From Ktedonosporobacter rubrisoli (GTDB lineage Bacteria; Chloroflexota; Ktedonobacteria; Ktedonobacterales; Ktedonobacteraceae), in NCBI RefSeq assembly GCF_004208415.1, contig NZ_CP035758.1:1240001-1304000 (forward strand): a DNA stretch of 64,000 nt, in the 5' to 3' direction. The notes below the pieces were generated by a model, which saw nothing but the letters and a program-made list of their open reading frames with translations, ran no database searches and was not told the DNA's origin. This document shows positions 1 through 64,000 of this stretch, piece after piece (position 1 is the stretch's first letter; each line of letters opens with the position of its first letter). Position numbers and translations under genes: made by a program.

Positions 1-75
1 TTAAGGATCGTCATCTGTACCTGCATTGTCATATCAATTAAATTGTGCTCACCAATGGTAACGCAATTAGCCATA

Positions 76-1529
76 CTATTGGGAGTCGATGCCTGCACGT
101 TGTAAGCCATCCTGAGCAAAGAAAGTACAGTCTCCATACTGGCGCCACTCGCTATCATTTTGATCAAGCAAGGAATTATAGAACACAAATGTCCCCTGCC
201 CCGGTATATATGTTGGATACGGATAAACGGCGTCAGCCCTAGCCTGAGCTGCATGATTTATAGTATCACTGGTAGCTTCCTTATTCGCAACAATCGTTTG
301 AAAGCTACTCACCGTCGCAGTAGCCGCATCTCCGCTGATAGTTGCAGCCAGCTTTAACAACCCTGAAGCTTGACCAGTACTCTGTTGAAATGTGCGCAAG
401 CTCCACAAACTTGCGCCAAGTAGGAGTACAGCTAATAGCACCAGTGCAACAGCAACAGGGCGAGAGCGCAAGCGTAAAGCTTTATATTTGTTTAGCTCCT
501 TAGCGCTTGCCGTAGGAACAGGAGATGTTGCCAAGACATTGTTGGATGCATGAGAAGTAGCAACCTCATTTTCCTTGGTATTTCCAGCAGTTAGAGCAGA
601 GCTAGCATTTGGAATATTATCTCCATTTTTATTTATAGGCGTCTCTTTATGTATAATGCTATTATCTTCAAGCGATTTTTTAAAGGCCTGCGAGAAATGC
701 GTAACAGAAGTGAAGCGCTCTTCTGGCTTTTTCGCCAGGGCACGCAGAATCATCGCATCCAGAGCCGGTGTCACACGCGGATTGAGCCCGCCTGGCGCAG
801 CCGGCTCCTTCGTAAAATGTTGGTTCATAACCTCTACCATTTCGCCACGAAAAGGAGGCTGTCCGGTGAGCAGTTGATAGGCCATTACTGCAAGAGCGTA
901 CTGATCAGTCGCAGCCGTAGCCCGACCCTTCCACTGTTCAGGCGCCATATAGACTGGCGTGCCACGGATATGCATACTGCTGTAGCTGGTAATCGAGCTG
1001 ATTTTAGCAATGCCAAAATCAGTCAGCAGGAGATGAGGGCGCTCTGGCTGTTCAGAGCGATATTGAATCAGGAAATTTTGCGGCTTGACATCCCGATGAA
1101 TAATCTGGTTATCGTGTGCATATTGCAGTGCAGAGGCAGCCATTTCTACAAGATAGGCAATCTCCGTGGGCGGGACCAGGGGCTATTCTTTCTACGCGCT
1201 AACCAGGTGGCCAGAGAGCCCTCGGGCCGATAGGGCATAATCATATAAAGCAGTTTGCGTTCTTGCAAAATCTCTTCACCAAAATCATAAAGAGGTAGAA
1301 TATGTGGATGATCAAGAGCCGCCACAATCTTCATCTCACGTAGAAAGAGACGTATATCATTCTCTAAAGCCTTATCGCTGGCCATTTCTTCAACAAAGCT
1401 GTGAATTACCTTAATAGCAACCTGGCGCTTAATACGCGTATCTTCAACCAGGTAGACTTCTCCCATGCCGCCGCGACCAATCAAGCAGGCAATGCGATAA
1501 TGGCCAAGCTGCGTCCCTGCAAGAAGCAT
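76..1529 (-). pseudogene. Membrane-anchored Ser/Thr protein kinase, split by a frameshift
   Basis: Eukaryotic-like (Hanks/PknB-type) kinase in two frames: N-terminal part 1146-1529, C-terminal part 76-1143. The first holds the Gly-rich loop (GRGGMGEVY) and the catalytic Lys (VAIK). The second opens with the alpha-E helix and holds HRDVKPQN, the DFG motif (TDFGIAK) and an APE-like segment (MAPEQW). After about 80 residues of Ser/Thr/Asn-rich juxtamembrane sequence comes one membrane span (VALVLLAVLLLGASLW), then about 100 extracytoplasmic residues I do not recognise. Between them, in the RKNSP region near 1180, moving the frame by one base restores a continuous kinase (PLVPPTEIAYLVEMAASALQ). 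Either a recent inactivating single-base change or a sequencing error. The family phosphorylates Ser/Thr on protein targets in the cytoplasm. Confidence 0.85.
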
Positions 1530-1752
1530 AAAGTTACACCTTATTTATTATGTTGTAGAGATAATTGCGCCTGGAGAAAGCCAGGGCTTCTATAATCATA
1601 ACACAATACGCGGCTTAAAATGAAACAAGATATAGAATATAATAATAAGGCAATTGCATACTAAGCGTCTGTGCTTTGCCTTACATATTTGCCCATTGTC
1701 TGCAAAGTGGGTGAGATGAGATAAGTGAGGGACAGACCACGAGCTGATCTGG

Positions 1753-2508
1753 CTAGACGCGCGTTACTGTGATTCCCAGGTTGCGATAAGGAGCCAGCAA
1801 TTCCTCAGCAACTTCGCGCTCAGTAATGATCTCGGATAGCTCTGTTAGCGGGCCAATGCGATAGGAGGAGGCCGTATTGAGCTTCTCAGGCGAGACCAGG
1901 GCAATTACTTCAGCGGAGCGCTCGACCATGGCTCGCTTGAGATAGGCCTCTTCCAGGTGATTTGTGCTAATCCCCATGTCCGGGTGCAAGCTACAAATGC
2001 CCAAAAAGTAAAGATCGGCTCGCACCATGCTTATAGCTTCTAAGGTGGCGGTGCCAACCGTGACGATGGAATGCTTCAATAGCTGGCCTCCCAGCAACAG
2101 GACGTCAGCGCGAGGATGCTCGGCCAGGGCTACGGCGACCGGAGGACTATTCGTAATGACAGTCACCTGCAAGTCGGGCATCAGGTGTTGCGCTACCAAC
2201 AGATTCGTGGTGCCGCCATCAAGGAAAATTACCTGTCCCGCTCGCACCATAGCGGCCGCGGCCTGAGCAATAGCTTCCTTGGCCTGGGGAGCCTGTTCCT
2301 GCCGAGCCGTGAAGTTTGCTGTGGCCGGCGAGCTGGGCAGCGCTCCCCCATGTACCCGCACAAGTTTGCCGTCCTCGGCCAGGTCGCGCAGATCGCGCCG
2401 AATCGTATCTTCCGAGAGCCCCAACTCTTCACTCAGTCTCCTGGCGACAATCTTGCCATCGCGGTGCAGCATATTCAATATATACTGACGACGTTCTGCT
2501 GTTAACAT
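1753..2508 (-). CDS. DeoR-family transcriptional repressor
   Basis: 251 aa, the usual length for DeoR/GlpR regulators. An N-terminal winged helix (residues 1-57; ERRQYILNMLHRDGK then LSEDTIRRDLRDLAEDGKL and the family signature VRVHGGAL) is followed by a sugar-phosphate sensor domain related to ribose-5-phosphate isomerase, with FLDGGTT and ITNS motifs. Such proteins repress carbohydrate genes and are released by phosphorylated sugars. It is divergent from the oxidoreductase gene at 2721 with about 210 bp between, so control of that gene and the epimerase-like gene after it is the simplest inference. The sugar effector cannot be told from sequence. Confidence 0.9.
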   Translation of the reverse strand: MLTAERRQYILNMLHRDGKIVARRLSEELGLSEDTIRRDLRDLAEDGKLVRVHGGALPSSPATANFTARQEQAPQAKEAIAQAAAAMVRAGQVIFLDGGTTNLLVAQHLMPDLQVTVITNSPPVAVALAEHPRADVLLLGGQLLKHSIVTVGTATLEAISMVRADLYFLGICSLHPDMGISTNHLEEAYLKRAMVERSAEVIALVSPEKLNTASSYRIGPLTELSEIITEREVAEELLAPYRNLGITVTRV

Positions 2509-2720
2509 CCTTTTCTTTTCCCCGATCGTCTCTAGAATTCACGAAACTGCATGGTTTTTGCAGCAACCTTCAGGTTTTTCATTGACGTTGTAAATTTCTG
2601 CCTGTATACTGAGCTTAGTATAGTATAGCACATTCGTTATTTCTCTTGAAGCTGCGTTATTTTGCATCTATGGATGAGATTCAAGCTTAAAACTGTGCTT
2701 CACTAGAAAGGATACGCACC

Positions 2721-3728
2721 ATCAAGGCATTTGAACTCCAGGGCTATCATCTTGATGCGCTCCGGCTTAACGAACGAGCGGTGCCGCAGCCTGGCTCACA
2801 AGAAGTGCTAATTAAAGTCAAAGCTGTAAGCCTCAACTTTCGCGATGCGCTGGTGGTCCGGGGCATCCTGCAACCCAATCTCTCTTTGCCCGCCGTTCCT
2901 GTTTCCGATGGCGTCGGCGAAGTGGTAGCGCGGGGCAAAGCAGTGAAGAATATTCAGATTGGTGACCGAGTGGCCGGCATTTTCGTGCAAGAGTGGCTGG
3001 CAGGAAATCTGCAACCGGGCATGCTCCAATCAACGCTGGGTACGCCGCGTACCGGCATGCTCCAGGAGTATGTTGTGCTCCCGGAGGCGGGAGTTGTGCG
3101 CGTGCCAGAGCATTTGAGCAATGTCCAGGCTGCCAGTTTGCCGATTGCCGGTGTGACCGCCTGGCATGCATTGATGGAGGCTGATCAGGTCAGGCCGGGC
3201 GAGATAGTTCTCATTCAGGGAACAGGAGGGGTTTCGCTCTTCGCCCTGCAATTTGCCGTCCTGGCCGGGGCAAAGGTGATCATTACGTCGCGGGATCAGG
3301 GAAAGCTAGCGCAAGCCACCTACCTGGGCGCGGCCACAACTATCAATGTACGAGAAATTCCAGCCTGGGATCAATATGTGCTCGATCTGACGGATGGGCG
3401 CGGCGTTGATCACGTCCTGGATGTGGGCGGGACGGCTACCATTGAGCGCTCACTACAGGCAATTCGTCACAACGGGCACATTCACCTGGTCGGCGCGCTA
3501 GGAGGCATGCAAGCAATTCTTGATTTACCGTTGCTCTTTAATAAGAATATACGCCTGCAAGCTATTCAGACTGGCAATCGGGCCATGTTTGAGGCGATGA
3601 ACCGCGCCCTTAGCAAGCACAAGCTCAAGCCCATCGTCGGGCGCACATTTCCCTTCGAGCAGGCGCCTCAAGCCTTTCAAGCCTTATTTGAGGGCAATAC
3701 TTTCGGTAAAATTGCCATTCATCTATAG
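2721..3728 (+). CDS. Zinc-type alcohol dehydrogenase / quinone oxidoreductase (MDR superfamily)
   Basis: NAD(P)H-dependent medium-chain dehydrogenase/reductase. A GroES-like N-terminal domain (LNFRD, then SDGVGEVVARG) leads into a Rossmann domain with a nucleotide loop (IQGTGGVSLFALQFA) and RGVDHVLDVGG. No catalytic zinc ligand pattern is obvious, which favours the quinone-oxidoreductase branch. The first normal start codon (GTG at 2781) lies inside the conserved N-terminus. In-frame sequence upstream reads IKAFELQGYHLD, the usual family opening with Ile in place of Met, and a Shine-Dalgarno GAAAGGA (2706-2712) sits 8 bases before ATC at 2721; there is no ATG, GTG or TTG between the upstream stop at 2688 and 2781. 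I therefore place the start at ATC 2721. Divergent from a DeoR gene and followed by an epimerase-like gene. Confidence 0.85.
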   Translation: MKAFELQGYHLDALRLNERAVPQPGSQEVLIKVKAVSLNFRDALVVRGILQPNLSLPAVPVSDGVGEVVARGKAVKNIQIGDRVAGIFVQEWLAGNLQPGMLQSTLGTPRTGMLQEYVVLPEAGVVRVPEHLSNVQAASLPIAGVTAWHALMEADQVRPGEIVLIQGTGGVSLFALQFAVLAGAKVIITSRDQGKLAQATYLGAATTINVREIPAWDQYVLDLTDGRGVDHVLDVGGTATIERSLQAIRHNGHIHLVGALGGMQAILDLPLLFNKNIRLQAIQTGNRAMFEAMNRALSKHKLKPIVGRTFPFEQAPQAFQALFEGNTFGKIAIHL

Positions 3729-3839
3729 CGATCTCTGAAAATCAGGTACGGGCGGGCAATCAGCCGCTTGCGCGCTTCCAGGTGATATACTCATGATAGT
3801 ATATAGACTAGAGCTAGCGCCAGAAAGGATACGAGAGGC

Positions 3840-4634
3840 GTGAGAGAACAAAGCGCAAAGAGAAAACGCATCTTGCTGACGGGTGCCGCAGGTGGAATCG
3901 GTTCTGCCTTCTTCAGAAGCAGCGCCGAGCAATTTCATTTTCGCCTGGCCGACCGCAATATAACAGCCCTGGGTAAGCTTCAAGCTGAAGGGCACGAAAT
4001 TGTCGAGCTAGACATTGCCGATCTGGATGCTTGCCAGCAGGCCTGCCGTGACATGGATATAGTTATCCATCTTGCCGCCGACCCCAATCCCGAGGCAGAT
4101 TTTCTGGGCTCGCTGCTGCACAATAATATTCAGGGAACCTATAATATGTTCCGCGCGGCCAGAGATCAGGGCTGTCAGCGCGTCATCTTCGCGAGTAGCG
4201 TCCAGACTCTTCTTGGCTACCCAGACGATGTACAGCCACAGGTTGAATCGCTGCTGCGGCCCGTGAATATGTATGGTGTAAGCAAATGCTTTGGCGAGGC
4301 GGTGGCCTACTATTTCGCGCATACCGAAGGCCTCTCTAGCATCGTTGTGCGTATCGGCGCCTATGATACTAATGGCACAAAGGCCCAATGGCTTCTACAG
4401 CACAAACCCCATATCAATAACCTGAGCGGCTATGTCAGCGAGCGCGATTTAAACCAGCTGCTCACGCGCTGCATTGAGACGCCAGATATCTCCTATGCGA
4501 TTGTTCATGGCATCTCAAACAATCTCTTTAAGAAGTTTGAAATCGAAAGCACGCGCGCGCTGTTGGGCTATGCTCCTCAGGACGATGCCTTCAAGCTCTT
4601 TAAAGATCAATTACAGGGCTGGCTACAGGACTAG
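3840..4634 (+). CDS. NAD-dependent epimerase/dehydratase (uronate-dehydrogenase-like)
   Basis: 264-aa extended-type short-chain dehydrogenase. It has the nucleotide-binding loop GAAGGIGSAF at residues 15-24, an acidic residue after beta-2 (LADRN), a conserved IHLAADPNP stretch and the catalytic YGVSK (Tyr/Lys). Length and motif pattern resemble uronate dehydrogenases and small NAD-dependent epimerases, which act on sugar-nucleotide or uronic-acid substrates. It starts at GTG behind GAAAGGATACG, the same Shine-Dalgarno context seen before the ATC start of the preceding gene, about 110 bp upstream. The pair probably belongs to one carbohydrate-related unit under the DeoR regulator (inference). 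Confidence 0.85.
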   Translation: MREQSAKRKRILLTGAAGGIGSAFFRSSAEQFHFRLADRNITALGKLQAEGHEIVELDIADLDACQQACRDMDIVIHLAADPNPEADFLGSLLHNNIQGTYNMFRAARDQGCQRVIFASSVQTLLGYPDDVQPQVESLLRPVNMYGVSKCFGEAVAYYFAHTEGLSSIVVRIGAYDTNGTKAQWLLQHKPHINNLSGYVSERDLNQLLTRCIETPDISYAIVHGISNNLFKKFEIESTRALLGYAPQDDAFKLFKDQLQGWLQD

Positions 4635-4785
4635 CGCTCACCAAATGCGGAGGATAGCGCGGCTGATGGCGGCAAATCTAACCAGGCATAAGCACGGCAT
4701 CCGCTTGAGTATGGGAAGCCTTACAGGCTGCGCTCTCTTCTTTGGCCTGACATAGAAGGTTTCCCACATAATACTATATCTTGAC

Positions 4786-5310
4786 CTACTCCGGCTGGAA
4801 ATCATGCTCCGTTTCAGTGCTGCTTCTGGCCAGGAGATTGAGGGTGTTCATGAACTGCGCCATATCAGCGAGCACACGGCTTAGCTCGCGCTCCCCCAAC
4901 AGCGCACTTAGCTGTTGCTCTACCTGCTTAACAATAGCATCGGCTTCTAACAAACGTTCGCGCCCATAAGCCGTTAAATGGGTCTCTATGATACGCCCAC
5001 GGGTCTGGGCATGCCGCTCAATCATGCCCGTGGCTTCAAGACGCTTGAGCATGGTCGTCACGGCTGCCGGGCTAATCTTGCCTTGACGGGCTATCTCGGC
5101 ACCCGCTACGCCTGGATGTTCATCAATAAGATGAAGGATTGCCCATTGTGCCCCGCTGAAGTTGATGGGAGCAAGCACTGCATTAAGAGCTGCCTCAACT
5201 GCCCGAGCAGTCTCATGTAAAGCGCTAAGAAGCGGAAGGCTGTCTTTTTTCGAGCCTGTGCCTGGCTTCTCTGCTGTCCTGTCAGCCCCCATATGCTGAG
5301 TTCGATCCAT
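4786..5310 (-). CDS. MarR-family transcriptional regulator
   Basis: 174 aa with a roughly 30-residue polar N-terminal extension, then the MarR fold: dimer helix (LHETARAVEAALNAV), winged helix (GAEIARQGKISPAAVTTMLKRLEATGMIER, written as the recognition helix and start of the wing) and C-terminal dimer helices. MarR dimers usually repress a divergent gene and their own promoter and are released by phenolic or oxidant ligands. The start at 5310 has a good ribosome site (AAGGGAAG). Two palindromes in the gap to the divergent metallo-beta-lactamase-fold gene (5391-5439) are likely its operators. Confidence 0.9.
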   Translation of the reverse strand: MDRTQHMGADRTAEKPGTGSKKDSLPLLSALHETARAVEAALNAVLAPINFSGAQWAILHLIDEHPGVAGAEIARQGKISPAAVTTMLKRLEATGMIERHAQTRGRIIETHLTAYGRERLLEADAIVKQVEQQLSALLGERELSRVLADMAQFMNTLNLLARSSTETEHDFQPE

Positions 5311-5390
5311 CTTGCGCTTCCCTTTCGGCTTTCTTTGTTCACTTATTCTATCCCCAGAGGCATGCTATCAGCAACTGGTTGACAAGTCAC

Positions 5391-5439
5391 ATATTAACAT
5401 GTTAATATACATCCAGCAAACATATTAATATGTTAATAT
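5391..5439. promoter_or_regulatory. Paired palindromic operators in the MarR / MBL-fold divergent promoter
   Basis: 5391-5408 is a perfect 18-bp palindrome (ATATTAACATGTTAATAT). 5422-5439 is the same sequence with one base changed. The copies start 31 bp apart, about three helical turns, so both would face the same side of the DNA. They lie 80 bp upstream of the marR-like start and 85 bp upstream of the MBL-fold start. Size, symmetry and position fit a MarR dimer operator; the assignment is inferred. Confidence 0.8.
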
Positions 5440-5523
5440 AGGTAACCAAACAGGCAAGTTAACTCTATATAATCATAGGCCAGGATCGGCCCAAGCAAAT
5501 ATGATCAGAGAAGGAAATAATAG

Positions 5524-6156
5524 ATGGAGATTACTCCCAGCGTACACAAACTAGAGTCTACCAGAGGCAGCTATGCCTATTTGATCCGGGAAGCTGAGCC
5601 AATCCTCATTGATACCAGTTTTCCAGGGCGCGCTGGCGCTATCCTGGCAGAATTGGAGATGATTGGCCTCAAGCCAACCGATATTGCACATATTCTCCTT
5701 ACCCACCACGACGGCGATCATATAGGCAATGTGCGTGCATTGCAGCAAGCATCAGGCGCACAGGTCTGGGCCTCACAGGAAGACCTACCCTATATCCTCG
5801 GTCAACGCTCACGTACGGGCATCAAACGACTGATTCAAGCGCTGATCAAGGTAGAGCCTCCGCAGGTTGATCAGATATATCAAGCGGAGCAGAAAATCGG
5901 GCCGCTAGAAGTTATCCCGACACCAGGGCATACCCCTGGCCACGTCTCTTTTCTCTACGGTGACGTCCTCTTTAGCGGCGATCTCGTTGTGAATAGAAAG
6001 AATAAACTGCGTACGGCACCGGCTGTACTCAACTGGGATAGGGCGGCATTAAAGCGCTCTCTCCGGGCGGTTCAACATCTCAAGTTCAACTGGATCTGCC
6101 CGGCTCATGGAGAGCCCTTACAGCGCGCTTCGCTCTGGGAGACGCTAAGCGACTAA
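5524..6156 (+). CDS. MBL-fold metallo-hydrolase
   Basis: 210-aa metallo-beta-lactamase-fold protein. The metal motif is THHDGDHIG, the HxDxDH variant with Asp in place of the second His. Further metal ligands appear as PTPGHTPGH, FSGDLV and a final CPAHGE. The family includes glyoxalase II-type thioesterases, quorum-quenching lactonases and other hydrolases, and substrate cannot be told. No signal peptide, so cytoplasmic. It is divergent from a MarR gene with two palindromes between, which suggests induction by a small molecule, perhaps its own substrate. Confidence 0.88.
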   Translation: MEITPSVHKLESTRGSYAYLIREAEPILIDTSFPGRAGAILAELEMIGLKPTDIAHILLTHHDGDHIGNVRALQQASGAQVWASQEDLPYILGQRSRTGIKRLIQALIKVEPPQVDQIYQAEQKIGPLEVIPTPGHTPGHVSFLYGDVLFSGDLVVNRKNKLRTAPAVLNWDRAALKRSLRAVQHLKFNWICPAHGEPLQRASLWETLSD

Positions 6157-6519
6157 GATATCGGCTCTCTAGCTCGCGCACCTGGCTGGCTACGAGAGCC
6201 TTCATCAATAATCTAGCAATATATCAGTCAATCTTTACAACTAGCGACACATTCAATACTTTATTTATCTAATATATCAATATAGCAAATTTAAAGATTA
6301 TCCAGATCAGCAAAGCCATTTCACTGTCTCCCAACAGTTTAAACCGTCTCCCTAAGGCAGTATAAGTGAGCAAGAGAGCTGAATAATGTGGTACAATAGA
6401 AACCCTACAAATTTTTGTCGCTCTTCATAAAAGGAGAGGCTATCTGCCTCTATGATTTCGAGAGCAGTATACAAAAAAATAAGGAGTAAGTAATAGCAAT
6501 ACTAGAAGGGATTTCTATA
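6157..6519. other. Intergenic region, no gene seen
   Basis: AT-rich gap of 363 bp between two plus-strand genes. Short frames are not convincing. The last bases carry the ribosome site (AGAAGGGA) of the TauE-type gene. No clear terminator or operator was found. Confidence 0.5.
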
Positions 6520-7269
6520 ATGACACTTACGATGGTCGTTCTGGTGGTAGTAGTAGTTTTCGCTGGAGCACTGATGCGCGCGACATTTGGCTTTGGGGAG
6601 GCAGTGATAAGTATGCCGCTGCTAGCCTTGTTGCCCATCAGCCTGAATACCTCAATCTCACTCATAGGGTTGGCCGGACTTACTGTTGCCGGTATGACTA
6701 TCACTTCTGGTTGGCGCCACATTGATCGCCAGGCATTGATCTGGCTGAGCGTTGCAACACTGCTTGGTATCCCGGTTGGATTGGCCCTGGTTAAGTTTGC
6801 CCCGGCAGGGATTGTCACAAAAACGCTGGGCATCTTCTTAATTATTTATAGCCTTTATTCGCTAGTGCGTGGCCTGATCGCACAAGCAGCGTTGCCGGCC
6901 TGGTTTAATAACAACGGCTGGATATTTCCCTTTGGTTTCGTGGCCGGAGCATTGGGCAGCGCTTATAACGTCACGGGCATCCCGGTCGTGGTTTACGGCA
7001 CGCTGCGCCGCTGGAATCAGTCCCGCTTTCATAGCACGTTACAGGCACACTTTCTCGTGGCTGGAATCTTTGTAGTGATTGGCCAGGCGCTGGGCGGCCT
7101 CTGGACTGCTAACTTATTTATGCTCTACGGCCTCTCTTTGCCAGCGATCATAATCGCTACGCTTCTAGGGCTATTCCTCCATCGACGTATTCCTGCCGAT
7201 AAGTTTAAACAATATGTGTTCTTCATCATTATGGCCCTGGGGATTTTGCTACTAGTCAATCCAGCCTGA
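6520..7269 (+). CDS. TauE/SafE-family membrane exporter (sulfite/organosulfonate type)
   Basis: 249-aa integral membrane protein with about eight hydrophobic segments in two halves, the usual TauE/SafE length and layout. The first half shows the family pattern FGFGEAVISMPLLALL; the second half repeats it more loosely (FVAGALGSAYNVTGIPVVVYG). Members move small anions such as sulfite, sulfoacetate or taurine-derived sulfonates across the cytoplasmic membrane. The start is supported by AGAAGGGA nine bases upstream. It stands alone between a possible hairpin terminator (7292-7317) and the MBL-fold gene. Substrate not predictable. Confidence 0.85.
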   Translation: MTLTMVVLVVVVVFAGALMRATFGFGEAVISMPLLALLPISLNTSISLIGLAGLTVAGMTITSGWRHIDRQALIWLSVATLLGIPVGLALVKFAPAGIVTKTLGIFLIIYSLYSLVRGLIAQAALPAWFNNNGWIFPFGFVAGALGSAYNVTGIPVVVYGTLRRWNQSRFHSTLQAHFLVAGIFVVIGQALGGLWTANLFMLYGLSLPAIIIATLLGLFLHRRIPADKFKQYVFFIIMALGILLLVNPA

Positions 7270-7291
7270 AGACAATTTCAGCAAATGGAAT

Positions 7292-7317
7292 GCAAAAGGG
7301 AATAAACACCCTTTTGC
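7292..7317 (+). terminator. Stem-loop after the TauE-type gene
   Basis: GCAAAAGGG pairs with CCCTTTTGC around an 8-base loop, 20 bp after the exporter stop codon. The following U-tract is weak, so termination strength is uncertain. Confidence 0.5.
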
Positions 7318-7359
7318 TATCGTTTTATAAGTCACTAATTAAAAATAAAGGAGCTTCCC

Positions 7360-7767
7360 ATGAGCGATTTTAATCAGCAGATAATCGAAGAGTTTCATGC
7401 CAATGGCGGCAAAGTCGGAGGATATTTCCAGAATGCCAAAATGCTGCTTTTGACAACGACAGGCGCAAAGAGTGGTAAACAACGTGTCTCGCCGCTGGTC
7501 TACACCACTGATGACGAGCGCCTGGTCATCATTGCTTCCAAGGGTGGGGCCCCTACCAATCCCGATTGGTATCACAATCTGCAGGCCAATCCTGTGGCAA
7601 CAGTTGAGGTGGGCACCGAGAAATATCAGGTGCGCGCAAGTGTGGCCGGCCCGGAGGACCGCGACCGCCTGTATGCAAAAATGGTGGAAATAATGCCAGG
7701 ATTTGCCGAGTATCAGCAGAAAACAACGCGCAAAATCCCTGTCGTTCTGCTCGATCGCATCGCCTAA
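7360..7767 (+). CDS. Deazaflavin (F420)-type nitroreductase-family protein, Ddn-like
   Basis: 135 aa, the size of Ddn/FDOR-A proteins (split beta-barrel, F420H2-dependent quinone and nitro-compound reductases, also called DUF385). The family pattern is clear: LLLTTTGAKSGKQRVSPLVY, then IIASKGGAPTNPDWYHNLQA, VEVGTEKYQVRA and a conserved C-terminal KIPVVLLDR. A close paralogue lies at 26993. The Shine-Dalgarno AAGGAG precedes ATG 7360. Chloroflexota with F420 biosynthesis carry many such genes. The reaction is most likely hydride transfer from F420H2 to a quinone or xenobiotic; substrate unknown. Confidence 0.88.
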   Translation: MSDFNQQIIEEFHANGGKVGGYFQNAKMLLLTTTGAKSGKQRVSPLVYTTDDERLVIIASKGGAPTNPDWYHNLQANPVATVEVGTEKYQVRASVAGPEDRDRLYAKMVEIMPGFAEYQQKTTRKIPVVLLDRIA

Positions 7768-7808
7768 GAGGCCGCACCATTCAGGCTTCTCCCGAGCGCT
7801 GAATCCAT

Positions 7809-7864
7809 AAAAAAGCACGAAGAGGTATTTAACCATTGCGTCACGCCCTCTTCGTGCTTTTTTT
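7809..7864 (+). terminator. Strong rho-independent terminator, possibly bidirectional
   Basis: AAAAAAGCACGAAGAGG (7809-7825) pairs with CCTCTTCGTGCTTTTTT (7847-7863), giving an 11-bp GC-containing stem flanked by A and T runs on the two sides. It ends the Ddn-like gene and faces the convergent methyltransferase gene, so it can serve both strands. Confidence 0.85.
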
Positions 7865-7929
7865 ATAGGCGAAAGGCCAGAAAGTCCCGAAGCTGAAGAC
7901 TTTGGGGATGAATGGTCCTTCTTCGCAGA

Positions 7930-8697
7930 CTATTGTTCCATAGGTGTTAAGAATACGACCCGTCGCTTACCCAGCTCAAAGCGAGACAGGCGCCGGTAGG
8001 CTTCGTGCTGCACCTTTTGCTGTTTTGAGGTGACCAGGGCAACTATAGCATGCGTTGCGAGTACAGGCAACAGGGCTGTCAGAAGTTGGCGCACCGGCTC
8101 TAGCACCTCTCCAGGGGCTGGCTCGGCGGATCGCCAGGAAGACTGTTGTCCATAGGGAAGATCTGAAAGCACAATGTCCACAGTCTGCTTGCCAAGCTTT
8201 TGACATAGAGCACTTCCCGCAGTAGCGTCGGTGTGAAAGAGTGTCGCCGAAAGCTCATGCGTCTTGAGCATTACTTGTAGGCGCTGCCGTAAACGCTGAA
8301 CGCTGTTGATCGCCTGCTCATAGGAAGCTCTTCCGTACTGTTCAGCACGTGTGCGCAGTTCGGCGCAACGCTGATTAAGCCCTTCAAGTGTCAACAGCGC
8401 CATATTGCGTTCGGCTAGCTTGAGGGCCTCCGCATCAATATCTGAACCGATAAGATGCCTGATTACAGACCAGTGTAGATACCCAATGGCGCTTAAGAGG
8501 GAAGCACTGCCACAGCAGGGATCATAGACGACACAAGGGGCACTCATCTCTTGCCTTGTGCGCAAGGCAAGGCAACGCTGAAAGATCTCGCTGGCCAGGC
8601 GAGGCGGAAAAGCTGGATGTCCGGGCAGACTATAAAATACCCTTCCGGTAGCAAAATCTGAAAAATCCTGGTTCTCGCGGGCAAAGTGGTACGGCAT
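7930..8697 (-). CDS. aviRa: AviRa-like 23S rRNA methyltransferase
   Basis: 255-aa SAM-dependent methyltransferase that matches AviRa, the avilamycin-resistance enzyme of Streptomyces, in length and pattern: the N-terminal SDFATGRVFYSLPGHPAFPP and RLASEIFQRCLA, motif I DPCCGSASLLSAIG, SDIDAEALKLAERN, and the active-site DLPYG. AviRa methylates a guanine in domain V of 23S rRNA at the orthosomycin site. Start chosen at ATG 8697 because AAAGAGGAG lies just upstream and homology begins there. There is no orthosomycin pathway nearby, so it is either a stand-alone resistance determinant or a housekeeping rRNA modifier. Recognition is from memory of the family. Confidence 0.8.
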   Translation of the reverse strand: MPYHFARENQDFSDFATGRVFYSLPGHPAFPPRLASEIFQRCLALRTRQEMSAPCVVYDPCCGSASLLSAIGYLHWSVIRHLIGSDIDAEALKLAERNMALLTLEGLNQRCAELRTRAEQYGRASYEQAINSVQRLRQRLQVMLKTHELSATLFHTDATAGSALCQKLGKQTVDIVLSDLPYGQQSSWRSAEPAPGEVLEPVRQLLTALLPVLATHAIVALVTSKQQKVQHEAYRRLSRFELGKRRVVFLTPMEQ

Positions 8698-8757
8698 ACA
8701 TCTACACTCCTCTTTCACACCTAGTTCTGTACAACATACCACACCCCCAACGTTCAC

Positions 8758-9376
8758 GCAAAAAACTCAACCGTTGCAGACGCGCGCTCCCTACAATCTT
8801 TGGAGGCCTATTTCAAACGTTTATGACACAAGGGACAGGTTAACATTATCGCCAGGCAAATGATCCCCAGCAGAATTTATGGTGGCCTCAAGCATCTGCT
8901 GTTAGTACCCAAGTGGGCTTCATGGAGTGTAAGTGGAACGTCTTCTCGTAAGCTTAGAGAGCCATTCTAGAGCTGGACGCTTGTTTCCCTGCTCATATTC
9001 CTATACACATAAATTTTCAAATATACCCTTTAATATAATAGAATGACTGGAATTCCCGTGATTTCTCAGGTATACTTTTCTCAGAAAGAGAGCGAAGCCC
9101 ACGCTTCCCTTCTCAAGCAATGAGGCCGTCCTGGCTCTTCTCACCAGAGAGCGAAGCCCTTTCTTCTCTGTAGTGCATCCTTTCGGAGGACAAGACACTT
9201 GGTAGGGAGGATTTCCGTCTACTTTCGGCGTAGCTCCTCCATGTGCTTCTCTCACCACAACCCAGGAAGGATGGTTGCATGCATCTCTCATTTCGATTCT
9301 CGCTAGTTCGTCTTCCACTCTTAGGTGCTACCCTGCAGATTCAAACCGCTAGCTTAGAAGCTCCAGGAGATGTGTC
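8758..9376. other. Long intergenic region with a structured segment (about 9075-9330)
   Basis: No convincing gene in 620 bp. A 105-codon frame on the minus strand (9001-9318) lacks coding character. The segment has a repeated motif AGAGCGAAGCCC (near 9090 and 9150) and several short inverted repeats (GCGAAGCCCACGCTT; ATCCTTTCGGAGGA). On the minus strand GGAAATCCTCCCTACCAAGT resembles a stretch in the gap at 57.5 kb. It could be the worn end of an IS200/IS605-type element or a structured RNA. It does not match the yybP-ykoY manganese riboswitch as I know it, despite the MntP-like gene downstream. Confidence 0.3.
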
Positions 9377-9928
9377 ATGATAGCGCTTCTCCTCCTCGGT
9401 TTTTTCCTTAGCCTGGATAATTTCCGAGTATCAATTGCCCTCGGGGCTTTTCAGTTCAAATGGAGCCGCGCCCTGCGAACAGCGGCAGTGTTCGGGTTCT
9501 GGGATGGCATCTCTCCTCTGATAGGCGCGCTGATCGGGCACTACCTTGGGCAGGTGATTGGCCCGCTTGCCGACATCGCGGGACCAATTGTGCTCGCTGG
9601 ATATGGCATATTTCTGATCGTGCGGAGTTTGCTGACCCGGATAACAGAGGAGCCGGAGCCGAATGAAGGCATAGTGCTCCTGGGTATGCCTCTCTCGCTG
9701 AGCCTTGATAATATGATCGCTGGCACTGGCCTGGGATTGTTTGGCTTTTCCCCCTTGTTCTCAGCAGTGGTCTTTGGGGCGATCACGTTCCTGATGTCGC
9801 TCATTGGGCTGCAACTTGGGAAATTCATAGCCCGCTTCATCCCGGTACGTATCAATCTCATCGCCGGCATAGCGCTCTTAACCGTGGCGATCTGGCTGGG
9901 AGTGCCCGCGCTGCTGGGGGGAAATTAA
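9377..9928 (+). CDS. MntP-like manganese efflux pump
   Basis: 183-aa membrane protein with six hydrophobic segments in two related halves. Each half carries the MntP/YebN signature: LSLDNFRVSIALG near the N-terminus and LSLSLDNMIAGTGLG near residue 110, with the Asp-Asn pair thought to bind Mn2+. Length matches E. coli MntP (188 aa). It exports excess manganese across the cytoplasmic membrane. The start has AGGAGATG nine bases upstream. It stands alone; the long leader upstream is unexplained. Confidence 0.82.
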   Translation: MIALLLLGFFLSLDNFRVSIALGAFQFKWSRALRTAAVFGFWDGISPLIGALIGHYLGQVIGPLADIAGPIVLAGYGIFLIVRSLLTRITEEPEPNEGIVLLGMPLSLSLDNMIAGTGLGLFGFSPLFSAVVFGAITFLMSLIGLQLGKFIARFIPVRINLIAGIALLTVAIWLGVPALLGGN

Positions 9929-10040
9929 GAGCTGCCAGGATCTTCTTCTCTGGGAAGCTCCTCGGCTCGACTCTGTACTTTTATGCACAGCCGGGACCAG
10001 TGGACATCAAACCAGCGGAAACATTCTAGGAACCCTTGCC

Positions 10041-10084
10041 GCCGGCCACAAACTCAAAACTGCGCTTGAGCTGCCGTGGCCGGC
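10041..10084. terminator. Stem-loop between convergent MntP-like and methyltransferase genes
   Basis: GCCGGCCAC (10041-10049) pairs perfectly with GTGGCCGGC (10076-10084), with further pairing inside (CTCAA/TTGAG). Its place between convergent genes suggests a shared terminator, although no T-run follows. Confidence 0.5.
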
Positions 10085-10096
10085 ACCCTTCCCATT

Positions 10097-10966
10097 CTAC
10101 ATTTTCGTACCCCAGGCGCTCAACAATTTCAAGGTAGCCACAAAATCAGCTTGCTGTATCTCCACGAGCATCTGTTGGTAGAGCTCTTCGTAGTCCTCCA
10201 CCACGCCTACCCACTTGCGGATAAAGGGGGCAAGAGTTCGAGAACCTCTTTTCGCATCTTCGATAAAATCTCGTCCTTCAGGTGTCTCGGCTCTATAATG
10301 TAGTTCGTATACCTGCATCTGTACGTCCTTAAAACCATACTGGCTCAGTAGGCGGACGAGCTGGCTGCTCACGCCATCAGGCTCGGGCGTAAAGAAATGC
10401 CCAGATTGATAAAAGGCTTGTTGCAGCAACTGGGCCAGCTTCAGACTGGCCGAACTACTGCTCTCAATCATGATATCCCCCTCAGTAAGCCGGGCGATGC
10501 CGCCAGGACGTAAGACCCGGCGAAACTCACTGAGCAACTTGGGCCACTCCCAGGTCCGCAAATAACTCATGCCAAAGCGCTGATTGAGCAGATCAAAGGA
10601 AGCATTGGGAAACTCAAGCATGCGCAGAGCATCCATCACCTGGAACTCGACCCGCTCACCAAGCTGCAACTCTACAGCTTGCCCGCGCGCATAGTCAAGC
10701 ATATTCTTGCTGATACCTACCCCTACGAGTCGCTTGAGGTTAGGGTAGGTCTGTGCCATCTCTATAAGCCAACCACCTGTCCCACACCCCACATCCAACA
10801 CCCGATGAAAACGCGCGGGATCGCTCTGCTCCGGCAAGACTCCTCCCATGCCCGCTGTGACCATCTTATCTTGAATGCGCAAGCGCTCCAACTCCTGCTC
10901 ATTGGAGCGATCCTGCACAAAATACGTGTTCGGCTGCTCGCCTGATTTCTCCTGAGAATACGTCAT
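10097..10966 (-). CDS. Class I SAM-dependent methyltransferase (copy 1 of a tandem pair)
   Basis: 289 aa. The Rossmann methyltransferase core starts near residue 55 with motif I VLDVGCGTGGWLIEMA, then VGVGISKNMLDYAR (motif II), FQVMDALRMLEFPNASFDLL (motif III-IV) and VLRPGGIARLTEGD. The C-terminal 100 residues are mostly helical and probably cap the substrate site. Start at ATG 10966 is set by AAGGAGCAGGAAGCG. The next gene (11083-11949) is a close paralogue, including its leader, so this is a tandem duplication. Substrate unknown; the family methylates small molecules such as quinones and natural products. Confidence 0.85.
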   Translation of the reverse strand: MTYSQEKSGEQPNTYFVQDRSNEQELERLRIQDKMVTAGMGGVLPEQSDPARFHRVLDVGCGTGGWLIEMAQTYPNLKRLVGVGISKNMLDYARGQAVELQLGERVEFQVMDALRMLEFPNASFDLLNQRFGMSYLRTWEWPKLLSEFRRVLRPGGIARLTEGDIMIESSSSASLKLAQLLQQAFYQSGHFFTPEPDGVSSQLVRLLSQYGFKDVQMQVYELHYRAETPEGRDFIEDAKRGSRTLAPFIRKWVGVVEDYEELYQQMLVEIQQADFVATLKLLSAWGTKM

Positions 10967-11082
10967 CGCTTCCTGCTCCTTGTTCTCTTCCTTGCTGTGG
11001 TAGAGCCTTTTCAAGGCTCGTCACATTATTTCGCGAAGTTCTCTCTGCCTTTGAAAGCCCTTAGTATATATGAGGATCAATG

Positions 11083-11949
11083 CTATATCTTCGTACCCCA
11101 GGCGGTTACCAGATTCCAGGTGGCGGCAAACTCAGGCTGCTGTATCTCCACAAGCATCTGTTGATAGAGTTGCTCGTAGTCCTCTACCACGCCTACCCAC
11201 TTGCGGATAAAGGGCGCTACCGTCCTGAAGAGGTACTTTGCGTCCTCCCCGCCATCCAGCCCCGATGAATCGTCATTTCGGAAATGCAGCGAGTGCCTTC
11301 GCGTTTGCACGTCTTTGAAGCCATATTGCGTGAGTAGGCGCGCGAGTTGGCTGCTTACGCCATCATGCGTGGGAGTGAAGAGGTGTCCAGCCTGGTGAAG
11401 TGCCTGCTGCAACAATTGAGCCAGCTTCAAGTGAGCCTGGCCAGTACTCTCAACTATCGTATCGCACTCAGTAATGCGAGCCACGCCTCCCACACGCAGC
11501 ACCCGGCGAAACTCGCTGAGCAGCTTGGGCCACTCCCAGGTGCGCAGATAGGAAGATCCCAGACGCAAGTTGAGCAGATCAAAGGAAGTATTGGGAAACT
11601 CAAGCATGCGCAGGGCATCCATCACCTGGAACTCGACCCGCTCGCTCAAGTGCAGTTCACTTGCCTGTTCGCGCGCATAGGCAACCATACGCTGACTGAT
11701 ATCCACGCCAACCAGGCGCGCAATGCCTGGATAGCTCTGCGCTACCTCGATCAGCCAGCCTCCTGTCCCACATCCCACATCCAGAATGCTACGAAAATGC
11801 GCTGGATTGCTCTGTTCCGGCAGCGTGCCACCCATGCCAATGGTAGCCAGGTGATCCTGAAGGCGCAAGCGGTCCAGCTCCCTCTCACTAGTACGGTCCT
11901 GCACAAAATATGTACTGGGCTGCTCGCTTGATCCTGCTGACAATGCCAT
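11083..11949 (-). CDS. Class I SAM-dependent methyltransferase (copy 2 of a tandem pair)
   Basis: 288 aa, collinear with the gene at 10097 throughout (QPSTYFVQDRTSERELDRLR; ILDVGCGTGGWLIEVA; FQVMDALRMLEFPNTSFDLL). Start at ATG 11949 is set by AATAAGGAGCAAGACGCT, nearly the same leader as its twin. This copy is upstream and likely carries the shared promoter; about 115 bp separate the two. They differ most in the C-terminal substrate cap, which fits divergence toward different substrates. Confidence 0.85.
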   Translation of the reverse strand: MALSAGSSEQPSTYFVQDRTSERELDRLRLQDHLATIGMGGTLPEQSNPAHFRSILDVGCGTGGWLIEVAQSYPGIARLVGVDISQRMVAYAREQASELHLSERVEFQVMDALRMLEFPNTSFDLLNLRLGSSYLRTWEWPKLLSEFRRVLRVGGVARITECDTIVESTGQAHLKLAQLLQQALHQAGHLFTPTHDGVSSQLARLLTQYGFKDVQTRRHSLHFRNDDSSGLDGGEDAKYLFRTVAPFIRKWVGVVEDYEQLYQQMLVEIQQPEFAATWNLVTAWGTKI

Positions 11950-12168
11950 AGCGTCTTGCTCCTTATTCTCTTCCTTAATAAATACTATGGTGATCCCGCA
12001 AATAGTCCTGTAAGCTGATCTGCCCATATTATATCCAAGCTCAAGAATTCTGTCGAGCATGCTTTTAAGTGCAGCCCAGAAAAAATCTGTTTGATTGGGC
12101 TATACTTACTCTTACTGGCCTTTGCCAGACATCATAGATTTCCCAAAAAGAATTCGTGAGGACAGACC

Positions 12169-12576
12169 ATGCATACTATTCATACAGTTGGCCTGGCTAT
12201 CTTTCAAGATGCCCGGCTATTACTTGTTCGTAAAAGAAATACCATGAAGTTTATGCTACCAGGCGGTAAAATTGATCCAGGCGAAAGTGAGACCGAATGT
12301 ATCGTGCGCGAAATATATGAAGAACTGCAATCTCACGTGCAGCTAGAGACATTGCGTTTTCTGGGAAACTACACAGATCTTGCAGCAAACGAGCTGGATG
12401 CAATGGTAACAATGAAGCTTTATACGGGGCAAATAACCAATCCTCCTCAACCTTCACGGGAAATTGAGGAAATTTACTGGTTCGATAGAGGACAGCACAA
12501 TGGAGGAATAAGTATTGCTCCGCTGCTAGACAACCAGATACTACCATACTTAATCGCTACACATTATCTCTCTTGA
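12169..12576 (+). CDS. Nudix hydrolase
   Basis: 135 aa with a full Nudix box near residues 30-52: GGKIDPGES, then CIVREIYEEL, giving the G-x5-E-x7-R-E-x2-E-E pattern that binds Mg2+ and cleaves nucleoside diphosphates linked to another group. The N-terminal beta strands (HTIHTVGLAIFQDARLLLVRK) are typical of MutT/8-oxo-dGTPase-like members. Single gene with GAGGACAG before the ATG. Substrate not predictable; housecleaning of damaged nucleotides is the common role. Confidence 0.9.
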   Translation: MHTIHTVGLAIFQDARLLLVRKRNTMKFMLPGGKIDPGESETECIVREIYEELQSHVQLETLRFLGNYTDLAANELDAMVTMKLYTGQITNPPQPSREIEEIYWFDRGQHNGGISIAPLLDNQILPYLIATHYLS

Positions 12577-12719
12577 GCTGTCACAATGATGCAGAATAAA
12601 GCTATGCAATAAGTGGCGTTCTAAGCTTTGTGAAGCGCTCAACAGTGAGCGAGCCCGCAAAAAGTCACCGAAGTTATAAGCAAATATTAGTAAAATGCGC
12701 TTCTAGAGAGAGTAAGCGA

Positions 12720-12765
12720 TATGTTATAATAATTGCTGGCAGTATGTTATAATAATTGCTGGCAG
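12720..12765 (+). repeat. Exact 23-bp tandem duplication containing a TATAAT box
   Basis: TATGTTATAATAATTGCTGG plus CAG occurs twice without a gap (12720-12742 and 12743-12765). Each copy holds TATAAT (12725-12730 and 12748-12753). It lies 120-165 bp upstream of the FxLD precursor gene at 12885, so it may be a duplicated promoter -10 region for that gene. Confidence 0.8.
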
Positions 12766-12884
12766 AGCAAAGCTTTCCAGCCTGAAACTTTGCTACGATG
12801 CGAGGTTGCTAATTGACTCTGCCGTCTAGAGGAGCATGAGTTTCCTGCAGTTGAGTTCGCTGTCTCAAGAAAGGGTTCTACAAA

Positions 12885-13100
12885 ATGGGCGAGAATGCTA
12901 CTACGTTTAATTCTGACGCATTTGATCTTGATATCCGTATTGCTTCTATTGGAGATACAAGCCTGGATGCTGATAACTTGACTACATACGGAATTCCTGC
13001 CGATCAACTAGCTGGCACACGCACAATTGTCTACTCAACAATTCCCTCTCCTTGTTGGCGCTCCGACGTATGTGGGTACAGAGACCGTGGCAGCCGATGA
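12885..13100 (+). CDS. Putative FxLD-type lanthipeptide precursor A
   Basis: 71-aa peptide with the leader motif FDLDIRI at residues 13-19, the class I (FxLD) lanthipeptide recognition box, followed by a hydrophilic stretch and a C-terminal Ser/Thr/Cys-bearing core (TIVYSTIPSPCWRSDVCGYR) with two Cys. This is the least typical of the three precursors: the spacer is long and the core ends in a charged tail. A reading-frame error near the core is possible. AAGAAAGGG lies eight bases before ATG, a tandem promoter-like repeat lies upstream and a strong hairpin lies downstream (13142-13175), so it looks like a self-contained transcription unit. No LanB, LanC or LanT gene is near. Confidence 0.55.
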   Translation: MGENATTFNSDAFDLDIRIASIGDTSLDADNLTTYGIPADQLAGTRTIVYSTIPSPCWRSDVCGYRDRGSR

Positions 13101-13141
13101 GGCATTAGCCCAAGCTCTGTACTTACATCGGCATAGTACAA

Positions 13142-13175
13142 CATCCCCTGAGCAGGCGCCCTGGCTCAGGGGATG
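13142..13175 (+). terminator. Strong stem-loop after precursor A
   Basis: CATCCCCTGAGC (13142-13153) pairs perfectly with GCTCAGGGGATG (13164-13175) around a 10-base loop and is followed by a weak T-rich run. Likely terminates the precursor gene and separates it from the convergent stress-protein gene. Confidence 0.75.
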
Positions 13176-13263
13176 CTTCTATTTAGCTTCTTGCTTGATG
13201 AGAGAACGCTTTAAGCTCCACCTTCAACCATGCGTGAATATAACCCCTTCCCTGGCTTAAGGT

Positions 13264-14241
13264 TTACGGCATATCTTCATCCCTAAGCGGCCTGTCCTCG
13301 TCCCTAAGTTGTGTATTTTCCCCACGAATGGGGACATCACCCGAGCTCTCAATGCGCGGCTCTTCTCGTCGGACAGACTCAGTAAAACGCTTCTCTTCCT
13401 GGACAGTGCGCTTGCCAATCGTAACATCTCCGGTCTCTACAGGAGTCTTCGTCACGTTAACTTGCTCTTCACTGACAGGGATACGTATTTCTTCATCCTG
13501 GCCAATCGGAGTTTGCGATACACCGGGTTGTGTTGCAGCATGGCGCTCAACAACCACTTCCTCATGTGCAACAGGCACATCGATACTTTTTTGCTCGGTC
13601 ACAACTTCCTTATGGATCCTGACTTCACCGGCTTGCACATTCTGCTTTTCAGCTCCGAGCCGCTCTTCACGCACAGGGATATGGGCCTCTCCGGTATCCG
13701 AGATTCGCCCTTCCTGTGTACCCGGCCGGACGTAGCCTTCGCGCTCGCGTGTTTCGGCAGGTTGGGTGCGCATCGTATCTGCCGGTTGACCGGCCATAGC
13801 AGCCGTGCCTGCAGCAGCTCCAGCGGCAGGGCCGGCCATTGCATCTGTCCCTTGGCTCGTACCTTGACGATCGGCGGCGCCTGTTCCCTCGCTTGTACTA
13901 TAGGCGGAGCCTCCGATGCTACGCAGGATCGACATTGCATTCCGCTCATGGCCCGGGGACCTCACAGCGACAAGCGGATGGTTCGTTTGATACTCGTGCG
14001 CATAGTAATTGGCCACATTTTCTGGTATACCCATGCTTACCAGATCCTCGGCGATATCTGATGGGGAGATCGCTTCATCACCCTTCAACCAGCCCTTTAA
14101 GCTGTCAAAGAAACCGCGATGGGTCGAATAGCTAATCTCATCACCGGCAAATCCAGCATCTCTGAGCGCGTGTATGGCCCTCTCTGCCATCACATTGTCA
14201 TTAAAGCTGCCAACAACGACAGATGAGTAATGCATTGTCAT
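13264..14241 (-). CDS. General stress protein 17M-like / DUF2382 (YsnF-AvaK) protein
   Basis: 325 aa. Residues 4-100 form a GS17M-like ferredoxin-type domain (VVVGSFNDNVMAERAIHALRDAGF; YYAHEYQ). Then an Ala/Gly/Thr-rich linker (about 105-165). The C-terminal 130 residues are a DUF2382 domain built of repeated HKEVVTEQKSIDVPVAHEEVVVE-like strands (IPVREE, RIPVSEEQVNV, VTIGKRTVQEEKRF). DUF2382 proteins are stress-induced in Bacillus and cyanobacteria; their biochemical role is unknown. Strong ribosome site AAGGAGAG before ATG 14241. Acidic and soluble, with no signal peptide. Confidence 0.87.
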   Translation of the reverse strand: MTMHYSSVVVGSFNDNVMAERAIHALRDAGFAGDEISYSTHRGFFDSLKGWLKGDEAISPSDIAEDLVSMGIPENVANYYAHEYQTNHPLVAVRSPGHERNAMSILRSIGGSAYSTSEGTGAADRQGTSQGTDAMAGPAAGAAAGTAAMAGQPADTMRTQPAETREREGYVRPGTQEGRISDTGEAHIPVREERLGAEKQNVQAGEVRIHKEVVTEQKSIDVPVAHEEVVVERHAATQPGVSQTPIGQDEEIRIPVSEEQVNVTKTPVETGDVTIGKRTVQEEKRFTESVRREEPRIESSGDVPIRGENTQLRDEDRPLRDEDMP

Positions 14242-14662
14242 ACTTCTCTCCTTCGAAAATCTTTCTCACGCGCCTCTCATCGCATCAGCATTCAGCCAAC
14301 TTTGATCAAAAGCTTCATCGCTTTTTACTGCTTGCTTCCGTACGTTATGCACACGAACCATACTATAAAAAGGTAACGTCCTTCTTATTATCTAAACCCC
14401 TGTGTTACTTCTCATGCTTCCCTTAGCGATGGGAGGGAAAGCCACTATCTGAGCCGAAAAAAATCGTTCCACCCCTACTCTTTTCTAGTAAGGATGGACG
14501 AGTATATGCATTTTCAGCAGCATCATCAGCTTTTTTGAATGTAAGTACAGCCAGAATAAGGCCAGGCTTCAGATCGACAGTGGCTGTAGAGCAGGTATCA
14601 AGCTCTTATACACAAGATTTTATGGACATTACAGACGAAATCTTGGTAACGTTAGTTGGGCA
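14242..14662. other. Intergenic region, no gene seen
   Basis: 420 bp between a minus-strand stress gene and the minus-strand membrane gene. It must hold the stress-gene promoter at its left end. Short frames here lack support, and no palindrome stands out. Confidence 0.5.
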
Positions 14663-15427
14663 CTAGCTCTGCGCTTTCCGTTTGAGTTCCTGCAGACGGC
14701 GCATAGCATAGCGCGAATAGAGCATAGTCCAGAGCAGGGTGCCAACGACTACGACTATCCAGATGGTAGAGGTAACGACCATAGCACGAGCCGTGGGCAA
14801 GACCTGCACCAGCACGATACGCAGCAACAATTCACCAAGCAAGGCCAGACCCCAGACCAGGGTGGCCAGACGATCTATATGGCGTGCATAGGGATACTTC
14901 GCCTCTGCGTTATAGGCAGCGATGCGAACAGGATCGCGCCCGGCCATGAGCTGGCGGCCAATATAGAATAGCGCTGGTCGCGGGAAGAAGAGGGAGATAA
15001 GGCAGCAGAGGCCGAGCGCACCGCTGAAAAATGAATCTTTCAGGAGCATAAATCTTGCATCACCCCCGCTCAGAATACCAGCGATACTCGTAGCGGTGCC
15101 CAGAAGCACGATAATGGCAAGAATATCGAGGCTGCGCTTCCATAGTAAGCTAACAATGCTATCAACGATGGGAAAGAGAGAGGCAGCGCTGAGGGCCAGG
15201 ACATCGGAGATAGCTATGAAGCGTTTGAGGAGAAAGTAGAGACCTAGAGGGAGAAGCACGTCAAGGATAATTCCTGGTAACAAGCCAACAATATTGAGGT
15301 CCCATGTGATCTGAGCAGGCTCCAGCGAGGAAGTTGCTTCCTGCTCATCGAGGCCACCTTGTTGCTCGGCACTGCTTTGCTTGTGATTTTGCCCGCTATC
15401 GCTATTGGGCTTTCTCTTATAATTCAT
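14663..15427 (-). CDS. VC0807-family integral membrane protein
   Basis: 254 aa. A 40-residue polar, Gln/Ser-rich N-terminus precedes six hydrophobic helices. The core pattern (LLPGIILDVLLPLGLYFLL, ALSAASLFPIVDSIVSLL, LLKDSFFSGALGLCCLISLF, RPALFYIGRQL) fits the VC0807 family of uncharacterised membrane proteins, distantly like the IspZ/YciB septation proteins. GGAGG precedes the ATG. Function unknown. About 230 bp upstream is the P450 gene on the same strand; the gap holds only a loose inverted repeat (GGCTAGC / GGCTAGCC). Confidence 0.75.
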   Translation of the reverse strand: MNYKRKPNSDSGQNHKQSSAEQQGGLDEQEATSSLEPAQITWDLNIVGLLPGIILDVLLPLGLYFLLKRFIAISDVLALSAASLFPIVDSIVSLLWKRSLDILAIIVLLGTATSIAGILSGGDARFMLLKDSFFSGALGLCCLISLFFPRPALFYIGRQLMAGRDPVRIAAYNAEAKYPYARHIDRLATLVWGLALLGELLLRIVLVQVLPTARAMVVTSTIWIVVVVGTLLWTMLYSRYAMRRLQELKRKAQS

Positions 15428-15657
15428 TGCGCCTCCAAGTGCAGCTAAACGAGATTCAGGCTAGCAGGCAGCCCCGGCTAGCCCGAACGGGCCTGGCTTA
15501 TTGCCTACATACAATGGCTGCTAGCGCTCTAGCATCCAATCCCACAAAATCTCTTTATGCTCTGAGAGCTCTACGCTCCAGCAAATCCGCAAGCGCGGCG
15601 GCCCGCAACCTCCCATTCATAGGGACTGCACATCACAAACATTTGCGAAATTGCCTG

Positions 15658-17058
15658 TCAAGCTACTGGATGAAGGGTCATTGGCAGGCCATCGCGCGGA
15701 CGTAAGGTAAGCAACGGTGCCATCTCTATATGCGCTCCCGGAACCAGGCGCAAGCGGTACTGCTGCAGCACCGTAGCCAGGACGAGCCGGCTCTCCATCA
15801 AGGCAAAGTCGCGCCCAATGCACAGGCGTGGTCCTCCGCCAAAGGGAAAGTAGGCATAGTGGGGTCGCCCTGCCGAGCGCTCAGGCGAGAAACGCAAAGG
15901 ATCAAACTCATCTGGCCGCTCCCAGAAATCAGGATGGCGCTGCGTGGTATAGGGGCTAAGAAACAGGTCGCTGCCGGCCGGAATATGGTAACCGCAGAGC
16001 TCATCATCTTCCAGGGCATGGCGGGAAAACGCCCAGGCTGGCGGATATAGGCGCAACGCCTCTTCGATCACCATGCGCGTGTAAGGCAAATTGGCAAGAT
16101 CCTCGATGCTGGGAACACGCCCGTTCAGCGCGGTATCGAGCTCTTCACAGAGACGTTGCTCGGCATCTGGATGTTGGGAGAGCAGATACCAGGTCCAGGA
16201 AAGTGCATTAGCTGTGGTCTCGTGCCCCGCAATGAGTAAGGTCATTACGTTGTCGCGTACAAGCTCATCGTCCATAGCCGCTCCCGTTTCCTCATTGCGC
16301 GCCTGCAAGAGTAACGAGAGCAGATCGGGCGGACCTGCTTCCTCACTCTGCTGGCGGCGCTGCTTAACCAATCTTGTGACCACCTCTACCAGCTCAGTAC
16401 CAGCAGCCAGGACGCGCCGATTGCGCGGCGTTGGAATGAAAAGGGGCGGAAAAGGTGCATTGGCATAGTCAGTGATGACCTGGTTGGCCTTAGTAAAGGA
16501 TTGACCAATGGTCCTGGCATCTACATCAAGATCCGCGCTAAACAAGGTCTTGCCAGCAATGCGCAATGTAAGGCGCATCATTTCGGCCGCGATATCTACA
16601 GGTTGCTGCTGTCCGGCCAGATCCTGCCAGCGTTGCAGCATGGCAAGCGTGGCTTCGGTCATGAGCTTTCCAAAGGTGGCCAGGTGCTGTCGATGAAAGA
16701 TAGGTTGCATCAAGCGCCGCTGCTCCAACCAGCTGGGGCCGTCGTCGGTTAATAGGCCTCGCCCCAGAAACTCTTTCAGGACACGATAATCGACGGCATC
16801 TTTGTTATAGTTTCGGTTGTTTTCTTGCAAGATACGTTTAACTCCATCGGGATGGTTAATCAGGTAAAACGTGCCAGGCAGGAAGCGTATACGTACAATA
16901 TCGCCATACTGTCGGATGAGCGCCTGAAGAAATTCCAGGGTGTGATGCTGCATAGCGTTAGTGTTGCGAAACACGCTCGAAAGCGGCGTCCCTGGCGCCA
17001 ACCTGCGCTGTTTAGGAGCCGATACAGGTTGTTTCACGCTTGGCGAACGGGCAGGCAT
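15658..17058 (-). CDS. Cytochrome P450
   Basis: 466 aa with all P450 landmarks: I-helix AGHETTANALSW, K-helix EEALRLYPP (ExxR), a PERF-like segment (DPLRFSPERS) and the heme loop FPFGGGPRLCIG with the Cys ligand at residue 413. No membrane anchor, so a soluble bacterial enzyme using separate redox partners, none of which is nearby. Resembles the CYP102-heme-domain/CYP110 type that oxidises fatty acids or terpenoids. AAAGGAGATGATA precedes ATG. A TetR-style inverted repeat lies just upstream (17077-17100). Confidence 0.93.
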   Translation of the reverse strand: MPARSPSVKQPVSAPKQRRLAPGTPLSSVFRNTNAMQHHTLEFLQALIRQYGDIVRIRFLPGTFYLINHPDGVKRILQENNRNYNKDAVDYRVLKEFLGRGLLTDDGPSWLEQRRLMQPIFHRQHLATFGKLMTEATLAMLQRWQDLAGQQQPVDIAAEMMRLTLRIAGKTLFSADLDVDARTIGQSFTKANQVITDYANAPFPPLFIPTPRNRRVLAAGTELVEVVTRLVKQRRQQSEEAGPPDLLSLLLQARNEETGAAMDDELVRDNVMTLLIAGHETTANALSWTWYLLSQHPDAEQRLCEELDTALNGRVPSIEDLANLPYTRMVIEEALRLYPPAWAFSRHALEDDELCGYHIPAGSDLFLSPYTTQRHPDFWERPDEFDPLRFSPERSAGRPHYAYFPFGGGPRLCIGRDFALMESRLVLATVLQQYRLRLVPGAHIEMAPLLTLRPRDGLPMTLHPVA

Positions 17059-17076
17059 TATATCATCTCCTTTAAT

Positions 17077-17100
17077 TAATAACTTTCCGGTCAGTTATTA
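17077..17100. promoter_or_regulatory. Inverted-repeat operator upstream of the P450 gene
   Basis: TAATAAC (17077-17083) and GTTATTA (17094-17100) flank a 10-bp centre TTTCCGGTCA. The whole reads like a TetR-family site, with an ACTGACCGGAAAGT-like core on the minus strand. It ends 19 bp before the P450 start codon, so a bound protein would block transcription or initiation. No TetR gene is in the window. Confidence 0.6.
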
Positions 17101-17241
17101 TTTTAGAATAAAGGAAGATAGATTGTCAAGGCTTGACAAGGCAATGAGGATGCAAGAGGTAGCTAGATAGCTCGGTCCTACCTACTAAGACTTTAGCCTT
17201 GAAAATTATATTAGGGTATGTTAATATCCAAGTAATCTAGT

Positions 17242-17374
17242 CAGATATTAGTATATGCTAATATCTGGGACTGGAGGGCATTGAAGAGCGCTTATGCCTT
17301 TAGCCGAGAAAGAGGTGAGCAATTTATATACCATCTGCTCTCTCACATGTATGTCAGGACTACAGGACATACAT
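17242..17374. promoter_or_regulatory. Two palindromes upstream of the PepSY-TM gene
   Basis: 17242-17267 is a 26-bp near-perfect palindrome (CAGATATTAGTAT / ATGCTAATATCTG, one mismatched pair). 17347-17374 is ATGTATGTC, a 10-bp spacer, then GACATACAT. A TGTTAATATC half-site lies at about 17219. The 370-bp gap between the divergent P450 and PepSY-TM genes contains no gene. These are likely regulator sites; which regulator is unknown. Confidence 0.55.
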
Positions 17375-17475
17375 TCGACTTGTAGAACGGGGTAAATATG
17401 TCCTGATGGGTAGAGGCAGGGCACTCAACACATCTATTTGTAGCACCACACGTTAAGGAAACGAAAAGGGCAGTC

Positions 17476-18741
17476 ATGAAGACACGCAAACAACTTTTAA
17501 AGGTACGCACCTTTCTTAGCACAATACATCTCTGGTTGGGTCTGATTCTGGCCTTATTCCTACTTATTGAATCACTAACCGGAGCTATTTTAGTATTTCG
17601 TAACGACATCGATCATCTGCTTTATCCACAACTATTTAGCGGGCATCCTGGTACATTGAGCTACGATGCCATCAAATCTACCACACTCAACGCTTATCCG
17701 GGATACAAGATAGGCTATGTAAGGAAACAGATACAAGATAATGTCTACCAGGTAGGGATAAGCGGAGAAGAAGAACTGATTGTCTATATTGATGCCGGAA
17801 CACATAGCATACTGGGAACCATGAGGACAGAAGAAAGCTTCACTGGCCTGCTGACATACATTCATGATGGAGTGATCATCAACCAGCTTTCAATAAGCCT
17901 GACCGGTCACCTGGTCCCCGAGCTATCGAATTACATCATCGGCATACTCGCACTAACGCTGCTGGCCCTCTGCCTCACTGGTATCTATATCTGGTGGCCC
18001 AGCTTCAAGAAATGGATTCTGGGCTTCACCATTCGTTGGAAGCGGAGGAGCTGGTATATCCGTCATTATGATCTGCACAAAGTTGTTGGCGTCTGGACCT
18101 TGCCTTTTCTGCTCATGTTTTCCATCACAGCCCTCAACTTCGCCTTCCCTAAGCAGATAGCTACCATCTGGTACGCAATTACCTTCAGTCAGCCGCTGGC
18201 CGAGCCGGCCCTGGTATCGGCAGTCCCTTCGAAAGCTGCCAGGCCCCTTGATAGCCAGACCTTAAAGGCAAGGGCCGTAGCGGTGACGCCTGGTGGCGTG
18301 CTCACATATATGTACATACCCGCCGATAAGCAGGAAATTGCCATATTTGGCTTCTCGGTCCCGTATGATCCGCGCCAGGGTTCAGCTTATGATGGGCAGG
18401 CATTTGTCTATCTCGACCAATACAGCGGCAAAGTACTCATGAACTCAGATCCACGCGCTATGACCTGGAGTCAGACCATCTACTGGGATTGGTTCTTCCC
18501 CTTGCATGCGGGATCATTTGCCGGGCTGCCGGGTCGCATCCTTACCTCTATAGCCGGGCTTGCCCCTGCGTTTCTTGCCGTAACAGGCATATTCATTTGG
18601 TATCTGAAACGAGCTCCGCACTGGAAACGCCGGCGCTCGCAGCTCGCCAAGCGTAAAGAATCCAGTAGCCAGAAAACATTTTACTGGCCAGCTAACCAGA
18701 AGGCAGCCGAAAAGAGCTTACTGACGTCACAAGAGGATTAA
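17476..18741 (+). CDS. PepSY-associated transmembrane protein
   Basis: 421 aa. The N-terminal helix (FLSTIHLWLGLILALFLLIESLTGAILVFRNDID) and its HLWLG motif, an extracytoplasmic PepSY region, a second helix (LSNYIIGILALTLLALCLTGIYIWW), a third (HKVVGVWTLPFLLMFSITALNFAF) and a C-terminal helix (LAPAFLAVTGIFIWYLKR) match the PepSY_TM (PiuB-like) family. Conserved His residues in the helices suggest heme or metal-linked redox; family members reduce siderophore iron or tie to iron uptake. The ATG has GAAAAGGG upstream. Followed by a hairpin (18775-18816) and a convergent lanthipeptide precursor. Confidence 0.85.
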   Translation: MKTRKQLLKVRTFLSTIHLWLGLILALFLLIESLTGAILVFRNDIDHLLYPQLFSGHPGTLSYDAIKSTTLNAYPGYKIGYVRKQIQDNVYQVGISGEEELIVYIDAGTHSILGTMRTEESFTGLLTYIHDGVIINQLSISLTGHLVPELSNYIIGILALTLLALCLTGIYIWWPSFKKWILGFTIRWKRRSWYIRHYDLHKVVGVWTLPFLLMFSITALNFAFPKQIATIWYAITFSQPLAEPALVSAVPSKAARPLDSQTLKARAVAVTPGGVLTYMYIPADKQEIAIFGFSVPYDPRQGSAYDGQAFVYLDQYSGKVLMNSDPRAMTWSQTIYWDWFFPLHAGSFAGLPGRILTSIAGLAPAFLAVTGIFIWYLKRAPHWKRRRSQLAKRKESSSQKTFYWPANQKAAEKSLLTSQED

Positions 18742-18774
18742 GCGAAACAAAAAGCTAATCCGACAGCCTGAGGA

Positions 18775-18816
18775 GCCGCGAGGGCAGGTGAGCTCACTCC
18801 ACCTCACCCTTGCGGC
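18775..18816. terminator. Stem-loop between convergent PepSY-TM gene and precursor B
   Basis: GCCGCGAGGG...GGTGAG pairs imperfectly with CTCACCCTTGCGGC. GC-rich, placed 33 bp after the PepSY-TM stop and 62 bp before the precursor stop, so probably a shared terminator. Confidence 0.55.
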
Positions 18817-18877
18817 ATACTTACCCACTAAATTTGCGCGTATACAACTGGAGCAAACCACAAAACGTCGCTAGCTC

Positions 18878-19078
18878 TCAGCAGCCACAGGTACAATATG
18901 TCTGCCGCGTATCACAGTTATCGCAGGTAGCGTGACACGACCAGCAAGTCGTACAATTGGTGGGGAAGTACGTATCCGCTGGGCGAAGCGCGTCTGTGGG
19001 AAGGTCTGAGATGCGCACATCCAGCTCAAAGTCATCCCCAACACTCATCAATTCATCCAGCATCACTGATACACCCAT
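18878..19078 (-). CDS. FxLD-type lanthipeptide precursor B
   Basis: 66-aa precursor. The leader (1-37) carries the class I box FELDVRI at residues 16-22 and acidic residues before it. The core is rich in Cys, Thr and Ser: NCTTCWSCHATCDNCD, then TRQTYCTCGC, with eight Cys and seven Ser/Thr, dense enough for several thioether rings. The start at ATG 19078 follows GAAGGAAGG; the leader context TTTCTATGAAGGAAGG matches the one before precursor C at 57065. In known FxLD systems LanB dehydrates Ser/Thr and LanC closes the rings, with LanT or ABC export; none is within the window. A Cys-rich metal-binding peptide is the alternative. Confidence 0.75.
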   Translation of the reverse strand: MGVSVMLDELMSVGDDFELDVRISDLPTDALRPADTYFPTNCTTCWSCHATCDNCDTRQTYCTCGC

Positions 19079-19343
19079 GTGCAAAATCCTTCCTTCATAG
19101 AAACCAGCAACAAGCAGAACAGAACACCTTGCAAAGCTCAAGGCATTCCCTCTATACAGGATACTAAGACCTGCAAATCGAAAAGTCCCAATCATTCTCG
19201 TCGGGACCCGCTGATGGCCCGCCCGCGAAACAAAAAGCGGTGTGAGTGTGATCTAGCGTCAACTTACTCACCCCAAAGTGCCGTTATTGGCTGCAGCAAA
19301 CTCTTGACAAATGTTCTAAAAATATGTTACCATTTAGTCACAT

Positions 19344-20132
19344 ATGGAAGAGGAATTTACCTATATCTGGAAGGCGCTGGCAGATCCCACCCGGCGAACA
19401 ATCCTGGACCTGCTCAAAGAGCGCCCACATACTACAGGAGAACTTAGCTCCTTGTTTCAGGTCTCACGCTTTGCGGTTATGAAGCATCTAGCCGTGCTAG
19501 AGCAAGCTGGCTTAGTCATCGTCAAACGAGCCGGCCGCGAGCGCTGGAACTATCTCAATGCTATTCCTCTCCAGCAGATCTATGAACGCTGGCTAAAGCC
19601 CTACGAGGCCCGATGGGCGGCCTCGTTTCTGACAATGAAACGCTATGTAGAGACAAACGAAGAAAAGGAGAATGCAATGTCTACATTAACTAGCGCTGTC
19701 AAATTTGTACATATCGAGATGGAAATCCCGATCAAGGCCAGTCCGCAACGCATCTTCAAGGCCCTCACCTACGATATTGCCGCCTGGTGGGATAGAGAAC
19801 ATTGTACCTATCATCAGGGCCAGATGGTGCTAGAGCCGGAGCTTGGTAAGCGTTATTATGAGAAATGGGCAGGCGGTGAGGCTTTATTCGGAATTGTGAC
19901 GCTGATCGAGCCTGATAGGGTGCTGGAGCTAGAAGGCACGCTCGGTATGAATAAACCTGCGCAAGGTGTAGCACGCTATGAGCTCATCGCCCAGGGTGAG
20001 ACAACACTAATGAAATTTTCGCATCATGCCTTTGGCGATTTCACGCCGAATACGCAGCAGGACTTCGAAAGTGGCTGGCGAAATATGTTCGAATATTGCC
20101 TGCGCCCGCTACTGGAAAAGGAGGCGGACTAG
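19344..20132 (+). CDS. ArsR-type HTH fused to an SRPBCC (AHSA1) domain
   Basis: 262 aa. Residues 1-95 are a winged helix of ArsR type (WKALADPTRRTILDLLKERP; SRFAVMKHLAVLEQAGLV) with no metal-binding Cys pair. Residues 115-262 are an SRPBCC/AHSA1 fold (IEMEIPIKASPQRIFKALT; WWDREH; VLELEGTLG), a hydrophobic ligand-binding cup. The fusion would be a one-component sensor. A second Shine-Dalgarno, AAAAGGAG at 19663-19670, lies six bases before an in-frame ATG at 19677 (Met112) just where the SRPBCC domain starts, so the ligand domain may also be made alone. A TTGACA at 19304 is a candidate -35 box. An unfused ArsR/SRPBCC pair lies at 51.0-51.9 kb. Confidence 0.88.
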   Translation: MEEEFTYIWKALADPTRRTILDLLKERPHTTGELSSLFQVSRFAVMKHLAVLEQAGLVIVKRAGRERWNYLNAIPLQQIYERWLKPYEARWAASFLTMKRYVETNEEKENAMSTLTSAVKFVHIEMEIPIKASPQRIFKALTYDIAAWWDREHCTYHQGQMVLEPELGKRYYEKWAGGEALFGIVTLIEPDRVLELEGTLGMNKPAQGVARYELIAQGETTLMKFSHHAFGDFTPNTQQDFESGWRNMFEYCLRPLLEKEAD

Positions 20133-20287
20133 CGCGAGGCAGACCATACAGACTGATAAAGCTGTCTGCCGGGAAAAACTTGGGCCTTTACTCTGACGAT
20201 ATATGCTTTTCCTACTACAACTGCAAGGGCGAAATGTGCATATCGCCCTTGCACTTAGCTCGTCATGCGAACATGAGGACATTTTGT

Positions 20288-21883
20288 ATGGACGACAGTA
20301 AAGAAATACAAGAAGTATCAGTGCAACAGGGTCGTCGCCTGCATGGTTTTGCTCTGGTAAGCGTCATCGTAGCTCTAATGCTAATGCTCTTAGTAGAAGC
20401 GCTGGACCAGACAATTGTAGGTACAGCGATGCCACGCATCATCAGCTCGTTACACGGCTTTGAGCTCTATACCTGGGTCGTGACTGCCTATCTCCTGGCT
20501 TCAACCGTGGTAGTTCCGCTCGTTGGCAAGCTCTCCGATCAGTTTGGGCGCAAGGGCTTTGTGCTTGCCGGTATGGCAATCTTCTTGCTTGGCTCAGCGC
20601 TGGCCGGGACCGCTCAGAACATTGAACAGTTAATTATTTTTCGCGCCCTGCAGGGAATCGGTAGCGGAATGGGTATTATGCTGACCTCTACGCTGCTTGC
20701 CGACATCTTCCCGCCGGAGGAGCGGGCTCGATGGATGACGCTCTATGGCGTGGTTTATGGCTTCTCAAGCCTGGTTGGACCGAGCGTAGGCGGCCTGATT
20801 ACCGATCATGGTCCGCTTCTAGGGAGCCTGATCGGCGAGGCTACGCGCTGGCGCTGGATCTTCTATCTCAATCTGCCCCTGGGCATCGTCGTCCTGGCTG
20901 CGCTACAGCTCTTCTTACCAGCCAATATCTCTGAGCGCACTTCGAAAACGACAGGCTGGGCGGCCATGCGTAGTATCGATTTCAAAGGAGCATTGCTGGC
21001 CGCGGGAGCAACTATCTGTCTCCTGCTGGGTCTGACCTGGGCCGGCGATGCAGCCCTGGGCTGGAGCGCTCCACTGACCATGGCCACACTTATAGCCGCA
21101 TTCGTGCTCTATATCCTGTTTTTCATCTGTGAACGTTTTGCTCAGGAACCGCTCATCTCTCTGGATCTCTTTCGCAACCAGATTTTCTCGGCGGCCTCAG
21201 CACTCTCACTTTTGCAAGGGATGGTATGGTTATCTTTAGGCATTTATGTTCCTCTCTTCCTGCAAGGCGTACTGGGTCTATCGGCAACCGCCGCGGGAGC
21301 AACCATTACCCCAGCTACGGTTATCTCCATGGCTAGCGGTACGCTGGCCGGCCTGCTCGTCTCGATCTTCAATCGCTACCAGCTCATCTCGATTATTGGA
21401 ATGCTTGTAATGAGCATCGGAGTCTTCTTGCTCTGGCAGATGACCCCTGCTACTAGCCCGCTACTGGCAGGAATGTTTATGGTCATTGCCAGCCTGGGCC
21501 TTGGCGTCCTTTTCCCCATTCCAACTCTGGCCGTCCAGAACTCGTTACCCAATACACGCTTAGGCGCGGGCACTGCTGCCTCGAAATATCTCGGCTTGCT
21601 TGGTCCAACCCTGGGTGTGGCAATAGTAGGTGTTGTAGTCAACCACTCGGCCTCTAGCAATCCTGTGAAACATCTCCCTACGAGTCCAGCCGAGCAGCAA
21701 ATGCTGGCAACGGCTCTTCAATATGGCTTTAGCGCTATCCTTATCTTCAGCCTGCTGGCCGTGCTGGCCTCCCTCTTCCTCAAAGACGTGCAGCTGCCAG
21801 GCAAGCTGAGCGCCAAAGAGAAAGAGCGACTCGCCGTCCCGCAAGAAACTACAATTACGAGCAAGGAGGCAAATGAGCGTTGA
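20288..21883 (+). CDS. MFS multidrug exporter, DHA2 (14-TM, EmrB/QacA) family
   Basis: 531 aa, about 14 hydrophobic segments. It shows the DHA2 signature LDQTIVGTAMPRI in TM1, motif A (GKLSDQFGRKGFVLAG) after TM2, RALQGIGSGMGIM and motif C-like glycines in TM5 (GVVYGFSSLVGPSVGGLITD). The drug:H+ antiporter family expels lipophilic or cationic compounds. Start placed at ATG 20288 (MDDSKEIQE), preceded by GAGGAC; a longer in-frame reading back to 20096 overlaps the ArsR-SRPBCC gene and looks non-coding. The ArsR-SRPBCC gene upstream on the same strand, 155 bp away, may control it. Confidence 0.9.
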   Translation: MDDSKEIQEVSVQQGRRLHGFALVSVIVALMLMLLVEALDQTIVGTAMPRIISSLHGFELYTWVVTAYLLASTVVVPLVGKLSDQFGRKGFVLAGMAIFLLGSALAGTAQNIEQLIIFRALQGIGSGMGIMLTSTLLADIFPPEERARWMTLYGVVYGFSSLVGPSVGGLITDHGPLLGSLIGEATRWRWIFYLNLPLGIVVLAALQLFLPANISERTSKTTGWAAMRSIDFKGALLAAGATICLLLGLTWAGDAALGWSAPLTMATLIAAFVLYILFFICERFAQEPLISLDLFRNQIFSAASALSLLQGMVWLSLGIYVPLFLQGVLGLSATAAGATITPATVISMASGTLAGLLVSIFNRYQLISIIGMLVMSIGVFLLWQMTPATSPLLAGMFMVIASLGLGVLFPIPTLAVQNSLPNTRLGAGTAASKYLGLLGPTLGVAIVGVVVNHSASSNPVKHLPTSPAEQQMLATALQYGFSAILIFSLLAVLASLFLKDVQLPGKLSAKEKERLAVPQETTITSKEANER

Positions 21884-22273
21884 TTACCTCAGCGCCCAGG
21901 GGAGCGGCGAGAACATCACTACCTGGTATGCGATGTAACAAAAAGCTGTGTATAGACGATATATTAATAGTGCTGTTGTTAAATCCATAACGGAACAAAT
22001 TGCCGGATGATAGCATTATTGTATATAAGAGCGCAAAATATCCCTAAAGATGATAGTAAAGTTTTGCAAGGAAAAGTTGTTCACGAAACCAAACTTTTTT
22101 TAACATTTCCTCGCTACACTCAAATTAGCGCTTAAAGTACATGGTACGTTTCCACGGTCCGGCCCGGCAGGCTTTCCGGGTTTAGCCAATAGCCTGACAA
22201 GCAGCTTGTTTTGAGACCAGCAAAGCCGGGAGAAAAAGTAGTTTCTATACACAGTTATAAGGAAGGAACCACA
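21884..22273. other. Intergenic region with a possibly structured leader
   Basis: 390 bp. The left part is AT-rich. At 22155-22240 a GC-rich stretch can fold (CCCGGCAGGCTTTCCGGG; GGCTTT...TAGCC; a final AAAGCCGGGAG) just before the secreted repeat-protein gene. It looks like a structured 5' leader, but I cannot match it to a riboswitch class I know. Confidence 0.35.
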
Positions 22274-22753
22274 ATGCGCAAAACCATTCCTATAGCGCTA
22301 CTGTGCGCTGTATTAGCCTGTGTTTGTACATTCTTTCTGAGTGCACCGAAAACCTTTGCCGCTGCCGCTGACGGCTCTGCATCATCGAGCCTACAAGTAA
22401 GCAGCGTTTCAAACAACGTGCATGATGATCGGCCACCATATGTACGCGGATATCGCCAGGGGTACAACGATGCTGTTTACGATTGTACTCACACGGCTAA
22501 CCGAGCTCAGACATTAAAGCGGGACGATTACAGTCGCGGCTATGTCGATGGCTACAATTATGCTCGTGCGCATGACCGAGCCTGCACCAACCCATATACG
22601 CGAGGATGGTACCAGGGATATCACGATGCCGTTTACGATTGCATACATAATGCATACAGGGCAGAGGCAAAAAAGCTTGATGATTACAGTCGCGGCTATG
22701 TCGATGGCTACAATTATGCTCGTGCGCATGACCGTGCCTGTACCCAGCATTAA
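22274..22753 (+). CDS. Secreted protein of two tandem Tyr/Arg-rich repeats
   Basis: 159 aa. A clear signal peptide (MRKTIPIALLCAVLACVCTF, cleavage near AFA/AAA at about residue 31) is followed by two repeats of about 52 residues. Each runs PY-RG--QGY-DAVYDC-H--RA, then DDYSRGYVDGYNYARAHDRA and CT. Over 40 bp near the 3' end of each repeat the DNA is identical (around 22530-22575 and 22686-22731), so the duplication is recent or kept uniform by conversion. Each repeat has two Cys that could form a disulfide. Good ribosome site AAGGAAGGAACC. I do not recognise the family; an exported structural or surface protein is likely. Confidence 0.8.
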   Translation: MRKTIPIALLCAVLACVCTFFLSAPKTFAAAADGSASSSLQVSSVSNNVHDDRPPYVRGYRQGYNDAVYDCTHTANRAQTLKRDDYSRGYVDGYNYARAHDRACTNPYTRGWYQGYHDAVYDCIHNAYRAEAKKLDDYSRGYVDGYNYARAHDRACTQH

Positions 22754-22958
22754 AGCCAGATCAATACCGGGTTGCCCGGTGACGCTGACAAATCTTTGCC
22801 TTGCCCGTTCTGGCCGGAGAGGTAACAATGACCTTTTAATTGTGCTCTGAGCAGGAAAACTATGGCGCCACGGCATGGGGGTAATAGAGAATACTTCACG
22901 TGGCAGCTAAATAACGCTTGCTCATAAAGGTCATTCATCTTATCAAACAGCATAAAGC

Positions 22959-22989
22959 ATGAGTCGTTCCAGATTTTGGAACGACTCAT
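22959..22989. other. Perfect 13-bp stem-loop
   Basis: ATGAGTCGTTCCA (22959-22971) and TGGAACGACTCAT (22977-22989) around a 5-base loop, in the 380-bp gap between convergent genes. It lacks a T-run on either strand. It may terminate one of the flanking transcripts; otherwise the gap holds nothing clear. Confidence 0.6.
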
Positions 22990-23135
22990 CGCCAAAGTAA
23001 GCCTCTTATGGATCACAAGAGAAGCCGCTAAAACAGGCGGAGCAAGTAACATCAACTATACTTTCAAGATTTTTGGGCAATAGCGATAAGAATATATCAG
23101 GGGCGGATCTGCACAAGTGTCCTGGCATATTCCGC

Positions 23136-23897
23136 TCACTTGTGCGGGCTAACATTATGCCAGTGGCGGGCCTGCCAGGCCAATAGACAGAACAAGAGGC
23201 CCCCAAGCGTAAACCACGGATCCCAGATCAGCAAGTTTTGGATGGTCATGTGCACCCCCTGCTGCATTGTTGGAGCCTGGTCTACCGGCGCGCCGGCCAG
23301 AATTTGCACCTGTTGCCAGGAGATAACTCCATTCATCGCCAGTACCTGTATGCATCCACCATAGAGCGTATGCACGAGCAGGATCATGCCGCCCAGCCAG
23401 GAAGGAACAAGCAGCAGCCAGCGCGGAATGATTCGTCCCCAGGCCTGGATTAGAGCCAGAGCGATGACAGCTCCGACTGCACAGATGACCCCACAAGCCA
23501 GCACCCATATAATGCCGTTGATGATAAAGCTGTAGACGACATAGGCAGTAAGAGCCACGGCTCCCAATCCCATTATGCCAAATTGCAGCATGCGCGGCAT
23601 GCGCGGGCCACGAAAGCGCAGCAACACAACTACGACGCTCAAAATCACCATAATAGCAATGGTGGCCGCTATAGCACTGAGGCTAACGTCTCTGGGCGGA
23701 GGCACAGAGCGCGCACCCGCTCCGAGACCCATGCCCGGCAAGGTAAGCTTACCGGTGAGGGCCATTTCGATTCCCCAATAAAAATGCATAACTGCGAACA
23801 AAAACGACCAGATGCAGGTGACATAGCCAAGCCACCTGGTCAAGCGGGGCAGTTCAAGCGCGCTCCCATGCGCTAGCTCAAGCGGATTTTTCGTCAT
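23136..23897 (-). CDS. Integral membrane protein, DUF3995-like
   Basis: 253 aa with about seven hydrophobic segments arranged as two similar halves. The N-terminal half has VTCIWSFLFAVMHFYWGIE, the second half WLGGMILLVHTLYGGCIQV and a final FTLGGLLFCLLAWQAR. The H-x-YWG pattern recalls DUF3995 membrane proteins of unknown role. Start placed at ATG 23897 (MTKNPLELA) behind AAAGGAAG; the longer frame to 23933 has no ribosome site. Stands alone. No functional prediction is justified. Confidence 0.7.
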   Translation of the reverse strand: MTKNPLELAHGSALELPRLTRWLGYVTCIWSFLFAVMHFYWGIEMALTGKLTLPGMGLGAGARSVPPPRDVSLSAIAATIAIMVILSVVVVLLRFRGPRMPRMLQFGIMGLGAVALTAYVVYSFIINGIIWVLACGVICAVGAVIALALIQAWGRIIPRWLLLVPSWLGGMILLVHTLYGGCIQVLAMNGVISWQQVQILAGAPVDQAPTMQQGVHMTIQNLLIWDPWFTLGGLLFCLLAWQARHWHNVSPHK

Positions 23898-24166
23898 AGC
23901 ACACTTCCTTTCTGCTATGCAGCAACAACGCAAAATAGTCTGCTTTTTCGGCTCGCGTTGCTGCTCAACACTTTAGTATCGCTAGCGTTAATAGTAGGGC
24001 ATAATTGTCATTAGCAGATATTCGATATGTCGCTTTAGAGTAACCGATATGTCGCAAAGCTGTCTCATATCCGGCTCAATAGTGATCTGAAGCGGGACTA
24101 AAGCTACGCTAGCCTGGCGATCTCGGCAGAAGCGGCAAAAGCAGGCATATCACTAGCAATAAGGTA

Positions 24167-24202
24167 TTGACATTTTGTCAAAAGCTGTGTACATTTTGTC
24201 TA
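24167..24202 (+). promoter_or_regulatory. Promoter with overlapping paired operators before the YheO-like gene
   Basis: TTGACA (24167-24172) and TACATT (24190-24195) are spaced 17 bp. TGACATTTTGTCA (24168-24180, an inverted repeat) overlaps the -35 box, and TACATTTTGTCTA (24190-24202), a degenerate copy 22 bp away, overlaps the -10 box. A regulator bound to both would block the promoter. The rest of the 397-bp gap shows no gene. Confidence 0.6.
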
Positions 24203-24294
24203 GAAGGCTTTCTTGCGGTATATGTATCTCAGCGCTTGTCAGCTAAAACAGGCTGAGTACACCTACTTCCAACAAAAGAAAGTATTACTAGCTC

Positions 24295-24975
24295 ATGCAA
24301 CAAGTTGAAAGCGAAACTTTTCTACTGGCTCAGGTGAAGCAGATTGCCGAGGCAATCCTCTATATGTTCGGTGAGGAGCATTGCGAGGTGCTTATTCACG
24401 ATTTTCGCCAGCCGGACCATCCGATTATCTGGATTGGTGGGCATCTCACAGGTCGACACGTGGGAGGAGCGATGAGTCAGATCGGGCTGGAGATGCTGGC
24501 CCAGGGAGACGAAGCGCGAGCACGCATCAATTATACTGTGCAAACCGACGACGGCAAGCGCCTCAAAGCCTCGATGGTCCCTCTGCGCAATGCCGAAGGG
24601 CAGGTTTTCGCCGCCCTTTGCCTCAAGTTCGATATTACACCACTCCTATCGCTTGAACACCTGCTGCACCACTGGCTTTCGTCAGACGAAACGTCGCCAC
24701 CCGTTTCCAACGTCCACTATTCCGATTCCAGCGCAGACGTGGCCCAGGCCATTCTCGATGATGTAGTGCACCAGCGCGGCTTACGCCATCCTCCCCTCGA
24801 CGCTGCAGGCCGCATAGCGCTCATGCGGGCCCTTCAGCAACATGGTTTCTTTGGTATTCGTCGTGCCGTCCCTATTCTTGCCGACTATCTACAGTTATCT
24901 CGTGCCTCCATCTATCACTATCTTAAGCAGGTCTCGCCGCAGCAGTCAGGCGCATTACTTGAAGGCGAAGAATAA
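24295..24975 (+). CDS. YheO-like PAS/HTH transcriptional regulator (DauR type)
   Basis: 226 aa. Residues 12-120 form a YheO-type PAS domain (GEEHCEVLIHDFR; IIWIGGHLTGRHVGG; LKASMVPLRNAEGQVFAALCLKFD). The C-terminus carries a helix-turn-helix (RIALMRALQQHGFFGIRRAV, then LSRASIYHYL). DauR of Pseudomonas, of this class, represses D-arginine catabolism. The SdhA-like gene starts 47 bp downstream on the same strand, so the two form an operon, and the palindrome-bearing promoter at 24167 suggests autoregulation. The start lacks an ideal Shine-Dalgarno (AAAGAAAG is 13 bases away). Confidence 0.83.
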   Translation: MQQVESETFLLAQVKQIAEAILYMFGEEHCEVLIHDFRQPDHPIIWIGGHLTGRHVGGAMSQIGLEMLAQGDEARARINYTVQTDDGKRLKASMVPLRNAEGQVFAALCLKFDITPLLSLEHLLHHWLSSDETSPPVSNVHYSDSSADVAQAILDDVVHQRGLRHPPLDAAGRIALMRALQQHGFFGIRRAVPILADYLQLSRASIYHYLKQVSPQQSGALLEGEE

Positions 24976-25022
24976 GCCTGGATCGTCAGTGCTGCCAAGA
25001 GCGACCTCACAGGAGAAATACG

Positions 25023-26762
25023 ATGAGCTACATGAAATTTGACGTCATTATTGTAGGCGCAGGCGGAGCCGGCCTGATGGCAGCCATGCAGTTACCAGGC
25101 GCTAGCGTCGCAGTTCTCTCCAAAGTCTATCCCACTCGTTCGCATACTGGCGCGGCCCAGGGTGGCATCGCTGCCGCGCTGGGAAATCTTGAAGAGGACC
25201 ACTGGAAATGGCATATGTACGATACGATCAAAGGCGGCGACTATCTGGTTGATCAACCGGCGGCCGAGATCCTGGCCCGCGATGCCATAGATGCTGTCTA
25301 TGAGCTGGAACATCGCGGTTTACCCTTCGATCGCACGGCTGACGGACGTATAGATCAGCGCTTCTTTGGTGGTCATACGAGCAATTATGGTAAAGCTCTT
25401 GTGCATCGCTCCTGCAAAGCAGCCGATAGAACCGGACATATGCTCTTGCAGACATTATATCAGCAGGCCTTAAAGAATGAGGTGCATTTCTTCAACGAAT
25501 ATCTTGTCCTCGATCTCTTGCTGAATGAAGGGCGCGCCTGTGGTGTTGTGGTCCTGCAAATTCGCACGGGCGAGCTGCATGCACTCCATAGCAAAGCCGT
25601 GCTCTTCGCGACCGGTGGCTATGGTCGAGCCTGGCGCGTGACCAGCAACGCCTTTGCCTGCATGGGCGATGGTATGGCGCTGGCCTATCGGCGGGGCATT
25701 CCGCTGCAAGACATGGAGATGTATCAATTTCATCCTACGGGCCTTTATCGCATCGGGATCTTATTAAGCGAAGGAGCACGTGGAGAGGGAGCGCGGCTGA
25801 TCAACGGGGACGGTGAGTACTTTATGGAGCGCTACATGCCTACGCTCAAAGACCTGGCGCCGCGCGATATCGTCACGCGCTGCATGATTCAGGAGATCAA
25901 GGAGGGGCGCGGCGTCCAGGGCAAGGACTACGTTTATCTCGACCTGCGTCATCTGGGCGCCGAGGTTATCAGGCAAAAGCTCCCGGATATTAGCGAGTTC
26001 GCGCGTACCTATCTCACTGTCGAGCCGACAAAAGAGCCTGTTCCCATCCAGCCGACCGCACATTATGCCATGGGTGGCATTCCCACAGATCTTGAGGGCC
26101 GCGTCGTAATAGATCCGCAATGGACGCCGCTGCCCGGTTTCTACGCCGCCGGTGAAGTCGCCTGTGTCTCGGTCCACGGCGCCAATCGTCTGGGCACGAA
26201 CTCGCTGGTTGATCTTATCGTCTTTGGACGCCGCGCCGGCAAACATATCGCCAGCTTCATTCAGGAAAACGAGCATGTGCCGTTGCCCTCGCAGCCAGAA
26301 GACCAGGCCCGCGAACTTGTGGAACATCTCTATACCTCAAGCGGTGGCGAATCGGTGGCCCAGATTCGCCGCGACCTGCAGAATGAAATGGATCGCAATG
26401 TCTTTGTAGAGCGGACCGAACAGAGCTTGCTCCACGCCAGCGAAGCGATAGTGGGCTTGCAGGAGGCCTTTACCCGCGCCCAATTACAGGACAAGGGCAA
26501 GCGCTTTAATACCGAGCTTATTGAGGCGATCGAACTTGGCTTTCTGCTGGACTGCGCGGAGGTTACCACGCACAGCGCGCTGGCACGTCGGGAAAGCCGG
26601 GGCGCGCACTATCGCCTCGACTATCTACAGCGCGACGACGCCAACTGGCTTAAACATACTCTGGCCTACAGAGGAGCAAAGGCCGGCGAGATCCGCCTTG
26701 CCTATAAAGATGTGATTCTTATCGATGATCCCATCTTCGCGCCCAAGGAGCGCAAATATTAG
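25023..26762 (+). CDS. Succinate dehydrogenase / fumarate reductase-type flavoprotein (stand-alone SdhA)
   Basis: 579 aa, the usual SdhA length. FAD-binding GAGGAGLMAA at residues 12-21; the SHTGAAQGGIAAALGN loop whose first His carries covalent FAD; active-site HPTG (QFHPTGLYRIG), EGARGEGARLIN, HYAMGGI, and the C-terminal ARRESRGAHYR. The catalytic subunit would oxidise succinate or reduce fumarate, normally with an iron-sulfur SdhB and a membrane anchor. None of these is present here; it follows a YheO-like regulator instead and is followed by a MerR-type promoter. It may be a duplicate whose partners lie elsewhere or may act as a soluble L-aspartate-oxidase-like or fumarate-reductase-like enzyme (inference). 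Confidence 0.9.
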   Translation: MSYMKFDVIIVGAGGAGLMAAMQLPGASVAVLSKVYPTRSHTGAAQGGIAAALGNLEEDHWKWHMYDTIKGGDYLVDQPAAEILARDAIDAVYELEHRGLPFDRTADGRIDQRFFGGHTSNYGKALVHRSCKAADRTGHMLLQTLYQQALKNEVHFFNEYLVLDLLLNEGRACGVVVLQIRTGELHALHSKAVLFATGGYGRAWRVTSNAFACMGDGMALAYRRGIPLQDMEMYQFHPTGLYRIGILLSEGARGEGARLINGDGEYFMERYMPTLKDLAPRDIVTRCMIQEIKEGRGVQGKDYVYLDLRHLGAEVIRQKLPDISEFARTYLTVEPTKEPVPIQPTAHYAMGGIPTDLEGRVVIDPQWTPLPGFYAAGEVACVSVHGANRLGTNSLVDLIVFGRRAGKHIASFIQENEHVPLPSQPEDQARELVEHLYTSSGGESVAQIRRDLQNEMDRNVFVERTEQSLLHASEAIVGLQEAFTRAQLQDKGKRFNTELIEAIELGFLLDCAEVTTHSALARRESRGAHYRLDYLQRDDANWLKHTLAYRGAKAGEIRLAYKDVILIDDPIFAPKERKY

Positions 26763-26822
26763 GGCGCAACGAGCAGTCAGATCTATTACCGATTCTGTTA
26801 GCATTTTCAGTCCCTTTCCGGC

Positions 26823-26853
26823 TTGACTTCAAGTACGCTTGAAGTCATATACT
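26823..26853 (+). promoter_or_regulatory. MerR-type promoter: 19-bp spacer with a central palindrome
   Basis: -35 TTGACT (26823-26828) and -10 TATACT (26848-26853) are 19 bp apart. The spacer region contains a perfect palindrome, TGACTTCAAG-TACG-CTTGAAGTCA (26824-26847). This is the hallmark of promoters activated by MerR-family proteins, which twist an over-long spacer. It drives the Ddn-like gene at 26993. No MerR gene lies in the window, so the activator would act in trans. Confidence 0.85.
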
Positions 26854-26930
26854 CCACGGCAAGCGAGAGAAATATCCTCGGTCCGTTTCCGAGGGCATTT
26901 CTTGATTAAAGTCTAGAGCTTACATTGCCA

Positions 26931-26975
26931 CCTTGCACGCTGGCGAGAGCTGGCTGCGCTAGCCAGCGTGCAAGG
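26931..26975 (+). promoter_or_regulatory. Stable hairpin in the leader of the second Ddn-like gene
   Basis: CCTTGCACGCTGG (26931-26943) and CCAGCGTGCAAGG (26963-26975) pair perfectly over 13 bp, five bases before the AAAGGAAGG ribosome site. A smaller hairpin (CCTCGG/CCGAGG, 26876-26894) lies earlier in the leader. No T-run follows, so mRNA protection or translational control is more likely than termination. Confidence 0.65.
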
Positions 26976-26992
26976 TATAAAGGAAGGATGTT

Positions 26993-27421
26993 ATGACAGA
27001 ACTGAACATGAACGACTGGAACCAACAGATCATCGAGGAATTCCGCATCCATGGGGGCAAGGTCAAAGGAGCGTTTGAGGGCGTGCCTTTGCTCCTGCTG
27101 ACTACAACGGGGGCCAAAAGCGGGCAAAAGCGCATCAATCCGCTCACCTATTTTCGCGACGGTGAGCGCCTGTTTATCTTTGCCACTAAAGGTGGTGCGC
27201 CGACGAATCCTGGCTGGTATTATAATATGCTAGCACATCCACACGTGACCGTCGAGCTCGGCACAGAACAGTTTGAGGCTACGGCAGTGCTTCTTGCAGG
27301 CGAAGAACGCGACAAGGTTTATGCCAGGGAGGTACAGATCCATCCAGGCGCCGCCGACTACGAGAAGAAGACCACAAGGAAGATTCCTGTTGTAGAGCTT
27401 GTGCGCCGCCAGAGCGCATAA
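26993..27421 (+). CDS. Deazaflavin (F420)-type nitroreductase-family protein, Ddn-like (paralogue)
   Basis: 142 aa, collinear with the gene at 7360: NQQIIEEFRIHGGKVKGAF, LLLTTTGAKSGQKRINPLTY, FATKGGAPTNPGWYYNMLAH, VELGTEQFEATAV, then KIPVVELVRR. Split-barrel FDOR-A fold expected to bind F420H2 and reduce quinones or nitro compounds. It differs from its paralogue in being under a MerR-type promoter with a hairpin-rich leader of about 130 bases, which points to induction by a stress ligand. Monocistronic. Confidence 0.88.
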   Translation: MTELNMNDWNQQIIEEFRIHGGKVKGAFEGVPLLLLTTTGAKSGQKRINPLTYFRDGERLFIFATKGGAPTNPGWYYNMLAHPHVTVELGTEQFEATAVLLAGEERDKVYAREVQIHPGAADYEKKTTRKIPVVELVRRQSA

Positions 27422-27605
27422 TCATGCAGCGCAATATGTTCGCGCTTGTTGCGCGTAGAAATCCCAAATAATCCTGCGAACACGTGTTGAGGTAGAATAG
27501 GAATAATTAAAACTGGGAAAAGCTTGTGGAAAAGCGGCATGGACAGGCTCCGCGCCTCCCAACAAGCTTTGCCGTCCCTCTAAGTCTTGAAAATGTTTGC
27601 TCATG

Positions 27606-27644
27606 TTTTGCCATCAATTCTTGCTTTTTGCCTTCAATTGTTGC
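27606..27644. repeat. Short direct repeat, 20-bp period
   Basis: TTTTGCCATCAATTCTTGC (27606-27624) and TTTTGCCTTCAATTGTTGC (27626-27644) are near-identical, with a third degenerate unit after them (27645-27664). They lie 70-100 bp upstream of the small membrane gene at 27712 and could be a direct-repeat operator. Confidence 0.6.
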
Positions 27645-27711
27645 TTAAGCCCTTAAATTGGTGATAGACTGGTTATAGGCTTATGTATGGGAGAAGAAAG
27701 GAGTGTCAACC

Positions 27712-28170
27712 ATGACCGACCCCTCGGTTCAGCCACAGGCCGACGATTTCAAGCCTCCACAATCGGTCGTACGCTTTCCTCTGTGGGTGTCCATTGTGGT
27801 CATCCTCGGTGCTCTCTTGACCATCACAGGTGCAGTGATCAGTAAGGTTGACCCTACTCTGCTAACAAATGGGAGTCCCATGACAGAAGCAGTGCGGGTC
27901 TATGCAGACTATTTATTTGCACGAAATTTGGCGCTCGCAGTAATGCTGTTGTTTCTCCTTGCAGCCAGAGCTCGGCGGATGCTGGCCGGGTTCATGGTCC
28001 TCATCGCCCTTATTCAATTTCTTGACGTAGGAGACGATCTGGCTCGCGGAGCATTTCTGCTCGTGCCAGGCCTGCTCGTGTTTGCCATAGTATTCCTGAT
28101 TGGAGCAGGGCGGCTCTTCGGGCAGGCTGCCTGGCACGTCGATGCCTGGCGCGCGCCTGAGGAATCATAA
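27712..28170 (+). CDS. Small four-helix integral membrane protein
   Basis: 152 aa with four hydrophobic helices (WVSIVVILGALLTITGAVIS; LALAVMLLFLLAAR; MLAGFMVLIALIQFLD; LVPGLLVFAIVFLIGAGRLF) and an N-terminal polar tail. Start at ATG 27712 fits GAAAGGAG eight bases upstream; a GTG three codons earlier is less likely. The pattern with Asn/Arg at the end of helix 2 and a D-x-x-D motif in helix 3 resembles small DoxX/DUF4345-like proteins, but I do not recognise it firmly. Function unknown. Confidence 0.65.
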   Translation: MTDPSVQPQADDFKPPQSVVRFPLWVSIVVILGALLTITGAVISKVDPTLLTNGSPMTEAVRVYADYLFARNLALAVMLLFLLAARARRMLAGFMVLIALIQFLDVGDDLARGAFLLVPGLLVFAIVFLIGAGRLFGQAAWHVDAWRAPEES

Positions 28171-28277
28171 TCCTCCCAGCTCGCAGATATTCGAGCAACA
28201 ATTCAGATCGAGATTTTGATGGGCATCTTGATTACAAGCAAAAAGTCGGGGCTCATCTCTCAGATGCCCGCCAGCCA

Positions 28278-29126
28278 TTACACGCGACCCAACAAGCGCT
28301 CTCCGTGCTGAGCAACGAACTCGATCAGTTCGGCCTCGCTAAAGCTGGTTCGCGGCAAGAGGATCAGCCTGTCAACGCCCAGCTCGGCGTAGCGTTTGGC
28401 ATCCTCTAAAGTGAGCGCACCAGGAGGAGGCGTCACGCTGATCTCAAGCTTACCCAGTTCCGCCGGTCGCTCGTAGCGCTTGCCCGCCTCCGCAAGCTTA
28501 TTGAGCTCACGTGCTGTCACTTCGAGATCGAGATTAAAGCCATACCAGCCGTTACCTTGCTCCACGGCGCGCCGATAAGCTGGAACACTCTCACCCCCGA
28601 TGATAAGCGGGATCATGCGTTGTGGCTGCGGATAAGACTGCACATGTTCGAAAGAAACAAAACGACCATGATAAGCGGGTTGAGTCTGGGTCCAAATGGA
28701 GCGCATTGCCGCAAGGTATTCATCGGTACGTGCCCCTCTCTCCGCAAAGGGGACGCCCAGAGCCCGAAACTCCGGTTCTAGATAGCCGGCGCCAACGCCA
28801 AAAAGTAAGCGCCCGCCCGAGAGCTCATCAAGGCTGGCAAGTCCTTTGGCCAGTATAAGGGGGTTGTGCTGAGGCAGGACAATTACGCCCGTCCCCAGGA
28901 GAACCCGTTTGGTATGGGCGGCCAGAAAGGCCAGGGCCACGAGCGGATCAAGAAACCGCTCCTGCGGGTCGCTCGGCGAGGAAGGAACCCGAGGATCGGG
29001 GAGTACGATATGCTCAGCGGCCCAGAGCGACTCAAAGCCGGCGGCCTCGGCAAGCTGGGCTATCTTTATGGCGGTCACGGGATAACTGCAAGCCACCCTA
29101 TTCATTGAAAATAAGCCAAATTTCAA
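28278..29126 (-). CDS. LLM-class (luciferase-like) F420-type oxidoreductase
   Basis: 282 aa, TIM-barrel luciferase-like monooxygenase family. It shows AAGFESLWAAEHIVLP near the N-terminus, VALAFLAAHTKRVLLGTGVIVLP, LASLDELSGGRLLFGVGAGYL and IIGGESVPAYRRAVEQGNGWYG, a pattern common to actinobacterial and chloroflexal F420-dependent members. TTG 29126 is chosen because the sequence then aligns with the paralogue at 52476 (MKFGLF) and a GAAAGAG site lies upstream; ATG 29147 is an alternative. Divergent from an HTH/MmyB-like regulator, which is its probable controller. Substrate unknown. Confidence 0.85.
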   Translation of the reverse strand: MKFGLFSMNRVACSYPVTAIKIAQLAEAAGFESLWAAEHIVLPDPRVPSSPSDPQERFLDPLVALAFLAAHTKRVLLGTGVIVLPQHNPLILAKGLASLDELSGGRLLFGVGAGYLEPEFRALGVPFAERGARTDEYLAAMRSIWTQTQPAYHGRFVSFEHVQSYPQPQRMIPLIIGGESVPAYRRAVEQGNGWYGFNLDLEVTARELNKLAEAGKRYERPAELGKLEISVTPPPGALTLEDAKRYAELGVDRLILLPRTSFSEAELIEFVAQHGERLLGRV

Positions 29127-29326
29127 CCTTATCTCTCTTTCTGTCATCAAGATTCGCTATTTCACGACTCACCCGCGTGCTATGACAGCACATCCTGGCT
29201 AGACGTCACGGGCTTGCATGACATAGCAGAAAACTTCTTAATGTCAGAAGTATGGAGCAACAAAAAGCCTTGAACAATTACCTGATTCAGGCTAGTATAA
29301 AAACTACTACCCAGGGAGAGATGCAC

Positions 29327-30184
29327 ATGGATGATAAAGAAAGAAGAATGGAGCTTGCCAAATTCCTACGCACACGACGCGCGCGCCTCTCGCCCGCGCA
29401 ATTCCATCTGCCTGCAGGGGTTGGACAAAGGCGCACCCCGGGCCTGCGGCGCGAGGAGCTTGCCCAGCTCGCTGGCGTTGGCCTGACCTGGTATACCAAA
29501 CTAGAACAGGGGCAGGCCATTCAGGTCTCAGCCCAGATTCTTGAGAGTCTGGCGCGTACGCTCCAACTCAACGCCGACGAGCGCGCCCACTTATTCGTAC
29601 TGGCCCGCACACATCTACCGTTGCCATCCGCCAACCCTGTCGAGCAGCACATTAGCGCGGACTTACAGCGCGTTCTTGACAGCTTCAATCCATATCCAGC
29701 ATTCGTAGTCAATCAACACTGGGATATTAGCGGACGAAATCTTGCCTGCGCGCGCGTGTTTAGCTATAGCACCACGCCTCACAGACACCAGGCGCACAAC
29801 CTCTTATGGCTTATGTTTACCGATCCTGCCCTACGTCAGCTCTTCGTAGAGTGGGAACCCATAGCCCGCCGCGCGCTCGCCCTCTTTCGCGCCAGCGAAG
29901 GGCGCGACGCAGACTCTGCCTGGTTTAGCGAACTTAGGGATCGCTTGCTGCAGGCCAGCCCTGAGTTCTCTGCCTGGTGGCAGCTTTATGATGTTTGTGA
30001 GTCCCATATCGAACGCAAGGAGCTCAATCATCCGTGCGTAGGACAGCTCATTTTACAATCGACGACAATGCTACTCACCAATGCCCCCGAACTACGGTTG
30101 TTCCTCTATACGCCACTGCCAGAAGCTGATACCGCGCACAAGCTCGCCTTTCTGCTGGAACAGCCAGCCATAAGCAATGCCTGA
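29327..30184 (+). CDS. XRE-type HTH regulator with MmyB-like ligand domain
   Basis: 285 aa. Residues 5-75 form the HTH typical of MmyB-like regulators (LAKFLRTRRARLSPAQ, RRTPGLRREELAQLAGVGLTW, YTKLEQGQ). The rest is a PAS-like MmyB ligand domain (NPYPAFVVNQHWDISGRN; WLMFTDPALRQLFVEWE; HPCVGQLILQSTT), which in Streptomyces MmyB binds a fatty acid. Start at ATG 29327 lies seven bases after GGGAGAG. Divergent from the LLM-class oxidoreductase at 28278, so likely its regulator; this pairing with short-chain or F420 oxidoreductases is common for the family. Confidence 0.87.
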   Translation: MDDKERRMELAKFLRTRRARLSPAQFHLPAGVGQRRTPGLRREELAQLAGVGLTWYTKLEQGQAIQVSAQILESLARTLQLNADERAHLFVLARTHLPLPSANPVEQHISADLQRVLDSFNPYPAFVVNQHWDISGRNLACARVFSYSTTPHRHQAHNLLWLMFTDPALRQLFVEWEPIARRALALFRASEGRDADSAWFSELRDRLLQASPEFSAWWQLYDVCESHIERKELNHPCVGQLILQSTTMLLTNAPELRLFLYTPLPEADTAHKLAFLLEQPAISNA

Positions 30185-30440
30185 GTGGGCAGATAGTCCA
30201 TTATCCACATTCTGCTAATAGCCAAAAAAATCTTTAGTTCGCCTGCCTGCGCATAGCTTTTGCCCAAGAAGCTACTTACAATTCTGTCTGACAAGCAATA
30301 CAGCCTCTCCCTACTCTTGATCTATGCTTCTCATTTTTGCTATACTTACTATACGTACAGCGAATGAAATTTGGTAAGCAATCAGTTACGAAGCTTCAGA
30401 TAGCTATGACGATTAAATTATCAAAGGAAGAGAGCAAACA

Positions 30441-31436
30441 ATGAAACATTTCTGGCTAAAGCACAAGTGGTTACGCCGCACAACATATAGTATTCTCGTC
30501 TTGTTGGCATTTTGTCTTGTCGTCCTGTTGGCATTTGCTTATGCTTACATGCCGCCAGAAGATCGCGGTCACCCTTCTGCCTACCTGGCCCAATTGCAGC
30601 GAGAACATCTTGATCACTACATCGATGCAGGCAACTTTCGTTTGCACTATCTAGAGCAGGGCAGCGGAGAGCCGGTCGTGCTCCTGCCCGGCGGTGGTGC
30701 CTGGCTCTATGAGTTCCGCAACATCGTCACCACCCTGGCTCCCCACTACGCAGTCTATGTGATCGATCCTCCGGGCGATGGATATACAACTCCCCTCGCC
30801 AAAAATCCCGACTACAATAGCATATACACTCTCGACTCTATCGATAAGTCGTTACAAGAGTTTATGGACAAGCTGCACATTTCAAAAGCAGTTTTCGGCG
30901 GCAATTCCTGGGGTGGAGGCATGGCTCTGTACTTTGCAGAGAAGCACCCGGAGCGTGTAAGCAAGTACATTGGCCTTGATAACGCCGGCCTGGCTCTGCC
31001 TGATCCCTGGTTTTATGAGCTCGCCAAGTGGCCAGCAATTGGCGAAGCTACCATGAAGCTTTCTATGCCAACCAGCGCTGCAGCGACGAAAGATTTGTTG
31101 GAAGGGCTTCTCTATGATAAATCAAAGCTTTCGACCGAGATGGTGCAGGAGCTCTATCCACCCCTCACGTTCCAGTGCAATCTGATCTCACAATGGGTAC
31201 TGGAGCGCAATCTAGATTGGAAGGTGACGGACCAGCTCATTCCCAGGATGACAATGCCAACACTGGTCATCTGGGGCAAACAGGACACAATTGAGGATGC
31301 AAACAACTATATCCCACGCTGGCATCGGTTAAATCCTCGGGCTAAGATTGTCGTACTCGATCATGCAGGCCATCTGGTATATGATGATCAGCCAGAGGAA
31401 GTGCAGCAATTGATGCTGAATTTTTTAGCTTCATAG
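30441..31436 (+). CDS. Membrane-anchored alpha/beta hydrolase
   Basis: 331 aa. An N-terminal membrane helix (TYSILVLLAFCLVVLLAFAYAY) is followed by an alpha/beta-hydrolase domain: oxyanion segment LLPGGGAWLYE, nucleophile elbow GGNSWGGGMA (Ser near residue 160), acid in WGKQDTIED and His in LDHAGHLVYDD. The fold covers esterases, epoxide hydrolases and haloalkane dehalogenases; the G-N-S-W-G elbow favours an esterase or C-C hydrolase type. The catalytic domain probably faces outward. Monocistronic, with a GGAAGAG site. Substrate unknown. Confidence 0.87.
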   Translation: MKHFWLKHKWLRRTTYSILVLLAFCLVVLLAFAYAYMPPEDRGHPSAYLAQLQREHLDHYIDAGNFRLHYLEQGSGEPVVLLPGGGAWLYEFRNIVTTLAPHYAVYVIDPPGDGYTTPLAKNPDYNSIYTLDSIDKSLQEFMDKLHISKAVFGGNSWGGGMALYFAEKHPERVSKYIGLDNAGLALPDPWFYELAKWPAIGEATMKLSMPTSAAATKDLLEGLLYDKSKLSTEMVQELYPPLTFQCNLISQWVLERNLDWKVTDQLIPRMTMPTLVIWGKQDTIEDANNYIPRWHRLNPRAKIVVLDHAGHLVYDDQPEEVQQLMLNFLAS

Positions 31437-31678
31437 GGCAAAATACTTTATTCTACAAGCGTAGTGTTTATAGCTGAACGAGAGAGAATCGCGCAAGGAA
31501 GGCCAGGAGCCTGGAGAGTGCCCACAGCTTCCCTAGCAAGCTATTGTGTTAAGATAGAGCATACAAAATTTTAGCTGGTATCCCGCAATTTTGCTGAAAG
31601 CAAGAGGGAAGGGGCGAGGTAATTTTATATGTCTGTTAGCCTGTTTGTAATAGTTTTATTCCACCGAGGTAATGAGCG

Positions 31679-32566
31679 ATGGAGTTGAGGCAGCTCCACT
31701 ACTTTCTCGTTGTCGCCGAGGAGCTGCATTTTAGCCGCGCCGCCGCCCGTTTGCACATGTCGCAACCCCCGCTGAGCCAGCAAATCAAGCAGCTAGAAGA
31801 AGAGCTGGGAGTGCAGCTTTTCAAACGCACAAAGCGCCATGTCGAACTGACGGAGGCTGGCGAGGTCTTTCTGCAGGGCACACGGCAAATTCTGGCTCAG
31901 GTGAAGCATACTATCAACGACACGCAACGGGCCGAGCGCGGCGAAGTAGGCTCGCTCACCATTGGCTTTGTGGGCTCGGCAACCTATGAAATATTGCCGA
32001 AGATACTGCGTGCCTATCGTGCCAGCTTTCCCGACGTCAAGCTTGACCTGCGCCAGCTCACCACGGCCGAGCAGGTCAAGGCGCTCATAGCCGGACAGAT
32101 TCAGCTCGGTTTCCTCCGGCCTCCCATCCAGAAAGAGACGCTACGGCTCGAAACGCTCCTACGCGAGCCGCTGGTAGTGGCCTTGCCCAAAGATCATCAG
32201 CTGGCAGCAGAGACGCACCTGAGCTTACGCTCACTCGCCCAGGAGCCCTGGATTCTCTATCCGCGCCGCCTCGGAGCTGGTACCTACGATCGCCTCATGC
32301 GCGCCTGCCAGCAAGCTGGCTTTGAGCCGCAGATCGTCCAGGAAGCGATTGAGATGCAAACGATTGTCGGGCTGGTCGCCACGGGTATCGGCATCTCGCT
32401 GGTTCCAGCCTCGGTACAAGGCTTGCGCCAGAATGACATTATCTACCGCGACCTGTTCGATCCTCCCCTGAGCTGGGAACTGGCCCTGGCCATGCGCCGG
32501 GAAGAGCCCTCGCCAGTGCTAGAAAACTTCCTTACCATCGCCAGAAGCTTTCGGCAAGAGGACTGA
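31679..32566 (+). CDS. LysR-family transcriptional regulator
   Basis: 295 aa, standard LysR length. N-terminal winged helix (MELRQLHYFLVVAEELHFSR; SQPPLSQQIKQLEEELGV; LFKRTKRHVELTEAG) and a periplasmic-binding-protein-like effector domain (LTIGFVGSATYEILPKILRA). Resembles the CatR/BenM/AlsR branch that senses aromatic or organic acids. It runs toward the convergent exporter gene at 32659, so its target is not evident; the alpha/beta hydrolase gene upstream is on the same strand. Confidence 0.9.
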   Translation: MELRQLHYFLVVAEELHFSRAAARLHMSQPPLSQQIKQLEEELGVQLFKRTKRHVELTEAGEVFLQGTRQILAQVKHTINDTQRAERGEVGSLTIGFVGSATYEILPKILRAYRASFPDVKLDLRQLTTAEQVKALIAGQIQLGFLRPPIQKETLRLETLLREPLVVALPKDHQLAAETHLSLRSLAQEPWILYPRRLGAGTYDRLMRACQQAGFEPQIVQEAIEMQTIVGLVATGIGISLVPASVQGLRQNDIIYRDLFDPPLSWELALAMRREEPSPVLENFLTIARSFRQED

Positions 32567-32658
32567 TTCAAGCAAGGCTAGAATACTCCTGGCCTGAACC
32601 TTCTGAAGGCTCACACGGGCTTGATAAAATCTTCTCCGGGTTGGGTAACGAGCGAAGT

Positions 32659-34149
32659 TTATCCTTGCGTGGCCTCTCCACTCTGGCTCTCCTGAGTTGC
32701 CCGAGGCTTTTTGGCTGATGGCAGCAGCGAGACAAAGAGCAAGGTTAGCAGAGCTAGAGCAGCAATTGCCCATGTCGATGCCTCAAAAGCCTGCCCATAG
32801 CTCAGGGCAGGTTGCGCGCCGGGACGCAGGACACCAAAGAAGATGATACCAATGAAGGCGACGCCAAGTGCATTGGCAACCTGAGTTGTAGTCGTAAGCA
32901 CTCCCGAGGCAACCCCTACATTTTGCGCTTGAATACCAGCCAGAATTGTATTAATGAGCGGAGCCGCCACAATACCTTCACCGAGACCAACCACCAACAA
33001 AGGTAAGACAAGCTCTACCTCGCGAATGTGAAACCCGGTCTGGAGGACAGCCCATAGCGTCGAGAGCTCGCCAAGGAACATAACGATGGCGCCACTACGC
33101 AAGATCCACGTTCCGCCTAAGTGAGGAACCAAGCGCGGCGCAATCAGCGAAGTGAGCGCAAATCCGATTCCCAGAGGCATAAAGGTTAGACCAGCGGCCA
33201 GGGCAGAGAAGCCGAGACCCATCTGCAAGTACAATGCCAGGATAAAGAACAGGGCTGCATTGCCGCTATAAAACACCAGGGCAGCTATCATACCCAGATC
33301 AAAGGTTCGATCCTTAAAGAGTGAAAGCGGCAGTAAAGGGCTGCCTTGCTTTCTGCTCAAGCGATGTTCATAGAAGACAAAACCGGCAAAGACCGGAAGC
33401 GTCAGGATTAAGCAGAGAAAGGCCCACAATGGCCAGCCAGCATCGCGTCCTTCGACCAGAGGATAGGTGAGTAAAAAGAGGGCCACGGAGAGAATCCCTA
33501 CGCCGCCCAAATCAAGGCTACGTGCGCCATCCACGCGCGACTCACGAATCAAAGGGATAGCGGCCAGTACAGCCAGAATACCGATAGGAACATTAACCAG
33601 AAACACGTTGCGCCAACCCAGGCCAAAAGCATTGCTCGTAATCAGAAAGCCGCCAAGGATCTGGCCGGCAATCGAGGCCAAACCCACCGTAGCTCCATAG
33701 AAGCCAAAGGCAATCCCACGTTCCCGCTCACGGAAGTTTACCTGAATGAGAGCCAGCACCTGCGGTATCATCAGAGCTGCCGCCAGACCCTGCGCAATAC
33801 GCGCAATAATCAATAGAATGCCAGATGGCGCAAGGCCGCAGATGAGCGAGAAGAGCGTAAATCCGAGCATTCCAACTACGAACAAACGCTTGCGTCCATA
33901 TATATCACCCAGGCGCCCGCCAGTAATCAGACCTACAGCATAGGCCAGAGTATAGCCAGCGATGACGAGCTGGATCTCACCGAAGCTCATCTGTAAGCCG
34001 TGTTGGATCGAAGGAATGGCCACATTTACAATAAATGTATCTAGAATCGCCATAAAAGTGGCGATAAGAATAACGACAAGGGCAAACCAGCGACGCGTAT
34101 CCACTGCCGTGTCCGCTGGCCTCACTGATCTTGTTGTACGAGTAGTCAT
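32659..34149 (-). CDS. MFS multidrug exporter, DHA2 (14-TM) family
   Basis: 496 aa with about 14 hydrophobic segments. Signature LDTFIVNVAIPSIQ in TM1, motif A GGRLGDIYGRKRLFVVGM after TM2, ARIAQGLAAALMIPQV, and motif C-like glycines in GATVGLASIAGQILGGFLI. Likely a drug:H+ antiporter. Start at ATG 34149 is set by AAAAGGAAG. Divergent from the LysR gene at 34436 with about 290 bp between, so that LysR is the probable regulator. It is not a close copy of the DHA2 gene at 20288. Confidence 0.9.
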   Translation of the reverse strand: MTTRTTRSVRPADTAVDTRRWFALVVILIATFMAILDTFIVNVAIPSIQHGLQMSFGEIQLVIAGYTLAYAVGLITGGRLGDIYGRKRLFVVGMLGFTLFSLICGLAPSGILLIIARIAQGLAAALMIPQVLALIQVNFRERERGIAFGFYGATVGLASIAGQILGGFLITSNAFGLGWRNVFLVNVPIGILAVLAAIPLIRESRVDGARSLDLGGVGILSVALFLLTYPLVEGRDAGWPLWAFLCLILTLPVFAGFVFYEHRLSRKQGSPLLPLSLFKDRTFDLGMIAALVFYSGNAALFFILALYLQMGLGFSALAAGLTFMPLGIGFALTSLIAPRLVPHLGGTWILRSGAIVMFLGELSTLWAVLQTGFHIREVELVLPLLVVGLGEGIVAAPLINTILAGIQAQNVGVASGVLTTTTQVANALGVAFIGIIFFGVLRPGAQPALSYGQAFEASTWAIAALALLTLLFVSLLPSAKKPRATQESQSGEATQG

Positions 34150-34435
34150 ACAGAAACTTCCTTTTCTGCTAAGCAATAGCGCTTAAATCCATAATGCCTT
34201 CCGCTTCCTCATTTGCTGCATTTGACGGTAACCGAGAAGAACAGCGCGGGCCCTAATGTGCTTGCCTGCGTCCTCTCTGGCCCCTGGCATCCCGTTTTTG
34301 AGAAGTGGAAAGCCCGCGTAAAATTAGACCATTGTCAGCATAAACATTACGCTGATAGAATACTTGCTATAACTGATACTCGTCCAATACTTTTAAAAGT
34401 AGGAACCATAAAAAAAAGGTATAGAACGACAAACT

Positions 34436-35335
34436 ATGGAACTTCGAAACTTGCGCCATTTTATGGTAGTCGCCGAAGAAATGAACTTCACACGGGCGGC
34501 CGAGCGTTTACAGATCGCCCAGCCAGCCCTGACACGTAGTATTCATAATCTAGAAGAAGAGCTTCAGGTTCTTTTATTTGATCGCAGCAAGAGACAGATT
34601 GCACTCACGCCGGCCGGACAGGGCTTTTTAAAGCAGGCCTACCTTATTTTTGCCGATGTCGAGGCAGCTATCCAGATAGCCCGCCAGTTTGACCAAGGCA
34701 AGCTGGGATACCTGGCTATTGGCTTTACCGGAGCTGCCATCTATAGCGTGCTCCCTCAGATTGTCCATACCTATCAAGAGCGTTTTCCAGAAGTCGAGGT
34801 AGTCTTGCATGAGTTGTCCATGCGCGAACAAGTGACTGCCCTTAGCGAACATCGCCTGGATATTGGCTTTGCGGTCGCGCCTTCACTGGTGGAGAATCTA
34901 GCTTATGAACGCCTGCTGGAATGCTCAATGGTCGTCGTTTTACCCGAAACACATCCCTTGGCCAGCAGAGCCAGGGTCGCCCTCGCAGAACTTGCCAAGG
35001 AACCGTGGATCTGGTTTCCCCGCAAGCTTAATCCTCATTACCATGATCAGAATACGCGCCTGTGTCAGCAGGCAGGATTTGAACCGCGTATTGTGCAAGA
35101 GACGGCTCATCCTCATATCATGGCCAGCCTGGTAGCCGCTGGCCTGGGAGTGGCAATGATGAGCGCCTGGACCCAGAGCTTGAAGCGAGAGGGTATCGTC
35201 TTTAAACCCTTGCTAGAACCCTCATGGAGCGTGGATCTTCAGATGATGCGGCGAAAGCAGGAAACATCGCCCCTTATTGCAGCATTCACATCTCTGGCAA
35301 GAGAGATCAGCAGCAAGTTTCATCCAGACGCTTGA
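34436..35335 (+). CDS. LysR-family transcriptional regulator
   Basis: 299 aa. HTH at residues 1-60 (MELRNLRHFMVVAEEMNFTR; AQPALTRSIHNLEEELQV) and a LysR substrate domain (LAIGFTGAAIYSVLPQIVHT). It is similar overall to the LysR gene at 31679, suggesting an old duplication around the exporter gene. Divergent from the DHA2 exporter, the classic LysR arrangement. No single palindromic LysR box (T-N11-A) could be singled out by eye in the divergent gap. Confidence 0.9.
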   Translation: MELRNLRHFMVVAEEMNFTRAAERLQIAQPALTRSIHNLEEELQVLLFDRSKRQIALTPAGQGFLKQAYLIFADVEAAIQIARQFDQGKLGYLAIGFTGAAIYSVLPQIVHTYQERFPEVEVVLHELSMREQVTALSEHRLDIGFAVAPSLVENLAYERLLECSMVVVLPETHPLASRARVALAELAKEPWIWFPRKLNPHYHDQNTRLCQQAGFEPRIVQETAHPHIMASLVAAGLGVAMMSAWTQSLKREGIVFKPLLEPSWSVDLQMMRRKQETSPLIAAFTSLAREISSKFHPDA

Positions 35336-35503
35336 AAGCTTTCCTATGCCATTTTTCTTGCTGGTTAGAGCACACAGGCCAGGAAAAAAGGGAGCATAAG
35401 ACGGATGCCTGAGGTATCTTATCCCTTTTCCATTTTAGTGATGTTGTCCAATACCCATGCCCGCCTCGACTGTAAACCATTCAACCAGACTGTGAAGCAG
35501 CTA

Positions 35504-36232
35504 TTAGGGAGCTGACTTCTGGTCCTGGGAAAGGGCCAGGCGGCTGCGAATACCGGCAAAGTGCGCGGCCATAGCCTCTCTTGCTGCCGCACCGTCTCCG
35601 CTGGTCAGGGCTTCGACGATACGCTGATGATCTTTGACGGTGGCCATCGGCGGATCAACCAGGCCGGGTAGTTGCGCACGTACGACGTGAAATACATCCC
35701 AGAAGGCTTGCAAAAGCTGGATGACAAGATTATTGCCCAGCGGACGATAGAGCACCTCGTGAAAGGCCCGATCCTCTTCCGGAAAGAGCTCGTTGCGTAA
35801 GGCCCGTGCCTCCATTGTAGCGATCAAGACGCGCAGATCAGCCAGGTGAGCCGGCGTCGTCACTTCCGCCACGTGGGCTACAAGGTTGCATTCAAGGATC
35901 TGGCGCACTTCTAACAGCTCGTGTAATGTGCGCAAGTCGCGCGGAGCATCGACTAATACACGAAACGAGAGCCCGGTTACCAGGGCCTGCAAAGACAGAT
36001 CACCCACAAAGGTTCCCTGGCCGTGGCGCGTCTCTACAATCCCCACGGTCTGTAACACCTTGATCGCCTCACGCACGGCGTTACGGCTCACCTGAAGCTC
36101 GCCGGAGATCTCCGCTTCGCTTGGCAGAGGAGCGCCCGGTTGGAGCTGATGCTCGATAATATATTGCTTGATGTAATCCTGAATGCTCTGCTGCAAGGCT
36201 TCGCCACGTGGAGCAGAATTCAAAGCCGTCAC
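35504..36232 (-). CDS. GntR-family regulator, FCD (FadR) subfamily
   Basis: 242 aa. N-terminal GntR winged helix (LPSEAEISGELQVSRNAVRE; AIKVLQTVGIVETRHGQGTFV) and an all-helical FCD domain with the metal-binding pattern (LLEVRQILECNLVA; EEDRAFHEVLYR; DHQRIVEALTSGD; AHFAGI). Starts at GTG 36232 after AAGGAGTC. Divergent from the NanT-like transporter at 36729, whose neighbour is a DapA/NanA-like lyase. This is the arrangement of NanR-type and sugar-acid FCD regulators, so it likely represses that pair. Confidence 0.9.
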   Translation of the reverse strand: MTALNSAPRGEALQQSIQDYIKQYIIEHQLQPGAPLPSEAEISGELQVSRNAVREAIKVLQTVGIVETRHGQGTFVGDLSLQALVTGLSFRVLVDAPRDLRTLHELLEVRQILECNLVAHVAEVTTPAHLADLRVLIATMEARALRNELFPEEDRAFHEVLYRPLGNNLVIQLLQAFWDVFHVVRAQLPGLVDPPMATVKDHQRIVEALTSGDGAAAREAMAAHFAGIRSRLALSQDQKSAP

Positions 36233-36276
36233 ACCTTGACTCCTTATTTTTTATTGGGTACACTACTTCTCAACAA

Positions 36277-36338
36277 CTTGTAGGACAACCATTGAAGGTG
36301 ATATGATATCTTTAACTTGAGGTAAGACATCCTACAAG
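36277..36338. promoter_or_regulatory. Inverted repeats in the GntR / transporter divergent region
   Basis: CTTGTAGGA (36277-36285) and TCCTACAAG (36330-36338) are perfect inverted 9-mers 44 bp apart. The left one sits in TTGTAGGACAA, which fits the GntR consensus T-N-GT-N3-AC-N-A. Likely operator half-sites of the FCD regulator. The rest of the 500-bp divergent gap holds no gene. Confidence 0.6.
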
Positions 36339-36728
36339 CGAGTGTTTTTACTATTATAACACAGGAGGGATCTGCGTAGGAACAAGCTAGTAAAACTCGT
36401 AGCGGCTACTCTCTAGCGCTCATGTCCGTTCGTAGAAGACACTGTTGTCATTCGGTTTACAGAGCTTTTGTCTCGCCAGGCATGCTATAGTTTTATAGGT
36501 GAGGGCCAGATATACCTTGTTCAGCATTCTCAAGCATTTTCGCGTCCACAGTGGGTCGAGTGAGCATCTCCAGCGGAACAATTCTCTCAGTGGAGGGAAG
36601 AATAGAACTAGTCTCCGCAAAAGCCCGGAAAGCATCACTAGCAGAGCAAGCTTTAAAAAGGCAGCAAGACTTGAGGAGTTGATGTATACACAACAGCTCT
36701 GTAGCACATGTTGAAAGGAAGACATATC

Positions 36729-38033
36729 ATGGCATCGACAGCCACTCTGCCCTGGTATAAAGAACTGACAAAGAATCATTGGCAAGCCTTCTGGGCCGCC
36801 TGGATGGGATATGCTTTAGATGGCTTCGACTTCGTGCTCATCACCTATGTCTTAACCAATATCCAAAAGGAATTTCAACTCGACCTGGTTACAGCCAGCA
36901 CGCTGATCAGCGCCTCTTTTATTACACGCTGGCTCGGTGGAGCTATCGTTGGCAGCATTGCCGACAAGATCGGGCGTAAAAATGCCATGATCGCCGGGAT
37001 CTGGCTTTACGCCATTGGCACCTTTTTTTGTGGTCTGGCCTGGAGCTACTGGTCTCTGTTCGCCTTCCGGCTTATCGTCGGCCTGGGCATGGCTGGTGAA
37101 TATAGTGCGAGCTCGACCTACGTCTTAGAGAGCTGGCCCCTGCGTGTGCGCAACAAAGCCAGCGGTTTTCTTATCTCTGGCTATAACGTAGGAAGTCTAG
37201 TTGTCGCCTTTATTTATCCTTTTATCGTTACAAACTTCGGCTGGCGCGTGCTCTTCTATGTCGGCATCATTCCCGTACTCTTGACCCTCTACATGCGCAA
37301 GAACCTGCCCGAGAATACCGAATGGAACGAGAAGCGCAAACAGGGGGAAGCCAGCAGCGGCATCTCTTTCTTCAAGCTCTTCTCGCCGCAGATCCTGCCG
37401 GTCTTTCTGGTCGTAACGCTCTTTATCTTCTCAGCCTTCCTCTATAGCTGGCCGCTGCAATCCCTCCTGCCCACCTATCTAAAATCCATCGGCTATGATG
37501 CCGTTGGTGTAGCGCAAGTAATGTTTGCCGCCAACTTCGGCACGCTGCTTGGTTGTATCTTTGCCGGCTTCCTGGGCGATCGAGTTGGCACAAGGCATGC
37601 CTACATCTACTCGCTACTGGTCTCGCTGGTCCTGATCTTACCGGTTTTCCTGATCGGCAAATCGACGATCCTGCTGCTTGGCGTGCTCGTCTTCGTCTTA
37701 CTCTTCGTGAGCCAGGGCATTGCCGGCCTGCATCCCAAGTTTATGTCGATGTACTTTGCGCCGGAGATTCGGGGAGCCGGAACCGGTGTGGCCTATAATC
37801 TTGGCGCGCTTGGTGGAGCGATTGCGCCTATCTGGGGTGCCTTCTTTGCCAAACAGATGGGCTTTGGCATAGCGCTGGCCGTGCTGATGCTGTTCTGGAC
37901 GCTGGTCGTGCTGGCGATTGTAGCCTTTAACATTCCCGGGCGCCTGCTGCGCCGTACAGCCGGGGTTGAGGCCTATGATATTACGCCGAGCCAGGGCAAT
38001 AAAACGAGCGTAGTCGCTGCGGCTCCCAAATAA
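36729..38033 (+). CDS. MFS transporter resembling sialic-acid symporter NanT
   Basis: 434 aa, about 12 membrane helices. It matches E. coli NanT in diagnostic stretches: WAAWMGYALDGFDFVLITYV, TLISASFITRWLGGAIVG, IVGLGMAGEYSASSTYVLES, RNKASGFLISGYNVG, FLYSWPLQSLLPTYLK. NanT takes up N-acetylneuraminate with H+; related sugar-acid symporters share these motifs, and the two extra helices of E. coli NanT seem absent. Start ATG 36729 follows GAAAGGAAG. It is followed 120 bp later by a DapA/NanA-family lyase and preceded by a divergent FCD regulator. Substrate therefore probably a sialic or related sugar acid. Confidence 0.85.
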   Translation: MASTATLPWYKELTKNHWQAFWAAWMGYALDGFDFVLITYVLTNIQKEFQLDLVTASTLISASFITRWLGGAIVGSIADKIGRKNAMIAGIWLYAIGTFFCGLAWSYWSLFAFRLIVGLGMAGEYSASSTYVLESWPLRVRNKASGFLISGYNVGSLVVAFIYPFIVTNFGWRVLFYVGIIPVLLTLYMRKNLPENTEWNEKRKQGEASSGISFFKLFSPQILPVFLVVTLFIFSAFLYSWPLQSLLPTYLKSIGYDAVGVAQVMFAANFGTLLGCIFAGFLGDRVGTRHAYIYSLLVSLVLILPVFLIGKSTILLLGVLVFVLLFVSQGIAGLHPKFMSMYFAPEIRGAGTGVAYNLGALGGAIAPIWGAFFAKQMGFGIALAVLMLFWTLVVLAIVAFNIPGRLLRRTAGVEAYDITPSQGNKTSVVAAAPK

Positions 38034-38154
38034 GCTTTGGCCTCTTTTAAGTGGATCGAGAAACGGCGAGGGCGCGCCTCGCTCTTTCTCCTTCCGGTAT
38101 ACTTACCAATCCAAATAGCCATCCGGCAATGACACTAGTAAGGGATATATAGCA

Positions 38155-39081
38155 ATGTCAGTTCTTGCGTCTCGTTTGCATGGAATTGTGCCCCCGTTGA
38201 GCACGCCTTTGACCGAAGAGTTTGAGATCGATACAAAGTCGTTGGAGCGCTTGATAGCCTTTCAGCTAGAGGCCGGCGTACACGGCATATTTGCTCTGGG
38301 CTCAACCGGCGAAGTGGCCTTTCTCAGCGATAAGCAGCGCGCCACAGTCCTTGATGTTGTAGTCAGGTGCGTGGCGGGCCAGGTTCCGGTGCTGGCCGGG
38401 ACTATCGATATGACGACGGCCCGCATTATCGAGCATGCCAGAGCCGCCGAGCAGGCCGGCGTGAATGGCCTGGTGGTAACTGCGCCATTCTATACGCGCG
38501 TCGGTCAGGCCGAAATCAGCGAGCATTTTCGCCTCGTCCACGCGGCTGTAGAGCTGCCGCTCCTCGCCTACGATATTCCTGTCGCTGTGCACAGCAAAAT
38601 CGAGCCCGGCACTCTCCTGCAGCTAGTCAAGGAGCAAGTTGTGCAGGGCGTCAAAGATAGTAGTGGGGATGAGGCTAACTTTCGTGGACTGCTGTTGGCC
38701 CGCGAGAGCTATCCCGACTTTCTTGCCTTTACGGGCTCAGAGCTGCTGGTTGACGCCGCGCTGATGATAGGGGCCAGCGGGGCGGTTCCGGGTCTTGGCA
38801 ACGTCGATCCGGCCGGCTATGTGCGCCTGTACGAAGCAGCGCGGGCCGGCGATTGGCAGGCCGCGCGCCAGGAACAGGAGCGCCTTTACCGGCTCTTTGA
38901 GATTATCAAGGTCGGCCTGGGACGCATGGCGATTGGCTCATCAGCGATGGGGGCCTTTAAGACAGCCCTGCAGCTGCGCGGCATTATCGCCACCAACGTG
39001 GTAGGACGCCCGCAATTGCGTTTGAACGCAGCAGAGACGGAACAGATCCGGCAAGCGCTACACACAGCCCAACTGCTGTAA
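38155..39081 (+). CDS. DapA/NanA-family aldolase (class I lyase)
   Basis: 308 aa TIM-barrel of the dihydrodipicolinate synthase / N-acetylneuraminate lyase family. It has the GSTGE motif (FALGSTGEVAFLS, residues 47-51), the catalytic Tyr in LAYDIPVAVHS and the Schiff-base Lys in QGVKDSSGDEANF. The enzyme condenses or cleaves pyruvate with an aldehyde. Genome context (NanT-like symporter before it, FCD regulator divergent) favours a sugar-acid aldolase over lysine synthesis, but residues deciding substrate cannot be judged by eye. Ends before a hairpin at 39108. Confidence 0.85.
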   Translation: MSVLASRLHGIVPPLSTPLTEEFEIDTKSLERLIAFQLEAGVHGIFALGSTGEVAFLSDKQRATVLDVVVRCVAGQVPVLAGTIDMTTARIIEHARAAEQAGVNGLVVTAPFYTRVGQAEISEHFRLVHAAVELPLLAYDIPVAVHSKIEPGTLLQLVKEQVVQGVKDSSGDEANFRGLLLARESYPDFLAFTGSELLVDAALMIGASGAVPGLGNVDPAGYVRLYEAARAGDWQAARQEQERLYRLFEIIKVGLGRMAIGSSAMGAFKTALQLRGIIATNVVGRPQLRLNAAETEQIRQALHTAQLL

Positions 39082-39107
39082 GCCAATCTCAACAGCGATT
39101 GGCAGAG

Positions 39108-39147
39108 GGCGCCTGCCGGCAGTTTTCCACAGCATCCCGCAGGCGCC
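39108..39147 (+). terminator. Stem-loop after the aldolase gene
   Basis: GGCGCCTGC (39108-39116) and GCAGGCGCC (39139-39147) form a perfect 9-bp GC-rich stem 27 bp after the stop codon. No T-run. The rest of the gap to 39590 (about 440 bp) holds no convincing gene. Confidence 0.6.
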
Positions 39148-39590
39148 ACATATGCCGCCTACGTAGCGGTCGGGGCCCTTCTCTACCCTCTTATCTTTCA
39201 TTCCGGCCAGACGACTGCTTCAAAGGTGGCATTCAGAAATACGAAGAGCTGAGCCTTATTTGGCGATCCGATATTTTATTCAGCCCTTGTAGCCTCTTGC
39301 GCTACCTCCTCCTGGATATTGGTGCGTAAAGCCCCTGGAGCCTATCCCTCGGCCCTGGGCAACAACTCGAAGATTGGAAGATCTCCACTTCTCCAAAATG
39401 GGATTGTGAAGGGCTCTATCGCTCTAGCGCGGCGCGAGCTCCAAATTTTCTCCTCTTCTTCGTCGCCTTCAAGTGGCCACATTAACGAGAACTGGAAAGC
39501 CCTGGAGGCGAGGAGGGAAAGCTGTCAGAGATCAACGTTTTCTGTTATACTAATTACATTAGCGAAAAGGAATAAGAGGAGGAAAGGCTC

Positions 39591-41669
39591 ATGAAGCAGC
39601 CTATTGCGCGTATCGAAGTAGTTCGGGATAATTATTTCGGTACGACGATCGAAGATCCGTATCGCTGGATGGAGGATAGGCAGAGCGAGGAAATGCAGAG
39701 CTGGCTCAAAGCGCAGGCAGACTACACGCGTGCCTATCTGGATGCCTTGCCTGAGCGTGCTGCATTACTGACTCGCATTGAAGAGCTTGACGACACGACG
39801 ACTACTGCGCGGAACTTCGAGCTCGCGGGCGGAAACGTCTTTTACCTTCGCAAAGATCCCAGCGATAACCTTGAAAAGCTTATGGTTCGCGGCTTAGCTG
39901 GAGGCGAGGAAAAACTACTCTTCGACCCTAATGCGCTCAAAGGTGAGGTCCACACAGCTCTTGACTGGTACTTCCCCTCTCGCGACGGAAAGCATGTTGC
40001 CTATGGGATTTCGCAGGGCGGCTCAGAAGAGAGTGTTCTGCACGTCCTGGAAGTAGAGAGCGGCCGCACGCTCGATCTGACGATCAAGGGCACAGATTTT
40101 ACAAGCGTCAACTGGCTGGAAGATCAGCGCTCCTTCCTGTATCGTCGTTTTCCACATCGCGGACCCGAGGCTGAGGCTACCGATTACTTTAAAGATAGTA
40201 AGATTCACCTGCATCGCCCCGGCAGCGATCCCGAGCGCGATCCAATCATCTTTGGGCGTGGGATAAATCCGCGTGTTGAGCTGGCTCCCGACGATATTCC
40301 GCAGATCTTTACATCGACAAAGAGCGATTGGATGATCGGCGAGATCCTCCACGGCGATCAGAGCGAGATCACTTTATATGTCGCACCACGTTCAGCACTC
40401 AACGAAGATCCCGCGACCTGTCCCTGGCGACTTATCGCCGACATTGAGGATGGCGTGACGGGCTATACCTGGAGCGGCGATACCATCTACCTGAAGACGC
40501 ATAAAGGTGCGCCACGCTATAAAGTCATTGCCACCTCGCTCAAAGAGCCCGATCTTGCCCGGGCGCGCGTGGTAGTGTCCGAAAGCCAGGTTGTAATTGA
40601 GGATATCCGCGTGGTGGGAGAGTATTTGCTCACCCTTGACTTAGATGCTGGCCTTGGACGCATCAGGCGCGTGAGACTGAGCGGAGGCGAGCCCGAGCAA
40701 CTGTCCCTGCCCATTGAGGGCACAATCAGCGGCTGGACAAGCGAAGAGGACAGCACTGAGCTTTTGCTGACCCTGACCTCCTGGCTGATCTCGCCGCAGC
40801 TCTACCGCTGCGATGTTAATAGCGGGCAGTTTGCGAATACAGGTTGGATTCCAACATCGCCTATCGATGTTAGCGGATTTGAGGTGCACGAAGTCTTTGC
40901 GCCGGGCAAAGATGGCACACAAATTCCGCTCTCCATTATCCATAAAAAAGGCCTGGTTCTGGATGGCAACAATCCGACGCTGATGCAAGGCTATGGATCA
41001 TATGGAATCGTCTCGCGCGCAGCCTTCAATCCGCTCAGAGTTTCCTGGCTTGAGCGTGGCGGTGTCTTTGCGATGGCCCACATGCGAGGCGGGGGAGAGT
41101 ATGGCGACGGCTGGCATAAGGCCGGTCACATGCTCAAAAAGCACAACACGATAGAAGATTTTATTGCCTGTGCCGAGTATCTCGTGCAGCAAGGCTATAC
41201 ACGACCCGCGAAGCTGGCCGGCATTGGTGGGAGCGCGGGCGGCATTCCCACCGGTGGCTCGCTGGTACGCCGGCCCGATTTGTGGGCGGTTATGGTCATG
41301 GCCGTACCCTGCGTTAATACGCTGCGCATGGAGTTCACAGAGAATGGCCCACCCAACATACCTGAGTTTGGCAGCGTCACCACAGAAGATGGCTTCAAGG
41401 GCCTGCTCATTACTGATTCATACACGCGTGTCAAGGATGGCGAACGCTACCCTGCCGTTTTGCTTACCGGAGGCGCCAACGATCCACGCGTTGTGGTCTG
41501 GCAGCCGGCCAAAATGGCGGCCCGCTTACAGGCGGCAAGCGCTTCAGGCAAACCGGTTCTTTTGCGCATCGAGTTCCAGGGTGGCCACGGCATGGGCTCA
41601 ACTCGTCAGCAGATCCGGGAGGAATTGGCCGATACCTATGCCTTCCTCCTGCAACAATTCGGAGCCTAG
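39591..41669 (+). CDS. Prolyl oligopeptidase (S9A family)
   Basis: 692 aa, the family's normal length. N-terminal DPYRWMEDRQSEEM is the S9A opening, followed by a seven-bladed beta-propeller (about 70-420) and an alpha/beta-hydrolase domain. Catalytic triad visible: Ser in GIGGSAGGIPTGG, Asp in LTGGANDPRV and His in FQGGHGMGS. Also GYGSYGI and AHMRGGGEYGDGWHKAG, typical of prolyl endopeptidases. Cleaves short peptides after Pro in the cytoplasm (no signal peptide). Start has GAGGAAAGG. Stands alone, with a hairpin (41762-41792) after it. Confidence 0.93.
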   Translation: MKQPIARIEVVRDNYFGTTIEDPYRWMEDRQSEEMQSWLKAQADYTRAYLDALPERAALLTRIEELDDTTTTARNFELAGGNVFYLRKDPSDNLEKLMVRGLAGGEEKLLFDPNALKGEVHTALDWYFPSRDGKHVAYGISQGGSEESVLHVLEVESGRTLDLTIKGTDFTSVNWLEDQRSFLYRRFPHRGPEAEATDYFKDSKIHLHRPGSDPERDPIIFGRGINPRVELAPDDIPQIFTSTKSDWMIGEILHGDQSEITLYVAPRSALNEDPATCPWRLIADIEDGVTGYTWSGDTIYLKTHKGAPRYKVIATSLKEPDLARARVVVSESQVVIEDIRVVGEYLLTLDLDAGLGRIRRVRLSGGEPEQLSLPIEGTISGWTSEEDSTELLLTLTSWLISPQLYRCDVNSGQFANTGWIPTSPIDVSGFEVHEVFAPGKDGTQIPLSIIHKKGLVLDGNNPTLMQGYGSYGIVSRAAFNPLRVSWLERGGVFAMAHMRGGGEYGDGWHKAGHMLKKHNTIEDFIACAEYLVQQGYTRPAKLAGIGGSAGGIPTGGSLVRRPDLWAVMVMAVPCVNTLRMEFTENGPPNIPEFGSVTTEDGFKGLLITDSYTRVKDGERYPAVLLTGGANDPRVVVWQPAKMAARLQAASASGKPVLLRIEFQGGHGMGSTRQQIREELADTYAFLLQQFGA

Positions 41670-41761
41670 AGTACTATCAAGAAAAGATCAAAGAAATGAC
41701 ACACAAAAGCAAAAGAGAAGCCTGACCTGCTGTATTGTAAATAAGATTCCAAAACACTTAA

Positions 41762-41792
41762 AGAGGCAAGAGCACCTTTTGTCCTTGCCTCT
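41762..41792. terminator. Stem-loop between convergent genes
   Basis: AGAGGCAAG (41762-41770) and CTTGCCTCT (41784-41792) pair perfectly; placed between the prolyl oligopeptidase and the convergent regulator, so probably a shared terminator. Confidence 0.6.
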
Positions 41793-41798
41793 CAGGAA

Positions 41799-42719
41799 TC
41801 AATAGGCCTCAAGTGAGCTGGAGGCAGGCCTTTCAGCACTGCCAAGGGAGACAAAGAAAGTACGAGCAGCCTCATCCAGGGGTAAAAACGCCGCAATGTT
41901 GGGATATCTGTAACTACCAACCGAGATGTGAACGCGGCGGAGTTGAATCGGAAGCAATTCTCCAGTCATGGCATGCCTACTGAGAAACGATTTTGACATG
42001 AGGGCTTTCTTATCAAGGACCTCAGAATCTCTTTCCCAGTAGGTACGAAAATCGGCGACTGCACAAAGCTGTTCCACAAGTTCTTTATACCACGGCTCAA
42101 ATTGGTACAGCACGTTGCTTTGTTTAAAGAGCTGGATACCTTGAAGCGCATGGGTTTGCCAGGCCTTAACTTCCTGTTCATTGAAGGTGCTACTCGCTCG
42201 GATGGATAGATCAGGGTGAAAGAAGAAAGAGAGAAGATGCCTGTGTTGTCTCGGAATAGCATGCAGCGGTGGGAAGGCAAAAACCTGCCTGAAGATATCA
42301 TTGACGGCTTCTACTTTTAGTGCGTGTGTCAGAATCAGCGCGGGATAGGGCAAGGTCTCCATAAGGTTTTGAGCTTGCTCTAAGGCCTGTTTCAATTGAG
42401 AACCTTTCAATTCGAGGCTCTCGGGAAGATAGCGCGCAGCTAAGAGCAAATCGTTACGCTCAGCCGCACTACATTCGAGATACTGTGCAATCTGCACAAT
42501 CGTCGTGCGGCCAGGAACCCTGTGTGAACGCCCGATCAGCAAATTTTTATAAGTGGGACACGCCTCATCATTTAACTCTTGCTGGGTAAAGCGCTTGAGA
42601 TGGGGATGAGCCTGCTCCTTCACCTCTTTTTGGCGTCTAATACGCAGGATTTCTATTTCGTTCAGGACATCATACAGCACTTCTGAGGTGTGCAAAATGC
42701 CAGGTTTGCTATCAATCAT
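41799..42719 (-). CDS. XRE/MmyB-like transcriptional regulator
   Basis: 306 aa. A Cro/C1-type HTH lies near residues 30-95 (RFTQQELNDEACPTYKNLLI, then GRSHRVPGRTTIVQIAQYLE and AAERNDLLLAARYLPE), followed by an MmyB-like ligand domain (ALEQAQNLMETLPYPALILT; VNDIFRQVFAFP). Start at ATG 42719 is supported by CAGGAGGAAGG; a longer frame to 42920 has no ribosome site. Unlike the MmyB-like gene at 29327, the HTH matches the sporulation/daunorubicin-type XRE pattern. Target unknown; it is followed by the convergent prolyl oligopeptidase gene. Confidence 0.72.
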   Translation of the reverse strand: MIDSKPGILHTSEVLYDVLNEIEILRIRRQKEVKEQAHPHLKRFTQQELNDEACPTYKNLLIGRSHRVPGRTTIVQIAQYLECSAAERNDLLLAARYLPESLELKGSQLKQALEQAQNLMETLPYPALILTHALKVEAVNDIFRQVFAFPPLHAIPRQHRHLLSFFFHPDLSIRASSTFNEQEVKAWQTHALQGIQLFKQSNVLYQFEPWYKELVEQLCAVADFRTYWERDSEVLDKKALMSKSFLSRHAMTGELLPIQLRRVHISVGSYRYPNIAAFLPLDEAARTFFVSLGSAERPASSSLEAY

Positions 42720-43003
42720 GCCTTCCTCCTGCAAGCGAACTGGCAATGCTCCTCTTGCCTTCCTGCCAGTACGCTCTTTTGTCAACCCGAGGTGTAGGAT
42801 GCGCAACGAGCTCTCTACATGGTAGGGAGCTCGGATAAACATGTGTCTTATTGAGAGGGAAAGACAATCCCATTCTCTCAAAGAGCTTTTAAGCGACTCT
42901 TTGATTTCCATGGTCTTCATTCAAAGGCTCTTTGCATGAGCCTTCACACCTGCTGTGCTCATGAGCACCGAGAAGAGGAGAAGCAAACGTTGTGCTACCT
43001 TCC

Positions 43004-43738
43004 TCAGCGCACGACCCAGCAATACATTGATCCCAGGATTGAACAGAATGGCGCGGCGTATGTGAAGCCCGCCTCATGTACGAGTTCCTGCACTCTTGCA
43101 GCGGTCGCCGCCTCTGGTCGGGACATCTGCTCCGTGAGCCCGGCCACGATGCTCGCCATGCGTTCGGCTGGCATACCCATCGATTCACCATACTGCCGCC
43201 AGGCGCCCTGAAAATCCGCGCTCAGTGTTGGATTCGTCATATCAATGTCAGCTGTGTCCGGACGCACACCACTGATGAGATACAATGGCGCACCCGGCTG
43301 CAGATGGTCCTTGATGCTGCGCAATAGGGACAGTTTTGCGGCATCCGGGAGGAAGTGCAGCACGTAGAGACAGGTTGCGGCATCAAACCGCGCTTCAGAT
43401 TTCAGTTGCTCAACGGTGCCCTCCAGGAGGGTCACACGATCCGCAAGTTTGAGCTGATCCACCTTTGCCTGCGCCAGCGCCAGCATCTGCTGCGATGGAT
43501 CGACGCCGGTGATCTTCCATCCTGGATTGTGCGGAAGGAAGCGCTCGACCTCCGCGCCGCCACCGGCACCCACGACCAGGATGTGCAAGTCGGGCTTGCC
43601 GAGGGCGCACAGGAAGCTTGCTGTCAACTGGAACGTCAGGTTATAGCCAATATTCACGCTCCTGACTGTTTGCACATAAGCGTCAAGCGGCATGGGTGGG
43701 TTCTTATCAAAGTCAACATGCGTTGAAGGCTGTTTCAT
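43004..43738 (-). CDS. Class I SAM-dependent methyltransferase
   Basis: 244 aa. Motif I LHILVVGAGGGAEVERFLP, acidic end of beta-2 in ITGVDPSQQMLALA, DAATCLYVLHFLPDA (motif IV) and HLQPGAPLYLISG. N-terminal PPMPLDAYVQTVRSVNIGY resembles methyltransferases acting on small hydrophobic molecules. Substrate unknown. A GAAAGAG lies about 15 bases before ATG. Monocistronic; upstream gap of about 320 bp (43739-44062) shows only AT-rich sequence. Confidence 0.85.
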   Translation of the reverse strand: MKQPSTHVDFDKNPPMPLDAYVQTVRSVNIGYNLTFQLTASFLCALGKPDLHILVVGAGGGAEVERFLPHNPGWKITGVDPSQQMLALAQAKVDQLKLADRVTLLEGTVEQLKSEARFDAATCLYVLHFLPDAAKLSLLRSIKDHLQPGAPLYLISGVRPDTADIDMTNPTLSADFQGAWRQYGESMGMPAERMASIVAGLTEQMSRPEAATAARVQELVHEAGFTYAAPFCSILGSMYCWVVR

Positions 43739-44062
43739 TGGTAAATGAGACTCTTTCTATTCTATCCATACGAATCTCGTACGGTAGGAGTAGCAAGTTC
43801 GACATTGCACATCATATCACAACTCCACGGGATCAGGGATATATAACGAGATTACCAACAAATAAGCAAGCCAGACACGACGAGAAATATTCTTTCAGGG
43901 AAGGGGACAGGTGTAGTTTTACTCTTGGTACAACATCTGCTTCCCACTATACTATTCCCAAGAAACACAAAACGTGAGGCCGATAGGCGGGTGCACACGC
44001 ATCTCTCGCCTTTTAATGGCCTTTCTACCTATCGCTCATAGGAAAAGGAGATACAAGGAAGA

Positions 44063-44572
44063 ATGACTGCCTATACACCTGATTTCTCTGATTATGGAAG
44101 GCTTGCTTATGATCGGATCGAGGTTGCAGATGCTCTCTACCGTTGGGCAGCAGGCCTGGATCTCGGTGACGCGGACCTGCTCGCGTCCTCCTGCACTGAA
44201 GATATCTGCTTTGATTTTGCTCCCGCAGCAAGCAAAATAGGGATTGAGTTCCCGGCCCTCTCATCTCGCGATGTAGTGGTGAAGACCATGATAGCGGTTA
44301 TCGGCCCTCTAGACACAAGCCACGCTCCTAGCAACCTGCGTATTACAGTTAACGGCGAGAGCGCAGGGCTCCAGGCATACGTCCTGGCTCAGCACTTCTC
44401 GCCCGGCGAGGGTCCTCGTCCCGACCGGACCAGACATGCTCTTCTCATGGGACGTTACGATGCAAACCTTGTTCGCGACGCCGAAATCTGGCGTATCAGT
44501 CGTTTGACCATAGATTGCATATGGTTCGAGGGAGATCCTACAGTAGTAACCGCTCAGCTCTCAGCAAACTAA
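44063..44572 (+). CDS. SnoaL-like (NTF2-fold) protein
   Basis: 169 aa. N-terminal helix pattern DRIEVADALYRWAAGLDLGD followed by ADLLASSCTEDICFDF matches SnoaL_4/NTF2-like cone-fold proteins, which act as small cyclases, isomerases, hydratases or non-catalytic ligand binders. The C-terminal DAEIWRISRLTIDCIWFEGD is typical. Ribosome sites AAAGGAG and AAGGAAG precede ATG. Convergent with an ECF sigma factor gene whose C-terminus also has an NTF2-like domain. Function not predictable. Confidence 0.82.
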   Translation: MTAYTPDFSDYGRLAYDRIEVADALYRWAAGLDLGDADLLASSCTEDICFDFAPAASKIGIEFPALSSRDVVVKTMIAVIGPLDTSHAPSNLRITVNGESAGLQAYVLAQHFSPGEGPRPDRTRHALLMGRYDANLVRDAEIWRISRLTIDCIWFEGDPTVVTAQLSAN

Positions 44573-44615
44573 TACTACGTTCCTCGGATCTATCAACTAT
44601 GGAGTTCAGTAAATA

Positions 44616-44661
44616 GGCGAAACAGAGACAGCAATCCTTGGATTGTGATCTCCATTTCGCC
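44616..44661. terminator. Long stem-loop between convergent SnoaL-like and sigma-factor genes
   Basis: GGCGAAA (44616-44622) with TTTCGCC (44655-44661), and inner AGCAATCC with GGATTGTG, form an extended stem; likely a shared terminator. Confidence 0.65.
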
Positions 44662-44757
44662 AGTTAAGCTTTCCTATTTTGAAGCACCTGAACCCAAGAG
44701 GGAAGAGGCAAAAAAATCACTTCGGATGAACTAGCTGAAGGAAAGCTGTTCCCGCTA

Positions 44758-45648
44758 TCAAGCCAGGTCCTGATCTGGAAGCATAGCCAGGTGTAAGCAG
44801 TTCAAGTGAGCGGGATCTGAGATTACATCGATCAAGGTAATTTTGCCGTCAGTGACAGTAAACGTGGCCACGGCTAGCAACCGTCCGGCGGGAGCCACGA
44901 CTACTCCGGGTACGCCGTTCACCAGCACAGTTTGCACGGCCCGCGCATGTCCTCTGAGGAGCTGCTTCGCCACAGCTAGCGCTCCACGAATCTCGCCTGG
45001 TGTGCGCTTGGATGGGGCTGCACGCTCATGTCGATAAACCACATCTGGATCGAGCAGAGCAAGCAACGCCTCAAAGTTCCCGGCGCGCGAGGCAGCCAGA
45101 AAGGCCTCGATCACATCTCGGTTACGGGTCAAATTAGCATCCTCAATGCTCGGTGCATCGCGCACGCGGCGGCGGGCCCGGCTGGCTAGCTGCCTGGTAG
45201 CCATCTCGGAGCGCTCTACGATGGGAGCAATCTCCTCGAAAGGCATGGCAAAGATATCGTGCAACACGAAGGCCAGGCGCTCGGCCGGCGAGAGCGTATC
45301 GAGGATCACCAGCAGTGCCAAGCCTACCGAGTCGGCCAGCATGGCTTCTTGCTCGGGATCAATCACGCTCTCATGGCTCGGATCTAGCTCAAGTTCAGCG
45401 GCTTCTAGCGACTCCTCGCGCCGCACTTTACGCGCTCGTAGCATATCAAGACAGATGCGCGCCACTACTGTCGTCAGCCATCTGTCAAGGTTTTTAACGC
45501 TACTTGCATCAGCGCGACTCAGATGCAGCCAGGCCTCCTGTACAGCATCGTCAGCCTCAACAAACGAGCCAAGCATGCGATAGGCCACGGCTTGCAGATG
45601 GGAACGCTCAGCCTCGAATGCTTGCGCCAGCCATTCGTGTTTCTCCAT
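44758..45648 (-). CDS. ECF sigma factor with C-terminal SnoaL-like domain (SigJ/ECF41 type)
   Basis: 296 aa. Region 2 (RSHLQAVAYRMLGSFVEADD, then AVQEAWL) and region 4 (LDTLSPAERLAFVLHDIFAM; EEIAPIVERSEMATRQLASR) form the sigma-70 core in residues 1-165. The last 120 residues (VIEAFLAASRAGNFEALLAL, LDPDVVY, DVISDPAHL) are an NTF2-like domain that, in ECF41/SigJ proteins, replaces an anti-sigma factor by folding on the core. Such factors direct stress-related transcription. GGAGAAGG precedes ATG. No anti-sigma gene is adjacent, as expected for this class. Confidence 0.9.
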   Translation of the reverse strand: MEKHEWLAQAFEAERSHLQAVAYRMLGSFVEADDAVQEAWLHLSRADASSVKNLDRWLTTVVARICLDMLRARKVRREESLEAAELELDPSHESVIDPEQEAMLADSVGLALLVILDTLSPAERLAFVLHDIFAMPFEEIAPIVERSEMATRQLASRARRRVRDAPSIEDANLTRNRDVIEAFLAASRAGNFEALLALLDPDVVYRHERAAPSKRTPGEIRGALAVAKQLLRGHARAVQTVLVNGVPGVVVAPAGRLLAVATFTVTDGKITLIDVISDPAHLNCLHLAMLPDQDLA

Positions 45649-45772
45649 TGGTTATCCTTCTCCACAAAAAGTGTTCTCATAAAAGAGACGCGTCAAACTG
45701 GCCCAATGTGACAGAGGCAAAAGATTCGGTCCGCTACCCTACACCGTAACGATACGCCATTTGTATCGTGCC

Positions 45773-46657
45773 TTACGCGATCACTTCCAGACTGGTATTT
45801 GCTAGCCAGAGCCGCCCCTTGCCATGTAAGGCACAGCCAAAGGAGATGAAAAGAGCATCTTCAGGAATAGAGATGGTAGCTTCATACCTCGTCCAATCAT
45901 GCGTTCCCTGCAGCTCACATTCGTCTACTTGTAATCTCTGATCTCTATTGGTATGAATATAGAGAGCTGCCCGCTGTTCCACCTGCTCAGCCTTCATATT
46001 CCCCGAGAAGCAAAGCCGTTTTCCGCGATACGCATTAGCCTTTATAGTTTGTCTGAGCGTTGCCCCCGCAGTCGCCTCCGCATTTGCTGATCTGAGGAAG
46101 GCACTGGATATTCCCTGAAGACCTCCTCTATGCACACCACATTCATATAACCGTCGCGATCTGAGGAAATTCCAATGCGCCAGGCGCTGTTCAAAGCGCA
46201 TATTTAGCGGGTGCTCTAGCCTTAGCTGGTTGCGCACACGCGCAATTTTCCTTGCAAGAGGTCGGGTCAGTGGCCGCCTGATTAGGGTCAAGGCGCTGAA
46301 AAAGGGAATAATCCACCGGTGGTTGAAGCGTTGCCATGTACTTTCCATTGTAGATATCCTTTCTGATCTCTCTATGGGAATTGGTTCAACAGAGGTGGGA
46401 AATGCTGAAGCGTGCCGCAGCTCAAAAATCTGCTCTGTGAGCATCTGGACAACCGCATCACTAAACAAAGGAAGCCACAGGCTCAGGACCCCAAAATTGC
46501 CACGCTCTCGGTAAGCATCCTGGCAGCACTGAATAAAGAGCTGGAGAGTGAGATCGGCGTACCGACGTTGATAGGACTCTGGACCTAAACAAAGGAGCCA
46601 ACGATAGATAAGCACCGAACATCGAATAATCCAGGGAGATGCTGAAGGCAGTTGCAT
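45773..46657 (-). CDS. PadR-linked protein of unknown function
   Basis: 294 aa. The N-terminal 90 residues (VLIYRWLLCLGPESYQRRYA, DLTLQLFIQCCQDA) resemble the N-terminus found on permeases and membrane proteins paired with PadR regulators. The C-terminal 110 residues (GKRLCFSGNMKAEQVEQRAA; DWTRYEATISIPEDALFISF; GKGRLWLANTSLEVI) look like a beta-sandwich carbohydrate-binding-like module. The start codon overlaps the PadR stop (TAATG), so the two are translationally coupled. Any membrane helix is weak. It may be a partner or effector of the PadR regulator; function unknown. Confidence 0.65.
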   Translation of the reverse strand: MQLPSASPWIIRCSVLIYRWLLCLGPESYQRRYADLTLQLFIQCCQDAYRERGNFGVLSLWLPLFSDAVVQMLTEQIFELRHASAFPTSVEPIPIERSERISTMESTWQRFNHRWIIPFFSALTLIRRPLTRPLARKIARVRNQLRLEHPLNMRFEQRLAHWNFLRSRRLYECGVHRGGLQGISSAFLRSANAEATAGATLRQTIKANAYRGKRLCFSGNMKAEQVEQRAALYIHTNRDQRLQVDECELQGTHDWTRYEATISIPEDALFISFGCALHGKGRLWLANTSLEVIA

Positions 46658-47046
46658 TAGTGTCCCTCCTCAATGGAAGGAGAAGACAGCAAGCTACTAA
46701 GACTGCGTTTTGTCCTGGCAACCATCAATACATCTTCCAGGCGTCGAACTTCTGCCACAAGTACCTCGCGACCAGATTCGGTCAGGCGATAATAGCGGCG
46801 CCGCTCATCATCGAGGGCCGGATCTGGCCGCGCGTTCGACTCTTCAATGAGACTATCTTCTTCCAGGTGTTTGATCGAGCGATATAAGGTGGCCGGGCCA
46901 AGACGAAGTTTTCCCTTGGTATGGGTGGAAATGTCGCGCATGATACTGTATCCATGCCGCTCGCCATCCGCAAGCGAAAGTAAGATGTGGAATGCCGCCT
47001 GTGTAAGTGGCAATCTCTCTTCCGGGTTTTTTGAAGAAGTGCGCAT
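46657..47046 (-). CDS. PadR-family transcriptional regulator
   Basis: 129 aa. Winged helix LTQAAFHILLSLADGERHGY, SIMRDIS, then LRLGPATLYRSIKHLEEDSL and a basic wing (DDERRRYYRLTESGREVL), followed by a short dimer helix. PadR repressors control phenolic-acid, multidrug or membrane-protein genes. Overlaps its downstream partner by one base. A 41-bp inverted repeat just upstream (47079-47119) is the likely autoregulatory site. Confidence 0.88.
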   Translation of the reverse strand: MRTSSKNPEERLPLTQAAFHILLSLADGERHGYSIMRDISTHTKGKLRLGPATLYRSIKHLEEDSLIEESNARPDPALDDERRRYYRLTESGREVLVAEVRRLEDVLMVARTKRSLSSLLSSPSIEEGH

Positions 47047-47078
47047 CTCTGTTGCCTTCTCTCATACAAAAACATGGT

Positions 47079-47119
47079 CTATATCCACAATGATAATATT
47101 AGTATCACTATGGATATAG
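47079..47119. promoter_or_regulatory. Nested inverted repeat upstream of the PadR gene
   Basis: CTATATCCA (47079-47087) pairs with TGGATATAG (47111-47119); within it TGATA (47091-47095) mirrors TATCA (47103-47107), all around one centre. It lies 33-73 bp before the PadR start, a fitting place for autorepression. Confidence 0.7.
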
Positions 47120-47177
47120 TAACGGAAGAAAGAGACCTTTGTCAAGGCGGAACTGAAGACACGTCAGGTGATGAGAG

Positions 47178-48197
47178 CTATTCAAGCACACGAAAGGCAA
47201 GTCGACCGACAGTTAAATTGCCGAAGAATGCACCTGGCTTGGGGAGGCAGTTTGCATCGAAAAATACATAGAATTTCCTGCTCACATCATCGTAGTGAAA
47301 GGTTGGTTTCCACACACCACCATTGTGCCAGGGCGTTCCATCGTTTGCCTTGAGAATCTGGATGGGCTCGCTCCACTGCTCCAGCGCTTCCGCCAGGTGA
47401 GAGGCTGAGAGCCACCAGAGCCCGCTGTTGTCCCGCGCCTCTTGATATGTGGGAGTAAGATAGAGCCGGGCCAGAAGCATATCAAAGCGATCGTGCCGGG
47501 CCAGAACGCACGCATCAAATCCATCGGCGGAGAAAAAGATCTTCCGGTTCTTCCAAGCACTTTTGCCATCCTCACTTTCCGCATATCCGAGCAGATAGTG
47601 TTGAGCTTCATTGGGGCCAGCGCAATACCACATACGCCATTTGCCCTCATAGTAGATTACATTGGGCTCCTGCACACTGCTAAATTCCCACGGCTCGCTT
47701 GCCTGCAAGACCGGTTCTCCGTATCTTTTCCACTTTACGCCATCCCACTCCAGAAAGCCAATTGCGTAGGGTCCTGCCATGTTCCATTCTCGGCAGCTGG
47801 CATAATAGATTCTTTCCTGCCATGCTCCCGCTCCCTGCAGCAATGTTGGGTCCCAACCCCTGACATAAGAAGGGCAATGAAATCCGGTGGCATCCCACGC
47901 CGTGGGAGCGGGAGACGCGGCAAGCGGCTCAGCAACAGTAGGATCTTGCGGGAAACTTTGAATAGTCCAATTGGTGCTGCTCAGGGATTCATCTGGAGGA
48001 AGGGTGGCAGAAAAGGTATGAATGATCTTGCTGTGTTTCTCACGCCCGCCCAGAAATATCTCCCATTGATTATTCCTCTTCACGATCGAGCCAAGGCCAA
48101 TAGTTGTCAGATTAGTAATACCTCCCATACCTTCCCCCGTCTCAGTATCAAAGAGCTTGATTTTTTCCATCGGCTGGATCGTCGGTCTCTTGTCCAT
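47178..48197 (-). CDS. Beta-propeller glycosidase-like protein (GH43/GH32 fold)
   Basis: 339 aa. Repeated blade-like stretches with Trp/Asp motifs (NQWEIFLGGREK; HCPSYVRGWDPTLL; SSVQEPNVIYYEGKWRMWYC; SGLWWLSASHLAEALEQWSE; WHNGGVWKPTFHYDD; KFYVFFDAN) are typical of five-bladed propeller glycosidases and their relatives. EPNVIYYEGKWRMWY is the usual 'sample-of-blade' pattern. No signal peptide, so cytoplasmic. ATG 48197 follows AGGAAAGAAGGG; a TTG start at 48221 is less likely. Divergent from a MarR gene, its probable regulator. Catalytic acids cannot be assigned by eye. Confidence 0.7.
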   Translation of the reverse strand: MDKRPTIQPMEKIKLFDTETGEGMGGITNLTTIGLGSIVKRNNQWEIFLGGREKHSKIIHTFSATLPPDESLSSTNWTIQSFPQDPTVAEPLAASPAPTAWDATGFHCPSYVRGWDPTLLQGAGAWQERIYYASCREWNMAGPYAIGFLEWDGVKWKRYGEPVLQASEPWEFSSVQEPNVIYYEGKWRMWYCAGPNEAQHYLLGYAESEDGKSAWKNRKIFFSADGFDACVLARHDRFDMLLARLYLTPTYQEARDNSGLWWLSASHLAEALEQWSEPIQILKANDGTPWHNGGVWKPTFHYDDVSRKFYVFFDANCLPKPGAFFGNLTVGRLAFRVLE

Positions 48198-48287
48198 CGT
48201 GCGGCCCTTCTTTCCTGGCAAGGACTGGCGAGCACCCTCCTGGCGCTTACGTCCATTGCGCTTTCTTGCAAAATTTGCTACACTCTC

Positions 48288-48317
48288 GAATAAGTCATTA
48301 TACTAATTATCTTATTC
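48288..48317. promoter_or_regulatory. Inverted repeat between glycosidase-like and MarR genes
   Basis: GAATAAG (48288-48294) and CTTATTC (48311-48317) with an AT-rich centre (TCATTATACTAATTAT). It lies 33 bp before the MarR start and 90 bp before the divergent gene: a likely MarR operator. Confidence 0.65.
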
Positions 48318-48350
48318 AACTAAGTTTTATTGTAGGGTAAAGGAATAGCG

Positions 48351-48833
48351 ATGTCAAGAGCCATTCCAGGAGATCGATCCCACATCCTCACACAATTGCA
48401 ACAAACACTCCACAGGAATTCGAATCTCTCGGTCCTGTTTGCTCAATTGTTAGCCAAAAAGTTGAGCATCTACCCAACCGACATGGAGTGCCTGGGTTTT
48501 CTTCTTCTCAAGCCCACGGAGGCAATAGCTGGCGATCTGGCGGCCTTAACCGGATTGACAACCGGCGCAATTACAGGAGTAATCGATAGGCTGGAAAAAG
48601 CCGGGTTCATCCAGCGAGAGAGGGATGTGAAGGACAGAAGAAAGGTTTTTGTGCTACCAAATATTGAGCGCATCGGACAAGAGATTGCACCGCTCTATCA
48701 ATCTTTGTTGGATGCTTTTGATGCCCTATATGAGCACTATACTAATGCCGAACTCGCGGCTATTTTGGATTTCAATCAGCGCTCAGAAACAATCCTGCGT
48801 TCAGAGATTGAAAAGGTACGAGACACGCAATGA
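48351..48833 (+). CDS. MarR-family transcriptional regulator
   Basis: 160 aa. Helix 1-2 region (LQQTLHRNSNLSVLFAQLLA), winged helix (AGDLAALTGLTTGAITGVID, RLEKAGFIQRERDVKDRRKV) and C-terminal dimer helix. Divergent from the glycosidase-like gene at 47178. Its 48533-48645 segment, coding for the recognition helix and wing, is copied almost exactly into the chimeric open frame at 52334-52444, and the gene itself is intact. Usual MarR role: ligand-released repressor. Confidence 0.9.
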   Translation: MSRAIPGDRSHILTQLQQTLHRNSNLSVLFAQLLAKKLSIYPTDMECLGFLLLKPTEAIAGDLAALTGLTTGAITGVIDRLEKAGFIQRERDVKDRRKVFVLPNIERIGQEIAPLYQSLLDAFDALYEHYTNAELAAILDFNQRSETILRSEIEKVRDTQ

Positions 48834-49059
48834 CCTTTACTCAGTTTCTATCCAGTGCAAGAAAGGCTATTCAGCCGGTCCAGACAGAAACATTTGTCTA
48901 CTTTTTCACGTTAAGTGCTAGAAAAACTCATCTAAGAGAGCGTAGAAGCCCCTGCTGCGCTGGCTCATTCATGAACCAGAGGGCAAGGGCAAGAGTTACA
49001 AAAATCGTTAATTTTAGAGCTGGTTGGATAGATCGCAATTTCTTCTCGTACAACTCGCC

Positions 49060-49506
49060 TCAGGCTCGGCCCTCGCGGAGTTCCCTGATGGCTTTCATAA
49101 TACGTCGCTGCCTTGTCTCAGCTGTTTTAGCTCCCTCGATAGAGAGCACAACCCGCTGCTTAGAACTTTTGGATAAGCTGTCGAAGAAACGCTTGGCATC
49201 CACGTCATGGTCGAGGGCATCACTGAAATCAAGCGGCACTGCCACCTCACGCGGCTCGGTGTCCAGTTCGACTTCGACATCTATCTCATCACCAGCCACA
49301 ACGCCAGCCAGTTCGCGGTTCTCTGCGCTGATGGGGAGCAGGAACTCCCCACCCATAGGAGCCACCGTGCTCCGATAGCTATGACCGTTGATCGTGACGT
49401 GGACCGGTGGTCGCTTGCCCGACTTGAGGCTCTCAACGATCTCTGACGGGACGCGGATACCTGTCGCCGTCTTGCCATGAAGTTCTACTCTGCTACGAAA
49501 TTTCAT
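49060..49506 (-). CDS. YdeI/OmpD-associated family protein (DUF1905 plus YdeI domain)
   Basis: 148 aa. N-terminal DUF1905 beta-barrel (MKFRSRVELHGKTATGIRVP; VHVTINGHSYRSTVAPMGGE; GVVAGDEIDVEVELDTEPRE) followed by the YdeI-type helical tail (AKRFFDSLSKSSKQRVVLSI; AETRQRRIMKAIRELREG). In E. coli YdeI is linked to peptide resistance. The ATGA overlap with the preceding DUF998 gene and the GAAAGGAAG site fix the start. Last gene of the five-gene ArsR-led operon. Confidence 0.85.
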   Translation of the reverse strand: MKFRSRVELHGKTATGIRVPSEIVESLKSGKRPPVHVTINGHSYRSTVAPMGGEFLLPISAENRELAGVVAGDEIDVEVELDTEPREVAVPLDFSDALDHDVDAKRFFDSLSKSSKQRVVLSIEGAKTAETRQRRIMKAIRELREGRA

Positions 49507-50183
49507 GCGTTTGCTTCCTTTCTCAACCAGACAGCCAATAGCGCGATCCATGTCCAGATGACGATAACTCCGATCCAGAAGCCAATGACGCTCCAGGATT
49601 GGCCTGATCCAGTGGCAACGCCGACAAAGGCAGCGAAGAAGAGGAGGCCGCTTCCTACCGAATAGATCGCCCATCCTAAGAGCCTCTGGGAGGCAAAGCG
49701 GCGAGCCATCACCATGCATGCTACAATCAGGGCAAGGAATCCTATAGCGGCAGTGATGATGTGCAGTAGACCGTGCCAGCTGATCGCGTGGGCGTCAGCT
49801 GGAGTTCCGGGGGGAAATCCGAAAGCCGGATCGGCTGTGAAGAAACCAGCACCGATCAAACCAAGTCCATATACTCCCACTAATAGTGGTCCCCAAGTGC
49901 CGCCTCGGCTGCTTCGGAGGACCTGTCGCATGCCCAGCGCGAAGGCGAGAACCAGCAGGCCGGAGAGCACAAGGTTTGTTATCTGAATCCAGCCGAGATC
50001 GCCGTTGGCCAGCAGGCTCAGATCATGGCGAAGAAGGTCGAAACCAGGACGAGTGAGGGCCTGGATCAAGCCAACAACGATATAGAAAGGACCAGCGATC
50101 ATGCCGCAGACCAATAGTGCATTGATTTGTGTTATAGGAGCGGATTGGCTACGAGCCGCCTCCTTGCTAGAATGCGTTTGCAT
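49503..50183 (-). CDS. DUF998 integral membrane protein
   Basis: 226 aa with six helices (LLVCGMIAGPFYIVVGLIQAL; ITNLVLSGLLVLAFALGMRQV; PLLVGVYGLGLIGAGFFTAD and others). The TRPGFDLLRHDLSLLANGDL stretch is typical of DUF998 proteins, uncharacterised membrane proteins common in soil bacteria. Overlaps the next gene by four bases (ATGA). Part of the ArsR-SRPBCC-hydrolase operon, a recurring neighbourhood for this family. Function unknown. Confidence 0.85.
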   Translation of the reverse strand: MQTHSSKEAARSQSAPITQINALLVCGMIAGPFYIVVGLIQALTRPGFDLLRHDLSLLANGDLGWIQITNLVLSGLLVLAFALGMRQVLRSSRGGTWGPLLVGVYGLGLIGAGFFTADPAFGFPPGTPADAHAISWHGLLHIITAAIGFLALIVACMVMARRFASQRLLGWAIYSVGSGLLFFAAFVGVATGSGQSWSVIGFWIGVIVIWTWIALLAVWLRKEANA

Positions 50184-50210
50184 CCCCTTCTCCTTCGTAT
50201 TATAGAGAGG

Positions 50211-51023
50211 TCAGGCAGTGAGAAATTCGATGAGGGCGGGAGCAAGGGCATCAGCCTTGACCATGTGGTTCTGTCCAGCCAGAGTGCGATAGCTTGCCTT
50301 GGGCAGCGTTTGCGCCAGTGCCTGCATGGCATGCTGCATCCCAGTCGGGCTTTTTCCTCCATCCATCACCAGCGTAGGAGCTTTGATAGCGGACCCCAGC
50401 GTGGCTGGCAATGGTTTGCCTTGCCCATATGGGATGATTATATTGATATCGTATGGCAAGGTATGAGCGACAGCTGTCAACTTCGACCACATCGGGAAGA
50501 GCGGCATCACAGCGAGCATCAAACCGGGTGCGCCAACCTGTCTCATGAACAGCTTGACAGCTTTCGAGCGCTGATTCCGTGCTACTGCCTCTTCCAGGCT
50601 ACTCAGAAACGCCTGTGTTACCGGTTTGCCTGTATCATCAACAACGAATGGAGCTTCGTACAGAGCCAGCTTCGTAATCCCTGGTAGCCGATTCGCAGCT
50701 TCAAGAGCCAGCCCGGCCCCGGAGGATTGACCGGCCACATAGGCTGTTCCGCCAACAGCTTCAAGCAGGGCCGCCAGATCTTCGACCTCGCGCTCAACTG
50801 CATATGGCTGTGTATCCCCGCTTTCGCCGCGTCCCCGGCGATCATATGTGATGACCGTAAAATGAGGAGCGAGCTGCGCCGCCAGATCCTGGGAGGGCCC
50901 AAATTGCCGATAACAGAGCGCCCCATCGACGAGAATGAGAGCCGGCCCCTGACCACTCTGAGAGTATGCAATCACTGTCCCATCTCTGGATGTCACTGTG
51001 TTGCGCGCGATTGCTGTAGCCAT
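50211..51023 (-). CDS. Alpha/beta hydrolase
   Basis: 270 aa. Fold landmarks: SRDGTVIAYSQSGQGPALIL, DRRGRGESGDTQPY, nucleophile elbow AGQSSGAGLALEAA (Ser near residue 96), acid near VMDGGKSPTG and His in LAGQNHMVKADALAP. Small soluble esterase or haloperoxidase-like type. Good site AAAGGAG. Third gene of the operon, 12 bp after the SRPBCC gene. Substrate unknown. Confidence 0.88.
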   Translation of the reverse strand: MATAIARNTVTSRDGTVIAYSQSGQGPALILVDGALCYRQFGPSQDLAAQLAPHFTVITYDRRGRGESGDTQPYAVEREVEDLAALLEAVGGTAYVAGQSSGAGLALEAANRLPGITKLALYEAPFVVDDTGKPVTQAFLSSLEEAVARNQRSKAVKLFMRQVGAPGLMLAVMPLFPMWSKLTAVAHTLPYDINIIIPYGQGKPLPATLGSAIKAPTLVMDGGKSPTGMQHAMQALAQTLPKASYRTLAGQNHMVKADALAPALIEFLTA

Positions 51024-51035
51024 GATCTTTCTCCT

Positions 51036-51536
51036 TTACTTTGCCTGCAGCTCTTGTATGTACTCAATCAGGTAATCCCAGGTCACATTCATCCCCTGCT
51101 GCATCCCCATGTCCAGAGCGACTGCAAGCGCCTCTGCACTGCTGAACTGGAAGCAAGCTGTGACTTTTGTTTTCCCGGCCTCTTCTGCAAAGGTGATCGT
51201 CGTCAGATGCTCAGGAACACCCTCAAGAGGATTAGCATGTTCATCGGCGAAGGTTGAGGTGTAGACCAGCTTCTCGGGCGGCACGATTTCGCGGTACACA
51301 CTGCGCGCCCAGTGTTCTTGACCCGAAGGCCCGCGCACCGAGTAGTGCCAGATGCCGCCGGGGCGCAGGTCGATAGTACAGGTGGGAATCGTGTACGGCC
51401 GGGGTGCCCACCAGCGCTTGAGATGCTCTGCTCTTGTGAACGCCTCAAACACCAGTGTGCGCGGTGCGGCGAAGTGCCTTTCCACAATAAATTCTCGTTT
51501 TTCAATATTGGAACTCAGAGATTGATAATCAAACAT
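51036..51536 (-). CDS. SRPBCC (AHSA1) domain protein
   Basis: 166 aa AHSA1-type START-like fold: FIVERHFAAPRTLVFEAFTR, AEHLKRWWAPRP, WHYSVRGPSGQEHWARSVYR, YIQELQAK. Start at ATG 51536 overlaps the ArsR gene by eight bases, giving translational coupling. In many soil bacteria ArsR and AHSA1 genes are paired like this; the SRPBCC cup probably binds a hydrophobic ligand. Compare the fused version at 19344. Confidence 0.87.
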   Translation of the reverse strand: MFDYQSLSSNIEKREFIVERHFAAPRTLVFEAFTRAEHLKRWWAPRPYTIPTCTIDLRPGGIWHYSVRGPSGQEHWARSVYREIVPPEKLVYTSTFADEHANPLEGVPEHLTTITFAEEAGKTKVTACFQFSSAEALAVALDMGMQQGMNVTWDYLIEYIQELQAK

Positions 51537-51879
51537 CGTTTTCCTCAATGCGCTTGTCGGTATGTTGCTCGGTGGCCTGCAAATCCAGTAAGTAATCGTC
51601 AAGACGGTCGAAGCGTTCTTCCCAGAGGCGACGAAAAGAGTGGAGCCAGTCCTCCAGCTCCTGAAATGGCTCACGCCTCAACTGATAGATTCTTCGGTTG
51701 GCCTGCGGCTGGACTTCCACAATGCCAGCCTCGCTCAGCACCTTGAGATGCTTCGATACTTGCGGCTGTTGTAATCCCAGCTGGCTGGTGATCGCTCCTA
51801 CAGTCAAAGGGCCATCGCGCAACAGTTCGACGATTTGTAAGCGATTTGCCTCCGTTAGAGCAGCCCAGAGTGTTTTCAT
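51529..51879 (-). CDS. ArsR-family transcriptional regulator
   Basis: 116 aa. Winged helix MKTLWAALTEANRLQIVELL, LTVGAITSQLGLQQPQVSKH, LKVLSEAGIVEVQPQANRRI. No Cys metal site, so a non-metal ArsR. First gene of an operon (ArsR, SRPBCC, hydrolase, DUF998, YdeI) with overlaps or short gaps throughout. A perfect palindrome (51898-51911) sits 19 bp upstream and likely serves autoregulation. Confidence 0.9.
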   Translation of the reverse strand: MKTLWAALTEANRLQIVELLRDGPLTVGAITSQLGLQQPQVSKHLKVLSEAGIVEVQPQANRRIYQLRREPFQELEDWLHSFRRLWEERFDRLDDYLLDLQATEQHTDKRIEENDV

Positions 51880-51897
51880 ATCTTAATTATACCTTAT

Positions 51898-51911
51898 CAG
51901 GAATATTCCTG
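51898..51911. promoter_or_regulatory. Palindromic operator upstream of the ArsR operon
   Basis: CAGGAATATTCCTG, a perfect 14-bp palindrome 19 bp before the ArsR start codon. Size and position fit an ArsR dimer site. Confidence 0.7.
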
Positions 51912-51948
51912 TCAAGGCATATTCGATTTGGCGACAAAGAATGCTTCG

Positions 51949-52348
51949 GTCACATTCTTGCGAGTCACGTCATATAAGTGTAAGGGAAAACCCGAGTACT
52001 GGACCAATAGATAACAAGCCAACTTCGCCCTCTGCTCTTTCCCAACAAGGGACGCATGACCTTATGACCTCATATCGAAATTTTAAAAGTTGAGAAAGGA
52101 CAATTCATAAATATGCTACCCAGCTTCACCGAACTCAAGAAGTCCATCACGGGACAGGTTATCGTTCCAGAAGATCAAATATATACTGAGCTACGTAACG
52201 TCTTCAATCAAGCCGGAAGCCCGGCTGTGATTGTGCGCGCCCAGAACAAACAGGATCTCATCACAGCGCTCTCGATACGTAGCGGCGGCCACGGCTTGAG
52301 CGGGCAGGCCACCAGCAATGGAGGAATCGTGCTCGATCTGGCGGCCTT
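51949..52348 (+). repeat. Duplicated segment: copy of the FAD-oxidase promoter and 5' coding region
   Basis: Corresponds to 54661-55138. It includes the upstream stretch CGTCATATAAGTG, AAGGGAAAACCCGAG and AAAAGTTGAGAAAGGACAAT, and the first codons of the oxidase. In the coding part (52113-52270) I count 6 differences in 158 bases. A 30-bp segment present in the other copy is missing here at 52270, between two AGCGCT repeats. The other copy has about 50 extra bases of near-tandem repeat upstream of the gene. Confidence 0.9.
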
Positions 52349-52799
52349 AACCGGATTGACAACTGGCGCAGGTACAGGAGTAATCGATAGGCTGGAAAAA
52401 GCCGGGTTCATCCAGAGAGAGGGATGTGAAGGACAGAAGAAAGGGAAAAAGTTGGGAAAAATGCCAGGACCTCGATTAGAAGCGTCCTATGAAAGTATCT
52501 CCCACCATTGTAACATAGTCTTTAATGGCCGACGCGTCTCGGCTCTGCAATGGCATCTTATGCAATGGCATCACAATCAGCCGATGTACTCCCAGATCGG
52601 CAAATCGCTCCACATCCTCCAGCGTCAGCGGCTCGGCTGGGGTAACGCTGATCTCCAGCTCGCCAAGTTCTTGCGGGCGTGCAGCGTCTTGCATGGCTTT
52701 ACGAATATCTGCCAGGGCGCTCGCAGTGAAGTTGGGATCGAGGTTAAAACCATACCAACCTGTAGCACGCTGCACAGCGCGGCGATAGGCAGGAACTGA
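52113..52799 (+). pseudogene. Chimeric open frame: FAD-oxidase N-terminus joined to MarR wing
   Basis: 52113-52348 matches the first 266 bases of the oxidase gene at 54873 (less an internal 30-bp deletion). 52334-52444 matches 48533-48645 of the MarR gene at about 97 percent by my count, including a 2-base deletion that shifts frame (QRERDVKD becomes QREGCEGQ). The parts meet in CGATCTGGCGGCCTT, 15 bp found in both parents. After 52444 the frame runs on as a shadow of the opposite-strand LLM gene to 52799. The product would hold part of the FAD-binding domain with the RSGGHG flavin-His loop and the MarR recognition helix. Most likely a non-functional recombination product; it keeps the oxidase ribosome site and may be expressed. 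Confidence 0.85.
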
Positions 52800-53330
52800 T
52801 TCCCCTCCAACGACAACAGGGATATTGCGTTGCGGATGGGCCTGCACGCCTTCAAAGGAGACAAAGCGACCGTGATACGCAGGGTTTGGTTGTGTCCAGA
52901 TGGCCTGCATCGCTGCCAGATACTCATCAGTACGTATGCCCCGATCAGAAAAGGGAATCCCCAATGCGCGAAACTCAGACTCCAAGTACCCCACTCCGAC
53001 GCCGCAGATCAGGCGTCCTCCGGAAAGTTCATCAAGACTGGCCAGCTCCTTCGCCAGGACAAGAGGATTGCGTTGTGGCAAAATAATGATGCCCGTTCCT
53101 AGTCGCACTCGGCTGGTATGAGCCGCAAGATACGTCAAGGCAACGATCGGATCGAGAATGCGATCATGGGGAGCCATCGGTGAGTGTGGTCCCCGAGGAG
53201 ATTGCAGGACTACATGCTCTCCAGCCCACAACGACTCGAACCCGGCTTCTTCCGCCAGCTTCGCCACCTGGATGGCGGTTTCCGGGTAACTACAAGCATA
53301 CATATTTACAGCAAAAAGACCAAATTTCAT
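52476..53330 (-). CDS. LLM-class (luciferase-like) F420-type oxidoreductase (paralogue)
   Basis: 284 aa, collinear with 28278-29126: MKFGLFAVNMYACSYPETAI, AGFESLWAGEHVVLQ, LGTGIIILPQRNPLVLAKEL, ASLDELSGGRLICGVGVGYL, VVGGESVPAYRRAVQRATGW. TIM-barrel enzyme, expected cofactor F420 or FMN. Start behind GAAAGAAG. Divergent from the LysR gene at 53616, its probable regulator, whereas the other copy is paired with an MmyB-like regulator. Its 3' end is overlapped by the chimeric frame on the other strand. Confidence 0.87.
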   Translation of the reverse strand: MKFGLFAVNMYACSYPETAIQVAKLAEEAGFESLWAGEHVVLQSPRGPHSPMAPHDRILDPIVALTYLAAHTSRVRLGTGIIILPQRNPLVLAKELASLDELSGGRLICGVGVGYLESEFRALGIPFSDRGIRTDEYLAAMQAIWTQPNPAYHGRFVSFEGVQAHPQRNIPVVVGGESVPAYRRAVQRATGWYGFNLDPNFTASALADIRKAMQDAARPQELGELEISVTPAEPLTLEDVERFADLGVHRLIVMPLHKMPLQSRDASAIKDYVTMVGDTFIGRF

Positions 53331-53615
53331 GTGCTACTTCTTTCATACTATCTCATTGAAAATTCTTTGATTTTTTCATACAGCCAGGCTGAGACGCAAT
53401 TGTGCGCGATGGCCGCATCAAAATCCTCGCCAAATGCTTGTTTCACAGCAATAGAACAGGCATAGCATGCGGCTTTTTAAGACATCCCATCCAGGAAACC
53501 TGGACCTCTAAGGATATTTTCCTCTAGGCATAGTATCCCTCTCAGCTTGCCATATGTCCAATATATAGATACAATCAACCCGATAAGTTCTTCTTATAGA
53601 AAATGAGGGAAGCGT

Positions 53616-54578
53616 ATGGAATTGCGGCAGTTGCACTACTTTGTGGTTCTTGCACACCGCCTTCATTTCAGCCGAGCAGCGGAAGAATTAGCTATTGCGC
53701 AACCCGCTCTCTCACAACAAATTCAGGCCCTAGAACAGGAATTTGGTGTTCAATTATTTGAGCGCAGGCCTCGCCATATTCGTTTGACACCGGCAGGGCA
53801 AGGCTTACTTATGCATGCAGAACGCGTGCTTGCCGATGTAGACACCCTCTCCACAGAGATGGCGGCCTATGCCGGTTTGCAGCGCGGTCGCTTGCACATC
53901 GGTCTGCATCAGACGCTTGGGATGTCCTGGCTTGCGGGACTGCTCGCGCGCTTCCACCGGCGCTATGAAGGTATTGAGCTGGTGCTCCACGAGGGAGTCA
54001 CCGAGCCGATGCTTAAGCAGGTAGAAGAAGGGAAGCTCGATGTGATCTGGATACATACCATCGGCACGCTCTTTCCGAAGGCCCCTCTTCCCAAGAATAT
54101 TGAAACCAAAGCGATCTTGACCGAGGCGGTGCTTCTGGGGGCAAACCCATATCATCGCTTGGCGGGGTGCAAACAGATCAATTGGAACCAGCTACAGAAA
54201 GAAGCCTTTGTGCTCTTTCAGCCAGGGTCGGGATTGAGGCAGGTCATGATGCACCTGGCGCAACACGCTGGCTTTCTTCCACACGTCATCTTTGAGAGTG
54301 GAGATATGAGCATTATCCGTGCACTGGTTGCGGAAGGAATGGGCATTGCTGTCTTTCCCCAATCGGTCATTGCCGCTGCAGGAAGAAGCCTTGTTTCACT
54401 TGACCTTTCCCCTGCGCTACCCTCTCGAACTGTACAACTCGCCTGGCATCAACAAAGAGCCTCAACGCCCACTATCCAGGCCTTTCTTGACTTCGTGCAA
54501 GAAGATCTCTGTCTGCATCCCTGGGCAGCAAGCTTCATTGATCGGAGCCGCACGAGTGCGCAAGACGACCAACCATGA
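53616..54578 (+). CDS. LysR-family transcriptional regulator
   Basis: 320 aa. HTH MELRQLHYFVVLAHRLHFSR, AQPALSQQIQALEQEFGVQL, then the effector domain (LHIGLHQTLGMSWLAGLLAR; LVAEGMGIAVFP). The C-terminal 25 residues are a polar extension. Divergent from the LLM-class gene at 52476 with about 285 bp between. The FAD oxidase gene follows 295 bp downstream on the same strand and could be a second target. Confidence 0.9.
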   Translation: MELRQLHYFVVLAHRLHFSRAAEELAIAQPALSQQIQALEQEFGVQLFERRPRHIRLTPAGQGLLMHAERVLADVDTLSTEMAAYAGLQRGRLHIGLHQTLGMSWLAGLLARFHRRYEGIELVLHEGVTEPMLKQVEEGKLDVIWIHTIGTLFPKAPLPKNIETKAILTEAVLLGANPYHRLAGCKQINWNQLQKEAFVLFQPGSGLRQVMMHLAQHAGFLPHVIFESGDMSIIRALVAEGMGIAVFPQSVIAAAGRSLVSLDLSPALPSRTVQLAWHQQRASTPTIQAFLDFVQEDLCLHPWAASFIDRSRTSAQDDQP

Positions 54579-54660
54579 CGTTGGACAATCTCATATCCTA
54601 GAGTGCAGGGGTATTTATGTCGTGACTCCGACATTACGTATCCGCCGCCCTTTGTGCTCC

Positions 54661-54872
54661 GGTCACATTTTTCCTGCGCATCACGTCATATAAGTGAAGG
54701 GAAAACCCGAGCGCTGGACCAGCAGCTAGCAAGCCAGCTTCGCCCTCTACTCTTTCCTGACAAACAACGCATGACCTTATGACCTTATGTCAAATTCTCA
54801 AATTCGCGAAGAGAGTCACGACCCTATGACCTCGTGTCAAATTTTAAAAGTTGAGAAAGGACAATCATAAAT
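54661..54872 (+). repeat. Leader of the FAD-oxidase gene, duplicated at 51949
   Basis: Shares CGTCATATAAGTG, AAGGGAAAACCCGAG and the AAAAGTTGAGAAAGGACAAT ribosome-site region with 51949-52112. Here a unit of about 50 bp is repeated (GACCTTATGTCAAATTCTCA then GACCTCGTGTCAAATTTTAA), which is absent from the other copy. Confidence 0.8.
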
Positions 54873-56240
54873 ATGCTACCCAGCTTCACCGAACTTAAGA
54901 AGTCCATCACGGGGCAAGTTATCGTTCCAGAAGATCAAACATATACTGAGCTGCGTAACGTCTTCAATCAGGCCGGAAGCCCGGCTGTGATTGTGCGCGC
55001 CCAGAACAAACAGGATCTCATCACAGCGCTGCGTTTTGCCCACGAGCAGCACTTAGCGCTCTCGGTACGTAGCGGCGGCCACGGCTTGAGCGGGCAGGCC
55101 ACCAACAACGGAGGAATCGTGCTCGATCTGGCGGCCTTCAAAGGCGTAGAGCTGCTCGAGCGTAGCCAAAACCTGGTTCGCATTGGAGCCGGCACACCCT
55201 GGGGCGAGGCGTCAAGAGCCCTGGCGGATCTCGGACTCGCCCTCTCCTCTGGCGATACCAACCAGGTTGGCGTAGGTGGTCTGACGCTAGGTGGCGGCAT
55301 TGGCTGGCTGGTGCGCACCTATGGTCTCACCATCGATAGCCTGGTGGCCGCTGAGCTCATTACGGCAGATGGTCGCATCCTGCATGTGAGCGCTGACGAA
55401 CATCCCGATCTCTTCTGGGCTATTCGTGGGGGTGGCGGCAATTTTGGGATCATCACTTCCTTTGAATTCGTGGCTCAGCCCTGCCCCACCGTTGTCAGTG
55501 GTTCTGTGAACTATGATATAGCCGAAGCGGAAACAGTGCTAGCCGGCTGGACCCGGGCCATGCGAGAAGCGCCGGAAGAACTTAATTCAAGCCTTATACT
55601 TTTCTCCGGCTTCGGTCCGCAGGTTCCACCACGCGTTATGCTGCAATTCTGCTATGCCGGAGACGATGAAGAGGCTGCTCACAAGGCTATCAAGCCATTC
55701 CTGTATTTAGGAGCCGTGCAGATGCAAGATATTCAGAAGAAGCCATATTACACAATCCTTGAGGATGCAGTGTCTCCCCCGCCTTCACTTAAGCTGGTGA
55801 GCCACAATGGCTTTTTGCCCACTCTGAGCCCAGAAGCGCTCTCGGTTCTGGCCGCTAATTATGGTCAGCCTGGCAAACCCATTGCCCAGATTCGCTGGCT
55901 TGGCGGCGCTTTTGCGCGCGTCAATTCGCAGGCGACAGCCTTTGCCCATCGTGAAGCTGAAGCGCTAGTAATTGTGCCGGCCTTCGCACCGGTAAGCGCG
56001 CCCGAAGCGCAAGCCCAAAAGATCCGCCAGGCGGCCTGGGCTCCCCTGGCACCTTTAGCAAGTGGCGCATTCCTCAATTTTTTGAGCGATGCCAGCCCTG
56101 CCAGTGTCGCCACAACCTATCCGGGCCCTACATACGAACGCCTGGCCAGCATCAAGGCTAATTATGATCCCGATAACGTCTTTCAGCAAAACCAGAATAT
56201 CAAACCATTGAGTTCCATACAAAAGGACGTCCGGGCTTGA
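54873..56240 (+). CDS. FAD-binding oxidase of the BBE / 6-hydroxynicotine-oxidase type
   Basis: 455 aa, full length. PCMH-type FAD domain in residues 35-210: SVRSGGHGLSGQATNNGG, where His binds FAD covalently, then GDTNQVGVGGLTLGGGIGWL and IRGGGGNFGIITSFEFVA. C-terminal BBE motif NYDPDNVFQQNQNIKP. Uses O2 to oxidise alcohols, amines or sugars (berberine-bridge, hexose and hydroxynicotine oxidases). No signal peptide. A second Cys-FAD link is not evident. LysR gene upstream on the same strand. Its 5' part is duplicated in the chimeric frame at 52113. Confidence 0.92.
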   Translation: MLPSFTELKKSITGQVIVPEDQTYTELRNVFNQAGSPAVIVRAQNKQDLITALRFAHEQHLALSVRSGGHGLSGQATNNGGIVLDLAAFKGVELLERSQNLVRIGAGTPWGEASRALADLGLALSSGDTNQVGVGGLTLGGGIGWLVRTYGLTIDSLVAAELITADGRILHVSADEHPDLFWAIRGGGGNFGIITSFEFVAQPCPTVVSGSVNYDIAEAETVLAGWTRAMREAPEELNSSLILFSGFGPQVPPRVMLQFCYAGDDEEAAHKAIKPFLYLGAVQMQDIQKKPYYTILEDAVSPPPSLKLVSHNGFLPTLSPEALSVLAANYGQPGKPIAQIRWLGGAFARVNSQATAFAHREAEALVIVPAFAPVSAPEAQAQKIRQAAWAPLAPLASGAFLNFLSDASPASVATTYPGPTYERLASIKANYDPDNVFQQNQNIKPLSSIQKDVRA

Positions 56241-56317
56241 GGCGAGAAAGGTTAGTCAACGCGATGTGCAACTTTTGAGAAACGGGGCAGAGCCCCTGTC
56301 GGTGGAACCCTCTCCGG

Positions 56318-56373
56318 GGGAGAGGTAATGGGGCGAATCCGCTAGATCGCGGCGTGCCCCAGCCTCTCTCCCC
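56318..56373. repeat. Long imperfect inverted repeat in the FAD-oxidase / DoxX gap
   Basis: GGGGGAGAGGTAATGGGGC pairs with GCCCCAGCCTCTCTCCCC around GAATCCGCTAGATCGCGGCGT, itself able to pair (CCGC/GCGG). It looks like an intergenic REP-like element or a terminator. Only one copy is seen in the window. Confidence 0.6.
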
Positions 56374-56469
56374 TCCTCAGCACCGTAGGCTGTGGAAAAA
56401 CTTGCACACGGGGTTAGTCAGAAAAGACACAGCGTATAATGCGCCAATGCATGAGGAGATAAGCAAAAC

Positions 56470-56937
56470 ATGTCGATGATATCAAGAGCAGATAACATGA
56501 ATAGATTGAAAGTAATTGGCTATTGGACAGCTACCGCAATCATTGCGTTTGAGCTCATCCTGGGCGGCATAATGGCCCTGGTCCATGGACGAAACATGCT
56601 GATCGGCGAGCCGCTTGTCGAGGTAATGCAACATCTGGGCTACCCCATATACTTGCTCACGATCCTTGGCGTGTGCAAGCCCCTTGCCGGCATAATTCTG
56701 CTAGTACCGGGCTTGCCTCGGCTCAAAGAGTGGGCGTATGCTGGCTCTTTTGTCAGCTTGCTGGGCGCTCTTGTCTCGGATGCCCTACGTGGCAATGAGG
56801 TATACGCCATCTTCGCCCTGGGCTTCACCATTCTCACCCTCGCATCCTGGGCGCTGCGACCGCAAAACCGCATCCTGGGCACGCTTCCCACCTGGCCTAC
56901 CCTCTTATTCACAACTAGTAAGAGGATAACAGAATAG
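56470..56937 (+). CDS. DoxX-like four-helix membrane protein
   Basis: 155 aa. Four hydrophobic segments (VIGYWTATAIIAFELILGGI; YPIYLLTILGVCKPLAGIIL; SFVSLLGALVSDALRG; FALGFTILTLASWALRP). The PLVEVMQHLGYP stretch and PLAGIILLVPGLPRLKEWAY are typical of the DoxX/DUF4345-like family common in soil bacteria, of unknown role though DoxD/DoxX link to quinone redox. GAGGAGATAAG precedes ATG. Single gene. Confidence 0.82.
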   Translation: MSMISRADNMNRLKVIGYWTATAIIAFELILGGIMALVHGRNMLIGEPLVEVMQHLGYPIYLLTILGVCKPLAGIILLVPGLPRLKEWAYAGSFVSLLGALVSDALRGNEVYAIFALGFTILTLASWALRPQNRILGTLPTWPTLLFTTSKRITE

Positions 56938-57064
56938 TACTATTGGGAAGCATCCGTAGCTATTCTAGGTGATAGACACGTATATAAAAAGCAATGTATG
57001 CTTTAAGGTGAGAGTTAAGGAATATACTCTCATTATAGTTTCCTATGAAAGGAGTCATCGTAGA

Positions 57065-57268
57065 ATGGCAGAAATCGTGTTTGGCAGCCCTGTACTTGAG
57101 CGTACACCAGAGTTAGTAGATGAGTTTGAGCTCGACGTTCGTATCACTTCTCCTGAGGATGGCCGGACGCCAATCCCAGGATTGAGCGGAAGCGATTGCA
57201 CTTTATGCGCCTCTTGCTACACCGACTGCAATATGTGTAATACCAATGACACCTGGTGCGGTTGTTAG
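57065..57268 (+). CDS. FxLD-type lanthipeptide precursor C
   Basis: 67-aa precursor. The leader holds the class I box FELDVRI at residues 21-27 after an acidic helix (ERTPELVDE). The core, GSDCTLCASCYTDCNMCN then TNDTWCGC, has seven Cys with Ser/Thr before or between them. It aligns with precursor B (CTTCWSCHATCDNCDTRQ) in spacing: C-T-x-C-x-S-C-x3-C-x2-C-x-T. ATG 57065 follows GAAAGGAG in the context TTTCCTATGAAAGGAG, close to the context at precursor B. No LanB/LanC/LanT gene is within the window. Alternative: a Cys-rich metal-binding peptide. Confidence 0.75.
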   Translation: MAEIVFGSPVLERTPELVDEFELDVRITSPEDGRTPIPGLSGSDCTLCASCYTDCNMCNTNDTWCGC

Positions 57269-57666
57269 GCTGCTACCGATTATACGTGCGACGCCTGCTG
57301 ATAAGGTAAGGGAATCAAAAGAAGAGCATGTCCTGAACTGAAGCGAGAAGCTTTGTCTTCAAGACATGCCGGATATCAAGGGTTCGGTGAAAGCAGCGCT
57401 TTCCAGTTCTGTAATGACGGAGCACAGGGCCTCGCGCGCGAGCGAATCAGAAGCGCTCTTCATTCCCTCTCAGTTCCTACAGCGGTTCGGCTTTAAGGTG
57501 CCGGGAGAGCCACCGTAGGAACTGGGAACTTGGCGGATAGGAGATTTCCCGATGGGATGGTCAGGCCTGGAAAGCCTTGGGAGTTTCCTAGCGGTATAAA
57601 GTTTAGGATGGCTCATTTCTTTACACAAGTCATCCATCAAGCTGGCAAAGTATCTCAACAATCCCA
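57269..57666. other. Intergenic region with strong inverted repeats, possible IS end
   Basis: CAGTTCCTAC (57471-57480) and GTAGGAACTG (57515-57524) form a perfect stem around a further folded centre (CGGTTCGGC / GCCGGG; GGCT / AGCC). GAAGCGAGAAGCTTTGTCTTC near 57340 is another near-palindrome. A minus-strand frame (57470-57667) does not look like a real protein. On the minus strand GGGAAATCTCCTATCCGCCA resembles the unexplained segment at 9.2 kb. It could be the right end of a decayed IS200/IS605 element or a structured RNA. Confidence 0.35.
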
Positions 57667-58260
57667 CTAAGGGATAAGGACTTGCCCTTGCATCTTCCCT
57701 GTCACGGCCTCAAGATAGGCGCGCGCTACCTCACTTGCCGGCGTTCCCTCAGAACCATCCTGGCCCATGGCCAGTAGCGTCTCTCTGATCCAACCAGGGC
57801 TCACAAGATTAGCCCGAATGCCACGCGGCATTTCTCGGGCCACGCTGCGAATAAAGCCCTCAAGGCCCGCATTGACAAGAGCTCCCAGAGAGCTACCCGG
57901 AATGTAACTCTTGAACGTACCACCGGTGAGCGTGATAGAGCCACCATCGCGCAAATGCTTTGCAGCACGCTGCAAAAGCGCTACCTGGCCAAACAGCTTG
58001 CCCTTCATAGCGAGGACCACATCTGTATCCGAAAGGCTTTCCAGCGGGCTCAGACCAACGCTGGCCGCAACGCAAACGACTCCATCAACAGCAGAAACCG
58101 CGGCAAAGAGCGCATCAAGAGTGCTAAGATCCTCAAGCTCCACCCTGGGCGATCCTTTACGCGAGGCACGCACAACTTCATAGTCCGCTGCCTCTAACTC
58201 ACTAGCTACCGCAGACCCAAGCGTTCCCGTCGCCCCGATCACAATTATCTTTTTTCGCAT
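57667..58260 (-). CDS. Atypical short-chain dehydrogenase
   Basis: 197 aa. Rossmann start MRKKIIVIGATGTLGSAVAS, with VVRASRKGSPRVE after beta-2 (Arg favours NADP) and VCVAAS in place of NNAG. Where YxxxK should stand, the sequence is SSLGALVNAGLEGF, so the catalytic Tyr/Lys pair is missing. SPGWIRETL after it is normal for the fold. This variant SDR group is common and may reduce substrates by another residue set or serve as an NADP-sensing protein. GAGAAGG precedes ATG. Stands alone. Confidence 0.82.
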   Translation of the reverse strand: MRKKIIVIGATGTLGSAVASELEAADYEVVRASRKGSPRVELEDLSTLDALFAAVSAVDGVVCVAASVGLSPLESLSDTDVVLAMKGKLFGQVALLQRAAKHLRDGGSITLTGGTFKSYIPGSSLGALVNAGLEGFIRSVAREMPRGIRANLVSPGWIRETLLAMGQDGSEGTPASEVARAYLEAVTGKMQGQVLIP

Positions 58261-58611
58261 AGCTTATACAACCTTCTCTTTTTTAGATACGTACGTAATT
58301 ATAAGAGAAAGCAATATTTCTTCACAAGCACGCACAGCAATGTGCGCTAGTATCAAAAGAGATACTTACCTTTACACGCCCTGACATTCAAACAAACTTT
58401 ATACAAATTTTACAAGTTCCAAGCTTTTTCTTTAAAAAGAAGAGCTATGATAGGGGAGAACACAAAAATGCTTTTCCTATTTCCAACGACAAATTTTGTT
58501 TGACTATCCAGAAAAAGCTAGTAATCCTTCTAAAAGGGAAGAAAAACGTTGCAAGTTCAAGCAAACTAAAAGAGAGTTGTATCTCGTCGCAAAGAGAAAG
58601 AGAGTTTGAAG
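58261..58611. other. Intergenic region, no gene seen
   Basis: 350 bp of AT-rich divergent promoter region between the SDR and SHOCT genes. Short frames are not credible. No palindrome of note. Confidence 0.5.
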
Positions 58612-58923
58612 ATGTATCCAATCTACATGCCGATCGTCTTCTTTATGTTTATGCTGGGAAAACTGATCCCGCTGCTGCTTATAGGCTTGCTTGTGTGGCT
58701 CATTGTGCGCGCCTTGACCCGCAGGCCACAGATGTGGGGTACTACGCATCACATCCAAAGTACGCCTATCCCGCCTATGCCACCCAATTTTCAGCCGGCC
58801 CAGCCCTCCGCGATGGAAATCTTGCGCCAGCGCTATGCGCGTGGAGAGATCGATGGAGCCACCTTCGACCAGATGCGCGAGCGCTTGGAAGCTAGCATGC
58901 CACACTCCGAGCCCAAATTATAA
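58612..58923 (+). CDS. Small membrane protein with SHOCT domain
   Basis: 103 aa. One N-terminal membrane helix (IVFFMFMLGKLIPLLLIGLL), a Pro/Gln-rich linker, and a C-terminal SHOCT motif (AMEILRQRYARGEIDGATFD, QMRERL). SHOCT is a short helical oligomerisation or targeting module found at protein ends. Start at ATG 58612 after AAAGAGAG; TTG 58606 is possible. Followed by a strong terminator at 58969. Function unknown. Confidence 0.82.
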   Translation: MYPIYMPIVFFMFMLGKLIPLLLIGLLVWLIVRALTRRPQMWGTTHHIQSTPIPPMPPNFQPAQPSAMEILRQRYARGEIDGATFDQMRERLEASMPHSEPKL

Positions 58924-58968
58924 GCCAGAATAGCATACAAGTTCCTCCACCTGGCTTATCCGTGCGAG

Positions 58969-59003
58969 ACAGGGCAGTTCAGTTTTTGAGCTGCCCTGTT
59001 TTT
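58969..59003 (+). terminator. Rho-independent terminator
   Basis: ACAGGGCAG (58969-58977) pairs with CTGCCCTGT (58991-58999), followed by TTTT. Ends the SHOCT gene and may also serve the convergent tautomerase gene. Confidence 0.85.
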
Positions 59004-59026
59004 AATGGGTTTCCGTTTCCGGCCCC

Positions 59027-59236
59027 TTATCTCTGTATCTCTTCAGGGGGAGCATATGGAGGCAAGGCCACACCTCCTTTAACGTGATGAGAACCGGGCG
59101 TCTCACGAATAAGCACATAGATGTACTCAATGGGCGCCCCTATTGTTTCATGGACAACGCGCGTCAATTCACGGGCCAGGGCCTGTTTTTGTTCAGGAGT
59201 CCTACCTTCACGAATATCACATTGAATGATTGGCAT
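59027..59236 (-). CDS. 4-oxalocrotonate tautomerase-family protein
   Basis: 69 aa. MPIIQCDIREGRTPEQKQAL keeps Pro directly after Met, the catalytic base once Met is removed, and the VHETIGAPIEYIYVLIRETP region carries the usual tautomerase strand. Start at ATG 59236 follows AAAGGAG; homology begins at MPII. Keto-enol tautomerisation in aromatic breakdown is the family reaction, but substrate is unknown. About 55 bp from the threonine-aldolase gene on the same strand, so likely co-transcribed. Confidence 0.88.
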   Translation of the reverse strand: MPIIQCDIREGRTPEQKQALARELTRVVHETIGAPIEYIYVLIRETPGSHHVKGGVALPPYAPPEEIQR

Positions 59237-59290
59237 ACTTTGCTCCTTTGCATAAGGTATGACCGGACGTAATGTCGTCAAGCTTTTAAC

Positions 59291-60322
59291 TCAACTGTCT
59301 TGTTTACGGCACACCTTCTTGATAACTGCTAGAGCTTCCTGAATATCATGCTGAGAGACATCGAGGTGGGTAACTGCACGCAAACGATCCCCAACGCTCC
59401 CCACACGCACTCTATGGGACTGAAGGTTGGCTAAGAAAGCTTCATGAGAGAGACCAGCCCCTCGGACATCGAAAAATACCATGTTTGTCTCAACCGGCAA
59501 CTCAACCTGCACACCAGGAATGCTACCAAGCCCATCAGCTAGAATCTTGGCGTTCTCATGATCTCCACATAGACGCTCAACATGATGTGAGAGCGCATAG
59601 AGGCCAGCCGCCGCGATGATTCCGGCCTGACGCTGGGCTCCGCCAAAGACATGCTTATAGCGCCGGGCCTGTTGAATAAAAGCAGCGCTCCCCGCCAGAA
59701 CCGCACCTCCTGGCGCGCCTAATCCCTTGGAAAAATCTATCCACACGGAATCGCAGCAAGCTGCATAGTCGCGCGCCTGCATGCCGGTTGCCACTACTGC
59801 ATTCAATAGACGGGCACCATCCATATGCGTCGCGATTCCTCGCGCCCGAGCAACCTCACAGACTGCACGCAATTGCGCAAGAGGCCAGATGGTACCGCCC
59901 CCAAAGTTATGAGTTTGCTCCACACAAAGTAAACGCGTTGGCGCCGCGTAGAGCGAGCCTTTTGTAATCGCTCTAGCTACTTGCTCCGCAGTAAACCGTC
60001 CTCGATCCCCATCAATTTGATCAACCAGGACATTGCTCAGTGCAGCCAGGCCGGCACTTTCGGAGCGTAAGATGTGGGCCTGGCGATCCACCAGGATGGC
60101 ATCGGCTGGCTGCGTATGCGCTTTGATGGCAATATTATTGCACATGGTTCCCGTTGGTAGATACAAAGCCGCTTCCTTGCCCAGCAGTTCAGCAACTACA
60201 TCCTGTAGCATATTGACAGTCGGGTCCTCCCCTTTCTGTTCATCACCAACTTCGGCTCTTGCCATCACCCGGCGCATAGCCTCAGTGGGCCTGGTGACGG
60301 TATCAGAAGAGAGATCAATCAT
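59291..60322 (-). CDS. Low-specificity threonine aldolase
   Basis: 343 aa PLP enzyme of fold type I. MIDLSSDTVTRPTEAMRRVM and GDEQKGEDPTVNMLQ are the LtaE opening; ALYLPTGTMCNNIAIKAH, HNFGGGTIWPLAQL, HMDGARLLNAVVATG and the Schiff-base Lys in WIDFSKGLGAPGG follow. Cleaves threonine/allo-threonine to glycine and acetaldehyde. ATG 60322 follows AAAGGAAG and homology begins there, although the frame stays open to 60562. The 350-bp gap upstream to 60672 shows no gene. Confidence 0.92.
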   Translation of the reverse strand: MIDLSSDTVTRPTEAMRRVMARAEVGDEQKGEDPTVNMLQDVVAELLGKEAALYLPTGTMCNNIAIKAHTQPADAILVDRQAHILRSESAGLAALSNVLVDQIDGDRGRFTAEQVARAITKGSLYAAPTRLLCVEQTHNFGGGTIWPLAQLRAVCEVARARGIATHMDGARLLNAVVATGMQARDYAACCDSVWIDFSKGLGAPGGAVLAGSAAFIQQARRYKHVFGGAQRQAGIIAAAGLYALSHHVERLCGDHENAKILADGLGSIPGVQVELPVETNMVFFDVRGAGLSHEAFLANLQSHRVRVGSVGDRLRAVTHLDVSQHDIQEALAVIKKVCRKQDS

Positions 60323-60672
60323 CACTGCTTCCTTTCCATTTCTGGTCTGCACATCGCGTAGAGTGGAAGGTTCTGCGCCTCTTCGTCGAGGACTGCCATC
60401 TTTCCCTAGAAGTAGTGTAACGCTGCCTGGCAGGCATGTCCAACGAAGAGAAATGATTGCAGCAATCATCCACAGTGATAGACAACCAGAAAATTTACAA
60501 GTGTGATTTCTCTCAATTCTTACCTCGTCCTTAGAGGCAGTATAAAGCCCCCTGCTCGTCACCTTTCATCATTTGTTCAGAGCTCCTCATCAAGGATACG
60601 CCTCACTCCTTGCCATCTTCTATGATCGTCGGAAGATAGCAAAGAGTGATGTCTATAAGAAAAAGGACTTTA

Positions 60673-61521
60673 CTAGCGAGCGGACCAGGCTCCAGAGGAG
60701 GCGGCTTCGCGTGCGAAGTCGGCAAAGTCGCGAGGCTGCCGGCCCAGTGCGCGCTGTACGCCGTCCGACAGATGAGCGTTGCGCCCATCAAGAACTTCGG
60801 TAAAGAGGTAAACGAGCTGTGAAATGACCTCTTCAGGCACACCGTACTCGCTCATCATAGCTGAGTACTGATCTATGGTGACTGGCACGTAGCGAATCTC
60901 TTGTCCAGTCGCCTCGGCGATCTCGCGCACGGCATCGGCGAAGGTCAGGAGTCGGGGACCTGTCACTTCATAGAGCTGATTGGCGTGTCTCTCCTCCGTG
61001 AGCGCTGCTACCGCTATGTCGGCAATATCCTCGACATCAATAAATGGCTCTCCCACGTCTCCGACCGGCAACGCGACCTCACCGCTGAGCACAGCATCTA
61101 ACATGGCTCCCTCGTTGAAGTTCTGGTTAAACCAGCTAGCGCGTATAATCGTCCATTCACAACCTGATGACTGTACGACCTGCTCGCAAGCCTGAGCCTC
61201 TTCTTCGCCTCTACCGGAGAGCAGAACGAGCCGCCGGACGCCGTTGCTCGCTGCTAGCTTGACAAACGCACTGATGGCTTCGGATGCGCCCGGAGCTGCC
61301 AGGTCAGGATAGAAAGTCACATAGACCGCCTCCACATTCTTAAGCACGGGTTCCCATGTGGCCTGGTTCTCCCAATCGAAGGGAGTCTGACCGGAACGAG
61401 AGCCGAGCCTTGTTGGGATGCCGCGCGCCTGCAGGCGCTGAGCCACGCGGCGGCCAGTCTTGCCTGTGCTACCAAGAACCAGGATTTGCTTGATGTTGCT
61501 TATGTTCTCTATGTTACTCAT
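60673..61521 (-). CDS. NmrA-like NAD(P)-binding protein (atypical SDR)
   Basis: 282 aa. Nucleotide loop ILVLGSTGKTGRRVAQRLQA at residues 13-32, LSGRGEEEAQ, IIRASWFNQNFNEG and EPFIDVEDIADIAVAALTEE are typical of the NmrA/HSCARG and NAD(P)H:quinone-like branch of atypical SDRs (QOR2/YtfG type). May reduce quinones or act as a redox sensor. AAAAGGAG precedes ATG. Single gene; the 270-bp gap upstream to the CPBP remnant holds nothing clear. Confidence 0.87.
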   Translation of the reverse strand: MSNIENISNIKQILVLGSTGKTGRRVAQRLQARGIPTRLGSRSGQTPFDWENQATWEPVLKNVEAVYVTFYPDLAAPGASEAISAFVKLAASNGVRRLVLLSGRGEEEAQACEQVVQSSGCEWTIIRASWFNQNFNEGAMLDAVLSGEVALPVGDVGEPFIDVEDIADIAVAALTEERHANQLYEVTGPRLLTFADAVREIAEATGQEIRYVPVTIDQYSAMMSEYGVPEEVISQLVYLFTEVLDGRNAHLSDGVQRALGRQPRDFADFAREAASSGAWSAR

Positions 61522-61791
61522 CTTTTTTGCTCCTTTTGCTATGCTCTTTATATTTTTCTCGTATCACACAATAGTTTCCATTACTTGAGAAGATCGGGCA
61601 AAAATTCATCTACTGTGAATTTGCTTGCCGCTTCCATTTCTCTGATAGTTCTATTGTAGCCGTTCACGTAGCGTAAACCTCAAGCCCTTTTTGGGGCAAC
61701 TTTTTATTCTTACTCTCTCTCGTCTGTGGAAAGAAAAGCTGAGCAATGAGAAGAGAATATTTCACCGAAACAATTGCGATGAGTGTGAAAG

Positions 61792-62175
61792 CTATGGCTG
61801 GCTAGAGGGAGAGCTTGTGCGGCTTTTCTTTTGTGCCTCCGCCGCACGTATTGCTTTGGCGATGGAATCTCCAATGATGTGCAGCACAATATCAGCAGTA
61901 AAGTGGACCAGCATCGCTGCTTCCAGGCCATATTGCCAGAAGAGATAGCCGAAAGCTACTCCCACGATACCGTTGAGAAGAATAGCCCGCACAATCAATA
62001 TGGGGGTCAGCTCGACCAGCGCAGCAGTGGCCGGCAAATGCCCCAGGCCAAAGATGATTGCAGCGAGGACGTTGGCAAGCCACAGGGCTCCCAGTGTGGG
62101 CTTGCCAGTAGGCAGATGCCAGGCAAAGCCGATGAGCCAGGCCAGGAGCGAGAGTAAGAGAAAGGGGCCGAGACG
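61792..62175 (-). pseudogene. CPBP (CAAX) intramembrane protease remnant, 5' truncated
   Basis: An open frame runs from the codon after the VOC-gene stop (62175) to 61792. It reads RLGPFLLLSLLAWLIGFAWH, then IIFGLGHLPATAALVELTPI and AAMLVHFTADIVLHIIGDS, the second and third His motifs of CPBP membrane proteases. The first motif, EExxxR, is cut: only its Arg-Leu-Gly end remains next to the TAG. With catalytic Glu residues gone and no own start or ribosome site, this is a fragment. It is in the same frame as the VOC gene, divided only by TAG. The C-terminus is Lys/Ser-rich. Confidence 0.8.
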
Positions 62176-62688
62176 CTATTGGCGCCTCCGATTCCTCATC
62201 TCATGATCAAAAGATTCCTGGGCATAGCGCATAGCATCGAGATACTTCTGCTCGCCGGCTCGCTTTTGCATCTCCTCGGGGGCAACGTTCTCAACACGAG
62301 CCGCGATCCACCAGACATTGCCGAATGGATCGCGCACGCGACCACCGCGGTCGCCCCAGGCACTGGTTATCATCTCGGTAACCGAGATAGCTCCAGCAGA
62401 AAGCGCTTGTTGGTAGACGGCATCACAATCGGGGACATAGAGACGCAAGAAACATGGAGTATCCGGCCACTCATCTTTTGCATCAAACGCCATGACAATT
62501 GAGTCGCCAATTCTTGCCTCGGCGTGGCCAATCGTGCCATCCTCGTTATACACGCGACCAAGCTCTTCCGCCCCGAACGCTTGTTTTATGAAATCGAGCA
62601 GTCTGGCTGTATCCCTGGTAATAATCCAGGGTGTCACCGTGCGATAGCCTTCAGGAATCGGCGGCACTGCGTTTGTTTCTGTTGTCAT
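62176..62688 (-). CDS. VOC-family (PhnB-like glyoxalase) protein
   Basis: 170 aa. VTPWIITRDTARLLDFIKQA, FGAEELGRVYNEDGTIGHAE, LRLYVPDCDAVYQQALSAGA and RVRDPFGNVWWIAARVE are the PhnB/glyoxalase pattern, with a metal-ligand His/Glu set. The C-terminal tail (EEMQKRAGEQKYLDAMRYAQ) is normal for this group. Start at ATG 62688 is set by AAAGGATC; the frame continues open upstream without a site. Family reactions vary (glyoxalase, dioxygenase, antibiotic resistance); substrate unknown. Ends in TAG directly against a CPBP remnant. Confidence 0.87.
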   Translation of the reverse strand: MTTETNAVPPIPEGYRTVTPWIITRDTARLLDFIKQAFGAEELGRVYNEDGTIGHAEARIGDSIVMAFDAKDEWPDTPCFLRLYVPDCDAVYQQALSAGAISVTEMITSAWGDRGGRVRDPFGNVWWIAARVENVAPEEMQKRAGEQKYLDAMRYAQESFDHEMRNRRRQ

Positions 62689-62855
62689 ATGTATGATCCT
62701 TTCTGAGATGTCTTGATAGTCACAGTATACCCACAAAGAAGGACACGATCGGTCACCATTTACAATGCCGATCAGGATCTCAGAGCTGCTTCTAGAGCAT
62801 AATCTAGAATTGGGAGCCTCGTCAGCGCTCGCACGAAGTAGAGCCGGAAGAAGGC

Positions 62856-63071
62856 TCACTTTTGCGGCTCGCTGTCTGGCACATCTTCCAGCAAATCGGT
62901 GACTGCGACTCCCAGAGCGCGGGCCAATCTATGGAGTGTATTGGTATTGACCGTACGATTGGGGTTTCGAAATATGGACCTGACCGTATTAAAGCTAACT
63001 TCCGACCTGTGGGATAAGGTCGTCATTGTTAAGCCTTGCGCTTCCGCTATCTCTTTTACTTTTAGCCTCAC
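62856..63071 (-). CDS. Small Cro/C1-type HTH regulator (array copy 1)
   Basis: 71 aa, a single XRE domain: VRLKVKEIAEAQGLTMTTLS, HRSEVSFNTVRSIFRNPNRT, LHRLARALGVAVTDLLEDVP. Start at GTG 63071 is chosen because it aligns with the ATG of copy 2 and gives equal length; GGTGGG lies upstream. Residue NTVRSIFRNP takes the place of the usual L-x-R-x-E-N-G helix 3, shared by the copies. Likely DNA-binding repressor, perhaps acting at the repeats at 63139-63222. Confidence 0.82.
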   Translation of the reverse strand: MRLKVKEIAEAQGLTMTTLSHRSEVSFNTVRSIFRNPNRTVNTNTLHRLARALGVAVTDLLEDVPDSEPQK

Positions 63072-63138
63072 CGTACAACCCACCGTTTTCCCACATTGTA
63101 ACAACATTAGCGTGTTTAAGGTACTAGCAGATTTTTGA

Positions 63139-63222
63139 CGCAACTTTATTACCACCAATATTTTACCGCAACTCTATTACCATCATTTTTCTACTGTAAT
63201 TTTATTGATAATTGATATTTCA
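63139..63222. repeat. Three 28-bp direct repeats upstream of the HTH gene
   Basis: Units begin at 63139 (CGCAACTTTATTACCACCAA...), 63167 (CGCAACTCTATTACCATCAT...) and, more degenerate, 63195 (TGTAATTTTATTGATAATTG...). The first two match at about 22 of 28 positions. They start 68 bp upstream of the GTG start of HTH copy 1, consistent with an operator array. Confidence 0.65.
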
Positions 63223-63347
63223 GGTGATTCATGCTAATCTTTTTATAGAGATCAAGCACCTGATCCAAGTAAAAAGGAGGTCTGGCAAAGCTCTTTAGCC
63301 AAAGAGAATATCAGCCTTGATATGCTTGATGATGGAAAATGGAAAAC

Positions 63348-63566
63348 TTATTCGCTATTTTCATTGCCGGGAGCATCTTCCAGCAAGGTTGTAGCTGGCA
63401 CGCCGAGGGCGGCGGCAATGCGGTTTAGTGTACCTGTGTTTACCGAACGGAGAGGATTAATAAATATATCCCGAATAATGTTGTAGCTCACTTCGGAGCG
63501 CTGGGAAAGCTTAGACATAGAAATATGTTTCTCACACGCTACTTCTTTGACCCGTAATCTTAGCAT
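63348..63566 (-). CDS. Small Cro/C1-type HTH regulator (array copy 2)
   Basis: 72 aa, collinear with copy 1: MLRLRVKEVACEKHISMSKL, SQRSEVSYNIIRDIFINPLR, LNRIAAALGVPATTLLEDAP. ATG 63566 follows GAGAGG. About 275 bp separate the two genes, both on the minus strand. Such mini-XRE genes occur as transcription-factor families in Chloroflexota; targets unknown. Confidence 0.82.
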   Translation of the reverse strand: MLRLRVKEVACEKHISMSKLSQRSEVSYNIIRDIFINPLRSVNTGTLNRIAAALGVPATTLLEDAPGNENSE

Positions 63567-63936
63567 GTAGAAATTACCTCTCTGTTTTCCCTTATAATAA
63601 CAATATTCCTTACATTTGTGTATTATCAAAGTTTTTACTAACAATTTCTCTATATAAAAATCTTTCCTTATTTTTTGTTCGTCACTTTATTTATTAACTT
63701 CATATAACATAGCAATCTCTAATAAAGATGAGAAAATTTTGGATCAAGGAACGTATTTAAGCCGATCAGGTAGTTAAGAAGCTTTTAGAAGTTTCTTGGT
63801 TGCATCATGCAGATGAGTAGAAAGGAGCGGAATAGCTTTATTTCACGCGATAGGACATAAGTTGATACGGTCAGGGGTCAGTAGGAAAAGAGAAAAGCAG
63901 GCTAGCACGGGTGACAAGGCAAAGGCTGATCAGGCT
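63567..63936. other. Intergenic region between HTH copies 2 and 3
   Basis: 370 bp, strongly AT-rich at 63590-63740. Holds the promoter region of copy 2. No gene seen. Confidence 0.5.
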
Positions 63937-64000
63937 TTACGGCTTCTCCTCTGCATCTTCAACATCTTCGATAAGTTCGGAGGGAGCCACTCCTAATGCA
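63937..64000 (-). CDS. Small Cro/C1-type HTH regulator (array copy 3), cut by the window edge
   Basis: The last 20 codons of a third copy: ALGVAPSELIEDVEDAEEKP followed by TAA at 63937-63939. It aligns with the C-termini of copies 1 (ALGVAVTDLLEDVPDSEPQK) and 2 (ALGVPATTLLEDAPGNENSE). The start lies beyond the window. Confidence 0.78.
   Translation of the reverse strand, partial: ALGVAPSELIEDVEDAEEKP

Follow-up and report, generated by a model that had tools for sequence, protein, structure and literature searches.

Predicted class I lanthipeptide precursors with FxLD leaders scattered away from LanB and LanC genes in Ktedonosporobacter rubrisoli

Two short, cysteine-rich peptides encoded in a 64,000-nucleotide stretch of the K. 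rubrisoli genome (positions 1,240,001-1,304,000 of a single contig of 11,340,617 bases; hereafter the window) are probably, judging from their sequences, class I lanthipeptide precursors that are handled by distant enzymes. They possess the features of a class I precursor (LanA), namely an FxLD leader box, a core rich in Cys, Ser and Thr, homology to precursors that adjoin LanB and LanC genes, and the presence of LanB and LanC in the genome. The best reading of the analysis is that they would belong to a dispersed class I set processed in trans, an equivalent within class I of the prochlorosins, whose class II precursor genes are scattered. The features are listed in Table 1.

Table 1. Precursors, their elements and candidate enzymes (positions are those of the window unless a genome or locus position is indicated)
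Feature	Position	Strand	Basis
Lone FxLD class I lanthipeptide precursor (predicted), 67 aa, MAEIVFGSPVLERTPELVDEFELDVRITSPEDGRTPIPGLSGSDCTLCASCYTDCNMCNTNDTWCGC	57065..57268	+	ORF with ATG; profile match E 4.6e-16
Shine-Dalgarno-like site GAAAGGAG, 10 nt 5' of the ATG of the 57065 ORF	57047..57054	+	sequence
Leader box FELDVRI of the 57065 peptide	57125..57145	+	degenerate pattern match, genome 1297125-1297144
Cys/Ser/Thr-rich core of the 57065 peptide, 7 Cys, CTLCASCYTDCNMC...C.C	57197..57265	+	sequence and motif check
Lone FxLD class I lanthipeptide precursor (predicted), 66 aa, MGVSVMLDELMSVGDDFELDVRISDLPTDALRPADTYFPTNCTTCWSCHATCDNCDTRQTYCTCGC	18878..19078	-	ORF with ATG; profile match E 9.2e-16
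Shine-Dalgarno-like site AAGGAAGG, 9 nt 5' of the ATG of the 18878 ORF	19088..19095	-	sequence
Leader box FELDVRI of the 18878 peptide	19010..19030	-	degenerate pattern match, genome 1259011-1259030
Cys/Ser/Thr-rich core of the 18878 peptide, 8 Cys	18881..18955	-	sequence and motif check
Third, weaker FxLD precursor (probable), 71 aa, FDLDIRI box, MGENATTFNSDAFDLDIRIASIGDTSLDADNLTTYGIPADQLAGTRTIVYSTIPSPCWRSDVCGYRDRGSR	12885..13100	+	profile E 0.007; ORF, GAAAGGG site
Candidate LanB, 1,090 aa	L049:11233-14505, genome 1.126-1.131 Mb		two-domain LanB
Candidate LanC	L049:14549-15934, genome 1.126-1.131 Mb		zinc-ligand motifs
Lone set of four precursors	genome 30-33 kb		census
Lone set of six precursors	genome 7.89 Mb		census
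Single lone precursors	genome 0.399, 1.253, 1.259, 1.297, 1.386, 2.421, 2.939, 3.011, 6.737, 7.298, 11.048 Mb		census

Both open reading frames were recovered at the positions and on the strands given in a preliminary description of this DNA, and each has an ATG start and a Shine-Dalgarno-like site. The similarity of ribosome-site contexts claimed there extends to both sites being purine-rich, but they bear no special likeness to each other. The proposed common leader box and alignable Cys core are borne out letter for letter: a six-frame reading of the window gives FELDVRI exactly twice, the CTxCxSCx3Cx2C core is literally present in both the 57065 peptide (CTLCASCYTDCNMC) and the 18878 peptide (CTTCWSCHATCDNC), and the two peptides are 39% identical across 61 residues (E 4e-13). 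C-terminal to the box, the former carries seven Cys and 10 Ser/Thr and the latter eight Cys and 11 Ser/Thr, as lanthionine rings require. A degenerate DNA pattern for FELDVRI occurs at 19 places in the genome (0 for a reversed control), and six further Ktedonobacteraceae genomes (~56 Mb) yielded zero matches at E<=0.01 to a family profile built from 20 FxLD peptides (alignment A1), all 20 of which carry the box. The likeness of the two peptides is thus not due to chance. A third peptide of the window, at 12885-13100, was absent from the earlier list; it has merely two Cys in its tail and a weak profile score.

As the preliminary description stated, each of the two precursors is alone, since the window contains no LanB, LanC or recognisable remnant of either. 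No LanB or LanC lies within 100 kb of either ORF; the nearest are 123-170 kb away, outside any common cluster. Clustering with LanB and LanC is usual but not chemically required, so this distance lowers the probability of an ordinary class I cluster and not that of a class I precursor. The flanking genes encode a PepSY protein, ArsR/AHSA1, MFS, P450, BBE oxidase, DoxX and SDR proteins and a beta-eliminating (threonine-aldolase-like) lyase, none of them a known RiPP enzyme, and neither a transporter nor a protease could be assigned. A shared upstream promoter element between the window peptides and the precursors at 1.131 Mb was sought and was absent; resemblance upstream of the genes is confined to copies that belong to one and the same set (those at 30-33 kb, 1.13 Mb, 6.57 Mb and 7.89 Mb).

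Comparison with the FxLD family models, which had been suggested as a check, had a divided outcome: no non-RiPP family scored above its cut-off, but the curated NCBIfam lanthipeptide-leader models miss the peptides. The NCBIfam FxLD model did not match the window peptides, and the best score of any leader model, and the sole hit to a lanthipeptide model, was that of NF038155 (E 1.8, 9.5 bits against a cut-off of 20). A function as small Cys-rich metal-binding proteins (mini-ferredoxins) is highly improbable for these peptides. The core does contain an exact CxxCxxCxxxC, which is the [4Fe-4S] spacing, and there are weak matches to NCBIfam iron-sulfur SdhB models (best E 0.0094), but the best score of 14.7 bits is far under the 349-bit cut-off and comes from the Cys run alone. 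In addition, the leader box is kept family-wide while Cys spacing differs among paralogues, and homologues of the peptides adjoin LanB and LanC. The peptides also differ from prochlorosin-like precursors, which combine a class II LanM with a Nif11/GG leader, in that their leaders are of the FxLD type and homologous to those of class I-adjoining precursors.

The search for further FxLD peptides showed a dispersal that exceeds the two precursors first described. The family profile together with a motif scan detected about 34 precursor-like ORFs with FxLD leaders in the genome, the weakest of which (E of about 0.001 or higher, the 12885-13100 peptide among them) are less certain than the others. 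With lone precursors defined as those separated by more than 20 kb from every LanB and LanC, 21 of the 34 are lone, three are found with LanC only (0.203, 0.570 and 10.704 Mb), three with LanB only (all at 6.57 Mb) and seven with both. These numbers, set against six LanB and 10 LanC genes, describe a dispersed precursor set. The lone set at 7.89 Mb (L053:10189-11708, minus strand) consists of six tandem precursors whose leaders are almost identical and whose tails are short and variable, with two or three Cys.

At eight loci FxLD peptides directly adjoin LanB, LanC or both, and the window peptides show homology to those. The nearest homologue of the 57065 peptide is a precursor at 1.131 Mb that adjoins LanB and LanC (47% identity, E 1.2e-9; 68.7 bits), and the precursors at 1.131-1.134 Mb give 47% identity (E 1e-9). 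Outside the window, the best match of the 18878 peptide is also the 1.131 Mb precursor (36.2 bits), which is the best or nearly best match of the 30-33 kb precursors as well. CxxCxxCxxxC or near variants of it are common to the window, 30-33 kb and 1.131 Mb precursors. At 1.131 Mb, one ORF (L049:16087-16413, minus strand) contains two box and core units in the order FELDVRV-core-FELDVRV-core.

Full-length LanB and LanC genes are present elsewhere in the genome, so the complete lack of such enzymes, which the preliminary description had named as fatal to its reading, did not occur. Together with the homologous precursors beside them, these genes support the proposal of class I precursors whose enzymes are encoded elsewhere. 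Six intact class I LanB genes, each with PF04738 and PF14028, are located at 1.127, 2.703, 3.457, 6.571, 10.353 and 10.770 Mb, and a broken LanB split across several frames lies at 10.762 Mb. There are 10 stand-alone LanC genes, in which the WCYG...CHG zinc-ligand motifs are kept, including the LanC at 1.131 Mb. In the LanC at 10.356 Mb (L056:9598-10995, minus strand), CYG replaces the CHG of the other nine, and this protein may have lost some function or rely on a different ligand. LanB and LanC genes are in part located away from one another. LanC genes at 0.203, 0.570, 2.775 and 10.703 Mb (L067, L066, L068 and L062) have no LanB within 50 kb, and for the one at 2.775 Mb no precursor was detected either. 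The 6.571 Mb locus (L052) has LanB, three precursors and ABC transporter genes with no LanC nearby; ABC transporter genes are also present, by inspection, at 10.35 Mb.

Judged by similarity, the LanB and LanC at 1.126-1.131 Mb, 130-170 kb upstream, are the best candidates for processing the window peptides because the adjoining precursors are the nearest homologues of these peptides outside the window and because both enzymes keep their conserved stretches and zinc-ligand motifs. The LanB aligns over its full length to MadB-like 9g04, MibB (5ehk) and NisB, and it retains the stretches RxTPFGLFS, YTDPxxHxRLR, ERYGG and MHxxR, which we take to be the catalytic stretches of LanB. The relationship of leader-box type to the LanB and LanC trees is suggestive and not clean, with no clean sorting by LanC clade. 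Another role for the peptides, as pearlin-type carriers that serve LanB-like peptide aminoacyl ligases or as substrates of other RiPP pathways (YcaO/LanB, thiopeptide-like), has very little probability. Pearlin carrier peptides also have an FxLD/E motif (PMC9303977), but the LanBs by the closest precursors are full-length proteins that include the elimination domain and have a LanC partner, and the peptide tails are rich in Cys and Ser/Thr, as lanthionine formation requires. Three LanB-like loci with YcaO-like neighbours (identified by reading the sequence), probably of thiopeptide/azole type, do exist at 10.65, 10.68 and 10.895 Mb (L064, L061 and L065), but no FxLD precursor was found at any of them.

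Lone precursors could also be leftovers of broken or duplicated clusters, that is, gene-copy debris that is no longer modified, and such debris is present in the genome. The region at 1.132-1.133 Mb (L049:17049-18433, minus strand) is a partly duplicated, interrupted cluster in which a truncated LanC lies beside a transposase-like ORF (1.133 Mb) and more precursor copies; a precursor copy without a good start is found at 1.1336 Mb, and there is the broken LanB at 10.762 Mb. Debris is nevertheless an unlikely origin for the lone precursors, whose ORFs are open and have ribosome sites. A search for decayed LanB or LanC near the window precursors and ten further lone loci gave nothing credible; on the debris reading, many independent loci would need to have lost their enzymes tracelessly. 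A 27%-identity fragment in L054 (E 0.005) was considered as a LanB/LanC remnant, but it was unconvincing and disappeared at E 1e-3 with fuller queries. Constraint also argues against decay: in the six-copy lone set at 7.89 Mb, pN/pS is 0.28 in the leader and 0.77 in the core, which makes the leader the more constrained part. In a mixed set that includes the window peptides the values are 0.44 and 0.52, a weak contrast with synonymous sites near saturation.

In other genomes the family was found only together with class I LanB. FxLD peptides (E<=0.001) were found in five of 60 relatives, and each of the five is one of the eight genomes whose class I LanB match is strong (hypergeometric p ~1e-5 over the 60 genomes, uncorrected for relatedness). 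The six Ktedonobacteraceae genomes in which the profile found nothing have partial or weak LanB matches only (four genomes) or none (two). One of the five genomes with FxLD peptides (G011), from a different genus, carries a lone precursor at C7:264591, with no LanB or LanC within 10 kb, and the leader of this precursor (MEQALIELRHDATFEDEFELDIRVSTPSS) nearly equals the leader (MEQALIELEHDTPVEDDFELDIRVSAPSS) of precursors that adjoin LanC-LanB on C10. A pattern scan of GTDB genomes, for which alignment A1 is too diverse to serve, gave a sole match in Micromonospora (L152), and this was rejected because the reading is antisense to a LysR-type gene.

Class I lanthipeptides are made by docking of the FxLD leader on the enzymes, glutamylation and elimination of Ser/Thr, addition of Cys, leader removal and export, and this standard chemistry is assumed here. 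In the proposed mechanism, the FELDVRI (FxLD) box in the acidic N-terminal leader would dock on the leader-binding domain of LanB and on LanC. LanB would then carry out tRNA-dependent glutamylation, followed by elimination, of core Ser and Thr, and LanC would couple the clustered Cys to the resulting dehydroamino acids, giving (methyl)lanthionines. Both enzymes would act in trans on the lone precursors, after which the leader would be removed and the product exported. For the window peptides we infer expression, docking, modification in trans, a cognate enzyme, a cleavage site, export and a role, whether antimicrobial or signalling. A broader and more tentative proposal, which we hold at somewhat less than an even chance, is that lone precursors, LanB-only loci, LanC-only loci and a few complete loci form an unclustered class I network, with substrates and enzymes exchanged between loci, in which one pool of precursors is processed combinatorially by several enzyme pairs.

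In nisin-type class I systems the genes for the precursor, LanB, LanC, transporter and protease are clustered. The K. rubrisoli system resembles them in its FxLD box (FNLD in the nisin-type leader) and in having a homologous dehydratase and cyclase (NisB and NisC), but its precursor and enzyme genes are unclustered. Class I clusters with F(E/D)LD leaders, LanB and LanC are known in Ktedonobacteria (PMC6497799). These are of the same class and share the leader motif, but their precursors lie in antiSMASH/BAGEL clusters, and no mention of lone precursors was found in that work. Class I and class III lanthipeptides with unclustered proteases are also known (paenilan and the bacinapeptins; PMC8960859). 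In those systems a needed gene is located elsewhere, as it is here, but that gene encodes the protease, and the precursor and modification enzyme are together. The closest parallel is provided by the prochlorosins and synechococsins (ProcA/ProcM and SyncA/SyncM), class II lanthipeptides of marine picocyanobacteria, in which numerous precursors likewise share a conserved leader, differ in their cores and are encoded by single genes that are scattered over the genome at a distance from the enzyme gene (PMC10783134, PMC7268733). Those systems use one class II LanM and Nif11-type GG leaders, whereas FxLD leaders and separate, multi-copy LanB and LanC genes, some of them apart, are found here. Since the FxLD leaders are homologous to those of LanB/LanC-adjoining precursors, the window peptides may work like prochlorosins without being prochlorosins.

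The open-licence papers searched contained no account of class I precursors dispersed in this way, nor of a genome that has both LanB-only and LanC-only loci, and one large survey was limited to seven genes around a LanC-domain gene (PMC7268733). Genome mining beside LanB and LanC would miss most of the precursor set described here. The LanB-only and LanC-only loci offer a way to test the exchange of dehydratases and cyclases between class I pathways. If the lone precursors are processed, the class I enzymes of this bacterium would be shared, leader-directed processors, as ProcM is, and the Ktedonobacteria would hold many more lanthipeptides than their clusters suggest.
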